Positions 1-64,000 of a stretch of DNA of 64,000 nucleotides are shown here, piece after piece. The position numbers and the translations under genes are program-made. Source of the stretch: Undaria pinnatifida (lineage: Eukaryota; Sar; Phaeophyceae; Laminariales; Alariaceae); assembly GCA_012845835.1 (NCBI GenBank), contig JABAKD010000030.1:10329805-10393804 (forward strand), given 5' to 3'. Numbering within the stretch: position 1 is the first letter of the stretch; the number at the start of each line of letters is the position of its first letter. The notes under the pieces were generated by a model, which was not told where the DNA came from, ran no database searches, and was given only the letters and a program-made list of their open reading frames with translations.

Positions 1-23
1 CCACCACCACCACCACCACCACC

Positions 24-59
<36 letters not shown>

Positions 60-72
60 TCATCATCATCAA
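1..72. repeat. Trinucleotide repeat tract (CCA)n-(CAA)n-(CAT)n
   Basis: Three pure trinucleotide runs follow each other without a break: CCA/CAC, then CAA, then CAT. The tract lies just beyond the leftmost recognised exon of the DUF4470 gene (minus strand), so it is either intron or 3' flank. It has no coding sense of its own. Confidence 0.9.
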
Positions 73-345
73 GAACGTGGAGAGGGCGCGCGGGCGGTGG
101 GGGGGGGTGGAGGGAGTCGGAAGAGGCAAGAAAAAAGGGGAAAATCGAGCAGCACCGGCCACAAAAGCTGAAGGCTGGGAAATATACCCATCCCCCCAGC
201 CCTGTCCCCCCCTCCCCGCAGCTTTACAACACGTCGTGTTGAGTCTCTTCATCATTTTCTGTTTCTCCACCTCTCGTCCTACTTTGTGTGCGAGTGGCCC
301 CCCCTTCCCCCCCTCCCATGCCTGTCTGCCATTTATTTAGCATAC

Positions 346-563
346 CTTTGAGCCGACGTAGGCGCCAGCTAACCCGTCGATCAGACACGCCTGCTTCCAA
401 GCGAGACGCAGACGCTGCCCAACATCCCCCAAGGTTTTGTTATTTCCTTGGCTGCCGTTACAGGCATGATCGCTCTTGCTGGCACTCTTCGCCATCTGCG
501 CGGCTTCAAGCATGCTGTGGAAGAAACCCACAGCGGGAGAGATGCCGTCTACCGGAACAACGC
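346..563 (-). CDS. DUF4470 gene, exon H (leftmost recognised)
   Basis: 218 nt, phase 1 in and 0 out. The acceptor has a strong pyrimidine tract and ends CATCAAG; the donor is CAAAG/GTATGC. It encodes VVPVDGISPAVGFF, a helical AAQMAKSASKS stretch and RLRLAWKQACLIDGL. The plus strand is also open, but the minus strand has the better splice sites and the right phase. The gene runs on past the left edge or into the first 300 bases. Confidence 0.62.
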
Positions 564-3500
564 CTTGATGTACAGAAGGACAAAACAGAGCAAAACACGT
601 GGTACAAATAAAAAAACAGACATACACAAATCTAAACATTCACATTCACACAAGCAAAAATCCACGTCGAACAACTTCAGAAAACACGCACATAATTGTG
701 ACAGCAAAAACATACCAACCACAAACAATAATACTAAATGATGCGTGTATACATCACACACAGGCCGCCACGCAAGCAGCCGCAACGCATTGAAGTTTGC
801 ACACACGCAATCAAGACGCGTCCAATGAGCGACGTACGTTTTTTTGGCGAACACGTTTATACCCACATATGTTCTCGTTCTCACGCACACACATACACAT
901 ATATAGAGGGTAGCCGGGCATGGTTCTACACCAGCCACCGTGCGCAATGGCTCATCGAACCCGCCTCGTCCATGCATGAGCTCTTCGGCGCCTCTCCACC
1001 CATCCCACCCGCCATCTGAACACAACAATTTCCTCTTCCAACAAAATACGCGTCTTCTGTATGAATACGGAAACACCCAGCGGCCAAGAGCAAGAGGTGA
1101 GACAATACCAGGTACATATGTACAAGGTCCACAGCCACAAGTATAGCCAACTCCCCCTTTCCCCCCCGTTTCTTCCTCCTCCTACCCCCCCCAACACCCC
1201 CGCTCCCCTCCCCCACCCCCTTTCTAGCTACACTACACCAGTGCACAACACCATGTCACCTCGCCGTCATGTTCAGAAAAACTTTCAGTCATGCTAAAAA
1301 AAACACCATAATTCACCACGACCAACCACGACCCTACCAAACCCACAACCCCGCCAAAATCACCACCTCACCGCAAAAAAAAAACATGACCTCGAAAAAA
1401 CAAAACCACGACCCCCCCCCCCCCCCCTCCCGTCGCCCAACCAAAAACAATCCCCAATTCACTCACCCAGCAGTAAAGCGCACCCCTGCACCTGCGTGGT
1501 GCACCAATCATCCTCCATCAGGAGGCGGAACGCCGCGGCGCTATCCTCCAAGTCACTTTCTTCGAAATCCGCGACAGCACATAACGCCTCAGCAGGGGAA
1601 AACCTGCGCTTGCGGGAAGCTCCGCTCCTCCTGAGGTCCGTTCTTAAGATGGCGTGAGGGGCTGGTTTAAGGAGGGGGGACGCGGCGATGACTACGTTCA
1701 GGACCCCCAGTGTCTCCGACAAGTCCGAGAAGTCGATGAGGTCGAATCTGGGGTGGGGGTCCCGGTGGGGTGGGGGTTGGGTGGGGTTGGGTGGGGTGGG
1801 GTGGAGTGGGATGAGTTGAGACGGGTTCAGTTGGACCTAGCTGGGCTGGGTTGGATTGGCTTGGGTTTATGGATTGGGTGAAGTTTGGTCAACTTTGGCT
1901 AAGTTTGGTTGGTTAAACTTTGGTTGGGTTAGCTCGGAGGGGGGGTGTACTCGGTTTGTGCATGGCCGTAGTCTTATGACCATAGGCCCTGTCATCCCTA
2001 CTATGCCGGGATGGACCACGTCGGGTTTTCAACAAACAGGCATTGCTTGCACTAAGCGCGAAGCGCCGTGAGGTGTTCGGCGAGTCGCCTGAAGGGTGAA
2101 CTGCATCCTTGCAAGAACCGCTCGTAAGATGGGCTTCGGTACCTTGTGCCTACTTTCTTGGCTGTGGATGACAGCGCCAATGAGTCACTTTGTTTTCTGA
2201 TATGGCCACGCCAGAGACAGCAACGGGTAGTACGATGTAACTGCCTCGTAGGTGTCTTACCATATTCACACCATGTGATGCGACCATTCCCCTTGTGCAG
2301 AGTAAGCGTTCTCCACCCCGCACAATATGATCTACTCGATACCCGTCCTGGCGACCGCCCAAAAAAAACAAACAAACAAACAGTACCCTGGTTGTCTAGC
2401 TCACGCAGAGATTGGCATGTTTTGCAGCGTCGTTGCCAACCAACGCCAACCCCAATATACAAATAACGTTTTACAGCGTCGATGCCAACCTCGGACGGGG
2501 GTAGGGTGAGGTAGGGTGTGGTGGGTGTGGTGGGGTGGGTGGGTGGGTAGGTTGGACGGGGTAGGGGGGGGGTACTCACTTGTTGCTTGCCTTAGTCATT
2601 TGACCATTGACCACGCATCCCTTTCGAGACGGAGCACCGTTCCTACTCCGAACAGAGACACTTCCAACGTTTGGGCGCTCATTAAGCTTCTTCCATATAA
2701 CTCTATATAAATCCTTCTTTGGTGTCAGGGATTTGGTCAGGAGTTTTTTTTTGTCTCGGCCGAAGTATGCGATTCGCGGAGCTGGAATTATTGGTCGAAT
2801 ATAGCTTCGTTCGAGCGCCGCCTTCGGGGGGCGGCTCCAACGCCCCTCGCCCTGCCGTGTCCGTTCCGCACATCGACGTGAACGCGGACGGATGCCGAGC
2901 GAGACAAGCGAGAGGTTGCAATAATACTGCATGTCGAGGAGGAATTTCGGAGATTTCGGATGTATCTATGTCTGCAGCGCCTTGATGATTTATAAAATTG
3001 GCATCATTTCCAAACGGTGCTTGATCATGTTTTGAATTTTGCGGTGGCATACTCCCGAGCGTTAGTTTCTTTGCTGTAATTTTCTGCTAGTTCGTTTGGT
3101 TCCTTGCTCGGCCTTTATTGTTTTTGTTTCTGCTCGTTTTGCCAGTTGGAAATTCAATTTTTTAGTGTGGGTTCACCTTAAACGTGACACGAATTACCGA
3201 CGATATCCAACAACTTCGTGACACAAGTTACCGACGGCAAGACGTTTCGTGACAAAAAAACTCGCAAATCATGATATTTTCAGGTAACAGAATCTTGAGA
3301 CAAAACCAAGCAGATAGAGCCGTCTTTTCGGCCTTTGGCTCTGGCTTTGGCACGGCCGCTGACACTCCAGGCAGCCTCTGCTGTAGGCATGAACGAGTGC
3401 GGTTGATCCGCAGCGAACCATCCCGCTGTGCTCGCTTCTATGTGGCCAGTGTCCATGCCATTTCATGTCACCTTCCTTCTGTTTTGAGCTCGTCGTCGTA

Positions 3501-6500
3501 CGGTTGAGGTACGAGGAAACCCGTACGTACTGGATGAGAACAGCAATATGTACGACGAGCATGAAGGCCAACTGACGACATTGGCAAACACACAACGGCA
3601 GGTGTAGCAGCAGTAGCCGAAGGGCGAAACTTCTAGCACATACTGCAGCAACTAGTAGCAACCAGCACAACAGCAGATAGCTCAAAGTGCAGTACGAATG
3701 TCGTTGGCAAGTTTAGTCGTACACGCATCACTCTGTCCAATATATAACAACCATTTTATGTTCATATTGATGAAGAAAAAAATATTACATTTCCTGTAAG
3801 AATCATACGTCGTACGAGCGGACGTTCTGGTGTGCTGCTGCCGTGAGACCATCGAGCACACCGCATGTTTTACTTAAACAAGAACGCGAACAAGAGGCAG
3901 GGCACAGGGGCCCCCAACACAGAGACATGTGACAAACACGGCCAGCTGTCGATCGCGTAATTGGCCGGTAGTCCGTGCTTCGGTGGGTGTATCAGAAGTC
4001 GTTCGTAGTACTGCTGTAGACCGTCGAAAAACCACGTGACATCCCGTTCTGATGGCAGACTCGCCAGTAGACCCCCGACAATCTTTTCCTTCATCTTCTT
4101 TTCTTTTCTTTGTTTCTTTTTTCCAATTGACTTGCGTCTGTCGTGCGTATGCGTAGTGATAGATACTACGTGTAATATATACGTGGTAGTCTTTCTTGGG
4201 TGGCAAGCGGTATAGTCGGTTTTTACAGACGCGAGTAATGAGACGTATGCACCGGTATGGACCTGGCACATCGTAGACTGAGTCCCGATTTCACTTTTAT
4301 ACGTTTCTGGGGGAGGCATGAATTGCGTCAGCTGCGATATATGCGTGTACCACCTTTGGTTGTTTGTGTTCTTCCCTAGGGTATTCCTCAGCTCCAGAGT
4401 GACTGGAGCCTGTCCTGTCACCACGGACTTGATTATGCGAGTTAGTGTGAGAACAACAACTACAACAACAACAACAACAACTGAAATATTTCCTGTTTGT
4501 TGACCTTTCAGCTGCTTCCTGCACATTTGGTTTTTCTGCCAACCGATTTTGAACTTTTTCGCGATTGTTGCTCCATTTCTGTCTAGTAAGTTGAACTTCC
4601 ATTCCACACTCGAGTCATCAAGGGCCCAAGACTCGAGACGAGACGAAGCAAGGTTATTTGCCCCGTCCCGTTCTAGACCCAGAGCAGCGTAGGGCACCAG
4701 CTGCCAGGGGTGTGAGACGAGGCATGCACGGCATGGGCCAGGTAACGTTGCCTGCAACAGCTGCCCGCCACAGTATAAACGCGCGGGCGGACGCTGAGCG
4801 AGACAAGCGAGAAGTGCGCTTTTTTTTGTACTCTGGGCGGTATACGCCAAAGCTATTCTTGGATCTTGGCATAAGTAGAGTTTGAACAAATAAATGTGGG
4901 ACAACTTTTTCAAGTTGGCATTATTTCCAAATTGGAATCTAATTTTTTTCCCGGCGTCGCTTTCTTCGTGGCGGCCTTGAAGAGCTGTTAGTGTTCTCCT
5001 GAGTACTACTAACTGTAGTACGTGGAAAGGGGAAAGCTCCGGAGATCCCTCTTACGAAGTCGGTGAGAATAAATTAACGAACTCGAAAACGTATTTGGTT
5101 GGTATTTTAGCATAACCGACTAGACTACTGAGGCACTGAGTCACGTGCAGCGGGTAGTGCTGTGTCGTGAGTTCGATTCTCACCGCCTTCATATTTGCCG
5201 TTTTCGAGCGTGCGCGCTGACGACATTATGAATGGTCATTTTGGCATTTTAATATGTCATGTAGCACTACCCACAGTGAGAGTCAAGTGATTAGTCACAG
5301 TGAGAGTCAAGTAATTAAGTAGCTCAGTGGGCAGTGCTGTAGGATTTCTCGGTCAAGTCACTTTGTTCGAAGGGCGCTGTCCAACGCCTTCCATATCCGT
5401 CCCCTATACCTGATCGTGAACGCGTACTACGTACGGGAGGTACGAAACACATTCGAGAATACGAGCGGGGACGATTTTGGGCTTTGGATTCCTGGGCAGT
5501 TCTTTTTCCGAGAACGGGTCAACGCGTGGCGTACTAATCAATGACAATCTAAAGTATAGTAGTAGTCAACGAGATATACCTGGTGGTACGCTGTTTTCAA
5601 ATTCCGAGCTTGAAGAGCAGCAGTTGTTGTTGTTCTTACATTAACTCGCATAAGCAAGTCCGTGGTCACAGGACACAGGCTCCATCAGTAAATAATAATG
5701 TTGACTGACACCATAACATAGGCAACACCTCTCTGGGTACGTAACGCGGTGTCAACCATCGTAATACAATACAGTATGGGGGAATGTAATCTCTATGGAA
5801 AGATCCTGTTTTGTTTTAATTAACTGTCAGCCGGCCGCCCCGGTGGTCTATAGGTCTAGTGGTTTTACCCTCGAATACTACTAACGTTTGGTTGTCCTTG
5901 AGTTCGACACCCACCACGATAAAATTTGACTTTATTTGCAAAAATGTGAAAAAAAAAGGGATAAACTGCTGAGAGCGCCTAGCAGCGTGGGTAGGTAAAA
6001 TCCGACGCGAGTCGACGAGGGCTTCTCGCGGTAAAAATGAAGGCACGTGCCGAAGTGGGGAGGGAGGAGGAGGGCCTGCTATGTGACCCCGCATCTGAGT
6101 TACTACTGGGAGGGAGCGCGAGAGTGGTGCGAGGATAATAAATGGGACGAAGAAAAAGAAATGTTGCAAAGGCAGTCTATATTACTACTACCAGTAAATA
6201 ATATGTTAGTCTCTAGGAAATACGCACGGCACTGTCAGCAGTCGTCGTGGTAGAGACACTCCGGATATTATGTATTGAGGGGACGCGTCCGATTTCGACA
6301 ACGTGAAAGCACCCGCGAAGCAAAGACAGCAGACACACATATCCCGCCTTCCCGAGAAAAAACAGAGAAGAAGCGCTACGCCAACCTCCCGTACGAGCAA
6401 AGCCACCCCCGCACCTATCTTAGACAACGCCGCCGCAACGAGAGATCGCTCTCCTCTTCTTCGTTTTCCTCCTCGCCCGCGACCACGCAGACCGATCAAT

Positions 6501-9500
6501 GCGACAGCCTTGACGTAACAAACAAAGCAATCTTCTTCCAAAACCTCGCCGGCTGACATGGCCCCATGTCGACGTTTGATGCAAACCGACTTTGCATCCT
6601 GTCGACTTCGAACCTCCATTGCCACGGGGACAGCAATGTAGTCTCTTCATTAATGCCAAGGCCTCTTTCGTTTCGCCTAGAGGCGACGCAGGTTCTCGAT
6701 ACTCTTTTCGGTATTTTTGTTTGATAGACGCCAACTTTTACTTGACGGCACATTTAGCATAGTGTGTTTCGCCTATCCTTGCCTTCTTTGTTGTATAATA
6801 TTACGTTTTTCTTCTGTCAAAGTATGACCTTCATAATCCCATGTTCGCATTAAACTCTTGGCATTACTTTAAAGTTCGATGAATGCCAAATCGGACAGCT
6901 ACATCTTAACTTGTCGAAGCGCTGCCCTGCCTTACCCGTAGCATGGGTGCCGGCGAATGCCGGCGCCCATGCGGAGCCCTTGTATTACGTAGAAAATGTT
7001 TGCTTATCCTATCTCCGTCCTATTTTGCCGTCTGCGGCCACCATCTATCTCCTAGGATAGCGATCGTTTTCTCGCTACTTTCTAGCTCACCAAACTCTTT
7101 CATGTCACGTACGTCTAATTTTCTCATCTCTAACGCATTCCGTTCCTCCTCGTATAGTTTTACATTCTCCTACTATGTGAGTGTTACTCTATTGTTGTGC
7201 CGCACGGTCACATATTTGTAGCCACTCTCTCCTCCTTCCCGACTACTGGTATATCTCTTATTTCTGGTAGGTCCAGGTCCCCTACATGAAATCGCCGTTT
7301 CAGCTTTTTCGCGTAGTCCATTGGGCCGTGCAGATACGTTTTCATTCCAACATTTTCCTTCACCCCCCTGTATATCCCTAAGTGTTTCTCCTCTATCACA
7401 TTATTTCTGAGCGCTAGCCTTTCCCTTTCTTCTATTACTTCTTTCACTTCTGTCTTGTACTCACTAAACTTCGTTAAAGACAGTGCCTCTTATTGGTCTC
7501 CCCCTAAATCCTTCCATATTTTCTCGACTACGTTACCCATCTTATTCCAGCTCGCCCTTTTGTTATTTTCTCCCATACAGCCCTATCAACTATGGCTGGC
7601 AACCTCTTTTCTGGCACATTATTTACTTTATATTGCCATTTCAACTTTCTCCTATCTCTTATTAGTTTCAAGTGGGTACATTCTTCGTTCTGCTCAATAC
7701 TATTACTTGTCCTACTTGAGCACCCTAGTACCTTTTTAGCTGCTATCATCTGCATCACTGTTTCCAGTTGTTTACGAACTTCGCGTTCCCTTCCCATACT
7801 CCTCAGGACTGCATACTCTAACTTTGGGACAATCACGTTAATCGGAATACATATTTTCACCAAGTGTCAAGGTGCGGGTCTGTTAAGATCGCATCCATCT
7901 TGCCTACTTGTGATTTACCCTTTCCTATTACTTTCGCTGTGTGCATCCCAAGAGCACCACTTTGAGAGCTACGCCAAGGTACGCATACTGCTCTACGATC
8001 GGTTGTTCATCTTCTTCCCACTTTCATTTGAAATTGACCGGATTCAACTTATCTTCGTTACATACAACTGCTTACTGCGCATTTTTTCACGTTCGCTGTC
8101 ACTCTCTATTTCCTAGTGTAATCTAGTGCTTTCTCTATGTTTCTGCAATCCTTCGGGAGTTTCTGATATCCCCACGAAATCATCCGCAAGCATCAACCCC
8201 GACACCGCATCTTCCCTTACCGTGACTCATTACTGTGCCACTTCGACTGCTACTATCATATCTTTAATATATACTTTGAATAGATTGGGTGGAAGTGTAC
8301 ATCGCTGTGCAACTCTTTGTAAATATCAACATATTAGGATATTTCCCCGTCCATTATCACAGCACTTCTTGCACATTCCGTCGTATTTTTCATCATTCTC
8401 ACATATTTCCTCTGATCCCGATTTCCCACATCGTTTTCAACAACCCATGCCTCCATACTGTGTCTTAGGCCTTCTGTACATCTAGAAAGAAACAGTACGT
8501 CGTTAGCCCGGCGTCCTTCCTACCTTGAATTACCTTACCTAATGTGTACACATGGTCTACGCAACTACGGCTTGGCCTCAATCCTGCTTGCCCTTCGCTT
8601 GTTTGTTCGCCCTTCTCCAACATTGCTCCCACTCTATCGTTCAACATTGTATTATATTGTTTTGCCTACTGCGCTTAATAGCGTTATCCCTCGGTAGTTC
8701 CCCGGGCCAACCTTGTCTCCTTTCTTGAATAAATTTACTACTACTCTTCATCTCCACCTCTCAGAGGTGCGTACTAGTTTTTCCATATCCAATTATACAA
8801 CACAATAACCATCATGGTGAGCATACCTTCTCCGCACTTCATAAATCCATTCGCTGTTTTACGTGCCCCTGCTGCCTTTCTATTCTCAAGTTTAGCTACA
8901 CACTTCTTTACTTCTCTTGTGAACTCTCTCCGTAACCCGTCTGAACCACGATCTTCTCTTTCTGACGCACCTACGGTCGCCTCTGTCCACGTGTCGATTT
9001 CCTTCTCGAATTCTGCGCCGAACGTCTCGTTGGCTGTGGGCGTTCCTAGCTTGCGGTAATGTTCTACAAGTACTTCCCTCTTCCCCTTCGAGCTACTAAC
9101 CATTTCACCGTTCTGTCCTCTTAATGCAGCTATTCCCGTGTCTGCCTCGCCTGCTTGTCGACCCAGTATCCCTTTTACCCCTACCCACATCTGCTTCATC
9201 CCGCCGTCAAAGTGTTCGTTTGTTTTATTAACTACGTCTTTCCATAATCCCTTCTTCTTATACTCTTACCATTTCTTTTACTTTCTTGCTAGGCATAGCA
9301 TACTCCTCCCATCCTGCCGTAGTTTTACTCGATGTATAACTTGCGTACGCCTCTCTTCTTACTATTGTGGCCTCTTTTACTTCCTCGTCCCACGATTTTA
9401 CTGCTCTGTAGCAAATTATCACCTTCTTCCCTATTACTTTATTTGCTGTGTTCTTCACCAATTGCTCCCATCCTTCTATAATCCTGCCTTCTGCACTATC

Positions 9501-12500
9501 TCGCTCCGTATCGTTCTCTGCTGTACCTATGCTCTCCAACAGCTCGGAAAAATGCTCTGCATTCTTGGTCATCTCTTCTTGGAACACTCGCTGTTTTTGT
9601 TTTACTTCTATTGATAGTTTATCTATTCTCCATCTGTACAATTTCCTATCTCGTCTATTCTTGATAACTCTCGTCTATTGACTCTCTGTCCATATTAGAC
9701 AGTGGTCAGTACTTCGTACGTCCGCTGCGCATACATGTATTTCCGTTTCCTTAATGTTAATATTTTCATTTTATATCACTATGAAGTGAAAAACGGATGC
9801 TTGTCCCTTTTGTATGCACTGTCTAGTCCATTCTGGCCCTGCCTTCTTCACTCTATGGTTCAACGTATTCATCTTATTGCTCTCAAGGAATTCCAACATC
9901 TCTGCCCCATTCTTATTCTTCGTTGCTTCCCCATATAGTCCAATGTTTTCATCTGGGCTATTTGCCTTCCCTATCCCTGAATTAAAATCTCCCGCTAGAA
10001 CTACTTCTCCTTGCCTCTTATACTTTTGTACATCTACTATCTCTCCGAACTTCTTCTGTATCTCTTTTTTACCGTACTCTTCGACTCTGGGGGCATGTAG
10101 ATGTTTCCTAAGAAAAAACGTTTCGCTCCCCTCTCCCCTCGTACCCTTATCCATATGCTTTCGTCATTTTTTTTCATCTTCGATCACCTCTATTATGTCA
10201 CACAAGAATAAATTGACTAGGAATCCTACTCCCCCCGCCCCCTCTTCTTGCTATCCTGTCCCTTCTCCTTTTCCCTATCCATGCGTACTCTCCAACTTTG
10301 CATCCTATTTCCCCCCCCCTCTTTTTCCCATGACTCTTGAATTCCCACTATATCTATGTCGCGATTACTTACTTGTTCGACAATTTCTAGCCTTTTGGGC
10401 TCTTCCGCGGCGAATCTGCACAAGTTCCATTATTCCTATTATCTGCTTCTTTTTCGCTTGGCTATGCACTCTACTTTTGTCTACTGATTGTTCCTTTAGC
10501 ATACTTACTACTCCTATTATCTCTACTGTGAACTGTCTTCCCTCTTCTGTTTCTGGCTTCGTCTGTGTCTGGTTGTTCTACACCACTATTGTCCCCTCCC
10601 ATATCCTTTGGGCCATTTACTATCCTCTGCTTCCCCTTGTCTCCGTCGACTCTAGGACCACGTCTTCATTCCCCTATTCTAATAGCTATACATACTCTCC
10701 ATCCTAGTCTTCTAACCCATGCCGACATACTTTCCATCTCTGTCCTCTGCCACTCCGTGCTCGCTTTCGATGTTGGCGTGGCTCTGAAATGCTCTCCCTC
10801 CCTTCCTATTTTTCCTACTGCAAAGCAGTACGGTCCTGCTTCTTTGCACTTCTTCTATAACTCTGTTCTCGTCATGTCGCTAGGAACGCCAAATATCAGC
10901 ACTACTAGTGATTTACCCTTTCAACTTTTCCTTCCCCACCCACCCTTCCTCACCATCTCTCTCCCAGATCGTCCGAGAATATCTCCAGCTTGTTTTTCGT
11001 GTTGTTGGTGGTGGGCAATGTTCAAGTTACTGGGACTTCCCAATCCTAGTATTTGTTGAGGGTCTGGTGTCTTTCAGTTATTTTGCCGGCGCACCACACA
11101 AAATAGTGTCTCCAAGTTTGTGTCAGACGATCTGCACGGTAACCTTCCTGGCGTCCCACGATCGTATCATCTATCTTCTCGCCCCTCTGCTGTACTGGTT
11201 ACATTCGTCCTCCAGGGAGGTCATTTTTACCATGCAAGGTTCAAGGACGGCTTGCATAACACAAAGCCTTACTCACATCGGGATGCCCCGTACGTCGCCT
11301 TCTTCATCGTGTGTACGTTTCACCATGGGAAGCTACCCCACTAATGCTCCCGAGTACACCTTCGCAGTCGAAAGCTTGGCCAACGGTTCCCCTACATTCT
11401 GTACCGGCTTCCATCCTTCAAGATATCAAGGTATCTACGTACCGCTTGGTGCTCCCTCTCTTTGGCCATGTGGTCGGCCATTGGCAAGGTGTTTGTTTCA
11501 TGAGTGCAGTGGATCTGACTTTATTGTCACGCATCATCCACCCATCCCCTTCATTCGGCGCATGGCATGTGCACCTAGTGTCGAGGGATTTTAGGATGAT
11601 GCCAGGCCAGATTTCCACCGCCCAATGGAAATCGGTAATGTTTCCCGGGTATCTCACCACAAGACCCAACCTTCATGTGCATATAACATGCCGGGGTGAC
11701 CTTGTTGTATCTGTGTGTGTGCATTTAGGGTGGTCCGGTGGGTCGGCTGGGGGGGGCTTGGGTGGTCGGTGTTGTGGTCGTTGTTGTCGCGCACGTTTCT
11801 CTTCGTTCGACAACGCGCGTATATTTTGTCAAAAGCGGCCGCCGCAAGTCTTTAGCTCGAGAGCGCGAGTTTTTCGCTCAACTAGCATAGGAGAAAGGTG
11901 GAGAACGGGCCAGAGTGAGCGGGTACAAGCGCAGGAGCACGCTAATAAGAGAGCACGAGAGCAGAACCATGAAAGCGCGAGAATAGAACGACAGCATCGA
12001 TATTGATATTAACTTGTTAGCAGCGTTGAGGCATCGCTACATTGGCATCTATCACGGTCGTTGGTTGATACCCGGTATTAAACACCCAGCGTTTGGCATA
12101 ACTCGGGCAGTTTCTGAAGTAGACAACGTATCGCCCTAGGCAATATCGACAAGGCTATATACCGGTATGGTTTATACCAACGCACCTGCCAGAGCCACCT
12201 ATATCAGCCAGGTCGAGCCGAAAGGGGAAGATGGACATATGAGGAATGTAGGCGCACACCCGGTATGGCTGCGCCAGCACAAATCATCGTCCGCACCGCA
12301 TCAGACCACACCACAAACGCAATTCAGGGAGAGACGGGGGGTGGGGGCGGGCAGGGAGTAAGCGCCCGACGCGAAAACGGCAAAAGCACTTGACCTGTTA
12401 TACAATTGACTTCTTGCTCCCACGGATGACAAGAGAGAAAGCAGCAATTTACTCGAGGTGATTCTTGGGCGATAGACTGCGCGTACACACAAGCACACAG

Positions 12501-15500
12501 AGGAAACACGAACACGCACCCACAAGCAAGAGCAAAACCAAAACATACACCATGGACACATGGGCACCCATACGCTCACCAGCAGACAAACGACGGAAGC
12601 ACACATACACCAACACATGAACACAAACACACATCCACCAAACGATGGACACACAAAAGCACTCATGCACAAACACATAAACGTAAACATGAACATAACC
12701 ACTGACACATACATATATACGCATAAACACATACCTGGTATAATGGAAACACGCAAACACAAACCACGAACACCAAAACACACATGCACAAAATACACGA
12801 CAAACACACACGCACATACATACATACTTACACCATGGACACACAAACACACATATACAATCATGGACACACATACCGGTATACACAAATTATGAGCACG
12901 AAGACAGAATAACACATACCGGTATACACAAGCATGGAATACCATAACACGGTAAAACACATATATAAACATGTGATGTCACACACTTACACACACTTTC
13001 ATCCATCATGGATACATACAAACGACAAAAAACACACACGCGCGTACGCTTACACGTACACACGCGCATTAACTTACACATACACACGAATCATGGACGC
13101 ACAGCAGACAAAATATTCATGACCCTCTAATCCACAAACAAAAAAATAATGAAAACACACCACACCAAATCATCAACATACACACGACAAAAACAAACAA
13201 ACACACAAACACGAAACGAAACAAAAAACACAAAAAGCACACACAAAGCACGAACAACGCATGAGCGCATACTACACTGTCACCCACCTCGCTGCCCTCC
13301 TGCGCCGCTGCGCCAAACGCACTCCGGCCTTCAGCACTGAGCATGCAGATCGTGTCGCACGTATCCAACGCGTCACCAACAACAAAATTAATTCGCACAT
13401 CCACCGACTTTCCCCCCTCCCCCTCCCCCTCCCCCCCCTTAGCAACCGCCTCCGTGCACGCCCAGTTCACCGCCCAGCACATCCTCGACAACTGCTCTAG
13501 GCTAGTAGACACGAGTTTTATCTCGAGTCTTTTTTTTAGACGCATTTTTTTTGTGGCGGAGGGAGGGGGTATCGGGGGGGGGGGGGGGGGGTACCTCAGC
13601 GTGAGCGCGACAACAATAAAATGGCATCAGAAACTGCGTGCAGTAGGGGTGGGGGAAGAACCTCACAAAAAAAGGGGCAAATTTTCACGCGGCGCAATTC
13701 AGCTCAGTTCATGGACGGCAGCAGCAGCGCAAATGCATTGTAGGCGGAGGAGAGGGGGGGGGGGGAGATGGGGGGGGGAATCGATAGCGAGTCTGGCATA
13801 TCTTTCTTTGTTTCTACCCCTTCCCCCCCCCACCCCCGTTTATACCCCCGTTTACACCCCCGGTTACACTCCCCCCCCCCCCCTTCAAGCACACACACTC
13901 AACTCTTCTTGAGGATCGATCCCGCTCCAATCTCTCCTGGGAGAATGCACAGCTTCGGGGTTACATGAAACATTGGGCGGCCCACAGAACGGCAGTCCTA
14001 TCTCTTCCCTGGCCTCCTTAGAGTCGGGCTTGAGATCGAGCCACACCGCGTCTTGGTGGAAGGCGCTGAGAGGGTTGCAGGTGTGGTGCAGCTGCCGCGT
14101 TAAACCAGATTGTTGGTTTTTGTTTTGGTTGTCGTTGTTGGTGTTGTTGTAGTTGGTTGTTTTGGCGTGGGTGGTGGTGTTGGTGTTGACAATGTTGTTG
14201 ATTTGGGGGGTGGCGTGGGGGAAGGAAAAACGAGGAGGGGGAGGAGAACGTGGAGGGAGAGGCAAAGGAGGGAGAAGGAAAGAAGGAAGAGGGAAAGGAA
14301 GAAGAGGAAAAGGAGGAAGAGGAAAAGGAGAAGGCCGAGAAAGAGGAGGAAACGGAGAAGGCCGAGAAAGAGGAGGAAACGGAGAAGGCCGAGAAGGAAA
14401 AGAGGAGAGCAGGGAAAAAAAACGGAGGAAGTTGAGCACGGTTTTCGTCATTTGCCAAGAGCGGCGAGAATGCGGGACAGGATTGGGGTTGGGGGTGGAA
14501 TTGGGGGTATTGGTGAGGGGCACTCGGCACTCGGCACTCGGCACTCGGCACTCGGCAAGAACGACGACCACGACCACACCCACACCCGCACCCACACCCA
14601 CACCCACATCGACCAACACCACCACCACCACCACCACCACCACCACCACCACCACCACCACCACCACCACCACCATCACCACCACCAACAACAACAACCA
14701 TAACACCAACAAACGCAAAAGGAACCAGAACAAGAACACAAAACAAAATACAGACAAGAGCAAAAACAACCACATAAACAAGAAAAAAAAAAAAAAAGGC
14801 CACAAGAACAACAAAAACAGGAGTAGGAACATGAACACACACAAAGTACCAAAGAACAGGAGCATACACAAATAAAAAATGTAGACCGAAACAAAATAAG
14901 CACAGGGACAATAAGCACGGCAAGAGAACACACCGGGAGGAAAAAAAGCGTTAACAACGCTGCCCCCCGTCGCTGCTCAGGGCAAGCCCGGTTGTCGATG
15001 CCTTACCTCAAACTCGAGTTCCTGATGATCCGTCGAGATCATCGCAGGATTGGTCTTAGTGTATACTTTATTATCGCTGCCGCCGTAAAAGCATCCCCAC
15101 GGTCGGTATTGAGAGGCGGGCAGCCGGTAGTGCGAGGGACATCAGGGCGGCAGGTAGGCAGGCAAGCAGGCAGGCAAGCAGGCAGACAGAGACAAGAGCA
15201 GCGGCACGCACAAGACAATTTCAGCTTGAGTGTACAGCTACATATACAGTTACAGCAACAGGTACAGTTACACAAGTTACAGATGCAGATACGGCTACCG
15301 TTACAGTTTCACTTTCACTTTCAGTTTTCAGTTTCGCAGTCACACTTTTGCTTGCAGTTGTAGTTACAGCAACAGTTGCAGTTGTATCTGCAGTTGCCGT
15401 TGCAGTTGAAGTTGCAGGTGCAGTTGCACATGCACTTCCAGTTTCAGTCGCAATGGACGCTACCGTTGCAGTTGCAGCTGTTGTCGCAGTAGCAGCAGCA

Positions 15501-18500
15501 GATACAGTTGCAGTTGGAGTTGCATTTTCACAATCTGTGGCGGTAAGATTACGGCTAAGGCCTACGCTAACGCACAAGTTAACATCAAGGCCTGAGGCTG
15601 GACGCTGACACGAACGCCTGGCGCTAACGCCTGTCTCTGACCCTGACACTAACCCTGACGCAAAAGCTACCGCTTAGCCCCCCACCTCTACCCTTACCCC
15701 GACCTCCTCACCCCGCATCCCCCCCCACCGTCCCCCATCCCCCATCCCCCACCCCCCCACCTCCCACCTTTTGGCGCCCCCTCTTAGCGCCGGGAAAGGG
15801 TCGAGGAAGCCCCATTTCTGGTAACGGTGGTGTATTCCTGTCACCTGCGGACCCCACTCCATCGACTTCGCCGCCGCCAGGCCGGGCCCTTCGCCGCTCA
15901 GGAATGCGGCCGACATGTTATTCCTCGCCGACACACTGCGTTGGTGGTGAAGGCTGCCAGCCACGACACATGCGACAAGCCATAGTGGTGAGTGACAGAA
16001 ACAAGACATGGTTAAAGATAGCGATACGTCACAGCAAGTGATAGCGACAGCCCTTGCGGACAGCGGTAGCCACACTGATAGCGATCAACGGAGACGAGAA
16101 CGGGCACGGGGGCATGGATGCGGACAGGGACAGGGATGGGGATATGGACAGGGACAGGGACCTACAAGCAGCAACATCCAACACCAACACCAACGGTAAC
16201 AGCAAGTTAACAGCAGCAACAACAGCAATAACAGCAACAACAGCAACAACAGCAACACCAAAACCAACACTAGCAAAACAACAACGACATCAACACCAAC
16301 ACCAACACCAAAAACAACAACAACAACAACAACAACCCCAACCCCAACCCCAACGCGCCGAAAACGCCTTCATTCAACCCGACGAACTGACGGGGGGGGG
16401 GGGGGGGGGATGTCATTTGCGTGTATACTGCTTCCGCAACCCACTCGCACAACGCACGCCCAACCCACGCCCACTCACGCACCCTCCTACCCACCCGCCA
16501 CCACTTCGACTTGCCCACCTACCCAGCCCTCGCCTACCCAGCCTTCCCCTACCCAATCACCCAGCCACCCACCTAGTCACCCACCCAGCCAGCCAACCAC
16601 CCAGCCAGTCACCCACCCACCCAGTCACCCACCCAGTCACCCACCCAGTCACCCAGCCACCCACCCAGCCACCCGTCTTAACCCATTCCTAACGGTGTTT
16701 CTCACCGGCGCTCCGTGTCCAAGGCCTTCTTGGGCTTCAACCGGAGAATGCTCGTGTCTGCGTAGATGTACCAAATAGACCGGAGGCAACTGGAGCGTGG
16801 ACGAAGAGAGGAGGGCGCGGCATCGTTGAGGCAATAGCGCGAGAGCAAAGCATAGGGTGGTACTTTCGTGAAGGCGGGGACGATTAATAGATTGTGAGTT
16901 CGTAGAAGGAAATGACAGGGAGCATCGATCGGTAGTCGAGACAGAAAATAAGAGCAGCTACTATTAACGCAAAGGTCCTCCCCGTCCTTCGTACGTGGTG
17001 TGAATTCATGCATCGCCGCCATGATTGAAGAAAACAGGATCGAACAAAATCGAAAACGAAAAAAAACGAAACGACATCGACGCAAAAACTGAAAAACAAA
17101 CACCAAAAAGTGCAAACAACAAACATTGAAAAGACGAACAGCGAAATTGATTTCGGGGGGCACAAAAGAGAGCAGAGCGTTGTCGTATACAGAAAAACAA
17201 ATACGAAAGGCACCAGCGTCTGCGTCGAGACGCCATAAACAGCAATACACCAGGGCGTAAGATAGGCGTCCGGCTCGTGGTGCGGCCCCGCACCGCGAGC
17301 CGTACGCGAGGTGCGGCGCCCCGCAGGGGCTCCCGGAGGGCCCCCGGAGGACGATTGAAACTGTTGCTGTTCTCCTCCGCCCGAGGACGAAGTAGGCCTC
17401 AAACAGCTCGAAAAGTGAGAGGAAATTTCCAGCTGGTGCAAAATATGAATAATCGCCGGCAACCCCGGGATCGTAACGCACCGCAAATAGTGGAAACCAT
17501 GTGTCCCCCAGAAGGTGTCAGTGAGCAGAGTGAGCCAACAGGGACAAACACATGGAGAGAGAAGGGCCTCGTTTCTCTGTAGATGGTGGTTGCCAGGAAT
17601 CCACTCGGGATCCCAACCTGCCTGCCAGTGGCGACAATTGATCAGGATGTGACTCTCCACTTTGCGAAGAATGCAGCAGTTTTACGACAGGGTTTCCACT
17701 ATTCGGGGTGCGTTACGATCCCGGGGTTGCCAGCGATTATTAATATTTTGAACCAGCTGGGAATTTCCTCTCCCTTTTCGAGCTGTTCGAGGCCTGCTTT
17801 GTCCTTAGGCAGCGAAAAACGGCAACAGTTTCAATCGAATCATCAAAGGAAGAAAAGTACTTTATGCCAGAAGAGGAAACCAGACATCCAAAAAAAAAGC
17901 ATCTAGGTCGAAATCAAAACAACAAAAAGCCTAAATAAAAATTTGCCTGCGGCGTTAAGCACGCCACAAAAGAAAAAAAAAAATGCCTGCGGCAAAATAG
18001 GACGGAAAAAGAACCGCCTGCGGCGAAACAGACCCATTTTTTTTTCCAGCCAGCGGCGAAAAAGAACACGCACACTTTTTTCACCTACAGCGAAAAAAAC
18101 GGTGCGGCACAGGAAAAGCATGGGGCCACAAGCCGCACCATGCCTTCGGTACGTGGTGAAAAAAACGGGATTTACGACACAAAGGTGCGCCAGCGCAACA
18201 TTTCATCATCTATTTTACGCCCTGCAGTACACCAATACACTGGACATTGGACACCATGTCACGCCCTGTTCGGCAGCCATCAGGAGTGTGTGCCTTTGGA
18301 CCCCTCTTTTGGGTATTGACTGACCAACATACAGGACAAACATCGAACAAAAAACGGGAAAGTAGAGAGTATTTTTGTTTTTTTATCGTTTCGTTGACAC
18401 CACAAAAAGTCCCTTCGCCGCAAAAAATACGAAGAACACACGATCAAGAAAAACACGCCCCCTTTTGGAGAGCCAAGCACTGCAGCAGTCCCATTAACAC

Positions 18501-20188
18501 ACACACTAGAGCTGATACACTAGCGCTGATACACTGCAGCTGCCATTTCACCGTCCGCCCGCCCACCCGCCCGCCCGGCCCGGCCGGTCAGCTGGGCGGT
18601 TTGACTTGACTCACTCGAGCGTCTTGTGTCCTGCCACGTGCGAGATGGATCCGACGCGCGACGACCCCCACGAAGCGGGAGACGCAGAATACTCCAGGAG
18701 ATGGCGGGCTGCGCCCTGTGCGAGCGCGGGGTTAGGTTGTCGTGGCGATTTGGGCTGAGTTAGTTCGTGTCCTGCGTTAGGTTGGGTTGGTAGGTCAAAC
18801 GGGACGCGCAGTCGTTTGTTGCTGAGGACGGGGGAGGGGGGATTGGGAGCACCGCAACACCACAATGAGAGGGGTAACAGAGACAAGGACAAGGACAACA
18901 TAAAAAATAACTACACCACCAACAAGGACAACACACAAAAAAAAAACACACACCGCCACCAACACATGGTTGCAGCAGCTGCAGCAGCAACAGCAGCAAG
19001 AGGTGTTGTTCGCTCCATCTCCCATGCAAACAAAAATCACCTGCACCGCGCTCAGCGTAGCGCCATCCACGTAGACATTGTAGTATGCGTTAAAGCACAG
19101 CGCGATCCTCGTGGCGTACGCTTCCAACTGCTGCGCCGAAGCGCGCGGCGCGGACGCCTCGACCTTGACATGAGAAAAGGGTAAACGCGGTAAAAATGAG
19201 AAGGGAACGGAAAGGGGTTGTAGGGACGGGCGGATGGTCGAGCGGGCGGTCAAGCAGCGTTAACGACGACGACCACGCGGCAGGAGCAGTGGCAGCGGCA
19301 GCGGCGGCGGTGGCGCCGTGAGGGCGGAGGGGGAGGGGGGGGGATGAGAGCAGCAGACAGCAGCAGCTAGACGATTACAAAAAGTAAGCAGCCGGAGGAG
19401 TCAAAATATTGCTAAGAAAATCGCACATACCTTTTTAGAGCATTGAAATCGATGGGAAGGGGAGAGTCCCTACACTGTACGCTCACGGGCAAGGACGAGA
19501 GGCACTGCACTCACGGGCAAGACTCCGAGGTGCCCGCCCAACATGGGACGCTGGTTTCAATTACGACGATCGTCCATCACCACCATCACCACCACCGGTA
19601 CCACCACTTCCACACGCGAACAAACGTCAGCTCAAACGGGGAGGACTCGACAGGAACGACAAAAGAGCAAAAAACGCGCAGACTTCCCCCTATCCTCCCT
19701 TCCCCCCCGCCCACCCACCCCTCCCCCTCTATGCCTCTGGGAGGCTTAGAGAACAGCCACCGCCGCTTGCCCCCCCCCCCGCCTTGTACGCGTCCCGCCC
19801 ACCCCTTCCCCGCCCCACCCATCCGCCCACATACCTATCCACCTACCCACTCACTCCTCCCCCGACACTCCCTCATCCCTCCCTCCCCCCCCCCACCCAT
19901 CAACCCCCCGACCCCGCCCCATCCTCTCCTCACCAGATAATCGTTGCTGTCCATGAAAAGCTGCAGCAGCAGCAGCACGCGGGCCAGGCAAGCAGGCTCC
20001 CGCTCGTTCAGGGTGAACCTAACGGTGCGCAAGGGCTGCAGGCGAACCTCAAGGTCAGGGTCGCGGCTCTGGGTCGCTTCGTTTGCCTCCCACCGCTGCC
20101 GCTCCCGGGCACACTCCGAACCGTGCACCCACAGCGTGAACAGCGCGTGGCGGGCGTCGGAACAGCCGAGGAGAAGCATGTCGGCGCG
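346..20188 (-). CDS. Split host gene, DUF4470-family protein (nine exons recognised, both ends missing)
   Basis: Nine minus-strand exons can be chained: 20188-19934, 19163-19041, 18715-18615, 15953-15768, 14065-13899, 13496-13288, 1747-1467, 1015-932 and 563-346. Every exon has an AG acceptor and GT donor, and all joins but one keep the reading phase, giving about 540 codons. The layout follows the DUF4470 family (known from fungal MYND-type proteins and the N-terminus of dynein assembly factor 3): an ADMLLLGCSDARH nucleotide-binding-like start, an FTLNEREPACLAR segment, a GDALDTCD segment, and finally FDLIDFSDLSETLGVLN followed by AASPLLKP. Function in this organism is unknown; family members are linked to cilia or protein assembly. 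The one phase clash (13288 to 1747) and the family spacing both suggest a further small exon inside the 11.5-kb intron, which also holds a LINE. The true start lies upstream of 20188 and the stop is not seen. Confidence 0.75.
932..1015 (-). CDS. DUF4470 gene, exon G
   Basis: 84 nt, phase 1 in and out, acceptor TTGTGTTCAG and donor GGCTG/GTGTAG. The reading fixed by phase is Gly/Trp-rich, then EELMHGRGGFDEPL. A second frame is also open here, but it would not join to either neighbour. Confidence 0.55.
1467..1747 (-). CDS. DUF4470 gene, exon F (most conserved block)
   Basis: 281 nt between CCACCCCAG and GG/GTGAGTG. It opens FDLIDFSDLSETLGVLN and continues VVIAASPLLKPAPHAIL, a close match to the 'FDVIDTSNLxDHLGLLNxLxAAxPLL' block that is the best hallmark of the family. 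An RKRR basic patch and an acidic stretch (EESDLED) follow, ending in LLMEDDW. The G/T-rich plus strand upstream (1750-1830) is an exceptionally long polypyrimidine tract read from the minus strand. Confidence 0.8.
1748..2575. other. Intron DNA: G/T-rich tract and unexplained sequence
   Basis: The first 180 bases are GGGGT/GGTT-type repeats (1748-1920). From 2050 to 2470 the minus strand is open for about 170 codons, but the composition shows nothing I recognise. The phrase CAGCGTC(G/A)(T/A)TGCCAAC occurs twice at 2427-2490. No supported gene here apart from being intron. Confidence 0.5.
2576..2715 (-). mobile_element. LINE 3'-terminal ORF fragment
   Basis: On the minus strand this reads WKKLNERPNVG, then a Ser/Arg-rich stretch with NGAPSRKGC and VNGQMTKASNK, then a stop at 2576, followed by a C-rich (CCCACCC)-type tail. 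I associate this C-terminal tail with the LINE family whose body lies at 7.0-10.7 kb. Either it is a separate 5'-truncated copy, or it is the displaced 3' end of that LINE with about 4.3 kb of other DNA in between. Confidence 0.5.
4400..5695. repeat. Short inverted repeat pair (about 60 bp arms)
   Basis: The arm at about 4405-4470 (GAGCCTGTCCTGTCACCACGG, GCGAGTTAGTGT and ACAACAAC words) recurs inverted at about 5610-5690 with scattered differences. A third, more diverged match is at 42800-42870. It looks like a dispersed repeat present in opposite orientations rather than one element with clean ends, because no target duplication is visible. Confidence 0.5.
5085..5192 (+). repeat. tRNA-derived (SINE-like) fragment
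   Basis: At 5157-5185 the sequence forms a perfect T-arm: a GTGAG stem, a TTCGATT loop and a CTCAC stem, which is also a Pol III B-box. A full cloverleaf is not convincing: I cannot pair the acceptor stem, and the anticodon arm is unclear. A second weak tRNA-like stretch (TAGCTCAGTGGG, then GTTCGAAG) follows at 5320-5375, and a third at 5840-5925. A SINE or tRNA pseudogene family fits better than a live tRNA gene. Confidence 0.35.
6930..6983. repeat. Hairpin motif, copy 1 (inverted orientation)
   Basis: The core GCATGGGTGCCGGC-GAAT-GCCGGCGCCCATGC forms a 14-bp stem with one G-U-type mismatch, flanked by CCTTACCCGTA and GGAGCCCTTGTA. Read on the minus strand, the flanks match the hairpins at 38091 and 45382 (CAAGGGCTCCGC...GCTACG...AAGG). 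It sits where the LINE reading ends. Confidence 0.6.
6985..10720 (-). mobile_element. Decayed LINE (non-LTR retrotransposon), ORF2 body
   Basis: Reading the minus strand from right to left: an apurinic-type endonuclease domain (IVGIQESWEKEG near 10370; LAGDFNSGIG near 9985), then a reverse transcriptase with GEQTSEGQAGLRPSRSC (8610-8560), FFLDVQKA (about 8480), the catalytic-site region MLADDFVGISETPE (8195-8155) and AYLGV (about 7975), then the C-terminal region with GPMDYAKKL and FHVGDLDLPE (7330-7260) and WWPQTAK (about 7025). The frame changes many times and there are in-frame stops, so it is a relic with well over five breaks. It lies in the same sense as the host DUF4470 gene, inside its longest intron. 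The large plus-strand ORF at 9814-10707 is its antisense shadow. Confidence 0.85.
10721..11800. other. Possible LINE 5' part / unassigned sequence
   Basis: At 10721-10870 the minus strand reads a Cys-containing piece (ECKEAGPYCFAVGKIG-like, broken) that could belong to the first ORF or spacer of the LINE. From 11100 to 11700 both strands have open frames over 70 codons but no domain I recognise. I would not call a gene here. Confidence 0.35.
11801..13287. repeat. Intron: (CA)n-type low-complexity tract
   Basis: From about 12480 to 13250 the plus strand is an imperfect ACACA/CATACA/AACAC microsatellite. It opens spurious ORFs rich in Thr/His on one strand and Cys/Val on the other. Before it, 11800-12480 holds GC-richer unique sequence with no gene seen. 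It is part of the long intron after exon E of the DUF4470 gene. Confidence 0.8.
13288..13496 (-). CDS. DUF4470 gene, exon E
   Basis: 209 nt, phase 1 in and 0 out, acceptor GCCTAG and donor GCGAG/GTGGGTG. It encodes a Trp-containing helix (QLSRMCWAVNWACTEAV), a Gly/Glu-rich linker, then VDVRINFVVGDALDTCD, the family's 'VGDAL..C..L' block. Exon F cannot follow directly in phase, so one more exon of length 2 modulo 3 is expected in the very long intron. Confidence 0.7.
13899..14065 (-). CDS. DUF4470 gene, exon D
   Basis: 167 nt, phase 2 in and 1 out. The acceptor CCTCTCAG completes an AGC codon with exon C. The protein has an acidic-basic mix with DLKPDSKEAREEIGLPFCG and CNPEAVHSPRRDW. The donor is TTGA/GTGTGTG, a weak but phase-consistent choice. 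The downstream C-rich tract makes nearby frames look open, and those are shadows. Confidence 0.6.
14100..15000. repeat. Intron: purine tract, CACTCGG tetramer array and (CAC)n run
   Basis: A G/A-rich tract (14215-14440, GAGGAAA/AAGGCCGAGA repeats) is followed by four or more tandem GCACTCGGCACTCG units (14520-14558) and then a pure (CAC/ACC)n run of about 20 units (14612-14690). The ORFs here encode Arg/Glu runs, poly-His or poly-Thr depending on frame, so they are artefacts of composition. Confidence 0.85.
15130..15665. repeat. Hexamer-based minisatellite (CAGGCAAG; CAGTTA/CAGTTG; GCTAACGCC)
   Basis: Three related arrays follow one another: GCAGGCAAGCAG (15150-15192), CAGTTACAGTTG-type (15225-15530), and CTAACGCCTGA-type (15540-15665). 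They lie in the intron between exons C and D of the DUF4470 gene. The Ala/Val-rich ORFs produced are composition shadows. Confidence 0.8.
15768..15953 (-). CDS. DUF4470 gene, exon C
   Basis: 186 nt, entering and leaving in phase 2. The acceptor is GGCTGGCAG and the donor AAAAG/GTGGGAG. It carries IHHRYQKWGFLDPF, resembling the aromatic 'hY.kYW.tG' signature near the middle of DUF4470 proteins. The donor-side intron begins with a long polypyrimidine/CCCCACC tract (15.66-15.77 kb on the plus strand). Confidence 0.68.
16150..16690. repeat. (CAA)n and (CACCCACCCAGT)n arrays
   Basis: CAACAA/CAGCAACAA repeats run from 16170 to 16350. A G19 homopolymer follows at about 16392. A 12-bp CACCCACCCAGT minisatellite runs from 16480 to 16680. 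All lie in the intron between exons B2 and C. Confidence 0.85.
17354..17843. repeat. Foldback element (150-bp inverted arms, 190-bp loop)
   Basis: The arm at 17354-17503 and the arm at 17692-17843 are inverted copies. Both read CVTIPGLPAII when translated outward, on opposite strands. The loop (17504-17691) is unique in the window. Identity of the arms is imperfect, so this is not recent. It sits in the DUF4470 gene's B2-C intron. Confidence 0.75.
17930..18110. repeat. Degenerate tandem repeat around GCCTGCGGC(G/A)AAA
   Basis: The words GCCTGCGGCGTTAA, GCCTGCGGCAAAA, GCCTGCGGCGAAA, CAGCGGCGAAAA and TACAGCGAAAA recur every 30-45 bases, separated by A- or T-rich spacers. It is intronic with no coding sense. 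Confidence 0.55.
18615..18715 (-). CDS. DUF4470 gene, exon B2
   Basis: 33 codons plus two bases, acceptor CGCACAG and donor CTCGA/GTGAGT. ARHLLEYSASPASWGSS aligns by eye with the family's 'LL..S.SLE.W..S.YG' segment and the exon ends near a TL pair, as relatives do. The two leftover bases (GA) plus the C that opens the next exon make an Asp codon, so phase supports the join. Confidence 0.7.
19041..19163 (-). CDS. DUF4470 gene, exon B
   Basis: Exactly 41 codons, phase 0 on both sides, acceptor GTCAAG and donor CAG/GTGATT. It encodes a short helix region with LCFNAYYNVYVDGATL, equivalent to the 'WN.YYN.YLD..SL' stretch that follows the first DUF4470 block in fungal relatives. Joined to exon A it reads on without a stop. 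Confidence 0.72.
19934..20188 (-). CDS. DUF4470 gene, exon A (family N-terminal core)
   Basis: This exon is 85 codons, phase 0 in and out, between TCAG and GTGAGG. It opens RADMLLLGCSDARHALFTLW, matching the family's ADxLLLGCGDxRxxLxT motif, then has a charged stretch, then RTVRFTLNEREPACLAR and an LLLLQLF helix. The internal ATG at 20179 could be a start, but the AG before 20188 and the family pattern make an upstream exon more likely. A possible one lies near 20570-20510 after TTCGCAG; its frame is not settled. Confidence 0.78.
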
Positions 20189-21552
20189 CTGAGCGTCCTT
20201 GGGAACGCTTCCCAGAAGATTTTCGGGGGGGGTGCAGCCTTGTGGGGGATGGGGATTAGGGTGGGGGTGGGGGTCGGGGTGGGGGGTGGGGTGGGGGTTG
20301 GGGTTGAGGGTGGGGTTGGGGTTGGGGTTGAGGCGTAGGTTGGGAGTGGGAGGTAGGTTTAGGTATGTTCGTTGTGTATCTAGGCCATGGGATTGGCCGT
20401 GGGATCAGGTCGGGTTGCTCTTTTCGTTCTCAAAACCAGATTTTAGAAGAGGTGTAAAACTCCTCAAGTGACAAGCCTCAGAAAAATCGAGATGAACCCC
20501 TACCCCTCGTAGCATGCGTCGTAACAGGACGCAATGGCGAAGAAACTCTGGGTGAAAGCTGGCTCTGTCTGCGAACAAAGGGGGTTGGGGTTAAGGTGGG
20601 GGTTCGATTAGAGGTCAGGATCGGGGATGGGTGGGAGGGAGGGTGGGAGAGGGGGTGGGGGGAGTAGGGTTGAGGATGATTGGCGCAGGGGAGAGGGTGA
20701 CGGTGGTGGGGATAATTGAGGGGCGTGGGTCAAAATAGTAGGTGCATTCGGAACGCTGTACAGTTGCTGCCCCGATGTTGGTTGGGTGGTGTCATCTGCT
20801 TCGTTGTTGCTCGCTGTCTGTTTTGCTTTATTAAACATGTTTGTCTTGCCGTCTTGTTTCACTCAACTTGTGGTCTTCCTGGGTACCTCTTCCCCCCCCT
20901 CCTGCGTTCCTGTTTTTCCAATTGCTTTCCTTGTAGCTTTTTCTTCCTTCTCATTATTTTTTTTTTCCCTTGCAAAGAGTCTGGTGTGCTGGTTTGCATG
21001 TGTTTTGCCCTCGTGTTAACCCCTTCAGAGCCCCCGAACCCCTCCCGATACTATATCCAAGTAACTTTGTCCCCAAAACGGGTTTTCAGTTATAAAGGGG
21101 TTAATTGCGGTTGGTATTGCATCGCCAAACCACCTTGCCGTATTTGAGGTGTTCGTAACGTGTATCTCTGTCTCGTAGTTCGTGACGACAGCAGTAGCAG
21201 AGCTCGTATCTCCAGGAGGCAACGGTACGGACACTGGTTGTGCTGGATGTGCTCAGTGATACCGGATGACGGCTGAAAATTCCCCTTTAGAATCCCAAAA
21301 CTCCTCCCTATGCCCTCCCGATACTAGTTCAAAGTAACTTGTCTCCAAAAAACAGGTTCCAGTTGCAAAGGCGCTGAAGTAATTACGCCATCTTCGGACA
21401 TATTATATTCTTACCGGTAATTGCGGCAAAAAAGGGGGACGTTCAAGACACATCCCCGCTAGGATCAACAGCCACATGTATAAATGTGGAAAACTTGTTT
21501 TTTTGTCTTCTATTTTAATCTTATTGGTTTTGTTTTGTTGTGTTTTTTTCAG
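20189..21552. other. Upstream region of the DUF4470 gene; G/T tracts and a duplicated motif
   Basis: GGGGTTGGGGTTGAGG repeats at 20265-20360 are a polypyrimidine tract when read toward exon A. A 70-bp motif around CTTTGTCCCCAAAACGGGTTTTCAG...AAAGGGGTTAA (21035-21105) recurs in altered form at 21305-21370 and at 52925-52980, so it is a dispersed repeat. An AG-bounded stretch at about 20575-20510 may be a further upstream exon of the DUF4470 gene; the frame is unresolved. Confidence 0.45.
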
Positions 21553-21816
21553 AGACTTGATAGAAAATACGTCAGCTGTGCACTCGACTCATTGTTGTTG
21601 CAAGTGTTACCGACCGAAAATGCGAAGTGGTATGGACATGTACACTCGGTCTCGGAAGCCGCCACAGGCTTTCGACACCAATATACCATCGCCATGGTCG
21701 CCAGATGGTCGCAGCAGGTCGCGCGGCCACAGCGCAAGCTCAAAAGTGGAAACATGGAAGCCAGGAGCTGCCCAATACCCAAGAGGGGGCAAAAAATGCA
21801 GGGGTTTCTCATGTAA
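21553..21816 (+). CDS. Candidate terminal exon, product not recognised
   Basis: A textbook acceptor (TTGTGTTTTTTTCAG) precedes 21553, and the next 87 codons stay open to a stop at 21816. The product has LDRKYVSC, SLLLQVLPTENAKWYGHV and a basic C-terminal tail (RPQRKLKSG, PIPKRGQKMQG). I see no known motif and no upstream partner exon. The minus strand is also open but has poorer splice signals. It could be chance. Confidence 0.3.
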   Translation, partial: RLDRKYVSCALDSLLLQVLPTENAKWYGHVHSVSEAATGFRHQYTIAMVARWSQQVARPQRKLKSGNMEARSCPIPKRGQKMQGFLM

Positions 21817-22359
21817 ATGTATGAATTTTATGTGCAGGGGGCAGGGGGTCTGAAATAATTTCCGCGTTACCGCGGCCCATTCTTGTTACTTGCCGCCAAA
21901 TCAGCTCGCCGTAAGGAGGTAATGCGATAATCCGACTTCACTGGCTGCGCTGGATGTAGACGGGTGGAAGTATCAATTTCATTACACAAGAGTGTTGTTT
22001 AAATTTTAAATACACAGCAGCAGTAGCGAGAGGTCGTACGAGTTTAGCTGGGAGGTGCGTGTGTTGTCTTCAAATTAAAACGTTCTTTTTATGTACCCAA
22101 CGAGTGCTACTAACTGTAGCCCTGAACCCTATTCATCGAGTGGTAGTGTCTGCTTTGTTTTCGTTGAGTTCAATGGGGAGAGCGCGAAAGCGACAGCAGT
22201 AATGACTTGCTGTCGTTCTTTCTTTTCCTTCTTCTTGTTTGCTCTCTTATTCCCCTCCCCACCGGCCTTATTAGGCCTTATGCCGGTATATTTTTTCTCT
22301 TCTTCGTGTTGCTTTTGTCCGTGAAACAGCAGTTATATTGTTCGTGTTTTGTCCGTGCA

Positions 22360-23132
22360 TACCGCAGCCATCTTCTTCGTGTTGTTTTGTCCGTGCAACA
22401 GGTATCTGTTCCTCTCCGGCACGTATGTTGTTCTTCTCGCAGCTTTTCCTTTCTGATCTTCTTGCACATCACATTCTTCAGAACGCGTGTCGTTTGTTTT
22501 GCTCTGTTTTCCTTTTAATTTTCTATATTTGTTTCTTTTGTCATTTTTTCTTTTTTTTTTTCGTGGTCTGGCTTGTTCTGTTGTGTTCTCGTACCCGGTA
22601 CGATAGCATTTCACTTGCTGTACCTTGACGAATTGCGGCTGTTTGGTATACTCTGTTTCAGAGCAGTCTGTGACCACAGGATTTGTATCTCTCTAGGCGA
22701 GCTCTAGGATGAAGAATCGGCACGGACTCTGGGTGTACTGATATGGTTGGGTAGAAACAACGGTTTAATGCGAAGACAAAAGACACATCAGTGCATCCAC
22801 TGCTGTTCGTGCTGATTCTTCATCCTCGAGAGATACAAATGATGTGGTCACAGACTGACACAGAGTAAACCGAACACAACAGTCGCAATTAACCAAGGTA
22901 AAGAAAGGTAAATGCTAGCGTACCGGGTACGATAACACAACAAGCCAGACCATGAAAAAAAAGAGGAAAAAACTAAAAACAGCAAACAGAACAAAACAAA
23001 CGACACGTGTTCTGAAGAATGTGGTGCTAGAAGATCAGAAAGGAAAGGCTGCAAGAAGAACAGCATACGTGCTGAAGAGGAAAAGATACAACAATGCCTG
23101 TTGCACGGACAAACTCACACGAAGAAGGTAAC
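22360..23132. repeat. Large foldback element (arms about 350 bp, short loop)
   Basis: The sequence from about 22360 to 22722 recurs inverted from about 22800 to 23132. Shared words include TCTTCTTCGTGT, TTTGTCCGTGCAACAGG, CAGCACGTATG, TTTCCTTTCTGATCTTCT, ACATTCTTCAGAACRCGTGTC and ATTTGTATCTCTC. The loop is about 75 bp. A third partial relative is at 35530-35610 (CTTCATCCT...AGAGATACAAAT...TGGTCA). Substitutions are spread along the arms, so this is an old element, not an assembly fold. Confidence 0.8.
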
Positions 23133-25803
23133 TGCCGGGGTTAGATGGAGGTGTAGCAAATCAAATCCACATGACACATGATCATATACAGCAGAATTGT
23201 GATGTTACACACCCCGGACAATACACTATTGAATATGCCTATTGAATGTCAATAGGTTGGGGTATTGCATATCGATACCTATTGATGCCTTCGATAGGTA
23301 TGCGGATTTGTCGATCGATACCCATTGCTTGGACCAATAGGTCTAGAGAAATTGGTAAAATAGGCTATTGTTTTTAAGATAGGTGTGTGAATCAGTCTAT
23401 CGATACCTATTTCTTCGACCAATAGGTTCTGATACATCGGCACAATAGGATATTGTTCTTACAATTGGATCACTCTGTCGATCGATAGCTATTACTGTGA
23501 TCAATAGGTACGTGAAAGTGTCGATCGATATCTATTGCTATGACCAGTAGGTACAAAGCCCTGTAAAATAGTCTACCATGTAGAGTACGCCTGTTGGTTT
23601 GTCCACAAGCTGGTGTATCGAATATTGTAATAGAGTGTCGGTATAGCGGGCAATAGATTCGGTAAGATAGTCCACAGAGTTACGGCCTATTGGCCACAAG
23701 AAGATTCTCTTAGAACGGAATATTCTTAGTGAAGCGGATAACCCGTAGAGAATAGCTAGCTTATACCACAACAACGTTCTCGGTAATGGAACGTCCTCCT
23801 CTGGATAAGATAGGTAGAAGTAAGCGCGTTAAGCGCTCATGGGAATATAGAACACCTAGGAGAACGTTCCTTGTACGTTCCATAGGTAAAGGTCCAAAAG
23901 AGAGCACAGCAGCAATGCCAGAGGGTGAAGCGAACTCTGTGAGCCTCACCCCACCCCCATGCTCTCACTCCTTCCCCTTTCCTGTCTCCTTCGAGCTTCT
24001 CATCGCTCAACGCCAGTAATAAGAAATCATCAAAGAAGAACCGGTGCTGTCTCCAAGCGAAGCTTATACCCCTGCGTCCCGTCCCTCCCAACATCCGGCA
24101 CCACGACTCCTTTACAATTTGGCGTCGTCGGCAGGACTCGAACTACTACCGCGCCGACGATACCAGAACATGGACCGTGCCTTACAAGCGGCATCCTAAC
24201 TGTCGACGACGCGTCGTTCACGACCGAAGTACTAGTCCACAGCGGACCTACCGCCGCCAAACGCTGCAAACTCGTGGCGCTGCTCGACACAGGCTCCCCT
24301 CAGTCGTTCATCACCGCCGCCGCCGTGGAACAACTGAAGGCATCCCGGTCAGCAACGGATGAGTGCGAGCGACAGAACTTACCTCGTTCATGGGGAGGTT
24401 ATCCGGGGGGTCCGCGGTGTCATGTGCTGGCGAGGGCGAGTCGTCGGAAGGGTGTTGCAGGGGTGGGTGTCGGCGATTGTTGGTAATGTCGCCGTGTGGC
24501 GTTGTCGGGGGTAGAGTCAGGTCCGATCGGGCGGTGCTGTCTATGGCCTTTCTTTTAGCGATCTGCTTTATTAGTGAATAGCCCTATCCTTTGAGTTTAG
24601 GCCTCATTACGAGGTGTGGGGGAATCCATAGCCTCATGCGTTTGTTTCGAACAGCCGCATCTTCGACCTCCTTTCCCGGTCTTTTAGGATGAACTTTGTC
24701 GTCATCTTTCGACCGTCTTGAGGTCTGCATATACGACTATTCAGGGTGGGCTAATGTAATAGAGTGTCGGTATAGCGGGCAATAGATTCGGTAAGATAGT
24801 CCGCAGAGTTACGGTCTATTGGCCACAAGAAGATTCTCTTAGAACGGAATATTCTTAGTGAAGCGGATAACCCGTAGAGAATAGCTAGCTTATACCACAA
24901 CAACGTTCCCGGTAATGGAACGTCCTCCTCTGGATAAGATAGGTAGAAGTAAGCGCGTTAAGCGCTCATGGGAATATAGAACACCTAGGAGAACGTTCTG
25001 TTTGTTGCTCCCTACAAAGCGTAGAGGGCTTACCCGTTGAGCTGATAATAGTGGGGTAGTGGAGTCACCGGTATGAAGACAAGTATAAGACGAACAAATA
25101 TATAATACGTTGCTCCAAGCCAAGGCGCAGCGTGGAGTGCGCTCGCCAGGAAGAAAGGCGGATAAATAGGCGGAGTATTTCCACCATCCCGATATCCCGC
25201 TATCATGTAGCCAACTTATCACTGGAAACCCCTACAATACTCAACCGTCATCATATCCGCATCATATCCAAGCATACAATCAACAGCCTCCCTGCTTCGT
25301 AAATGATACGTATGATGCTATCTTGTCATATCATCAGGGTAAAACGATTCAATGAAAATTACGGTCAATCAATATCCTCCCAGTACCTCCGTGACAAGAA
25401 AGAAAGATTGCAACACCATAGTCCTTAAAAAGCACTCCATAAATCTAGAGATACAGTTTAGGGACAGTATTCAACATCAATCATCACGAACCTAAGATCT
25501 AAGTCGTAAAATCCCAAGTCCAAATACAAAAACTCAAATCCGAAATTCATAGACCGAAAACTCAAATCCGAAAGCTCAAACATCGGCCATATAATCAGCA
25601 TTCAGCCTTCCTTATAAAACGGTTGTCAGCTCCATAGAACAGGGGTGCCAACAAGTGTGATTGGACAGCAGTCTCAAAGCTCACTTTCGAATGAGACAAA
25701 CGCCTCCCGGCTGGGTACATACTACGAGGTTCCCCTTCGGGAGGTGGACACGTGCCTCCCGGGGGCGACGCAAGTTGAATGACTACAACTGATGATGAAG
25801 TAT

Positions 25804-26457
25804 TTATGCAGAAGGTGTATATCGGAGGGATGCGTAGTGGTAGTGGAAAGAATGTGGATAATATAAGATATCACAGACATTTAGAGGAGGAGGGTTGGGA
25901 TATTGCTGAGGCTCGGTGTGATAAGTTATTCGAAAGTCCACTCCGTATAACTGCGTGGCAGCAATTAATTCTACGTTTGTAGCATATGCGTAAGGCTGTG
26001 ACATGAAGAGGAGATACTCTTCAACACTCGAATATGTAGTAGGTTGAGATCCAGCGACTTCCACAAGTTCTTGATTTGCTCCAGCTAGGATGCTGTCGTG
26101 GAAAGTGTTGAAACCTGATCCTGGGATAACGGTGTACAAATTGGTTGTGATGTGGGCAATAATATGTGCACGGACGATGTGATGTAAAGCTGGGTTGTTG
26201 TGCACACGACGCGAGATACATCTTAATAAACATGCACCATCACCAATCTCGGGAATAATGGACCATTGACCAGAATTGTTATTGTTGCCGCTGTTGTTGT
26301 CTTGATCATTTTCGCTGTCTGATGGGTTTGTACTGCTGTCGCTGCTGTTAGAGAAATCATTGGTGTCAATTTGTTGTGTGTTTTCTGTGCCCAGTATTTT
26401 TCCCCGCGCGCAGTTTATACCGATGTTTGTTGCCGATATGGTCTGTTGTGTGCACAT
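25804..26457 (-). CDS. OTU-domain cysteine protease-like ORF
   Basis: This is 217 codons, uninterrupted. A Ser/Asp/Asn-rich N-terminus (about residues 30-65) is followed by an OTU domain of about 145 residues: IGDGACLLRCIS (Asp and catalytic Cys), a central TTYSSVEEYL / Y-rich segment, and a closing CDILYYPHSFHYHYASL, where the His-aromatic motif of the OTU catalytic triad belongs. OTU proteins cleave ubiquitin linkages or act as viral/transposon proteases. It lies in the nested retroelement between the RNase H region and the left LTR, in the same sense as pol. Whether it is cargo or a later insertion is not clear. Confidence 0.75.
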   Translation of the reverse strand: MCTQQTISATNIGINCARGKILGTENTQQIDTNDFSNSSDSSTNPSDSENDQDNNSGNNNNSGQWSIIPEIGDGACLLRCISRRVHNNPALHHIVRAHIIAHITTNLYTVIPGSGFNTFHDSILAGANQELVEVAGSQPTTYSSVEEYLLFMSQPYAYATNVELIAATQLYGVDFRITYHTEPQQYPNPPPLNVCDILYYPHSFHYHYASLRYTPSA

Positions 26458-26983
26458 CGTTACTTTTGCTTGAGTTGTGTTGCTACTTTATATCTCTTTA
26501 TACAGGTTTCGCTACTGCTGTATGGTAACCACCGTGTCAATTGTGAGGGAGAACTCACAGTAATGACATAGTTCCCGTCGTTGCTCATATGACAATAAAC
26601 TCTCAGAGTCTATGGACTACGTGCTGCTTGCTGGTGGTGCTCTATTGTAAAACCGCTGTGTATGTTCTTTTGATGAGAGGAAAGGTCTTGTGTATTTATT
26701 CTCCTCGGTCCATCCAGAAAAAAATCCCGTTCTCAATAAAATTTGATTTTTTATGATCTATATATTATTGCCGCTCTCTGCGGTTGCTTGCTGCTGCTGT
26801 GATCGTAGACAGTTTATACCGATCTTTGTTGCCGATATGGTCTGTTGTGTGCACATCGTTACTTTTGCTTGGGTTGTGTTGCTACTTTATATCTCTTTAT
26901 ACAGGTTTCGCTACTGCTGTATGGTAACCACCGTGTCAATTGTGAGGGAGAACTCACAGTAATGACATAGTTCACGTCGTTGC
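26411..26983. repeat. 174-bp direct repeat (26411-26584 and 26810-26983)
   Basis: Both copies begin CAGTTTATACCGAT and end GACATAGTTC(C/A)CGTCGTTGC, with about three or four differences over 174 bp. The left copy overlaps the first 16 codons of the OTU ORF; the right copy stands alone. The roughly 225 bp between them is unique in the window. It looks like a recent segmental duplication of the OTU gene's 5' end and upstream region. Confidence 0.85.
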
Positions 26984-27235
26984 AGCGGGTACATATACAC
27001 CGCGCCCGCGTCTAGCAGTGCGGGAAAATTCTCTCGCAAATACATTTTGATGCCACCCCGATGTACGTGCGAGGACTAAAGTTCCACCGTGTGTGTAGTA
27101 GACGTATTTAAGCCTGACGATATGCCTATATTTTAGGCTCTAAACCAAATTAAGCCCTATCGTGTTTTAAATGTCTAAAAAATAGGTCTATTTTATCGAC
27201 CTAACGACCACGGCAGACCACGGTGAGATGTGGAT

Positions 27236-27296
27236 CTTCCCAAAATATGCACTTGGGCACATTTTGGCCCAAGTGCATATTTGAAGCAATTTTCCG
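27236..27296. repeat. Perfect hairpin around ATATGCACTTGGGC
   Basis: AAATATGCACTTGGGC, then an eight-base loop (ACATTTTG), then GCCCAAGTGCATATTT: a 16-bp perfect stem. Its function is unknown. It lies in the unexplained 26.98-28.83 kb part of the nested element, where I see no other supported gene. Confidence 0.7.
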
Positions 27297-28983
27297 AGTA
27301 TTTTCCAGCAAACAACAGCATTTTAGACGACAAAAGCTCGAGGAAACATCAGACACTCTGCAGCAGCAGCACAGCACAACACCCACGCAGTAATTGCAAC
27401 GCTCAACCTAGCAAGCCGCTTGGTGTATCCCCAACCCGGGTTGATCAACCTGCGTGTACAACACGATCAGAAACGTTGGCGGTGGTCAGAGGCGACCCAC
27501 TCTCGTGGAGCGGCATGCCTCTACGTACTATTACTTGAAAAGGAGTCCTTGTTTATTCACGAGGATCGAGCGCACACACAACACAACACACCACAAAACA
27601 AAACAACACAGCACAACACAAAGACAACCAGCACCCCAACAGCCAACCCAACTACAGCACAACTAGCCGGTGGAAAACGCCCGCGAGACTCCTCCTACCC
27701 TGGCGTTCTCTGCGGTCAGAGAACTGGGACTCTGACATAGTTCGTCGCGCGCTCGTGCTCCTGCTCTCTCGTCCTGAGAGGCTGTAATTTTTCGATGACA
27801 CATTTTTTTTGTTTGGTTTTTGTGCCCGACGTAGCGCATGGCCGGAGCTGCTGCTGCAGTTTACAACCCTGTTGCCTCTTTCCCGCGGATGCCTACATTT
27901 CGAGGGTGGAAATTGAACCGGGTTGAGGGCCAGTCCTGCTGTGCTGCTGTACTGACTGCCACACTGAGGCACACCGAAGGCGGCAGACGCCTGCGAGGTA
28001 TCCTACATATGAAGCGAGTATGGAGTACGAAGCACTCAATGTTTTTGCCAGGCACCAGTTATTTGTTTTGGCCGTTTGTTCAAGCTCGCACAGCATGGGC
28101 AGGGGAGGGTCTTTCTCGAAGTTTCCACCCACTCATGTGCTGACTCATGACATAAATCCTCGTCTTGCCATCTGCGTCTGGAGTAGTGCAGAAATATCAT
28201 AGTCTATTTTCAAGTAGTTTGATCTTTCCTCGGCTTTTCTTTTTATGCGTACTGAAAGAGACCACTATTTCGAGTTTCAGACATTTTTTGGTGTTTTTTT
28301 TATGCGTTTAAGGTCGAAGTATCGAATGGCCTAGCTCTTCCAGTTGGAAGTACTTAAGACCTAACCTCGAGGCTTGAATATGTTTAGTGTGTGGTTTCCC
28401 GGGGACAGAAGCGTCTCATACCCCGCAAAATAGAGCCAGTCTCGGCGGCTTTCCGCGGCCATAGCTCGCGCCACGGACGTCCCATGAGCCCGGCACACGG
28501 CTGATAATATACCGACGGGTAGTCTGATCGCATTGCAGAAGCAAGCACACAAAAAAACTCTGCGCCGGCGGAGAAAAAGGGACGGACTAGGCAAAAAAAT
28601 CAAAATGGTACATATGCATCAAAAGCCATTCAAATTCCAAACGCTCAAATCCCGAGAAAGATAATGCCATACTAGACAACGCAATCGTGAAAACAGTAAT
28701 GTTTCAAAAACATAGAAATAGTTACTTGCCTCCCTAACTATTAATATTAATACCATGCACTGTTTAAAAGTACGAAAATCCAGCTAGTATATGTAGAATA
28801 ATCCGTCAAGAAACAATTCAAATCAGCTCGCGAAAAAGTTAGTCGCCCTCGGGTTCAGACGCATCGAACTCGTCGAGTTTGAGACCTTTTTCCTACTTGA
28901 CGAGCCAAAATCCTCTCAAGTGGCCAAGCGAATGCTTCCCAGCACAAGCGTTAACAGGTGGGCGTGACCCCTCCTTGCAAGAT

Positions 28984-29280
28984 GAAAATTAAACGGTTTG
29001 GCTCAGCTGGGTCTCATTACGGGGCTAGTTGAGAAAACCATAGACTGATTACGCAGGGATGACCCCCGGTAGTTTACCAAAAAACCGTTGCCGTCCCCAA
29101 GTCCCGAAAAATGTAAACTGAACGATTTGGCTCAGCTGGGTCTTATTACGGGGCTAGTTGAGAAAACCATAGACTGATTACGCGGGGATGACCCCGGGTA
29201 GTTACCAAAAATCGTCATCGTCCCCAAATCCCCCCAAAAATATAACCTGAACGATTTGGCTCAGCTATCATTATTAAACA
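28984..29280. repeat. Tandem repeat, about 125 bp x 2.3
   Basis: The phrase GGTTTGGCTCAGCTGGGTCT...GGGGCTAGTTGAGAAAACCATAGACTGATTACGC...GGGATGACCCC appears twice head to tail, with a third partial copy at 29252-29280 (CGATTTGGCTCAGCTA). Just before it, 28838-28895 repeats a short stretch of the copia pol region found at 30003-30055. Confidence 0.8.
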
Positions 29281-30962
29281 GTAGAAAAAAACGAACCTAG
29301 CGTACTAAATCATGGCATATTCCACCGTTCTCCCAAAATCAAATGTTCATCACAAAATCCTGGTGAAAACGAAAAACTGGACCGGCAAGTGCCTTCGTCA
29401 GGAAGTCTGCGTGTTGCTGCTCAGACTCTACGGCGACAATGTCAAACTCTCCCCTGAATACAAGCTCACGGAGGAAGTGGTGCCTAATGTCGATGTGTTT
29501 CGAATTCGACGTGCACACCGGGTTATGAGCCAGGTGCCTTGCCCCCTTGTTGTCCTCAAAAACCGTGATGCATGCGGAACCAAGGCCAGGCAAAATAAAA
29601 CTCCTCACGTACCGCAAGAAAATCACCTTCTTGATGGTGTCTGCTAGTGCTACGTACTCGGCTTCTGTGGTCGAAAGCGTCACACACTTTTGAGTCCTCG
29701 AAAACCAGCACACGCATGCCCCTGCGCACATAACAGCCCCACCGGAAACCGACCTCCTATCAGTGGCATTGCTGGCGTAGTCTGCATCCGCATACGCAAC
29801 CAGCTCCAGTCCCTTACCTCTCTGAAAAAGTAATGCCAAAATCACTCGTGAAAAAAACATACTCTAAAATGCCAACCGCTGTCTTCCAGTGTATCGCCCT
29901 GGGCGAGTTGGTGTACCTGGCTACCGCTCTCACTGCGTTCGCAATATCCGGACGTGTCTGATTGGCAAGCCACATCAAGCACCCTACCAGTTCACGGAAA
30001 GGCCAGTCACCCTCAGGTTCAGTCGCATCGAACTCTTCGAGTTTAAGGCCCTTTTCTAACGGGTTTCTTCTGCCCGAGCTAACGCCGAACTTCAAAGCTG
30101 TGTTTTCAGCGAAAGCTTGCTGCGAGATCGTTAAAGTGCCAGCATCCCAATCTCTAGAATACCGGCAGCCAGCATACCACCTTAGCTCGCCAAGGTTGTT
30201 AATCGGCACTAGGCGGTTCAAGTCTTTGCAGAACTGATCGCATCTAGCCTTCCGTCCCACTGCGAAGATATCGTCCACATGAACTACTGTTACTATGGAG
30301 ACAGTTCCAGACTCGACCAAGCGCAAGACACACACGTCTGCTAGACTCTGCTCAAAACCAAGACTCTTCATGTGCGATAGCAAGTGGTTGTGCCACGATC
30401 TCGACGCTTGTTTCAAGCCGTAGAGACTGCGGTTCAAGCGTACTACCTTACCAGACATCTCACCACAACCCCGGGGTAGCCGCATAAAAACATCTTCGTC
30501 TAGGTTTGACTGAACAAAAGCCTGCTCTGCATCGAAAAGACAAAGATCCAAATCTAACTCGCAAGCAATGGCACCCAACAAGCGGATGCAGGACGCCGTA
30601 GGCGTCGGGGCAAATGTCTCAAAGAAATCGATACCTTCACGCTGCCCGCAACCCCTCGCTACCAACCTCGCCTTAGCCCTGGTCGCAAAGCCAATCTCAT
30701 TCGATTTTCAACCGTACACCCACTTCGCCGAAAGAACATTCAGGCCGATTGGTTGCTAGATCGCGCCGAAAGTACCCGCGTTCTCCAAGCCACCATATTC
30801 TTTCTCCATGGCCTGAATCCAGAGATCAGAATATTCGTCGGTGAGCGCTTCCGAGTACGAGTTCGGCGTCAAGAGTTCACTCACCGGGCGCGAGGGTAGA
30901 GGAGGGTTCTTGTGAGGTGGGGCTTGATGGTACAGTACATGACCAATACCCTCCCGCGCAGC

Positions 30963-31759
30963 CATCAAAGACAACAGTCCATGTTGCATACCCCCCTGAT
31001 TGCGCGCGGTTTGCCCCCTGGTGCGTCCCAGTTGAGGTACACCGTCATTTACAGTCTGCGATCTGTCAATTTCTGCCTGGTTGCGAGCAGTCTGCGCCCG
31101 CGTGCGCCCCAGGTGTTGTGGCTCGCCACCATCACCAGCTCCTGAGAACTGGTGTGACAGCGGCAACGACTGTGACTAAGGCGGCTGTGCCAGGCCTGGT
31201 GACGCCCTTGACGTCACCAGCGACGGCTGTGCCGGCCCCGGCGACGCCCTTGACGGCACCACCGGTGACGGTTGTGTCGCCCCCGGTGACGCCCTTGACG
31301 TCCACACCGGTGACGGCTGAACTAACGCCTGTGACGCCCTTGACGGCACTGGTGACGGCTGTGACGGCACCGGTGACGTCAAGGGCGTCACAGGCGTTGG
31401 TTCAGCCGTCACCGGTGTGGACGTCAAGGGCGTCACCGGGGGCGACACAGCCGTCACCGGTGGTGCCGTCAAGGGCGTCGCCGGGGCCGGCACAGCCGTC
31501 GCTGGTGACGTCAAGGGCGTCACCAGGCCTGGCACAGCCGCCTCAGTCACAGTCGTTGCCGCTGTCACACCAGTTCTCAGGAGCTGGTGATGGTGGCGAG
31601 CCACAACACCTGGGGCGCACGCGGGCGCAGACTGCTCGCAACCAGGCAGAAATTGACAGATCGCAGACTGTAAATGACGGTGTACCTCAACTGGGACGCA
31701 CCAGGGGGCAAACCGCGCGCAATCAGGGGGGTATGCAACATGGACTGTTGTCTTTGATG
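30963..31759. repeat. 800-bp palindrome with GTGACGCCCTTGACG internal repeats
   Basis: The arms 30963-31345 and 31376-31759 are near-perfect reverse complements around a roughly 30-bp centre at about 31360. Within each arm a GTGACGCCCTTGACG(G/T)C motif is repeated about every 36-40 bases. The same protein-like reading (GRTRAQTARNQAEIDR...) therefore appears on both strands. The palindrome lies between the copia pol region and the right LTR. Confidence 0.85.
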
Positions 31760-33894
31760 ATTATCGTGTTTTTGATCCCTACAAAGCGTAAAGGGCTTAC
31801 CCGTTGAGCTGACAATAGCGGGGTAGTGGAGTCACCGGTATGAAGACAAGTATAAGACGAACAAATATATATTACGTTGCTCCAAGCCAAGGCGCAGCGT
31901 GGAGTGCGCTCGCCAGGAAGAAAGGCGGATAAATAGGCGGAGTATTTCCACCATCCCGATATCCCGCTATCATGTAGCCAACTTATCACTGGAAACCCCT
32001 AAAATACTCAACCGTCATCATATCCGCATCATATCCAAGCATACAATCAACACGTTCCTTGTACGTTCCATAGGTAAAGGTCCAGAAGAGAGCACAGCAG
32101 CAATGCCAGAGGGTGAAGCGAACTCTGTGAGCCTCACCCCACCCCCATGCTCTCACTCCTTCCCCTTTCCTGTCTCCTTCGAGCTTCTCATCGCTCAACG
32201 CCAGTAATAAGAAATCATCAAAGAAGAACCGGTGCTGTCTCCAAGCGAAGCTGATACCCCTGCGTCCCTTCCCTCCCAACATCCGGCACCACGACTCCTT
32301 TACAATATCGATTAACTGAATATCGATACGTATTGTAACTTGTAATAGGAGGGTGAAATTGTTGACGGATGCTCGTACCTACTTATTTGCTTAATATCTA
32401 GGGGAATTGATATGGGAATTGATAAGATTGGTACCGTCTAAAAAAAAAGTAGTGATGGGTGTTTCTGGGTTGTTCAACAGCAGCAGCAGAGATCGACTGA
32501 AATCCTCACAAACCCATCGATTAAAACGTATGTTATTACCAGGTATTATCGTACATCTGCTGTTTTGAAACTTAAGGCAAGGTCGAGGTATATATTGTTA
32601 TATAACAGCCAAGGCATTCATTCAAACAATAGCCTGGGGTATACGGTACGTATAGGAATGTTCTCGTAAGCAGTACGAAGGTATTAGTTTACAAGCAGTA
32701 CGACGTAGGTATCGATCGAAACCCTTGCAAATATTATCATATTTATTCAATTGTCAGTAGGTATCGATTGATACCCTTGAGAACCTATTAAATTGGGCAA
32801 TGGGCATCGATCGATACCCTTGCAAACCTATTACATTGAGCAATAGGTATCGATCGATGCCATCGCACACCTATCACTTTAACCAATATGTATTGATTGG
32901 TGGCGATAGAAAGGTATTGTTCGAACGATAGCCTGTTGGGTGTCATTTTTAAATTATGTTGGTGCCCGAGATACCTATCGATGTACACCGTCGCAAGCAT
33001 ATCGGTCGCACAATAGGCTATTGTGGTCACTGCCCTAATCCTATTGTTGCTTACAATACCAATCGATAAACCTCAAAGATGAGCTATTGTGCTCCGCGAT
33101 AGGTATCGACCCTCATAGTTGCCGACCTATTGTTGGCCCAATCGCCTATTCGATAGGGTATTATCGAGGGTATAAGAAGGAACAGAACGGCACACAAACA
33201 AGTCGCCCTGAAAAACTGCATGCTTGAGCTTCGCAACGCACACACATAATAGTAATCACCATCTTGTTGAGACCATCCATCTTGAGCTTAAGGCAGAACA
33301 AGGACACACAGCGTCGTTTTCGGGGATTCTCCGCCGGGCTGGAGGGGCGTGCGGCGTGGATGATGAATGGCGAACGAGAGTTGACTGTACCTAGACGGGG
33401 CTGTCTTCGAGCGCATTTGCTCTCCAACACTGAAACAATAAAATGGCGAAAGGTCTACGTGCCGATACCTGTCACCCAACACAGTAGACTGGTGAAAGGT
33501 CTGCCAATACCTATCGTCCGAAACAATAGAATTGTGAAAGATCTATCGACACCTATTTTCCTAAACAATAGGTTTGGTGAAAGGTATATCGATACCTACC
33601 GGTTAGAAACAACAGGTGTCGTCTAGCAGTCCCAATAGCATATCGCACGATTAGGAATGCTCTGGAAATTCGTATTAAAAGCTATCTGTTTCAACGATAG
33701 ATTCGATATTGCTTGTCAATATAATATTGGACGAACAACAGATCAGTGGAGGTGTCAATCGATACCTATTGCAGGCCACACTAAGCTTCAAAAAGCGCCT
33801 ATCGATACCTATCACAAGCAACAATAGGCCTTCTATTGGCATAGGATCCTATCGATTGCCTGGAACCTATTGTCCAGGGTGTGGTGATATATAC

Positions 33895-36800
33895 CAGGGC
33901 ATGTCATGGGCCGAAAGTGCGGGCCGGGCCGGGCCGAGAATTTTGATGAATGTGATGGGCCGGGCCGGGCTGGGCCGAAACAAATGAAAATGTGATGGGC
34001 CGGGCTGGGCCGAAAAAATGGAGACGTGATGGGCCGGGCCGGGCCGGGCCGGGCCGGGGCGAGAGTTTTGAAATTTGATGGACCGAGCCGGGCTGCGGCC
34101 CATCGTGTGGAAACGGATTATCATCTGAAAATTTGATGGGGCGGGCCGGGCCGCGGCCCATCATGTGAAAAATTGATGGGCCGGGCCGGGCCGTGGCCCA
34201 TGAGATGTGGGCTTTATATGGGCCGCTCTGCCGAGCCCATGAGGCGGCCCACGAGTTTTCACAGGCCAGCCCAGGCCGCGGCCCATGAAATGTGGTGTAC
34301 TGCTGTTGCTGCTATAATATGTGCGATGACGAAGTCCTGCCCATGAGATGGCCCACGCGTGTTTGCGGGCTGGCCCGGGCCGCGGCCCATCATATGCTAT
34401 GTGCGGTAAGTACCACTATGACGACTTCGACGTCCGCCCTGCCCATGCGAGGCAACCAACCCACATTTATTGGCCGAGACACGGGCCGGCCCGCGTGTAA
34501 CCTGTTCAAATAAGCCGCAGAAGAGCGGTTTACGGTTTACAGTTTGTTTCGCAGCAAAAAACAGCAACAACAGGCGAGGAGAACAAAAAGGATTCGATCC
34601 TCGCGATATGAATACTGAACGAAAACTGAAGATGGTTTATAAATGAGGCGTATCTCTGCATACCAAGCACAACCGCTGTTGCTGCTGCCAGCGCCAGAGT
34701 AAACTATACTCCGGACGGTACGCAAGCAGAACCAAAGAACAAACTGCCCTAAGAACAACAACTGCTGCTGCTGTGTGTACTGCCCCATAAACAATCTTGA
34801 CGAGAGTGCCGCTGCTCATCCACATGTGGCCTATCACGTTTCACGAGCACCACACTCTTCTAGACTACATATCCTACATCCCCTTCACCAACGACAGCCT
34901 GCGCCTTTGCAGCAAGGCTTCGTAGAGCCTTCGCCCGTACGTTCTTAATCTGGCTGTTCGCCGAAGAGGACGGTTGAGTGGCTAAAGGCCCCCACGAGAG
35001 AAGAAGCACCCTTCCCAACCAGCGTCTTGCAGAGGGGGGGTGGGGACTCTGACGAAGTGCCGGCTAAGCCCAACGCCTACACGATGATTGCGCTGTTGAC
35101 TCGATGTCGACGGCACCGTGACCTGTGCCAGAGGAATTTAGAGAGTAATCATGAACGGGTATTAGAAGGCCAAATATTAGATGCGCATCATGGTGTCAGC
35201 TGTTTCTTGTCTACAGCAGGACGAAGCACCAGGCAGATAATGGAAGTTATCAGATTTTCCTTTAATTTATACTCGTAACTTTTGAGCAATTGCTATGCAC
35301 ACCAGTTTTACCCGGAATTCAACAATGTAAGACTCCTCCGGCCGTCTGTCGTCGTACTCGTACATCTCTTGGTATTATTTCTTGTGTCGTATACGAACCT
35401 TTTCGCTGTTTTGTAGCCGTCTGTTGTATACAGAGTATTATAGAGGTAATGCGTTATATTAAGATGAAATTCAAATAAACAATTTTTGGTTAATCCGTTC
35501 TTTTGACCCCACGAAGTCAGTACACCCATTGTCCGTGCTGACTCTTATTCTTCATCCTATTAATAGAGAGATACAAATTACGTGGTCATAGACTGCTGTG
35601 AGGCAGTCAGAGTAAACCAATCTATTTATAGTTTGGGTGCATGCCTTCGTTTCCAATAGCTGCGTTCAGCCGTCCCAGCCCAGCCCATCCCAACCCCGAC
35701 CCTCTCGTCCTCGCTGTCGTGGTGTTTGCTTACCCACGCGACGCCCAGCCTCTCCTCTCCCCACGCTGCACCTATTACGCTCTTCGCTGTGGCGATGCTG
35801 CCCCATTGCTCGGCAAGCATGAAAAACGAAACAAAAGAACAAAGGAAAAAGAGACACATCGTAATCCAACGGAAACAAAATAACAATAAATACCAGGTAT
35901 AACATATACTCCTATTTTTAATTTATAGCACGACAGGGTGCAAGTTTACTCGACTTTATATGGGAACGACATCCATGCATATACGCTACATGTATATTCT
36001 CGTAAACTGTATACACAACTTGTATCCCCGCCAAGAGTACTTTGTGTCCAGCCAAGAAACTCTTGCCCTCTGTATCAAAATAATTCCTTACTAGAAGCGC
36101 GATCCTCACAACTACCCACCTGGTGCTACCTCGACGAGCGCCTCTGCGCCTTGGCTCGTTGCCTGTGCGGATCTGCTGCTCGCGGCGAAAACCAACTTCC
36201 ACTCTGCGTCGTGATCCTTCTGCAATGTCTTATCAAAGCCTTCGTGCAATTGTGAGTGCACAAGGAACACTCCTTGCCTTCTCCGCGCTTCAAACAGCAA
36301 TTACTTGACGTTCTCGCCAGGGTTCGGCCCAGACGGAACCGCCGGTGGATACTTCACGAAGCAGGGCCAGACAGGGGGCATCTTTTGGCCGAAACCTGTG
36401 ATGAGATTCACCTTTGTGGGTGTGGGTGTCGTTGTCGAACCAAGAATGAAGCTTGCTGCTGCTGCAATCGCATGGGAAGCCGCCACAAAAAAAAATAACC
36501 AGATCGTTACCTTTGTTCTCTTAGAATGAAAGATCGTGAGCAGGTGCAGGCGTTGCAGCAGCTGTTGTAGCAGGTGCGGGTATCGCAGCAGCAGGTCAGT
36601 GCTGCTGCTGCTGGTGTGAACGTCGCAGGAACAGAAGGACGTGGTGGTCCACCAGTCGGGACATAATCCATCGGAGCAGGCATTGAATTTGCTAGCTGAT
36701 CGATGGATCAAGACTGAGTGAGCAGTGGATGTTTGTGCCTCATGGGCCGGAAGCAGCTATTGGACGTATGATGTAGGTCCTGAAATAAATAAGGTGTATC

Positions 36801-37465
36801 ACGCGGCTTGCAGAGATGAGTATCGACACTAAATTTATCAGTCACAGCTGACGTGTCGAGAAGATTTTTTTCAAAATAGAACGGCTATGAATCGGTATAA
36901 AAATATACTCCGGAGTATCTATTACCTGGTAATACTATTAGCCGATAATAAATACGAAAATACAAAAAAAACGTCAGTGTGCAATTTTTAGTACGGGGTA
37001 ACACATGGGCCAGCCCGTGGGCCGGCCCATAGGCCGGCTCTTCAAATCCACGGGCCGGCCCATATGAAGCCCGTGTCTCATGGGCCTCGCTGCGAATGTC
37101 ATGGGCCGGGCCGGGCCAGGCCGACAAATTTGAAAAACTGATGGGCCGGGCCGGGCCGGGCCGACATATTTTGACATTCGATGGGCCGGGCTGGGCCGCA
37201 GCCCTTCCTCTGAAAAACTTGACAGGCCGCGCCGGGCCGCGGCCCAGCCTCTGAAAAATTGATGGGCCAGCCCGGGCCACGGCCCATCCTATGAAAATTT
37301 GATGGGCCGGGCCGGGCCGCGGCCCATCCTAAGAAAATTTGATGGGCCGGGCCGGGCCGCGGCCCATCAAATAAAAAATTGATGGGCCGGGCTGGGCCGC
37401 GGCCCACTACATGAAAAAATGATGGGCCGGGCCGCCCCACCAGCGCCGGACCATGACAAGGCCTG
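33895..37465. mobile_element. hAT-like DNA transposon with GGGCC arrays, copy 1
   Basis: The left end is CAGGGCATGTCATGGGCC; the right end read inward is CAGGCCTTGTCATGGTCC. The 8-bp target duplication ATATATAC lies at 33887-33894 and 37466-37473. Both ends carry arrays of a roughly 45-bp unit (GATGGGCCGGGCCGGGCCGC, GGCCCATC, A/T spacer) in opposite orientation (33900-34500 and 37000-37430). No transposase is recognised inside, so it is non-autonomous. The interior (34500-36900) holds gene-like minus-strand pieces with plausible splice sites. Confidence 0.8.
34860..36710 (-). pseudogene. Gene-like fragments carried inside the GGGCC transposon
   Basis: Minus-strand pieces shared with the relative at 57.4-58.2 kb: a Met-start MDYVPTGGPPRPSVP piece (36671 leftward), FILGSTTTPTPTK ending in GTGAAT (about 36460), VHSQLHEGFDKTLQKDHDAEWK (about 36270-36200) and, near 35020-34870, SHSTVLLDEQPEIKDVRAKA-like coding that is cleaner in the other copy. 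AG and GT borders at several pieces suggest exons with introns. I do not recognise the family. It may be the element's own gene or captured host DNA. Confidence 0.4.
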
Positions 37466-37473
37466 ATATATAC

Positions 37474-38030
37474 CAAATATAGACAGCACACCACATTTCA
37501 TGAGCTGCGGCCCAGGCCGGCCTGTGAATACTCGTGGGCCGCCTCATGGGCTGGGCAGAGCAGCCCATATAAAGCCCACATCTCATGGGCCGCGGCCCGG
37601 CCCGGCCCATCAAATTTCCACATGATGGGCCGCGGCCCAGCCCGGCCCATCAAATTTTCAGATGATGGGCCGCGGCCCGGGCCGGCCCGGCCCATCAAAT
37701 TTCCACACGATGGGCCGCGGCCCGGTCCGGCCCATCAAATTTTCAAAACTCTCGCCCCGGCACAGCTCGGCCCACCAAATTTTCAAAACTCCCGGCCCGG
37801 CCCGGCCCGGCCCGGCCGCCATCAAATTTAAAACTCTCGGCCCAGCCCGGCCCGGCTAATTACATTTTCATTTTTTTCGGCCAGGCCCGGTCCATCACAT
37901 TTTCATTTTTTCGGCCTGGCCCGGCCCATCACATTTTCAAAATTCTCGGCCTGGCCCGGCCCGGCCCATGACAATTTTCAGATCGGTCCGGTCCGGTCCG
38001 GCCCGTGCTCTCGGCCCATGACATGCCCTG
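37474..38030. mobile_element. Partial GGGCC element (inverted end fragment)
   Basis: Reading inward from 38030, CAGGGCATGTCATGGGCCGAGAGC and the GGGCC array match the left end of copy 1 in reverse orientation, down to the ATGAAATGTGGTGT word near 37490. There is no matching second end or duplication, so it is a fragment lying back to back with copy 1. Confidence 0.7.
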
Positions 38031-38090
38031 GTTGTAATTTATCATAAAAATTAAAATACACTCCAGCTGTGAGATCGATTATAATATATA

Positions 38091-38142
38091 CAAGGGCTCC
38101 GCTCCGCGGGCGGCTAACGCCGCCCGCTACGCTCGCACAAGG
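38091..38142. repeat. Hairpin motif, copy 2
   Basis: CAAGGGCTCCGCTCC, then GCGGGCGGC-TAA-CGCCGCCCGC (9-10 bp stem), then TACGCTCGCACAAGG. It is almost identical to the copy at 45382. Confidence 0.75.
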
Positions 38143-40982
38143 AAGATGTTGGTGAAAAAATGTACAGATGATGCAGACTAGTACATGATTTTTAATAATT
38201 GGCGACTTTATAATGCCAAGACATATGTTGGAAAGCTCACTGCACAACGCTGAATCCTCGCTCGCGAGCTGACGTTTTTCGTTTCGTTGTCATTTTTTTT
38301 TCCTGTAACTAAGGGTTTATACTCAAGAACACCGCAGGGAGGTGCGAATCTCCAACGCTGTGTGTACACGCGTTCCTCTTAGGCAACGGCCGCAGAATGT
38401 GGGCGGTGTTGACGATCACCGGACGAGTAGACGTGCTCGGTAAAGAGACAGAATCTCAGGTTGAGATGGGGACAGTAGGAAGTGCGAGAGGTGTGCGAGG
38501 GCGCACCCTCGCACTCCTCTCGGACGAAAGCAAGGGGCAACGAGCTGAGGAAGCGTCTGGGAAGACGTCTTGAGGTTCCTCGGGATGTTGTTCCCTTCCT
38601 TGTGGCTCGGAGTGTGGGCGAGAACGACATCGCTCCGAGAGACGATCTTTCTAGGAGAACGTGCGGAACGTTCCCGAAGGTTCTAGAATTTGTGTTCAGA
38701 CGCAAGTAGGCAGGTTGGGTTCAGAGCATTGTGACCCACATAACGTATGATAAATATTCATGGAAAAATACTATATTTTGAATGTATGAAAATAAAGAAA
38801 AGACTGAAAACATATGAGTATATAATGTTATCATGTATTGATTCCAAAATGCCAAGAAGGACCGTTTGTAGTCTTCAAACGCCAAGGGTGTGTGGTGGAG
38901 CATAAATGGCGAAATTATGCAAAGAAGTACAAACATGTCCTAGGAGCACCGTGGCCCACCATTGTAGATGGTTATAACACAACGAAAAGGACGAGATGCC
39001 TTTCGCCCTGGGCGAAAAAAGGCAAGATCGTGATCGCGGACACCTATATACACCTACTCTTATTGCACAAGGTCACTGGTGCGCGTATGGCAATACAATA
39101 CATGCATGCTTATGGACTACGTGGCACCAGTAACCGTACAGCTTACACCGATAAAAACACGGAAAATGAAAGTCCTCCCCTTGGAAAAAAATGTTGCAGT
39201 CTATCAACACTAGTGGTGTTCGGACATCAAGCATGATCACGCAACAATGCAGGATGTGGCCGCACACCGTTGGCATCAACGTACACGCGCTCTATACAAC
39301 TTCCTATGGTGCGCTCTGGCCCAAAAATATACGTGTGGCATACAACGCCGAGCGCAGAATGATGAACTAACACGGTTATAGCACTCCACTATACAATACA
39401 ATTGACAGAGAGATCCCCACCGCTTGTTCTTCCAGAAAAAAAAAAAAGAGGGATAGATGGACGATGAATGCAGGCCTAAAGTCTATATTAAAACAAAACT
39501 AGTCGCTCGTCGTTGAACAATAAAATTAAGAGAGAGAGAGATCCCCACCGCTTGTTCCTCCAAAAAAAACAAAGGGAGGGATAGATGGACGAGGAATGCA
39601 GGCCCATAGTCTATATCAAAACAAAACTAAGTAGTCGAGGAGATACCCTTCACCCTCTTATCGTTGAGGGTGACGTACAGACCATCAAATAATGCAGGGT
39701 GTGGCCCTACACCGTTGTCACCAAGGTACACGTACTCTATACAACTAAAGCCGACAATGAAATTCCACCCCCTCCTGGGAAGAAGGAAAGGTTGCCGTCC
39801 AATAAAGCTAGCGGTGTGCGGTAGAGCGCACGTCACATGACTATCTCTAAGCGTCAACAGCGACGTACACGTACTCTATACTCCGTAAGATGGCCGTAGT
39901 GTCGCGAACTCATGTACGCGTAGCAGATACTACTGAGAACACCCTACAATTTTAGTCGACAAAAAAACAGACAATGAAATTCCTTCCCTCCCTTGGCAAA
40001 ACAACTTTGCAGTCTATCAACGCTAGTGGCGCTGGTAGATCGCAAATGATCTTACAAAAATGCAGGATGTGGCCGTACACCGTTGGCACCAACGTACACG
40101 TGCTCTGTACAACTTCAGCGGGCAATGATACTGACAACGAAATTCATCTACCCTTTGGTGAACAGAACGAACAAGTTGAAGGGACGCCCCCCTCTCTTGA
40201 AAAGTTAAGGAAAAATCTTAATTGTTGAGGCTGATGTACAGAGCGTCTAATAATGCAGGGTGTGGCCGCACACCGTTGTCTCCAACGTACACGTCCTCTA
40301 TACAACTAAAGCCAACACCAATACAGGCAATGAAATCCCTCTCCCCTCTGGGTGAAAGAAGGAAGCTTTGTCGTGTATTAACACCAGAGGTGTGCTGTGG
40401 AGCGTACATGACATGGCTATCTCTAAGCATCGACAGCGACGCCCATGTATTTTACATCACATACGATGGCCATGGTGGCCGGAACGCATGTACGCGTATC
40501 AGAGACTACTGAGAATCGAATAAAGTACTCAAGTTGATACCGACGAACATTACTGTATATAATGCAAGACCCTACATCACTTAAGACAAAAAAATGGGGA
40601 CACGTATGAAACGATACATGGAGTAATGGCCGCGCGGAACTAACTAATTCCCCGAGCCCCATGTGCACGCGTGACTATGACACCCTCGTGGGATATTAAC
40701 ATGAGAAAGATGCACAAACAGGCACAATGCAAGAAGAATCTCAGCTAACCAAAACATCCAGGAAACATCGCGGGTGCGCAGACGTTAACAGCTTGGAAAA
40801 GCAGGAATTTCTTCGTCCCCGAAAGAGTGGACGGAAAGGTGTCCTGATGGCGGTTCGGCTGAAAATATCTTCATGCTGAGGAGTTAATGCCGGAAATCCT
40901 GCAAGACGGTTGAAAGCAGCAAGGTGCAGTAGGGGCGGTGGCGTTTGATGGAACAAAAAATAAATGCATTACCTTCTAGGCA
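38143..40982. repeat. Decayed tandem repeats, no gene seen
   Basis: A unit with AATGCAG(G/A)(G/A)TGTGGCC(G/C)(C/T)ACACCGTTG...AACGTACACG..CTCTATACAAC recurs at 39245, 39688, 40055 and 40248, alternating with an ATGAAAT(T/C)C...CC(C/T)TGGG segment, so the higher-order period is about 190 or 370 bp. Inside, a 128-bp unit (GAGAGATCCCCACCGCTTGTTC) is duplicated at 39408 and 39537. The first 700 bases (38143-38900) hold nothing recognised. Confidence 0.65.
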
Positions 40983-41480
40983 TTATGCGTTGTAATGTAC
41001 AGATACGTAGTGCATGGAAGAGGGAAAGTATAAAACATTGCAGGTGTTGTTGGTAGGAGGAGGAGGGTACGGTTGACCCGAAATAGAAACCGAAATGTTG
41101 ATGTTGTAGGCAAGCTGTGCAGCAATGATTTCGATGTACCCGGCATTCGCGCAGGGGTTGACCATGAGTTCAAGATAATGTTGAGCAGACGAGTACAAAG
41201 TAGGAGGGGCGTTAAGTATTTGTACGGGTTCGATGCCTATACCAAAGGAAATGGCGTCGTGGAAAGATAATTTTGCATTTGGCAGTTTGTCGTGCAGGTG
41301 CTCTTGAATATATTGTAGGATGTTGGCGCGAATTGTAGCGTGTTGTTCAGGGTTACCAAAAACTTTGCGTGAAATGCATCGAAGCAGGCAAGCTTCATTT
41401 CCTAGTTCGTTAACAATAGTCCAGGGATTGCCAGGAGGTGGCGTGCATGGTATACTGCACAAGACGGTAAGGTACCGCAC
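40983..41480 (-). CDS. Second OTU-like cysteine protease ORF
   Basis: 165 codons, or about 150 if it begins at an acceptor (CTTGTGCAG) just inside. It parallels the 25804-26457 ORF over its whole length: WTIVNELGNEACLLRCISRKV against WSIIPEIGDGACLLRCISRRV, a matching helix with TLYSSAQHYLE, and the end CNVLYFPSSMHYVSVHY with the expected His. So it is an OTU-fold paralogue, clearly diverged from the first. No LTR or inverted ends are seen around it. A repeated host or transposon gene family is the likely source. Confidence 0.7.
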   Translation of the reverse strand: MRYLTVLCSIPCTPPPGNPWTIVNELGNEACLLRCISRKVFGNPEQHATIRANILQYIQEHLHDKLPNAKLSFHDAISFGIGIEPVQILNAPPTLYSSAQHYLELMVNPCANAGYIEIIAAQLAYNINISVSISGQPYPPPPTNNTCNVLYFPSSMHYVSVHYNA

Positions 41481-42210
41481 CCAGGCGTTCTCTTTTTTGA
41501 AGGGGGATTTATAAAAACGAAGCCATCAACATGGCACCACTCCTTGATATAAAAAAGGCACAATACAGCAATACTGCAAAGCCCTAGCGCGACGCATACA
41601 CAGCACTATCAACTCATCTACGTGATACTTCGAAGTATAAATGAAACCTGAAAGAGCAGCACCACTGCTGGTTATGAAAAAAAAGGCACAGCACAACACG
41701 GCACAATTAGTACTACCGCGAATGAACAGAGCCAAGCTGATGGCAACCTGGCACGAAAGAAAGACAAAACATGGTACCACTGCTGGCGATAAACCTGTGC
41801 AGCTGAACAATTATGAAAAAACTCACCCACATAGTATATTACAAGTACCAACAACGCAGCTTGCAAATATGAGTATTGACCCGAAATTCGTCGAACTCAC
41901 GGCTGACGTCCTTGAAATATTTTTATAAAATAGAAGCGCGGCGAGACCTATAGCTAAGCATGGCCGCCGCGTTGCGCGGCGGAACGTAACGTGCTTCTCA
42001 GCAGGGCAGGGGATTTTAAAAAAGTGAAAAACGTCGTCTGTGAATACGACCGATTGAATGGTGAAGCTAAACTTTGGAAACTGCATGATACATTATTAGA
42101 TCTGTGCTTCATTCAACGTCAGCTGTGAGTACGACCGATTGAATAATTGAAACTCAACTTTGCAAGCTGCGTGGTACATCATCTATACTTTATTTACTTG
42201 TAAAACAAAG
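41481..42210. other. Intergenic repeats
   Basis: Two imperfect copies of GCACCACT(C/G)CT(T/G)G(A/T)TAT(A/G)A(A)AAAAGGCACA occur at 41532 and 41665, with a third at 43806. A GACGT(C/G)(A/T)GCTGTGA(A/G)TACGACCGATTGAAT phrase is repeated at 42030, 42118 and, diverged, at 43910. No gene is supported. Confidence 0.5.
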
Positions 42211-43639
42211 GGAAATTGACAAAATCGGGTACACCCGGGTGGTTTCTGAACAAAATCGGGTACCTTTTTTTCCGCGACGGGGCGCGCTTACGTACGCCTG
42301 CAAAACGCCTCCAAATCGCCTTCTGGCGCCTGAACTCACTGCGCCTTATGTACGCGCAGCACCCCAAACCGTTTTTTCGGCGTTCGAACCCTCAAAACGG
42401 CGCCAATGACGGCCCCCAAAAAGTGCTCTCGACGGACAACCCGATTTTGTTCAGGAACACACCGGGTATACCCCGCCCTGTGCTTCGATTTTATCAACTA
42501 CCCGATTTCGGCCATACTGCACCCGTTTTTGTTCACTTGCAACACCCGCGGAGACACGGAAACGGACGACATCTCCCCGCGACCCAGCTGTGGAAGATCC
42601 CGCACACAACTATTAATAGCAACTTGGCGACTGTCATGCGACCACAGCAGCACTGCTAACTTCCCGGCCCACAAAGATCCAGCCCCGATGCAACCGCACT
42701 GCGAAGAATGGTGGCATGGCGGTGAGCGCGGACACCCAACCAAGATCCGGCGACACCCAACCAAGATCCGGCGCTAGGACGAAAAGACAAGACCATATTG
42801 TTGTTTGTTGTTTTCTCACATTAACTCTTGTCAAAAATCTAGAGCCCGTGGTCACACAAAGGTGCTGGAGCCCTAGGAAGATCCGAAAAACCAAGTGAAA
42901 TCAAAATTCGTCAGGGAAATACTACGCTTTCCCGCCTAAAAACGCATGATACGGAAGAAGGCGCACAAGTGAAAAGGTCAAATGTGCAAACTAAACTCAC
43001 ATGGCCGCGGGTATCCACTCAACTACAGCATAGAGTTCCCCCGTCCCCACAACAAACCAACTCGTATATGTAGAGACGGTCCACCGTTGGTGATTTGGTC
43101 CTCACAACAACACGCGTCAGACGAGCCTGAGGATGTCTGTTTTCGGAGAACTTCGTGTTTTTCCGAAAAAATAAGGGACGTATGTATCCTCCCTTCCCCG
43201 GAGCATGTATTGCGGTGGGGTGCTTCGAAGTACTTCGCATAACTCGACAAACTACTTGTACTTCGTAGTACAGCTGTTGCGTGTGTGTATGCGTTCGCAG
43301 TATTATGTGTTAGCAGTCCAGTACGTGTTCGCAGCACAGTATGTGCTCGCAGTACAGTAGTAGTATGTGTTCGCATCACGGTATACATATGTTCGCGTTA
43401 TTGAGTACGTGTTCGCAGTAGGTATTTGCAGTACAGAATGAATTTGTTCGCAGTACAGAGGGTTCGAACGCCGAAAAAACGGTTTGGGGTGCTGCGCGTA
43501 CACAAGGCGCAGTGAGTTCAGGCGCCAGAAGGCGATTTGGAGGCGTTTTGCAGGCGTACGTAAGCGCGCCCCGTCGCGGAAAAAAAGGTACCCGATTTTG
43601 TTCAGAAACCACCCGGGTGTACCCGATTTTGTCAATTTG
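42211..43639. mobile_element. DNA element with 180-bp terminal inverted repeats
   Basis: The arm 42211-42392 (GAAATTGACAAAATCGGG, GGTTTCTGAACAAAATCGGG, AAAACGCCTCCAAATCGCC, CGTTCGAACCCT) recurs inverted, nearly identical, at 43459-43639. The interior shows no transposase; it has a 21-bp duplication GACACCCAACCAAGATCCGGC at 42738 and a TTCGCAGTACAGTATGTG-type array at 43280-43445. No clean target duplication is seen. It looks like a non-autonomous element or foldback. Confidence 0.7.
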
Positions 43640-44008
43640 CCTCAAATAGAATGCGGGGAAGCAACAGAAGAAAATACTTGCTGGTGTGAAAGTCAGTTGC
43701 CCTCTTGAACCGAGCACACCACACGTTTCGTCCTGCCGCCAATCACACGTAACACATAAGCTATCTGATACACAAGCAACACAACGCACCGGACCACTAA
43801 TTATGTTGATAAAAAAGAAGGCACAGCACGAAACCACATAGCGCACTGCGGCATCGAATCACTCAGCAGAGCACAACTGGGAGGGGATTTAATAAAAAAA
43901 AGTCAAGTAACGTCAGCTGTGAATAAGACCGCTTGACTGGAGGTTTTAGATTTGTAAAAACGAAGATAGAAACGAAGAACAACAACGAACAAAGAACAGC
44001 GAGCTTAC

Positions 44009-44748
44009 CCCAATCACTGGGCTCCCCTCCGGCACAACCCACCCAAACTTGAGCTTTCCACCGTGGCGGAATCCCAGACACGATTTCAACACCACGTGGA
44101 GATTTTTCCAGCCTGGTACGACCGGTACGACACGCACAACAGCAGACGATGACGGAATATGCGTGTTCGTATCATGATGGTATGCATGCAAGAAAATGAG
44201 CTGCATTTGTTTTCAAATACTGTAGAATAATTTGCAACAACAAAAAGAAGGTGGCGAACAACACGACAGCCGTCCCCGCCGGCGCAAGAACGCATCGCAA
44301 CCGCTAGAGGCGATCGGCGTGGAGGTACATCAAGCCTGACAGAGCGTAAACACACGTACCTACCAATCTCTCACAGCCTGCAGTAAGCAACACTGCTATC
44401 GCCCCAAGAAAGCAACACAAAACCCTGCATTTCTCAACAACACAAAGGCCTCTCAACCTCAACACACAATCCTGACTCACCCTTATCAGCGCCAGCACCG
44501 TCGCCAGCAACCCCGATCGACGGTGAACCCGCCGTATCTTGGTCGCACCACTCACAGGCTCTAGGGTTCGAGCCAGAGCCCAAATGGGGCTTGTTAATGT
44601 TGTAAAATAGAGGACAGCGTCCCTCCCCGTCGGTCCTACGGCGATCGCAGATGCCGTGGAAAGACTGCGAATTTTTTCGTCTTTTGGAGAGAATGTGCCC
44701 CTCGCAATCCGTTGTAGGGCAGGGCCAATATTTATTTTTTTCCGCCAT
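44009..44748 (-). CDS. Two exons of a Cys-rich gene, product not recognised
   Basis: Exon 1 is 44748-44481 (89 codons plus one base) from a good ATG (GTCATGGCGG); exon 2 is 44112-44009. The donor AAGG/GTGAGT and acceptor GTACCAG join in phase 1 and read on, and exon 2 ends at GGG/GTAAGC, so more exons follow to the left. The N-terminus has YWPCPTTDCEGH, GICDRR, GRCPLFYN and CEWC, spacing that suggests a zinc-binding ribbon or knuckle. Exon 2 reads WKNLHVVLKSCLGFRHGGKLKFGW. I know no family with this layout. A start at 44805 is also possible. Confidence 0.5.
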
Positions 44749-44812
44749 GACAACCGACCACCCTCCCTCCGAATACTCCACCTCAGCGCCTCCGTCCAAC
44801 GCCACAGCAGCA

Positions 44813-46172
44813 CCCCCCCCCCCCCCCCCCTTCCGATTTATACTTTTTGGCAGGTTGAGAACGGTAATTGGAAGACATCCTCCAGGTCGGTCTTCTACGT
44901 TGTGTGCGCGCGAGACACGGGCTACACCAAAAAAATCTTGCCCGCTACTTCAAACTAAAAAATAACCGACTATCCGCACCGACAGGTGGCAAATTAGGGT
45001 CGAATTCATACACAAATCGCTATTGAATTTACGTGCAAATCTAAAAGAACTTTAACGTACGTGCAATTTCACGGGAGCCCTAAAATAAAAGGTGGGAATC
45101 AACGAAAAGCTAAAGCTGAACCGTTCCGCAACTAATGTACGGGCGGCAAATTAGCGGCAAATAGTAGGAAGTTCAACTTGCTACACAAAAAGGAAGAAAA
45201 AATCGCGAAAAAGTTCAAAATCGTTTAGGCACCAAATTGGCAGGAAGCAGCTGAATTAAAGGCCGAGCAAGAAACCAAAGAAAAGCTGGACCGTTCCGCA
45301 AGTAAGCTGGACCGTTCGATGGACCGTGGGACCCCGGAGATGCCAGGGATGCACCAACCGAGCACTCTCAGCAGAAAGAAGCAAGAGCCCCGCTCCGCGG
45401 GCGGCTGACGCCGCCCGCTACGCTCGCGCAAGGCAAGGAAGAATGCAACTAAAAACATGTGTAAAGGGGGCAGGAAGAAGAGGCCCATGATTTGGTGCGA
45501 ACAGCGATTTGATAATGCCAAGAGCTGCTTGTGCAGAGCAAATTGCCCTGTTGTGCTCAGCTGTGCTGTGTGCTTTTGTTACCGGTGTTACGTTCTGATC
45601 GGCAATATGGGGGTAATTTGCGTGGGGGAAAAAACAGGGGGCCGTGAAAGATCAAATACATGTAGAAAAAGAAAAATGAGGAAAAGTAGTACTCCGTACA
45701 CAACAACACGCATTATACCCGGTACTGCTCCATGTTCGAAAGAAAGCACACAGCGCAGCGACACAGCACCGCAGCGAAGGGCACGGCACCGCACCGCACG
45801 GCTCCGCACGGCTCCGCACGGCTCCGCACGGCGCTACGCTACGCTGCTTGGCCATATATAGCCGGACTGATCTGAGCTGGGCGTGCATGTGATCCAACAG
45901 CGTAGTATCTGATGGTATGTGCAAACCTGGTGTAGTAGTACCGGTATGTACTAATGGCGTTTCGTATTTCGAACGAAGCTGGAAACCAAGGAAAAGCTGG
46001 AAAGGTTCCGCAAGTACTGCTGTAATATGAAAGTTGGAGGTCAGAGAGGCCAGGGATGGGCAATCCCTGAGAAAGACAAAATTAAGTAAGTCTATAGCAT
46101 TGGCTATACGACGTAGTACGAAAAAATGACCAACTACATGGATATTTCGTGGGGGGAGCAGGGGACCGTCGT
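44813..46172. other. Intergenic DNA with small repeats
   Basis: GAAAAGCTG(G/A)A(C/A)CGTTCCGCAA recurs at 45110, 45282 and 45990. A CACGGCTCCG tandem run is at 45795-45835. A poly-C run is at 44815-44830. Nothing coding is supported. Confidence 0.5.
45382..45432. repeat. Hairpin motif, copy 3
   Basis: CAAGAGCCCCGCTCC, then GCGGGCGGC-TGA-CGCCGCCCGC, then TACGCTCGCGCAAGG. It differs from the 38091 copy at only a few bases although the flanks are unrelated. Confidence 0.75.
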
Positions 46173-46180
46173 GTATTTAT

Positions 46181-48430
46181 CAGGGATGTTCACGGGGTGA
46201 AAAAAAGTCCGCGGAGCGGATTTTCACGGAGCGGATTGACAAACCGCACCGCTCCGTGACAAAACTAGAAAACGGATAACCGATCCGCGCAAATCCGTGA
46301 AGTAGGTCAGGGGCGGATATCCGCTCCGCTTTGCTCCGTGACGCATTCTGGAAATCCGCTCCGCTCCGTCAAACTTTTTCAAGGCAGAAATCCGCTCCGC
46401 AAAAATCCGTGATTTGAAAAGAGCGCGGATATCCGCTCCGCTCCGCTCCGTCACAACAAAATAAAATCCGCACCGCTCCGTATGATTTTTTTTTCCAGTG
46501 GCCCGATCCGTAAGTAACGGATTATTTACGGAGCGGATTGGTCTGCTCCGTAGATGATCCGTGACCAATCCGTAGTACAGTGACGGATTAAACCGTGTGA
46601 ATGTCACGGGTTTTGAGCCCTGAACAATTGTTCTGAATAGCGGATAACCTATACAAATATTGTTCTTGGCCAGCACTCTCCAGATATTTTATATATTTGT
46701 GCGATTTGTGCTGCTATCAGCCATACACGCCGCGGTTGGCCGACGTCCTGCTCCGCACACACAACGCGGACCCTACTCGTGAGAGGTACGAACACACAAA
46801 CACACTTCCAACGCAGCAGCGCAGCAGCGGTACGCACGCATAGGATGCCAGATGTCATTGATTCTGGCAATGCAGAGGCTGAGGTGCAGCAATCCTCGCC
46901 TTCAACCGAGTCTCCTGCTCCTTCTCCCGCTCCTTCTCCATCTCCAACACCGGAGAATCCTACTAGTACTGCTGCAGATTCGCATGAGCAACGAGGTGGA
47001 GGAGTACAAGCAGCCACCCGCCGTAGCAAACAATCAGGACTTAGACGTGTTGGGCTACTGGCGTGACGCTGGAAGCCCGCGGCTTGATCCCCACGGAAAC
47101 GTCATGGCAGCGGCGCAATTTCCCATCTTATCCGTGCTTGCCCGCGTGTACCATTGCATCGACAGCACAAGCTGCCAGTCGGAGAGGGAGTTCTCGCAGC
47201 TGGGGTTTGTGCATTCTAGCCTTCGTCGCCGTACGACACCCGACCGCGTTGAGAAAATGATGTTCCTCAGGACTAACCCGGATCTCATTCCGGAGGTCAA
47301 GAAGCTTCGAGATTTGATCGAAAAGATCTCTCAAGAGCAGGAGATAGCAAAGGCTAAAGTGGTCGAGGTGCAGGCCGCAGAGGCCGGGAAGGATCTCGTA
47401 ATCGAACTCGATGAGTAACGAGTGGCGAGCGGTAGGGTTGGAGCAGACGGGTGCAGGCGCTCATCTTTCACTGCCGTTGAGTTGATCTGTATCCCTGGCT
47501 TTTCCGTTTTTCCCTTCTTTCGCCCGGGCTGAATTTTCGAATTTTCGAATTTTCGCATTTTCTGTACTTCGGTGGTCTCACCATGTACCGCTGTTGCTGC
47601 TGAGGAAAGTGTCTCCATGTTTCACTTCTGCTGTTTTTCTCTCTGTTTTCTATTTTCTATTTTCCTGTTTTTGTTTTTGTCGCGGCGATGGAATTGGTGA
47701 AGTATCTGGTACTTTGTAGGAGTACTTACGTACTTACCTATTCACCAGAGATGTGCACGGAGTTCCTGCTCTTGCGCGCCTGCTGTACCAACTCTGGTCA
47801 CTCTGTTCTATTTCTTTTTCACCCTTCTCTTAATCTAAGTGTTTCTTTCAGACATCCTTTCTTATGAAGGGGACTCGACGCGTGCGTGCGCGCGATTCTT
47901 TCCCTGCTCGCCACCCCCCTCCGCCATGTATAACTCCGAGAACAACGTGTCTTTCCGTAGTCTCTGATATCAGGAGAAATCCGGTCAACATCCGCGGATA
48001 ACCGTCCAATATTACGGATTCATGGATACGGTTTTGCGTGGAGAAACGCAGCGGATTTGTACGGTTTGCTCGACGGAGTGGACAATCCGCTCCGTGAAAA
48101 AATCCGTCTGACGGATATCCGCTCCGCAATAATCCGCACAAATCTCGATGTCGGATATCCGCTCCGTAAAAATCCGTGACTTTTTCTGTGAGCGAATATC
48201 CGCTCCGGTCCGCTCCGTGACAAATTAAAAAATCCGCTCCGCTCCGTGACATCCATGAACATACGGATATCCGTTCCGTCGTAATCCGTGGATTTTTTAT
48301 GGACGGAAATCCGCACCGTGACAATCCGCAACTTATTGCTAGAGCGAATATCCGCTCCGCTCCGCTCCGTCAGATTCTAAAAATAAAAAATCCGCACCGC
48401 GGTGCGGATCTTACTCCGTGAACATCTCTG
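46181..48430 (+). mobile_element. hAT DNA transposon with complete ends and truncated transposase
   Basis: The left end is CAGGGATGTTCACGGGGTGA; the right end read inward is CAGAGATGTTCACGGAGTAA. The 8-bp duplication GTATTTAT lies at 46173-46180 and 48431-48438. About 450 bp of ATCCGCTCCGCTCCGTGAC-type subterminal repeats sit at each end in mirrored orientation. The interior keeps the hAT C-terminal dimerisation domain. At 2250 bp it is shorter than autonomous hATs (usually about 3-5 kb), so it is an internally deleted copy that would need a helper transposase. Confidence 0.9.
46844..47418 (+). pseudogene. hAT transposase, C-terminal (hATC) part
   Basis: The frame 46852-47418 contains VEEYKQPP, DVLGYWRDAG, FPILSVLARVYHCI, STSCQSEREFSQLG and RRRTTPDRVEKMMFL, the usual hATC order: a WW-like turn, LARxYLxI, S-ER-FS. 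A coiled, charged tail follows to a stop. Upstream, a different frame (from ATG 46844) encodes an acidic Ser/Pro-rich lead (MPDVIDSGNAEAEVQQ, then an SPAPSPAP repeat) that seems to belong with it, so a frameshift or a short intron lies near 46985. The DDE catalytic part is absent. Confidence 0.8.
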
Positions 48431-48438
48431 GTATTTAT

Positions 48439-49333
48439 CGCTTGTCATGTAATCATCAGAAGACCACTACTTACTGCTGTACTCGTACCACACCACTATG
48501 AGTGTTGCTGGCTGCTGCTGTGGCTGGCTGTTATGTGCAGGGGATGGCGTAATGGGCTGCTTTCGAGGCGGACTGCGGGGCCACCACTAATGACCACTCG
48601 CAACACGAATCCAAAGAATAGCACTATTTTTTTTTTCAAATATGAAACCTGTAGTCTATAACAGCACAACAGCAGATTATACCTTGGTCTAGCGTCTAGG
48701 GAGTGCTCTCTCCACTGGCCTGCTGTGCACCATGCTCGTATGGTAATCTCCCTACGGCATCTGAAAAGGTTGCAGCAGTACTCTTATGAAGCAATTAAAT
48801 GACTTTGAAATAGGTGAATCGCAAGGTTTGCATGCAAGCATAAACGTGTAGCTAGTTCGCGAGTGGTAAGTACTACGTAGTCAGTCATCACCAGCACGAG
48901 TAGGAGCGTAGGAGCACTCACCGAATGGGTAAAAGTGCCTGCGACCATGAGCCATAGAAGCCTGCGGGTGCATTAGCGCGACCTCGAACGCCTTTCCGCA
49001 TTCTCCCGAAGCACCGTTCTCATCGTCGAGTCTCGACATCACTATTTGTAAACGGCCGCCGCCTGGTATATGCTACACGAGACACAGCAGAGATATCAGG
49101 TTGAAGATGCTCGAGACTTCTGGACACGGCCGCTGCAGCACTTGGGAATTGTGAGCAAGACTTCTAGGTGTTCCACACCGTGATTGGGTTTTTCTACAGG
49201 GGAAGAAGAGCATACCGTTCGCCTGACGGTGCCGCTGCGCCTGGGCTGTGGGTCTTGTGTGGTGCGAGAGGCGCCAAGAACGAGAACTAGAGGACGCAAC
49301 TAACGCCTAGCTTCTGGAAGCAAGCGCATCTCT
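48439..49333. other. Intergenic region, nothing recognised
   Basis: Ordinary unique-looking sequence with TACTAC/GTAGTA words typical of this window. It could hold the promoter of the plastid-protein gene that starts at 49334 or 49400, but I see no firm TATA or other element. Confidence 0.4.
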
Positions 49334-49399
49334 TTGGAAACTTGCCCAAGGAAGTGTGCAACGCCCGGAAATAGAGCGGTGAAAACCGTAGCTGTGATC

Positions 49400-51517
49400 A
49401 TGATCTCCCCTTTTTCTCGTGTATCTCCCTTGATGTTGATGTTATCATTGTTTACCACGAGCAACGTAAGCGTTGGCAGTGCCTTCTTCGTCGTCGGTCC
49501 AGCGCCGTCAAGCTTTACGAGGCGTCGATCGAACGTTTTTTCGCCCAGTCCACACCGAAGGATGCAACAAACCAACGGCATCTTGCGACAACCTACTGCT
49601 AGTAGTGGCGGGTTGTCTGGTGCAACAAACGGGGCACCAGAAAAAGCAGCAACAGCGGCAGGAAGAACAGGTCGAAGACTCTTCGCAGGAGGCAATGTCA
49701 GCAGCAGCGACAGCAGCAGCAGCAACGGCAACAGCCGTAGCAGCAATACGAGTGGCAATGATGACGATATAGATCTGGACATGGCGATCGCCAACGCTCG
49801 TGCGGATTTGGCGGAGGGGCGATCGCCGGGCGCCGGGCTGGAGTCTGCCTTCGACCAGGCGGACGCGGCGTTTGCGGATCTGATTGTGACCTCCGTTGAT
49901 GACCAAGGGGTCACTCTCGATGATCAGGTGGGAAAGTGAGGCATACCAGGTAGAGTATCCAGTATCCACGCACCCGCATCTTATGTCACGACTTTACAGA
50001 GTTAGATCATCCAAGCACGAATTGGTAGAGCTGTCAGTTGGCACCAACTAATTATTAGTCAGACTACAAGTTAGTCGTTCCCGAAGGTGCCGATTTTCCG
50101 ACTAATTTGATTTCGACAGTTGCAGGAGGGATCATTTGATGTAGGACGCATTTTTTTCCTTTTTGCCCCCCCTCCCCCCTGCCGAGAGGAGCTAATTTGG
50201 CTCGCTTCACTCGCCTGACTCAAGTCGGTAAGTCGGTTGGCCATCAGCTGGCTTCGCCAGCCGGCTTGTGGACTAAAGTTCGTTAGTCGGCTAACGGTAC
50301 CTACCGATTAGTTAGTAGTCGTGAAATCCTGCTGACCCACAGCTCTACGAATTGGTACATTGCACAGACACTCCCAGTATACTACTCCGAGTGTACCATG
50401 AGAGTATACTCGCAGTACCGACAGTATAGTTGTATCGTACTGCGAGGACTTGATATTGCAGCACTGATAGCCGCAGCACGGCGAATACTGGCAGTATGGG
50501 CAATAATGACGGCCGGAACACAGCGAGTGCTTTCAGTACCGAACCCCGAGTACACGCACTATCCGCAGTGCAGACATCCGAAATTTAGAGTACTCAGTCA
50601 ACAGCATTGCACCCCGAAATATACTGCAAGTAGTCGAAGTGTGGGCAGTATCAATCCCTGATACCAGGTACATCCTGCCAGTGTTTGAGAGTATTCGGTG
50701 GTATTTAGAACTGCAAGTACTCGCAGTACTCGCGGCCGAATACTGCCAGCACTGGCAGTATCCACAATGCAGAAACCCATAATACTACGGGTACCGGCAG
50801 TTTCCGCAGTATGCGCAGCATCGAACCCCGAAATACTTGAAGCATGGCAGCATCCAGAGTACCTGGTACAGAAATAGTATTAGCAATATCGCGCCCTGAA
50901 ATGCAGCCAGTAGTACTCGCAGTACCTCTATTGTTACGTATTAATGGTACGTCCCCCCGAAGATAAGCAACGTTTCTCCCCACTTGACGTTCGTGTAATT
51001 ACACCTGGTATAGTTTAGAGGGAAGCTTGGAAGAAGTTGCTCGAGGGCTGATGCCCTAGCGGACGGAATCTCGAGCCTCATGCCTTTCGAGAGTGGACGT
51101 TAATGGTACCAGGTACTTTTTTATTTATCGTACTGCTGTCTATGACGTTACATCCTAGACCTTCCAAGCTGACTTGCCTTTTAATTGAAGAACACCGCAT
51201 TTTAGCATCCCAACAGGTTCAGTGCAAGCAGTAGGGTGAAAAAAGCCGACCAATTGGATTATTGCCATTTTTACAAAATACGGAAAGAACAACAAAATCA
51301 ACGGACACACTCGTTGGTGTGATTCGTGAGGCTGCTATCTCTGTTTCTCCTTGGTGTCTGTTGCTCCCAGGACGTTGAAGAGCTGGCGAAAGGGGGCATG
51401 ATGGACGACGAGAGCACATCCAAGAAGAGCAGGGGGCTGTTCGGCGACATGTCTGACGTATTCGGCGCTCTGAGCGGCGGGGCCCACATCGTCAGACGCG
51501 AGGACGGGTCCTTATGA
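49400..51517 (+). CDS. Plastid-targeted protein of unknown function (two exons)
   Basis: Exon 1 is 49400-49927 and exon 2 is 51371-51517; donor ATCAG/GTGGGA and acceptor TTGCTCCCAG join in phase 0, giving about 224 residues. Residues 1-30 form a signal peptide (hydrophobic LMLMLSLF) ending VGSAFFVVGP, the Ala-Phe motif that directs heterokont proteins across the plastid membranes. A Ser/Arg-rich transit region follows (SFTRRRSNVFSPSPHRR), then a Ser/Asn-rich spacer, an acidic helix (DDDIDLDMAIANARADLAE) and a C-terminus with GLFGDMSDVFGALSGGAHIV. No known domain. An in-frame ATG at 49334 would add 22 residues before the signal peptide and is less likely. A MITE lies in the intron. Confidence 0.75.
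50027..50346. mobile_element. MITE in the plastid-protein intron
   Basis: The ends are AGAGCTGTCAG and (read inward) AGAGCTGTGGG. The 10-bp direct duplication ACGAATTGGT lies at 50017-50026 and 50347-50356. At 320 bp with no ORF, the duplication length points to a Mutator-like (MULE) family. It also contains a CAGCTGGCTTCGCCAGC hairpin and repeated TTAGTCGG words near both ends. Confidence 0.75.
50390..50940. repeat. Intron: CAGTA/TACTGCAGT-type degenerate repeat
   Basis: Words such as ACTCGCAGTAC, TACTGCCAGCACTGGCAGTAT and CCGAAATACT recur every 20-60 bases without a fixed unit. No coding meaning; it is part of the intron between the two exons of the plastid protein. Confidence 0.6.
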
Positions 51518-52200
51518 CCTACCAGCTATGACCTGTTGCAAATTTTTGCGGGGGGCGAGCGTTCGCGACGGCAACACCTCGACAAGTGCAGCAGAAGAGC
51601 CTACCCACAAGCTGCAGTCATGTACCAGCAATAGATGGTACCTACCTGGTGCTCGATAGTACCAGGTATTATTGGTAGAGTTGAAATGCTTGGTTCTATA
51701 GGCTGCTGCTGATGTAATGCTTAGCTGTAGTGGGGGGGGGTCACCTGCCGCGAACATCTCGCGTTCGAAGGGGAACGAGAAAAGTCCGTCGACTTTTTTA
51801 TAACGTCGGACAAGCAAGCGTGTTTTGTTCACGTTCGCGGCATATCTGCCAGCGACCATCAAATGTCAGCGGATAATTAGAGCTCAGACGTTTTGAGCAC
51901 CGCCCAGCTGCAATTTTCATCCCGTGTGCGAGCTCCCGCCTCCAGGTGTGTACAGAACACGCAAGCGGCGTGGTTTCTGCGTGCGGATCATACCGCAGTG
52001 GGCGAACCCCTGCTCCCTTTCGACAGCACTGCTCCGAATCGTGTTGCACCTTGTTTTTATGGGGGCAGTTTTTTTTCGCCGCATTTTACAAAGGATGTTA
52101 CTAGATTAAACAAGAAATAAACCTGCACGTGAACTTAAAATCTCGTGCTGAGGGTAGGTCTAAACATTTTGTGTGCATTTCGCCTTTCGAAGATCGTGCC

Positions 52201-52391
52201 ATGCCCCGGGGGGTAGCTGCGGTTCTAGCAGCCACCGCTCTACAGAGCACTACGGCACTGTCGCTCACGCAAGTGGGCCTGTTAAACTACCCATCCATGA
52301 GGCTGAACCCGTCAGCACGCGATTTTATCTGCTGGAAGACTGAACCTTGTGTAAACGCAAATTGTTTCATTTTTGTTTGCTTACGCCTTGG
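52201..52391 (+). CDS. Candidate first exon with a signal peptide, product not recognised
   Basis: An ATG in GTGCCATGCC context begins a 63-codon exon ending at a strong donor (CTTGG/GTAAGC). The start MPRGVAAVLAATALQSTTALSL looks like a cleavable signal peptide (Ala-rich core, TTA-LS cleavage zone). The rest includes NYPSMRLNPSARDF. No downstream exon is seen: 52.4-53.2 kb is repeat DNA and a minus-strand gene follows. It may be a relic. Confidence 0.4.
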
Positions 52392-53285
52392 GTAAGCGTG
52401 GTGCCGCTCTATCCTGTGCATGCGTTATTTATAGTCCTCAGCAGAGAGTAAACTCCGCTGATGTGCAGCAACAGTATCAGTAGTAGTTCAAGCTTGCCCC
52501 GCCTGGTTTGCGCCTATGTTAAGGTATTAGTGGGGCATTAGTCAATTTGACCTCTTGCAAAAGGGTAACCAGTATCTTACCCAAACTAAGCCTTACAGCA
52601 CTCCCCCCCCCTGAAACGGCAGGATACCAGATCGGCCGGATATACGGGCGGACCTGTCAATATCCAAGCGGTTTCATTCCCTGGGGATACCGGGGAGAGT
52701 ATTTTTCAAGTTCGACATGGGGAAAGTCTAAAGAAGTTTATCTTTGTGGATGGTGGGATTTAAACCCACGACCCAAAAAACCCATGGTCTGTCGACGGCG
52801 CCATTTGTTAAGAAATTAATAGGTTATTACTCCGTTTGACCACTTGCACAAGGTTAAGCAATAGCTTACCCAAACTAAGCCTTATAACACCTCACCCTTT
52901 TACTATTCAAAAAAACATGCCACACTAAATCCAAGTAGTATGTCCCCAAAAACGTGGGTGCGTTTCTAAAGGGGTTAACCGAAATCGCGGCCGCGCAACA
53001 CATACGTAAGGCGGCGCAGCGTGTACGCTCGATGGTCAAGGCCTGTTCCTGCTACCGCCACAGTTCCCACCTGAAAATCGAAGGGAGCACCCACCTAGCA
53101 GTACACCATCCTGCGTAAAAACGATTATCTCGCCGCTGATGCGGACGGCGTCCAAACTCTTTTCAACTCCTGAAAATACCTTAGTCTCATCCCAAGCGTT
53201 TTCTCGCCATAAACGGAGTGCATAGCTAAAAAAAATCTAACGGCTGGAGCAATCAGGTTTCGCTCAACACAAGCAAGTCCGTGTG
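52392..53285. other. Dispersed repeats and a tRNA-like piece
   Basis: The phrase TTTGACC(T/A)CTTGCA(A/C)AAGG...CTTACCCAAACTAAGCCTTA occurs at 52548 and 52837. The minus strand at about 52825-52745 has a perfect T-arm (GTGGG, TTTAAAT loop, CCCAC) followed by an ATCC tail and preceded by TGGCGCCGTCGACAGACC, so it is tRNA-derived, but the anticodon and acceptor stems do not fold well. The CCCCAAAAACGTGGG...AAAGGGGTTAACC motif at 52940-52980 repeats one near 21.1 kb. Confidence 0.45.
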
Positions 53286-55184
53286 TCACCGGAGTCCGCC
53301 CGGATCTGGCGACAACTCTCCAGCCCGTCGTCCCTTAAACTCCTTGACCTGATACCGAATAGTGGGGAGACTGAGGAGCTTCCTTATCCACAAGGGCGTG
53401 TCGTACTGCTCCATGCTCTTGTACCCCAAGGACGAGTACAGCCCGGTTGCCGCGGGGTCGTCCATGTCCACATGCAGATGCATGCGCTTGTAACTGGCCA
53501 CATGCACGGAAGAAAGAAAAGCTTAAGCATTGAGAAGGGGACGGTTTGCAACAAAAATAATAATCGAAGGTAGGACCGTGTAATCGAGATGTGTTCTGCC
53601 CAAGGAGGATTCGCCGCCAACGACAACCGCTGTACATGGCAGAGTTGTCAGTTTCATATTGTGTGGGTGATAGATAGAAACCTTAGCAGAGGCTCTTTGA
53701 AAGGGTACGCTGCCTACCAAACTATAGTAATATACCAGGTAGCTTGTATAGCAGTGGGGGGCTTCCACAGCACAGTGGGCCGGGGCTGGTCCTGGAAAAG
53801 AGACATCAGTGTGATTTATAGGACGCACATTTATCGCGCTTTGCAAAAGAGACATGCCGCGACGTTATCGCGCTTTGCAAATGAGACACATGTCGCGACG
53901 TAGGCAGCAACGTCGCGACGTAAGCAGGCAGCAACGACCGCCACCGTAACTTCAGATGTCTTCACCTCGACCAACAATCGAACACGGGCCAAGGAGTAGA
54001 GAGCGCTCACGTCGACAAAACGAATCAAGCGCGACGCGCACGCTGCACCAAACAGGCGTCCGTGCTGTTAGGTTATGTTGTGACAGTACCTTCTGCTCGG
54101 GGATAGAGGCAAAAAATAAGAAGACGGTTTCGGCAACGTCCGCGGTTGAACTATTACAAATAAAGGCAGCACCTGCAGCATGGGCATGCTATCGAACGGC
54201 GACCACTCCGAACCGTGTCGTTGTCTCACCCCCAATGGTTCTTCGCGATGTGCTCGCAGAGCCGCACCAGCTGTTTGCCATACCCCTTGCCTCGGTGACG
54301 CTTTGCTACGGCGAGGTTGCACATATAGGGCTCCCACCGCCTTCCTGGCTCCTGCAAGAGTACGATTGGGTAGGAACACACGATTCTCACGATACGTCCA
54401 CGCTCTACGTGTCCTGAAACACTCGAAACGGTAATTTATTTCTTCCGAACGACTCAAAGACGGCAGTACGTAACGGTACTCGGTGTACGGTACACAGCAG
54501 GACAGTGGATAGATGTACGGTACGAGCACTCAAGGTGCCCCGCTCCAAGCGTGAGGGATGGCAGTTCAATTTTGACCCGATCGAGTAGTTGCCTATTGAA
54601 CGCGTTGCCCCCCAACCCCCAATCACTACGATAGGAGCCGCGACACCTGCGCATATCGTATCGCGAAACCATGCGAAACACACAGCACGCGACGAGAGGG
54701 ACACCGCACCCAGAGAAGACAAGACGATAAACTCATCGACATCCGACACCGGCGTCGGGCTACGGGCGTCGATATCGGGGCACCCCCCTTGCCTCCCCCC
54801 CTCCCCCCGCTAACCTCGACTTTGCCATCAATGTCACCACCAGCGTGATATAAAAATACCTGCTGACTCGAGTTATGAGGTTCTGCTGCGGTACTGTACT
54901 GCTGTGGTACTAGTCCTGCTGTTGTAGTCCAACGCTTGCTTTCCCCCTCAGGAAGTCGAGCAACTCACCGCCGACCGCCAGGGGGAAGGGAAGGGCCAGT
55001 TCGTCGGGAGCGTGCCGTCCGGCTTCCGCAGCGAAAGCTCCACCACCGCGATCACGTCCCCGCCGCCCCCGTGCTCCGCGGGGGCAACGCGATCTCTTAC
55101 AGCGAGCACTAGCGCGTCGCTGGTCAGGGAAAAATCTCCCTGCGCGAGGCGCTTGCCGCACCGCGACTTCAGCGCGTAATATAT
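53286..55184 (-). CDS. GNAT-family N-acetyltransferase (three exons recognised, 5' end missing)
   Basis: Exons are 55184-54969 (72 codons), 54351-54230 and 53493-53286 (stop at 53286), with all phases consistent (0, then 2). The order is that of the GNAT fold: strand pair with DVIAVVELSLRKPDG; then PYMCNLAVAKRHRGKGYGKQLV, the acetyl-CoA pyrophosphate-binding motif (R-G-x-G-x-G/A); then WG-YKRMHLHVDMDDPAATGLYSSLGY, the last conserved strand and helix. It should transfer acetyl from acetyl-CoA to an amine; the substrate cannot be told. The LPTNWPFPSPW stretch resembles plastid GNATs of algae. The first exon or exons (N-terminus, possible transit peptide) lie upstream of 55184 and are not identified. 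Confidence 0.8.
53832..53935. repeat. Tandem repeat ATCGCGCTTTGCAAA / GTCGCGACGTA
   Basis: ATCGCGCTTTGCAAA(A/T)GAGACA occurs twice 38 bases apart, followed by three GTCGCGACGT(A/T) words within 70 bases. It lies in the intron between the second and third recognised GNAT exons. Confidence 0.7.
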
Positions 55185-56359
55185 CTGCCGAGCAGGAAGG
55201 GGTTACGGCTTAGAGCCGTACGAGTGGAACGTCGGTGTTTAGGAAAAAGGCTTAATTTCCGAGGATCCCAGCCAACCTTTGTCTGGACGGTCATTTATGG
55301 GCCATTTTTTTTTGTTGTTGTTGGAACTTTCCAAATATCGGGGAAAACGTATTTCGTATTTCTGGCGTCGATCTTCGCCAACATCTGCTTGAGAAATTCT
55401 CAAGCAGACCTTCGATTAGACGCAGCGCTCAACACACTTATTTCGACGAAACCAACGACAGCGTCGTGAAATTTGAACGTGACGAGCTTGTTAGGGGCTC
55501 CCATTTATCGTTGGTGTGCAATGCTCACACTACGGCCGGTGACGTGGTGTCGGGCGCCGATAAGGCTTCTGTTAAAATTACATTTGGCTACTGCTGTGTG
55601 GAAAACACATACACAAACACTCTCAAACGCCTCCCAACGGACAAAAAAAAACTTTTTGAGCGGATTTGACGGAAGACTACAGGACAAAGCAACCTCTTAC
55701 GCCCTAGGTCATGGATCAAGATGAACTCTTCGGCGCTATCAACACTTCTGTGACCTTGTTCCGAACGAAGAGGAGTGACGGTGGGTTGTATCTATTTCGA
55801 GATCGAACGCTAATCGTGGTTGGTGGACAATGTTGATCGAGCCTTGACGAAAATGGACCAATTGGACCGCTTGACAAAAAAGAGCCAGAAAAAAGATATG
55901 TAGTCGTTCTTCCCCCATAGCGGCGGTACTGGAAGTCTTTCAACAAACCATTACCAAAACGTTTGGAATTTAACTATGGGCGTTCCATTCGCACCGGTCT
56001 TAGGGGTGCACTGTGCACTGTACGTACATACACTGTTTGGACGTATCAATAAAGCCATCGGACTGAGGAGAGGTGAGAGGGGAGGCTTATGATATTGCAG
56101 CACGAAGGTTATTACGGTACTACAGCCGCAGAAAACCGCGAACGGTATGCACGAGAAGGGTCGATAGTCTGGTTACCTCGCGTACCTCCTGTGGCTCTAA
56201 TACCTTATAGCGCGCAAGCTGAGTACACCGCATGCCGTAGGGAATAAGAACCGTTCGAAATTAAAAAAGACGCGGCAACATAACAGCCGTTTTATTAGAC
56301 TACTTCGAATACAAATCAAAGCTCGACTTCCGCACAGCCGCGTAACCTCGTCGTTTTTT
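55185..56359. other. Region upstream of the GNAT exons, nothing firm
   Basis: The 5' exon or exons of the GNAT gene and its promoter are expected here. I see a short perfect hairpin GCTTGAGAAATTCTCAAGC at 55388-55406 but no exon I can defend. Open frames at 55466-55724 and 55716-55946 are short and featureless. Confidence 0.4.
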
Positions 56360-58796
56360 CAGGGCATGTCATGGGCCGAAAGTGCGGGCCGGGCCGGGCC
56401 GGGCCGATCTGAAAATTGTCATGGGCCGGGCTGGGCGGGGCCGAGAATTTTGAAAATGTGATGGGCCGGGCCGGGCCGAGCCGAAGCAAATGAAAATGTG
56501 ATGGGCCGGGCCGGACCGGGCCGAGAATTTTGAAACATTGACGAGCCGGTCGGGACTTTTGAAAAATTGGTGGGCCGGGCTGGGCCGGGCCGAGAGTTTT
56601 GAAATTTGATGGGCCGGGTCGGGCTGTAGCCTGTGAAAATTTGATGGGCCGGGCCGGGCCGCGGCCCATCATCTGAAAATTTGATGATTTGATCATCTGA
56701 AAATTTGATGGGCCGGGCCGGGCCAATCATCATGTGAAAATTTGATGGGCGGGGCCGGGCCGCGGCCCATGAGATGTGGGCTTTATATGGGCCGCTCTGC
56801 CCAGCCCATGAGGCGGCCCACGAGTTTTCACAGATCGGCCCGGGCCGCGGCCCATGAAATGTGGTGTACTGCTGTTCCTGCTACAATATGTGCGATGACG
56901 GAGTCCACCCTGCCCATGAGATGGCCCACGCGTTTTTGCGGGCTGGCCCGGGCCGCGGCCCATCATATGCTATGTGCGGTAAGTACCACTATGACGACTT
57001 CGACGTCCGCCCTGCCCATGCGAGGCAACCAACCCACATTTACTGACCGAGGCACGGGCGGCCCGCGTGTAACCTGCGCAAAAAAGCCGCAGAAGAGCGG
57101 TTTACGGTGTGTTTCGCAGCAAAAAACAGCTACAACAGGCGAGGAAAACAAATGGATTCGATATTCGCGATGTGCATACAGTACTGCTAAAACACAAGTT
57201 TAAACGAAAACTAAAGATGGCTTAGAAATCAGGCGTATCTCTGCATACCAAACACAACCGCTGTAGCTGCTGCCAGCGCCAGAGTAAACTATACTCCGGA
57301 GGGGGCGCACGCAGATCCAAACAACAAACTGCCCTAAAAACAACAACTGCTGCTGTGTATACTGCCCCATAAATGACCTTGACAAGAGTGGAGCTGCTCA
57401 TCTACATGTGGCCTACAACGTTTCACGAGCACCACACTCTTCTAGACTACGTATCCTACATCCCCTTCACCAACGACAGCCTGCGCCTTTGCAGCAAGGC
57501 TTCGTAGCGCCTTCGCGCGTACGTCCTTAATCTCTGGCTGTTCGTCAAGTAGGACGGTTGAGTGGCTAAAGGCTCCCACGAGAGAAGAAGCACCCTTCCC
57601 AGCCAGCGTCTTGCAGAGGGGGGTGGGGACTCTGACGAAGGGCCGGCTAAGCCCAACTTCCACTCTGCGTCGTGATCCTTCTGCAATGTCTTATCAAAGC
57701 CTTCGGACAATTGTGAGTGCACAGGGGACACTCTTGCCTTCTCCGCGCTTCAGGCAGCATTCATGATTTTTTTGACGTTCTTGCTATGGTTCGGCCCAGA
57801 CGGAACCGCCGGTGAACACTTCGCGGAGCAGGGCCAGACAGGGGGCATCGTTTGGCCGACTTGCACCGACATTCACCTTTGTGGGTGTCGTTGTCGAACC
57901 AAGAATGAAGCTTGCTGCTGCTGCAGTCGCATGGAAAGCCGCCACCAAAAAAAAAGATACCTAGCTCTACTTTTTTCTCTTGGGATGAGAAACCGACAGC
58001 AGGTGCAGGCGTTGCAACAGCTGTTATAGCACGGGCGGGTATCGCAGCAGCAGGTCAGGTACTACTGCTGCTGCTGGTGTGGGCGTCGCAGGAACTGAAG
58101 GAGGTGGTGGTCCACCAGTCGGGACATAATCCATCGGACCGGGCGTTTGCTGGTTGATGGATCAAGACTGAGTGGGCAGTGAATGTGTGTGCCTCATGGG
58201 CTGGAAGCAGCTACAGGTAGTATGATAGTAGATCCTAAAATAAATAAGGTGTATCACGCAGCTTGTAAAGATGAGTATCGACACTAAACTTATCAGTTAC
58301 AGCTGACGTGTTGAGAAGATTTGTTTCAAATGAAACAGCCACGAATCGGTGTGTAATGATATATAACACCTGGTAATAATATAGCCGATAATAATCAATA
58401 CAAAATATTAAAAAAACGTCAGAGTGCACTTTTTAGTACGGGGAAATACATGGGCCACCCTGGGCCGGCCCATGGGTCGGCTCTTCAAATCCACGGGCCG
58501 AGCCCGTGTCTCATGGGCCTCGCTGCGAATGTCGTGGGTCGGGCCGGGCAGGGCCGAAAAATTGAAATGTTGATAGGCCGGGCCGATATAATTTGAAATT
58601 CGATGGGCCGGGCCGGGCCGCAGCCCATCCTCTGAAAAAATCGACGGGCCGGGCCGGGCCGGGCCGCGGCCCGGCCTCTGAAAAATTGACGGGCCCAGCC
58701 CACCCTCTAAAAATTTGATGGGCCGGGCCGGGCCGCGGCCCACTACATGAAAAAATGATGGGCCGCCCCCCCAGCGTCGGTCCTTGACAAGCCCTG
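56360..58796. mobile_element. hAT-like DNA transposon with GGGCC arrays, copy 2
   Basis: The ends are CAGGGCATGTCATGGGCC and (read inward) CAGGGCTTGTCAAGGACC. The insertion lies in a T-run, so a duplication cannot be resolved. The interior is collinear with copy 1 (33895-37465), except that about 1.1 kb of copy 1 (roughly 35071-36190) is absent here, the junction falling at the shared word CCAAC. It is probably a deletion derivative; neither copy has a transposase. Confidence 0.75.
57442..57663 (-). pseudogene. Gene-like ORF inside GGGCC copy 2
   Basis: A 73-codon frame with FVRVPTPLCKTLAGKGASS and SHSTVLLDEQPEIKDVRAKA ends VGEGDVGYVV. The counterpart at 35030-34870 in copy 1 differs by a few changes. 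It may be one exon of the unrecognised gene shared by both copies. The overlapping frame 57456-57731 carries another shared piece (HSQLSEGFDKTLQKDHDAEW). Confidence 0.4.
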
Positions 58797-59046
58797 TTTT
58801 TTTAGATAGTTTCGGCGTCTTCTTGACAAAGGAAGCTGACGGCGTCTGCGAGACTTTTCCACGGCGATCTCTCCGAATGTCTGATACCTTCTGCGGTCCT
58901 CGGCGACACATTTAGATCGCATTGTTGGTATCGATAAAAACCACAACTTCACCTTTCATTGGTTACTTTAGGTACTACGAGTGAAGCGAGTTGCAAATTT
59001 ATACGGCCGGCCGACAGAACATCTCCGCGAAACAAGCAGTTGTTTT

Positions 59047-60200
59047 TTATGTCTTCCACCAGCGCAAACACTTGACGACAGCCGATATAAACATCTGCCA
59101 GCGCGAGTTCCTAGCGAGAGCTATGATATCCTTTTTCAGTGTCAATTCTCAGTGTATTGTTGGTCACGACCGCGCGCCTCACCTCATTGTACGCCACGGC
59201 TCTCATGTATTTGTTCACCATCTCCAGCGGCGCCCCAACGATGACAGATTCCAGCTCGCTGAAATCGCCGTCGGCTAGTACGACGCCAGATTGGAACACC
59301 TATCGCACCGCATGTGTGTTGACGTCATTTATTGCGGCGAAAGTTTTTGAACGGAACAACGTGTACCCGTGGTCGTACAGGCGTGCAAACGCATGATACG
59401 ATTGATTATCTCCGACGCCCGCAATCAACAACAGGTACTGTTGCAGTATGATAGGCACGGCCTTGTCCTACTGCTGTAGAGCTGAACATCAGTCGGGTTG
59501 CAAAGACGTGATGAGCCGAAGCACACGGCGAAAATGCAAGCAAGTGAGTGGAGCCCCATTGAACGGACCAATGCATTTTACAGCTGCTGTTGCCGCTGCG
59601 GTGGCGGCGACGGCTGCAGCAGCTGCTGCTGTTGTGGTCGAATGACTCAGATTCATGATCAATGCGTGAAATGCTCATGCTGGAACACAGCAGCGTACGG
59701 GGGAACGAGAGGAGGCTGTCAATGTCGGGGCTGAGAAGACGGCGCAACCGATTTGTTTGTTCGAGACGGATACATGTTGCACTGGCTGGATTGTGGACAG
59801 CTACTGACTTGCGACGGCATATTTTCTTCTTGGCGGGGCGGCAAGTCCCGTAGTAGGCAAAACAACCTCTTGCACCATACATTTCAAACAACACTACAGA
59901 GGAGCACTGCTGCTGCCGCTGCTGCTGCTCACACCTACCAGGTACCAGGTATCAACATGATATGGTATGATGCAATCAGTGCGCATCATACCTCAACGAG
60001 CAACTCGGAGACGTCGGCGAGGTCCGACTCCTCCACCAAACCGGCCAGGTGTGTTTCTAGGTCTACAGCAGCAGCCGTTGCCGTGGTATCGCCGTCATCA
60101 ATACCACCATCACCGTCACCATCGCTTTCCGTATTTTGCGCGTATCGGGAGTTTGGTCTGAACGTGAAGAGGCTGCTGGGCACCCCCTCCGGCGCGCTGT
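59047..60200 (-). CDS. Small minus-strand gene, product not recognised (three exons)
   Basis: Exons are about 60200-59992 (start uncertain), 59299-59183 (39 codons) and 59094-59047 (stop TAA at 59047). The donors GAG/GTATGA and GAG/GTGAGG are strong, and all joins are phase 0. Exon 1 has an acidic Asp/Gly repeat, then DLETHLAGLVEESDLADVSELL. Exon 2 reads LADGDFSELESVIVGAPLEMVNKYMRAVAYNE. Exon 3 reads MFISAVVKCLRWWKT. An alternative phase for the last exon (VYIGCRQVFALVEDIK) is open but would break the join. No family recognised. The first acceptor of exon 2 has a poor pyrimidine tract. Confidence 0.45.
59575..59645. repeat. (CTG/GCN)n run
   Basis: GCTGCTGTTGCCGCTGCGGTGGCGGCGACGG followed by CTGCAGCAGCTGCTGCTG: a short imperfect trinucleotide run, one of many CAG/CTG tracts in this window. 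It lies in the intron of the 59-60 kb gene. Confidence 0.7.
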
Positions 60201-61650
60201 CGACGGGGTGTATTCGGGGAGCGTTCGGCGATGACCGCGTTGACCGTGTTCGTTGTCGATGATGGGAGTGGGTCACGAAGTTTGAAGTCCCCGCGCACGG
60301 CAGGCTCCCGCTGTTGGGCTGCACCGCAAATCCCAAGGTGCTCGAGGAGGTCAGAGGTACCCCCATGTGAAGAAGCAACATGCCTGGTTGCCTCTGGGCA
60401 CAGCTTCAAGCAGTTCGTCACGACAGATAGTGCTGCTGTAGTTGAGCTTGTGGTGACTTGTGACTCCGGAGAAAAGGTTTTCCAAACATGACAGGTGGCG
60501 TTATTATTACGTTAAGATTACTTTTTTTTTCGGTTTCACTCGAGCAGTTTCACCGTTTCGCCGTTCGCAGTGTCTGTCTGCTGCTCGCTGGCGGCTGCAT
60601 TGTCATTCGTCGTTCGATCGTTCGTCAGTATCTTTGTCGTACGTTGGTTCGTCGTTCGATCGTCCGCCAGTGTTTCGCCATAATCACCTTTCTCAGCGGG
60701 TGATAAATTGCCCACACAGAACATTACACTGCATCGTACGAGGCCGAGGCGCCAGGGGGTTGCCTTGGGGGTGGGAGATGGGAATAGGGTATTCCTACAC
60801 AATGGTGACCGTTCCAACAAGTACCGGGCAGCAGCAGCCGAAAATTAACAAAGATAGGTGAGCCTTGCGCCGTTTTTTCCGTTTTTTCGCCATATAAACG
60901 GCATAAAAAATGCTGAGTGAGTCTCCACGATGCGCTCTGTTGTGAGGATCGTGCGCTGCCACCATACCAAAAATTATGGTCGCGTGCCAGGTTATTATCC
61001 TCGAGCCTGGTATAGGTCAGTTTCGTGAGTTCGAGTCCCCCCGAGTGCATACGTACTCGTATCAATTCGTAGGGACTTTTTCTTCTGCACAATTTGACTT
61101 GCGGAAAGCGTGAGAGCCTGAGTTAGCAACACTAACTCTTGATGAAAAATCGACGAGCAGTGGGATTGCTGAACCCTATGCGTAAGGCAAGATGTAATGG
61201 AGTGCTCGAAGAAGGATAGTTTAAAGATTGGACAAAAAAGAACCGGGGGGGAGAACGAACGACACCTACCTGTGACCACGGCTTGTCCAGATGCTGGAAA
61301 GTGTGAAAGAAAAACATTATTTTAGAGGCAGGAATGAGAGAATGAAACGCCCCGCCATTGCCGCAACACGCCAAAACGCTTAGACTATACAAGAGTGAGA
61401 TCTCCCGGCACCGTTCGTTGCTCGCTCTACATCAATCAGTCTACAGCAACTAACTTGAGTGCATTCCGTATCATACGTGCCTTCCGAGAGTTCCAAGCGC
61501 CGTGGTCAGCGCATTTATTACGCTGAGTGTGCTGCGCACTGCGTACTTCGTACAATACTTCGTGTAGTACTTCGTACAGCAGTACTTCGTACCATACTTC
61601 GTATCACATCATGCAACGCCGGTTGTGTATCTTTTGTTCGTCCTCATCAG
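60201..61650. other. Intergenic region between divergent genes
   Basis: It contains possible 5' exons of the minus-strand gene (frames open at 60421-60116 and 60381-59986) and of the kinase gene, none defensible. CGTTCGTC/GATCGTTCG words cluster at 60600-60670, and TACTTCGTAC repeats cluster at 61540-61605. Confidence 0.4.
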
Positions 61651-61816
61651 CGATGACCCCGAAGAGTGGATCGCGAAACCTCCACAGCAAGGGGAGCCTC
61701 GCGTCCCACCCACCTTCGAACAAGAACTCGTCGCCGGGGATGGCTCAATCTTGGGAAAGGGGGCCTATGGGGTTACGCGTCTATCCAAGAGTTCCTTCAC
61801 GGGAGAGTACTACGCG
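61651..61816 (+). CDS. Protein kinase exon (glycine-rich loop)
   Basis: The exon lies between TCCTCATCAG and TACGCG/GTGAGG and encodes 55 residues: DDPEEWIAKPPQQGEPRVPPTF, then ILGKGAYGVTRLSKSSFTGEYYA. G-K-G-A-Y-G-V is the GxGxxGxV ATP-binding loop, and the exon stops just before the expected V-K, so the catalytic lysine would be the start of the next exon. Ser/Thr kinases of the AGC/CaMK type have this spacing. No further kinase exon is seen to the right; fossil LTR DNA follows. It may be an orphaned or very widely split gene. Confidence 0.6.
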
Positions 61817-61939
61817 GTGAGGATCTCCTATGATTATGATAGAGTTGTCACACGAGCGCTTCGCATCCCCCCTCCCCTCCAGCGAGAAGATGCAAATTGT
61901 ACCGTATCTTACCCTTTCGTCTGTCCATGCTATGGGTAA

Positions 61940-62812
61940 GATCAAAGAGGGTTTGATCGGCTGAATGACCAAATAATAACGACCCAGCTGCGGCAGAGGC
62001 GGGAGAAAATACGTAACCCGCGATCGACGTATTTTCCGTCCCCGGGAACGTTCCCTTTTTGTTTCATTTTGTCCAAATTGCGGTTCCCTTCTGCTTTCGG
62101 CATGCATAGTACGTTTTCTGTGGTTGGTTTGCCGTAGAGCCTTTCCTGCCCCACCCGCCACACCGGCGGTATGCGGCAGGTTCTAGAGCCTTTCTGCCCC
62201 CCCCCCGCCACACCGGCGATACGCGGCAGGTTTTTGATGGGTGGCTTTTGCCTTATTGTAGGGTCTGCGTCTCCTTCAACTGCTTTTCTTCGCGTGTTCC
62301 TGGCTCCATAGCCAGACCGTTAGAGGTGTGGGAGTGGGTTTTAAGGAGCCGCATCTTTGACTCATGGTCTAGTTCGTAGAACCAGAATTTCCTCGAATAT
62401 CCCATATTTCTGCGTATGCAGCTCATCAGGGTGGGCTAGTGTTAAGATACGGCCTCGAAAGGCCTGTAATTATCCGAATTGAGATCATTTGGATGGGTTT
62501 CGTATTATTAAGTTGGCTTTTTATATTCGGGATAGTCAGGAAATAGATCGGAGGCACGTGCCTCCGATCTCAGAAGCCATCCGGGGCTCTGGTGGAATCG
62601 AATAAATCTACGTCTCTGCGAAGACTAAGAAAGTGATACTCTCCGAGGACCTGCTCAATTGATAGACCTGCAGGGGACACTCTGTGTCCCCGCCGTATCT
62701 AGACACTTACACTTTGTTAGTTCCTCGGCGCAAGACCGGGAGCTGGGATTTACTTTTTGCGACCGTCCCTTGTCTCCCGTGACGATGAAAATTTGCTCCA
62801 TAGGTTCATAGA
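61940..62812 (+). mobile_element. LTR retroelement fossil: 3' internal end plus LTR
   Basis: At 62425-62439 a CATCAGGGTGGGCTAG polypurine-like site precedes TGTTAAGATACGG at 62440, mirroring the CAGGGTGGGCTAA/TGTAATAG junction at 24757. The sequence from 62330 on also resembles 24640-24756. An AATAAA at 62601 fits an LTR. The LTR end is uncertain (about 62810) and no partner LTR is in the window. It is broken; the same broad family as the outer element at 23.6 kb, but a different LTR. Confidence 0.5.
62128..62235. repeat. Direct duplication TAGAGCCTTTC.TGCCCC...CCGCCACACCGGCG
   Basis: About 48 bp is repeated head to tail (62134-62181 and 62185-62231), both ending TACGCGGCAGGTT or TATGCGGCAGGTT. 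It lies in the fossil internal region. Confidence 0.75.
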
Positions 62813-64000
62813 CTACATGTGAATGACATACGGCATGCTACCCGGTGTTGCTTTCGAATTTCCATGGTGATATATGTGCGGCAGCTGTCACGGTACTCGT
62901 ACGGAACGAGTTGTTCTCGAATGTATTTATTTCTGGTATGCCATTGGCACTATATATCCTATTATATGAATACCTGTTTTATTATGAATACCTGTTGCCA
63001 TGTTTGGTGTTTTCTTACACGGCGGCGATGGAGCCTTTTGAATCTCTCTGCGATTTTATTTTAGATCTGGGATCGAAAGGGTTAGAATAGTAATAGCAAC
63101 GACTTTGCCGTCCAGGGGAACTGGTAACGCTAGGCTGTGGCACACGCGCGTAACTGGCGTATATCACGTATTATTACTCAGACTGGAAACCACAGTACAT
63201 CTGAATCCTAACGGCAGAGGTTAGATTTTTGCAATCTGAAGTCTACTATATAGTCTACGGCTCACGAACAGAAAGAAAGCCCTGATCCGGTTGTAGGGCT
63301 ATTAACACGAGCGCACATGGAACGGACAAAGGGAACACGCGCGCGGTGCATAGACAGAGGGAACAGCGTACGAATGGGTTCCCCTTTTGTGTGACCAGCA
63401 ATTACCAACGCGACGGCGGGGGGGTCACTTTTTTTTGGGGGTGGAAGTGGGGGATGGGGTTGCAGTGGCTCGGGGTCACTCCTCACTCGTGCGAGTGACT
63501 TCCCTCTTCCTTTTGCGACCTTGATTGAGCTATCATCGTATTGTTCGAAGTTTGCGGTGTTCATCGGCAATAGAAGGGTAAGCTATCTATGCTGCGCCAA
63601 AAAACGATTCTTGAATTATTTTTCGTCTGTGAGGAGCAGAAGAGTCAGTCGTGCGAGTGGCGACAACACGGTAGTGAAATTACGGGTATGATAGAGTATA
63701 ATAGAGTATTATACGCTACAATACAGGTAGCCTTGGCCGCATGCGGTACGACTACCACCGGACATTTACTTTTTTAGGAAAACAACAAAGCATGGAGCCT
63801 GGTATCTACGACCCTGTCTTCCACAAAAAAAAAGCGAGAGTACAATCAAATTAGAAATAAATGCAGGCTGGGCTCACTGAAAAAGAAGCAATCCCGACGC
63901 GGTTGTCCTGTGAAGCTGATGCGGAACACACAAACAATGCCATCCTATCCCACGTAAGGAATCGAGGCTGGCCCGGCATACATACCCGTGTCTCACTAAT
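62813..64000. other. Right flank, nothing firm
   Basis: A minus-strand frame from 63570 (MPMNTANFEQYDDSSIKVAKG, then a Pro-rich stretch) has an ATG shortly after a pyrimidine tract and could be an exon, but nothing confirms it. The rest (AT-rich 62820-63100; A-runs near 63825) shows no gene. Confidence 0.35.

Follow-up and report, generated by a model that had tools for sequence, protein, structure and literature searches.

The 64,000-nucleotide stretch of the Undaria pinnatifida genome analysed here, termed the window, contains an intact open frame of 217 codons with DGAC and His motifs, as the original prediction had reported. The frame lies on the minus strand, and its motifs read G72-D-G-A-C76 and H207-Y208 (Table 1). 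We take C76 and H207 to be the catalytic Cys and His of an OTU cysteine protease. In an alignment of six OTU ends from this genome, G72, A75, C76, H207 and Y208 are invariant, and D73 and G74 are altered in the relic near 41 kb alone. Scanned by itself against Pfam, the frame matched OTU at an E-value of 0.039 and 14.9 bits, below the curated cut-off of 23.3, and against the PDB it matched OTUD1 at 0.0045. A six-OTU profile searched against solved structures matched OTUD1 (5.6e-8) and OTUD5 (1.4e-6), and all six profile members matched Pfam OTU at E-values up to 1, the best being 8.4e-6. None of 500 base-shuffled versions of the surrounding element contained an ATG frame of at least 217 codons. 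An AlphaFold model from a two-sequence alignment had a pLDDT of 33.5. The profile matches and the invariant residues indicate that the frame encodes a divergent OTU-type cysteine protease. A viral source was considered and rejected, an IMG/VR scan with the frame's protein as query having returned no relative.

Table 1. Positions in the window of the OTU frame, the element that carries it and associated features.
Feature	Position	Strand	Remarks
Element, read as a whole non-autonomous Helitron, 2,896 bp	25723..28618	minus	5' end 28618, 3' end 25723; bounded by a sharp stop of inter-copy homology
5'-side host flank	28619..28622	minus	Reads TTGA
First copy of 174-bp segment	26810..26983	minus	Repeat pair D2; frame from its ATG stops after 32 codons
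D2', 174-bp segment	26411..26584	minus	TATA-like box, 5' leader, ATG and first 15 codons, fused in frame to OTU
Stand-alone OTU frame	25804..26457	minus	ATG at 26457, stop ends at 25804; 217 codons
Cys76 codon	26230-26232	minus	Within OTU frame
His207 codon	25837-25839	minus	Within OTU frame
3' hairpin	25732..25765	minus	Stem ends 9 nt inside the 3' end
3'-side host flank	25714..25722	minus	Reads GTATGTACC; RTAC part of target motif
OTU relic at 41.0 kb, assigned to another Rep-Hel-OTU Helitron family	40983-41480	minus	Protein comparison

The frame lies within an element whose limits emerge from comparing the window copy (L001), used as reference, with 29 other OTU loci. In 28 of the 29, similarity breaks off at one common 3' end, the sequence of the remaining one (L014) turning to Ns there, and the 5' end is shared in 11 of the 12 ten-kilobase regions that were fetched; the exception, L037, shares with the window element the OTU and 3' part only. 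Flanks differ among copies and the 2.9-kb element is what they have in common. For one copy, the insertion site was tested by fusing the two host flanks, 150 bp from either side, and using the product as a genome-wide query: the joined flanks ran contiguously through the junction in all 40 scored hits (of 386 candidates), and the best match aligned 270 bases to 270 query bases at 98%. The window insertion was therefore precise, into another repeat and without target-site duplication or loss, its exact breakpoint being ambiguous by one base.

The original prediction had placed the frame in a retroelement nest, a fair description given a copia-type reverse transcriptase frame (RVT_2, 1.1e-30; 29814-30665, minus strand) 1.2 kb from the element. 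This proximity is what would recommend reading the OTU as cargo of the surrounding retroelement, a reading that we consider barely credible: copies elsewhere have the 2.9-kb element in common, not the flanks, and the flanking repeat occurs uninterrupted elsewhere. Retroelement cargo was thus rejected on the copy boundaries and the empty site, in favour of a transposase domain within a Helitron that inserted into another repeat. Other repeats were seen in the window. A 247-bp direct repeat at 98% identity (23623-23869 and 24752-24998), together with matching pieces at 31767-32306, near 32 kb, perhaps represents the repeat ends of the host retroelement; nested inverted-repeat arms at 22364-23135 have the look of a foldback element; and a 188-residue plus-strand frame at 46852-47418 matches the C-terminal dimerisation region of hAT transposases (Pfam, 1e-11).

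The element begins with TGCATATG and ends with CCTTGTA, which in the window copy reads CCTCGTA. No exact inverted match of at least 8 nt was found between the 200-nt stretches at its two ends. The hairpin near the 3' end, at -12.9 kcal/mol over 78 nt, folds moderately better than shuffled sequence (z -2.05), 8 of 200 shuffles being as stable. The element lacks the canonical Helitron 5'-TC and CTRR-3' termini and A^T target; because other Helitron subtypes also lack these features, this bars the description 'canonical Helitron' only.

The identity of the element was revealed by its coding relatives. In L037 (contig C48), a 1,118-codon frame joins a Rep domain (PF14214, 9e-35), a PIF1 helicase (PF05970, 9.7e-20) and, at its end, the OTU. 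An HAH motif is visible in this frame, which we presume to be the HUH Rep motif; no AP endonuclease match was found in L037, the frame of which is internally deleted. In C43, RepHel parts 97% identical to those of L037 are followed by the OTU, the frame shifting near its C-terminus, and both L037 and C43 have the same 3' end as the window element. L038 (C22), which has both ends in common with the window element, carries a helicase fragment and the OTU between them and is the only coding copy to which both ends are tied. The OTU associated with RepHel is not restricted to this family. With the 41.0-kb OTU as query, stop-free OTU hits fell in the same open frames as Rep hits in six further cases (1673, 1673, 1669, 1651, 1444 and 1291 residues). 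An additional Helitron family with a 1,713-residue open RepHel frame was found at 34 places (L052-L062 and others), 30 of them with identical score, and is possibly active at present; the one copy read has a C-terminal OTU with GDGAC and HY. Overall, these comparisons show that the OTU is a C-terminal domain of several Helitron transposase families in the U. pinnatifida genome. OTU ends only 38-43% identical to the window frame retain the Cys and His. Ratios for most within-family RepHel pairs range from 0.36 to 0.84, exceeding 1 where silent change is almost nil, and between families dN is 0.31-0.43 with silent sites saturated. Long-term retention of the OTU is thus visible at the level of the coding Helitrons.

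The window frame is, very probably, the OTU C-terminus of a Helitron RepHel transposase, left behind in an internally deleted, non-autonomous copy. The assignment to RepHel follows from the relatives, which carry the OTU in one frame behind Rep and PIF1 and have the same 3' end; RepHel itself is absent from the window copy, as expected for a non-autonomous one. The Rep and helicase parts are deleted, and the 174-bp ATG-bearing segment (D2') is fused in frame to the OTU part. With both ends and the 3' hairpin kept, the element could be mobilised by RepHel protein made elsewhere, through the rolling-circle steps of nicking and strand displacement, and would insert precisely, without duplication, after the RTA of RTA^N5-6 RTAC sites. 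We infer both the rolling-circle steps and the mobilisation in trans, and likewise that the OTU is a deubiquitinase that helps the intact transposase.

The original prediction had also considered a host or transposon gene that landed at this locus recently. The transposon part of that suggestion stands, the gene belonging to a Helitron; the host part does not. Capture of a host OTU gene or host cargo by the element would be in keeping with the known capacity of Helitrons for gene capture and with the location of the OTU at a deletion junction. We nevertheless regard it as extremely unlikely, since several diverged families carry the same OTU at the C-terminus of their RepHel frames and, in L037, L038 and C43, the sequence at the junction continues into RepHel, which marks the domain as the transposon's own. 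A host gene was accordingly rejected as the source, the OTU being part of RepHel frames.

The second OTU copy, at 41.0 kb, had been taken as a paralogue of the window frame. It is a genuine OTU relative (41.5% identity over 142 residues), and it reads GNEAC in place of GDGAC. Its closer kin lie elsewhere: over 141 residues it shares 84% identity with one genomic OTU, and its identity to the OTUs of the six long Rep-Hel-OTU frames is 61-70%. A search of the 64-kb window with three RepHel queries gave no Rep or helicase piece. Protein comparison indicates a relic of a different Helitron family, and not a second jump of the window element.

To gauge the abundance of the window family, we searched the window's own assembly (511 Mb, 68 contigs). 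Among 5,098 first-look candidates of the protein search, the best 150 were scored, all at 92-100% identity, with 134 lacking and 16 containing an internal stop; these being the best-scoring copies, intactness is overstated. DNA searches gave 585 first-look candidates with the element's first 320 bp and 612 with an OTU stretch, 40 being scored in each case. The exact 25-base 3' end occurs 414 times genome-wide, a count that leaves out the window copy (one base off), and its reversed-pattern control 0 times. These hundreds of copies, with shared ends and differing flanks, bear out the suggestion of an OTU family moving through this genome. RepHel copies near the window family are few by comparison: among 50 scored of 721 candidates, L037-like RepHel at 95% identity or more was found at six places (C48, C30, C43, C28, C33 and C22). 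At L033 and at C18:3836306, the 3' end of one copy is joined directly to the 5' end of the next, the head-to-tail arrangement that rolling-circle copying would be expected to leave. Tandem or closely spaced copies were seen at L033, C18:3835568-3838458 and C29:5849195-5853893.

Comparison with RepHel copies identified three junctions that join D2', which to judge from its letters may act as a promoter, to the OTU part. Class 1, that of the window, is in frame (INC|ARGKIL; 34 exact copies); class 2 carries extra bases and is out of frame (107 exact copies); and class 3, to go by its sequence, reads in frame (I|SARGKIL; 96 exact copies), D2' being damaged in the single class-3 copy read (the second copy in L033). 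In L038, D2' is fused in frame to a helicase piece, and in C43 the 611 bp read immediately upstream of the frame contained no D2'. Of the class-1 copies, 24 are intact end to end, 2 carry a stop, 1 is partial and 7 fall outside the best 150; the corresponding figures for class 3 are 39, 10, 1 and 46. Class-2 lengths were measurable for the 26 of 107 copies on contig stretches with listed 3' ends: 17 measure 349-355 bp between junction and 3' end, where a complete OTU part spans about 700 bp, 8 are complete and 1 is longer. Of the 40 scored 5'-end copies, 16 are located on stretches of this kind, and 15 of these could be assigned a 3' end, giving nine elements of 2,130-2,157 bp, one of 2,340 bp and five of 2,618-2,874 bp. 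Copies lacking half of the OTU region have thus also spread.

Whether the frame is under selection was assessed in 22 of 30 OTU loci, those collinear with L001 upstream (L010, L012, L013, L014, L023, L026, L027 and L029 were left out); the 30 were chosen by best protein score and so lean towards intact copies. Singletons in the OTU frame comprise 32 replacement, 1 stop and 16 silent changes, that is 33 replacement-or-stop against 16, where the spectrum of 107 non-coding singletons from the same copies predicts a replacement-or-stop fraction of 0.73 (one-sided p 0.23). Mutation density per site is alike inside and outside the frame (0.0756 vs 0.0722). Outside the frame, 5 of 22 distinct indels are multiples of three; in the frame-holding alignment there are 4 distinct indels, three of them multiples of three and one at the far end, a contrast biased by the choice of loci. 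In a wider set of 34 sequences (28 of the 30 loci, without L003 and L023, plus L037-L040, the second copy in L033 and C43) there are 42 replacement-or-stop and 20 silent singletons, which with site ratios of 460.7 to 130.3 gives an uncorrected ratio of about 0.6. An apparent gap in singletons, at codons 67-111 in the 22-copy set, became smaller with 34 sequences; it may reflect how candidates were chosen and was set aside. On balance we interpret the pattern in the sampled copies as young copies decaying neutrally, and weak selection may act as well.

The claim that the frame is cargo under selection is consequently not supported: singletons and density fit neutrality, and half-OTU copies spread. 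Neutral decay across copies, one of the two outcomes named in the original prediction as speaking against it, is what the 22 sampled copies display. A more specific version of the selection argument would have the stand-alone frame kept as a helper, a deubiquitinase supplied in trans by non-autonomous elements that protects the transposase or counters host silencing. Its appeal lies in the two junction types that fuse D2' in frame (class 1 with 34 exact copies, class 3 with 96), the end-to-end intactness of 24 of 34 class-1 copies, the persistence of the catalytic residues across Helitron families and the ratio near 0.6 in the cruder 34-sequence count. We consider it unlikely all the same, as singletons fit neutrality against the copies' own non-coding spectrum in a set of 22 whose choice, if anything, favoured intact copies, the out-of-frame junction occurs almost as often (107 exact copies vs 34 + 96), and 17 of 26 measurable out-of-frame copies spread without about half of the OTU region. 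A selected-looking open frame can simply be a young deletion derivative.

The insertion sites of the copies are themselves informative. Right flanks were readable in 33 of 35 copies (L014 and L040 were dropped), and TAC begins at offset 5 (17 copies) or 6 (12 copies) in 29 of the 33, whereas offsets further out average 0.73 each. This TAC is preceded by G or A in 28 of the 29 and followed by C or G in 25. Left flanks end in RTA in 10 of 11, the window's own ending in TGA. The insertion target is thus RTA^N5-6 RTAC, and the target flanks are not T-rich. The element's own start, TGCATATGTACC, has the same layout as the target with a longer spacer. The near-palindromic GTA N5-6 TAC layout at the 3' junction resembles a recombinase crossover site, so that, with TAC at +5/+6 in 29 of 33 right flanks, mobilisation by a tyrosine recombinase or another non-Helitron enzyme was considered, the OTU-RepHel copies then being bystanders. 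We judge this very unlikely. At the 11 left and 33 right junctions seen, the left core belongs to the element and the spacer on the right to the host, and the 3' hairpin, the lack of duplication, the tandems and the RepHel coding are as expected of a Helitron; empty site, junctions and hairpin all disfavour a tyrosine-recombinase element. Under the preferred Helitron reading, we tentatively propose, with somewhat more doubt than confidence, that Rep may recognise a target in two parts, RTA^N5-6 RTAC(C/G), arranged like the element start (RTA^TGCATATGTACC), such that donor and target nicking share one code, and that the lineage repeatedly reduces its transposase to the OTU tail behind an ATG-bearing segment, freeing a putative deubiquitinase.

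As far as the relevant passages of the literature describe them, other targets are different: A^T for canonical Helitrons (PMC4778049, PMC13286980), TT for published Helentrons, TTTT^T/C for Helitron2, and for Fusarium elements a position between TNAT and A, or T according to the figure legend (PMC5148889). OTU domains have been published in Helitrons and Helentrons, with the proposal that deubiquitination aids the transposase (PMC4067079, PMC9741609, PMC5148889, PMC2836005), as have non-autonomous deletion derivatives; according to PMC9741609, transposon OTUs are untested for activity. Less usual here are the OTU-only derivative, no family of which we found reported in open-licence papers, and the target motif RTA^N5-6 RTAC.

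The closest parallels are the Helentrons with their HINE and DINE-1 derivatives (Thomas et al. 2014, PMC4067079), which, in the account given there, have in common with the present element a rolling-circle RepHel, an OTU-like protease, common deletion derivatives, a 3' hairpin and no target-site duplication. Unlike the Helentrons of that account, the present family gave no AP endonuclease match in L037, its ends share no inverted repeats of 8 nt or longer, its target is not T-rich, and the OTU is fused to the RepHel C-terminus, where Helentrons have an additional ORF; the HINEs described lack coding capacity, whereas the derivative here keeps the OTU frame. Neither the asymmetric or subterminal inverted repeats of Helentrons and Helitron2 nor their T-rich target were seen in our element. 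Also similar are Helitrons, including two studied from zebrafish, whose frame contains a deubiquitinase-type domain, be it OTU, VTD or both (PMC9741609), but the VTD-bearing ones are described with a C-terminal AP endonuclease, of which L037 gave no match. The Proto-Helentron of Phytophthora infestans resembles the present family in a Helentron-like RepHel without endonuclease, and differs, as described, in its 5'-TT and CTAG-3' ends, A^T insertion and extra proteins in separate ORFs (PMC4067079). Helraiser (PMC4778049) and wheat Xuan-Feng (PMC13286980) resemble it in a hairpin some 10 nt before the 3' terminus, in lacking terminal inverted repeats and in precise insertion without duplication; they have 5'-TC, CTRR-3' and A^T where our element has T...TTGTA and RTA^N5-6 RTAC, and the pertinent passages mention no OTU. 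Some Ginger1 families also carry a C-terminal OTU on the transposase, but the enzyme is unrelated, being DDE integrase-like with terminal inverted repeats (PMC2836005).

These data recast what looked like a puzzling protease within a retroelement as a transposon family that can be counted, in which the OTU tail is kept across diverged RepHel families and is not needed in cis by the derivatives. Retention in RepHel combined with dispensability in cis would fit the published idea that the intact transposase benefits from deubiquitination. The target motif, if it holds in more families, would make the target choice of Helitron Rep directly testable. Two further observations concern the RepHel copies. 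In L037 (oriented 1501-1776) and L063, a GC-rich frame (VGKRCRQCKRDDPTILE...) behind a possible intron immediately precedes the RepHel frame, and is either an extra ORF or a captured host exon. Moreover, Rep matches of many Helitron families crowd on contig C30 from 0.8 to 26.9 Mb, most densely from about 13.7 Mb, a region that may be heterochromatic or non-recombining.
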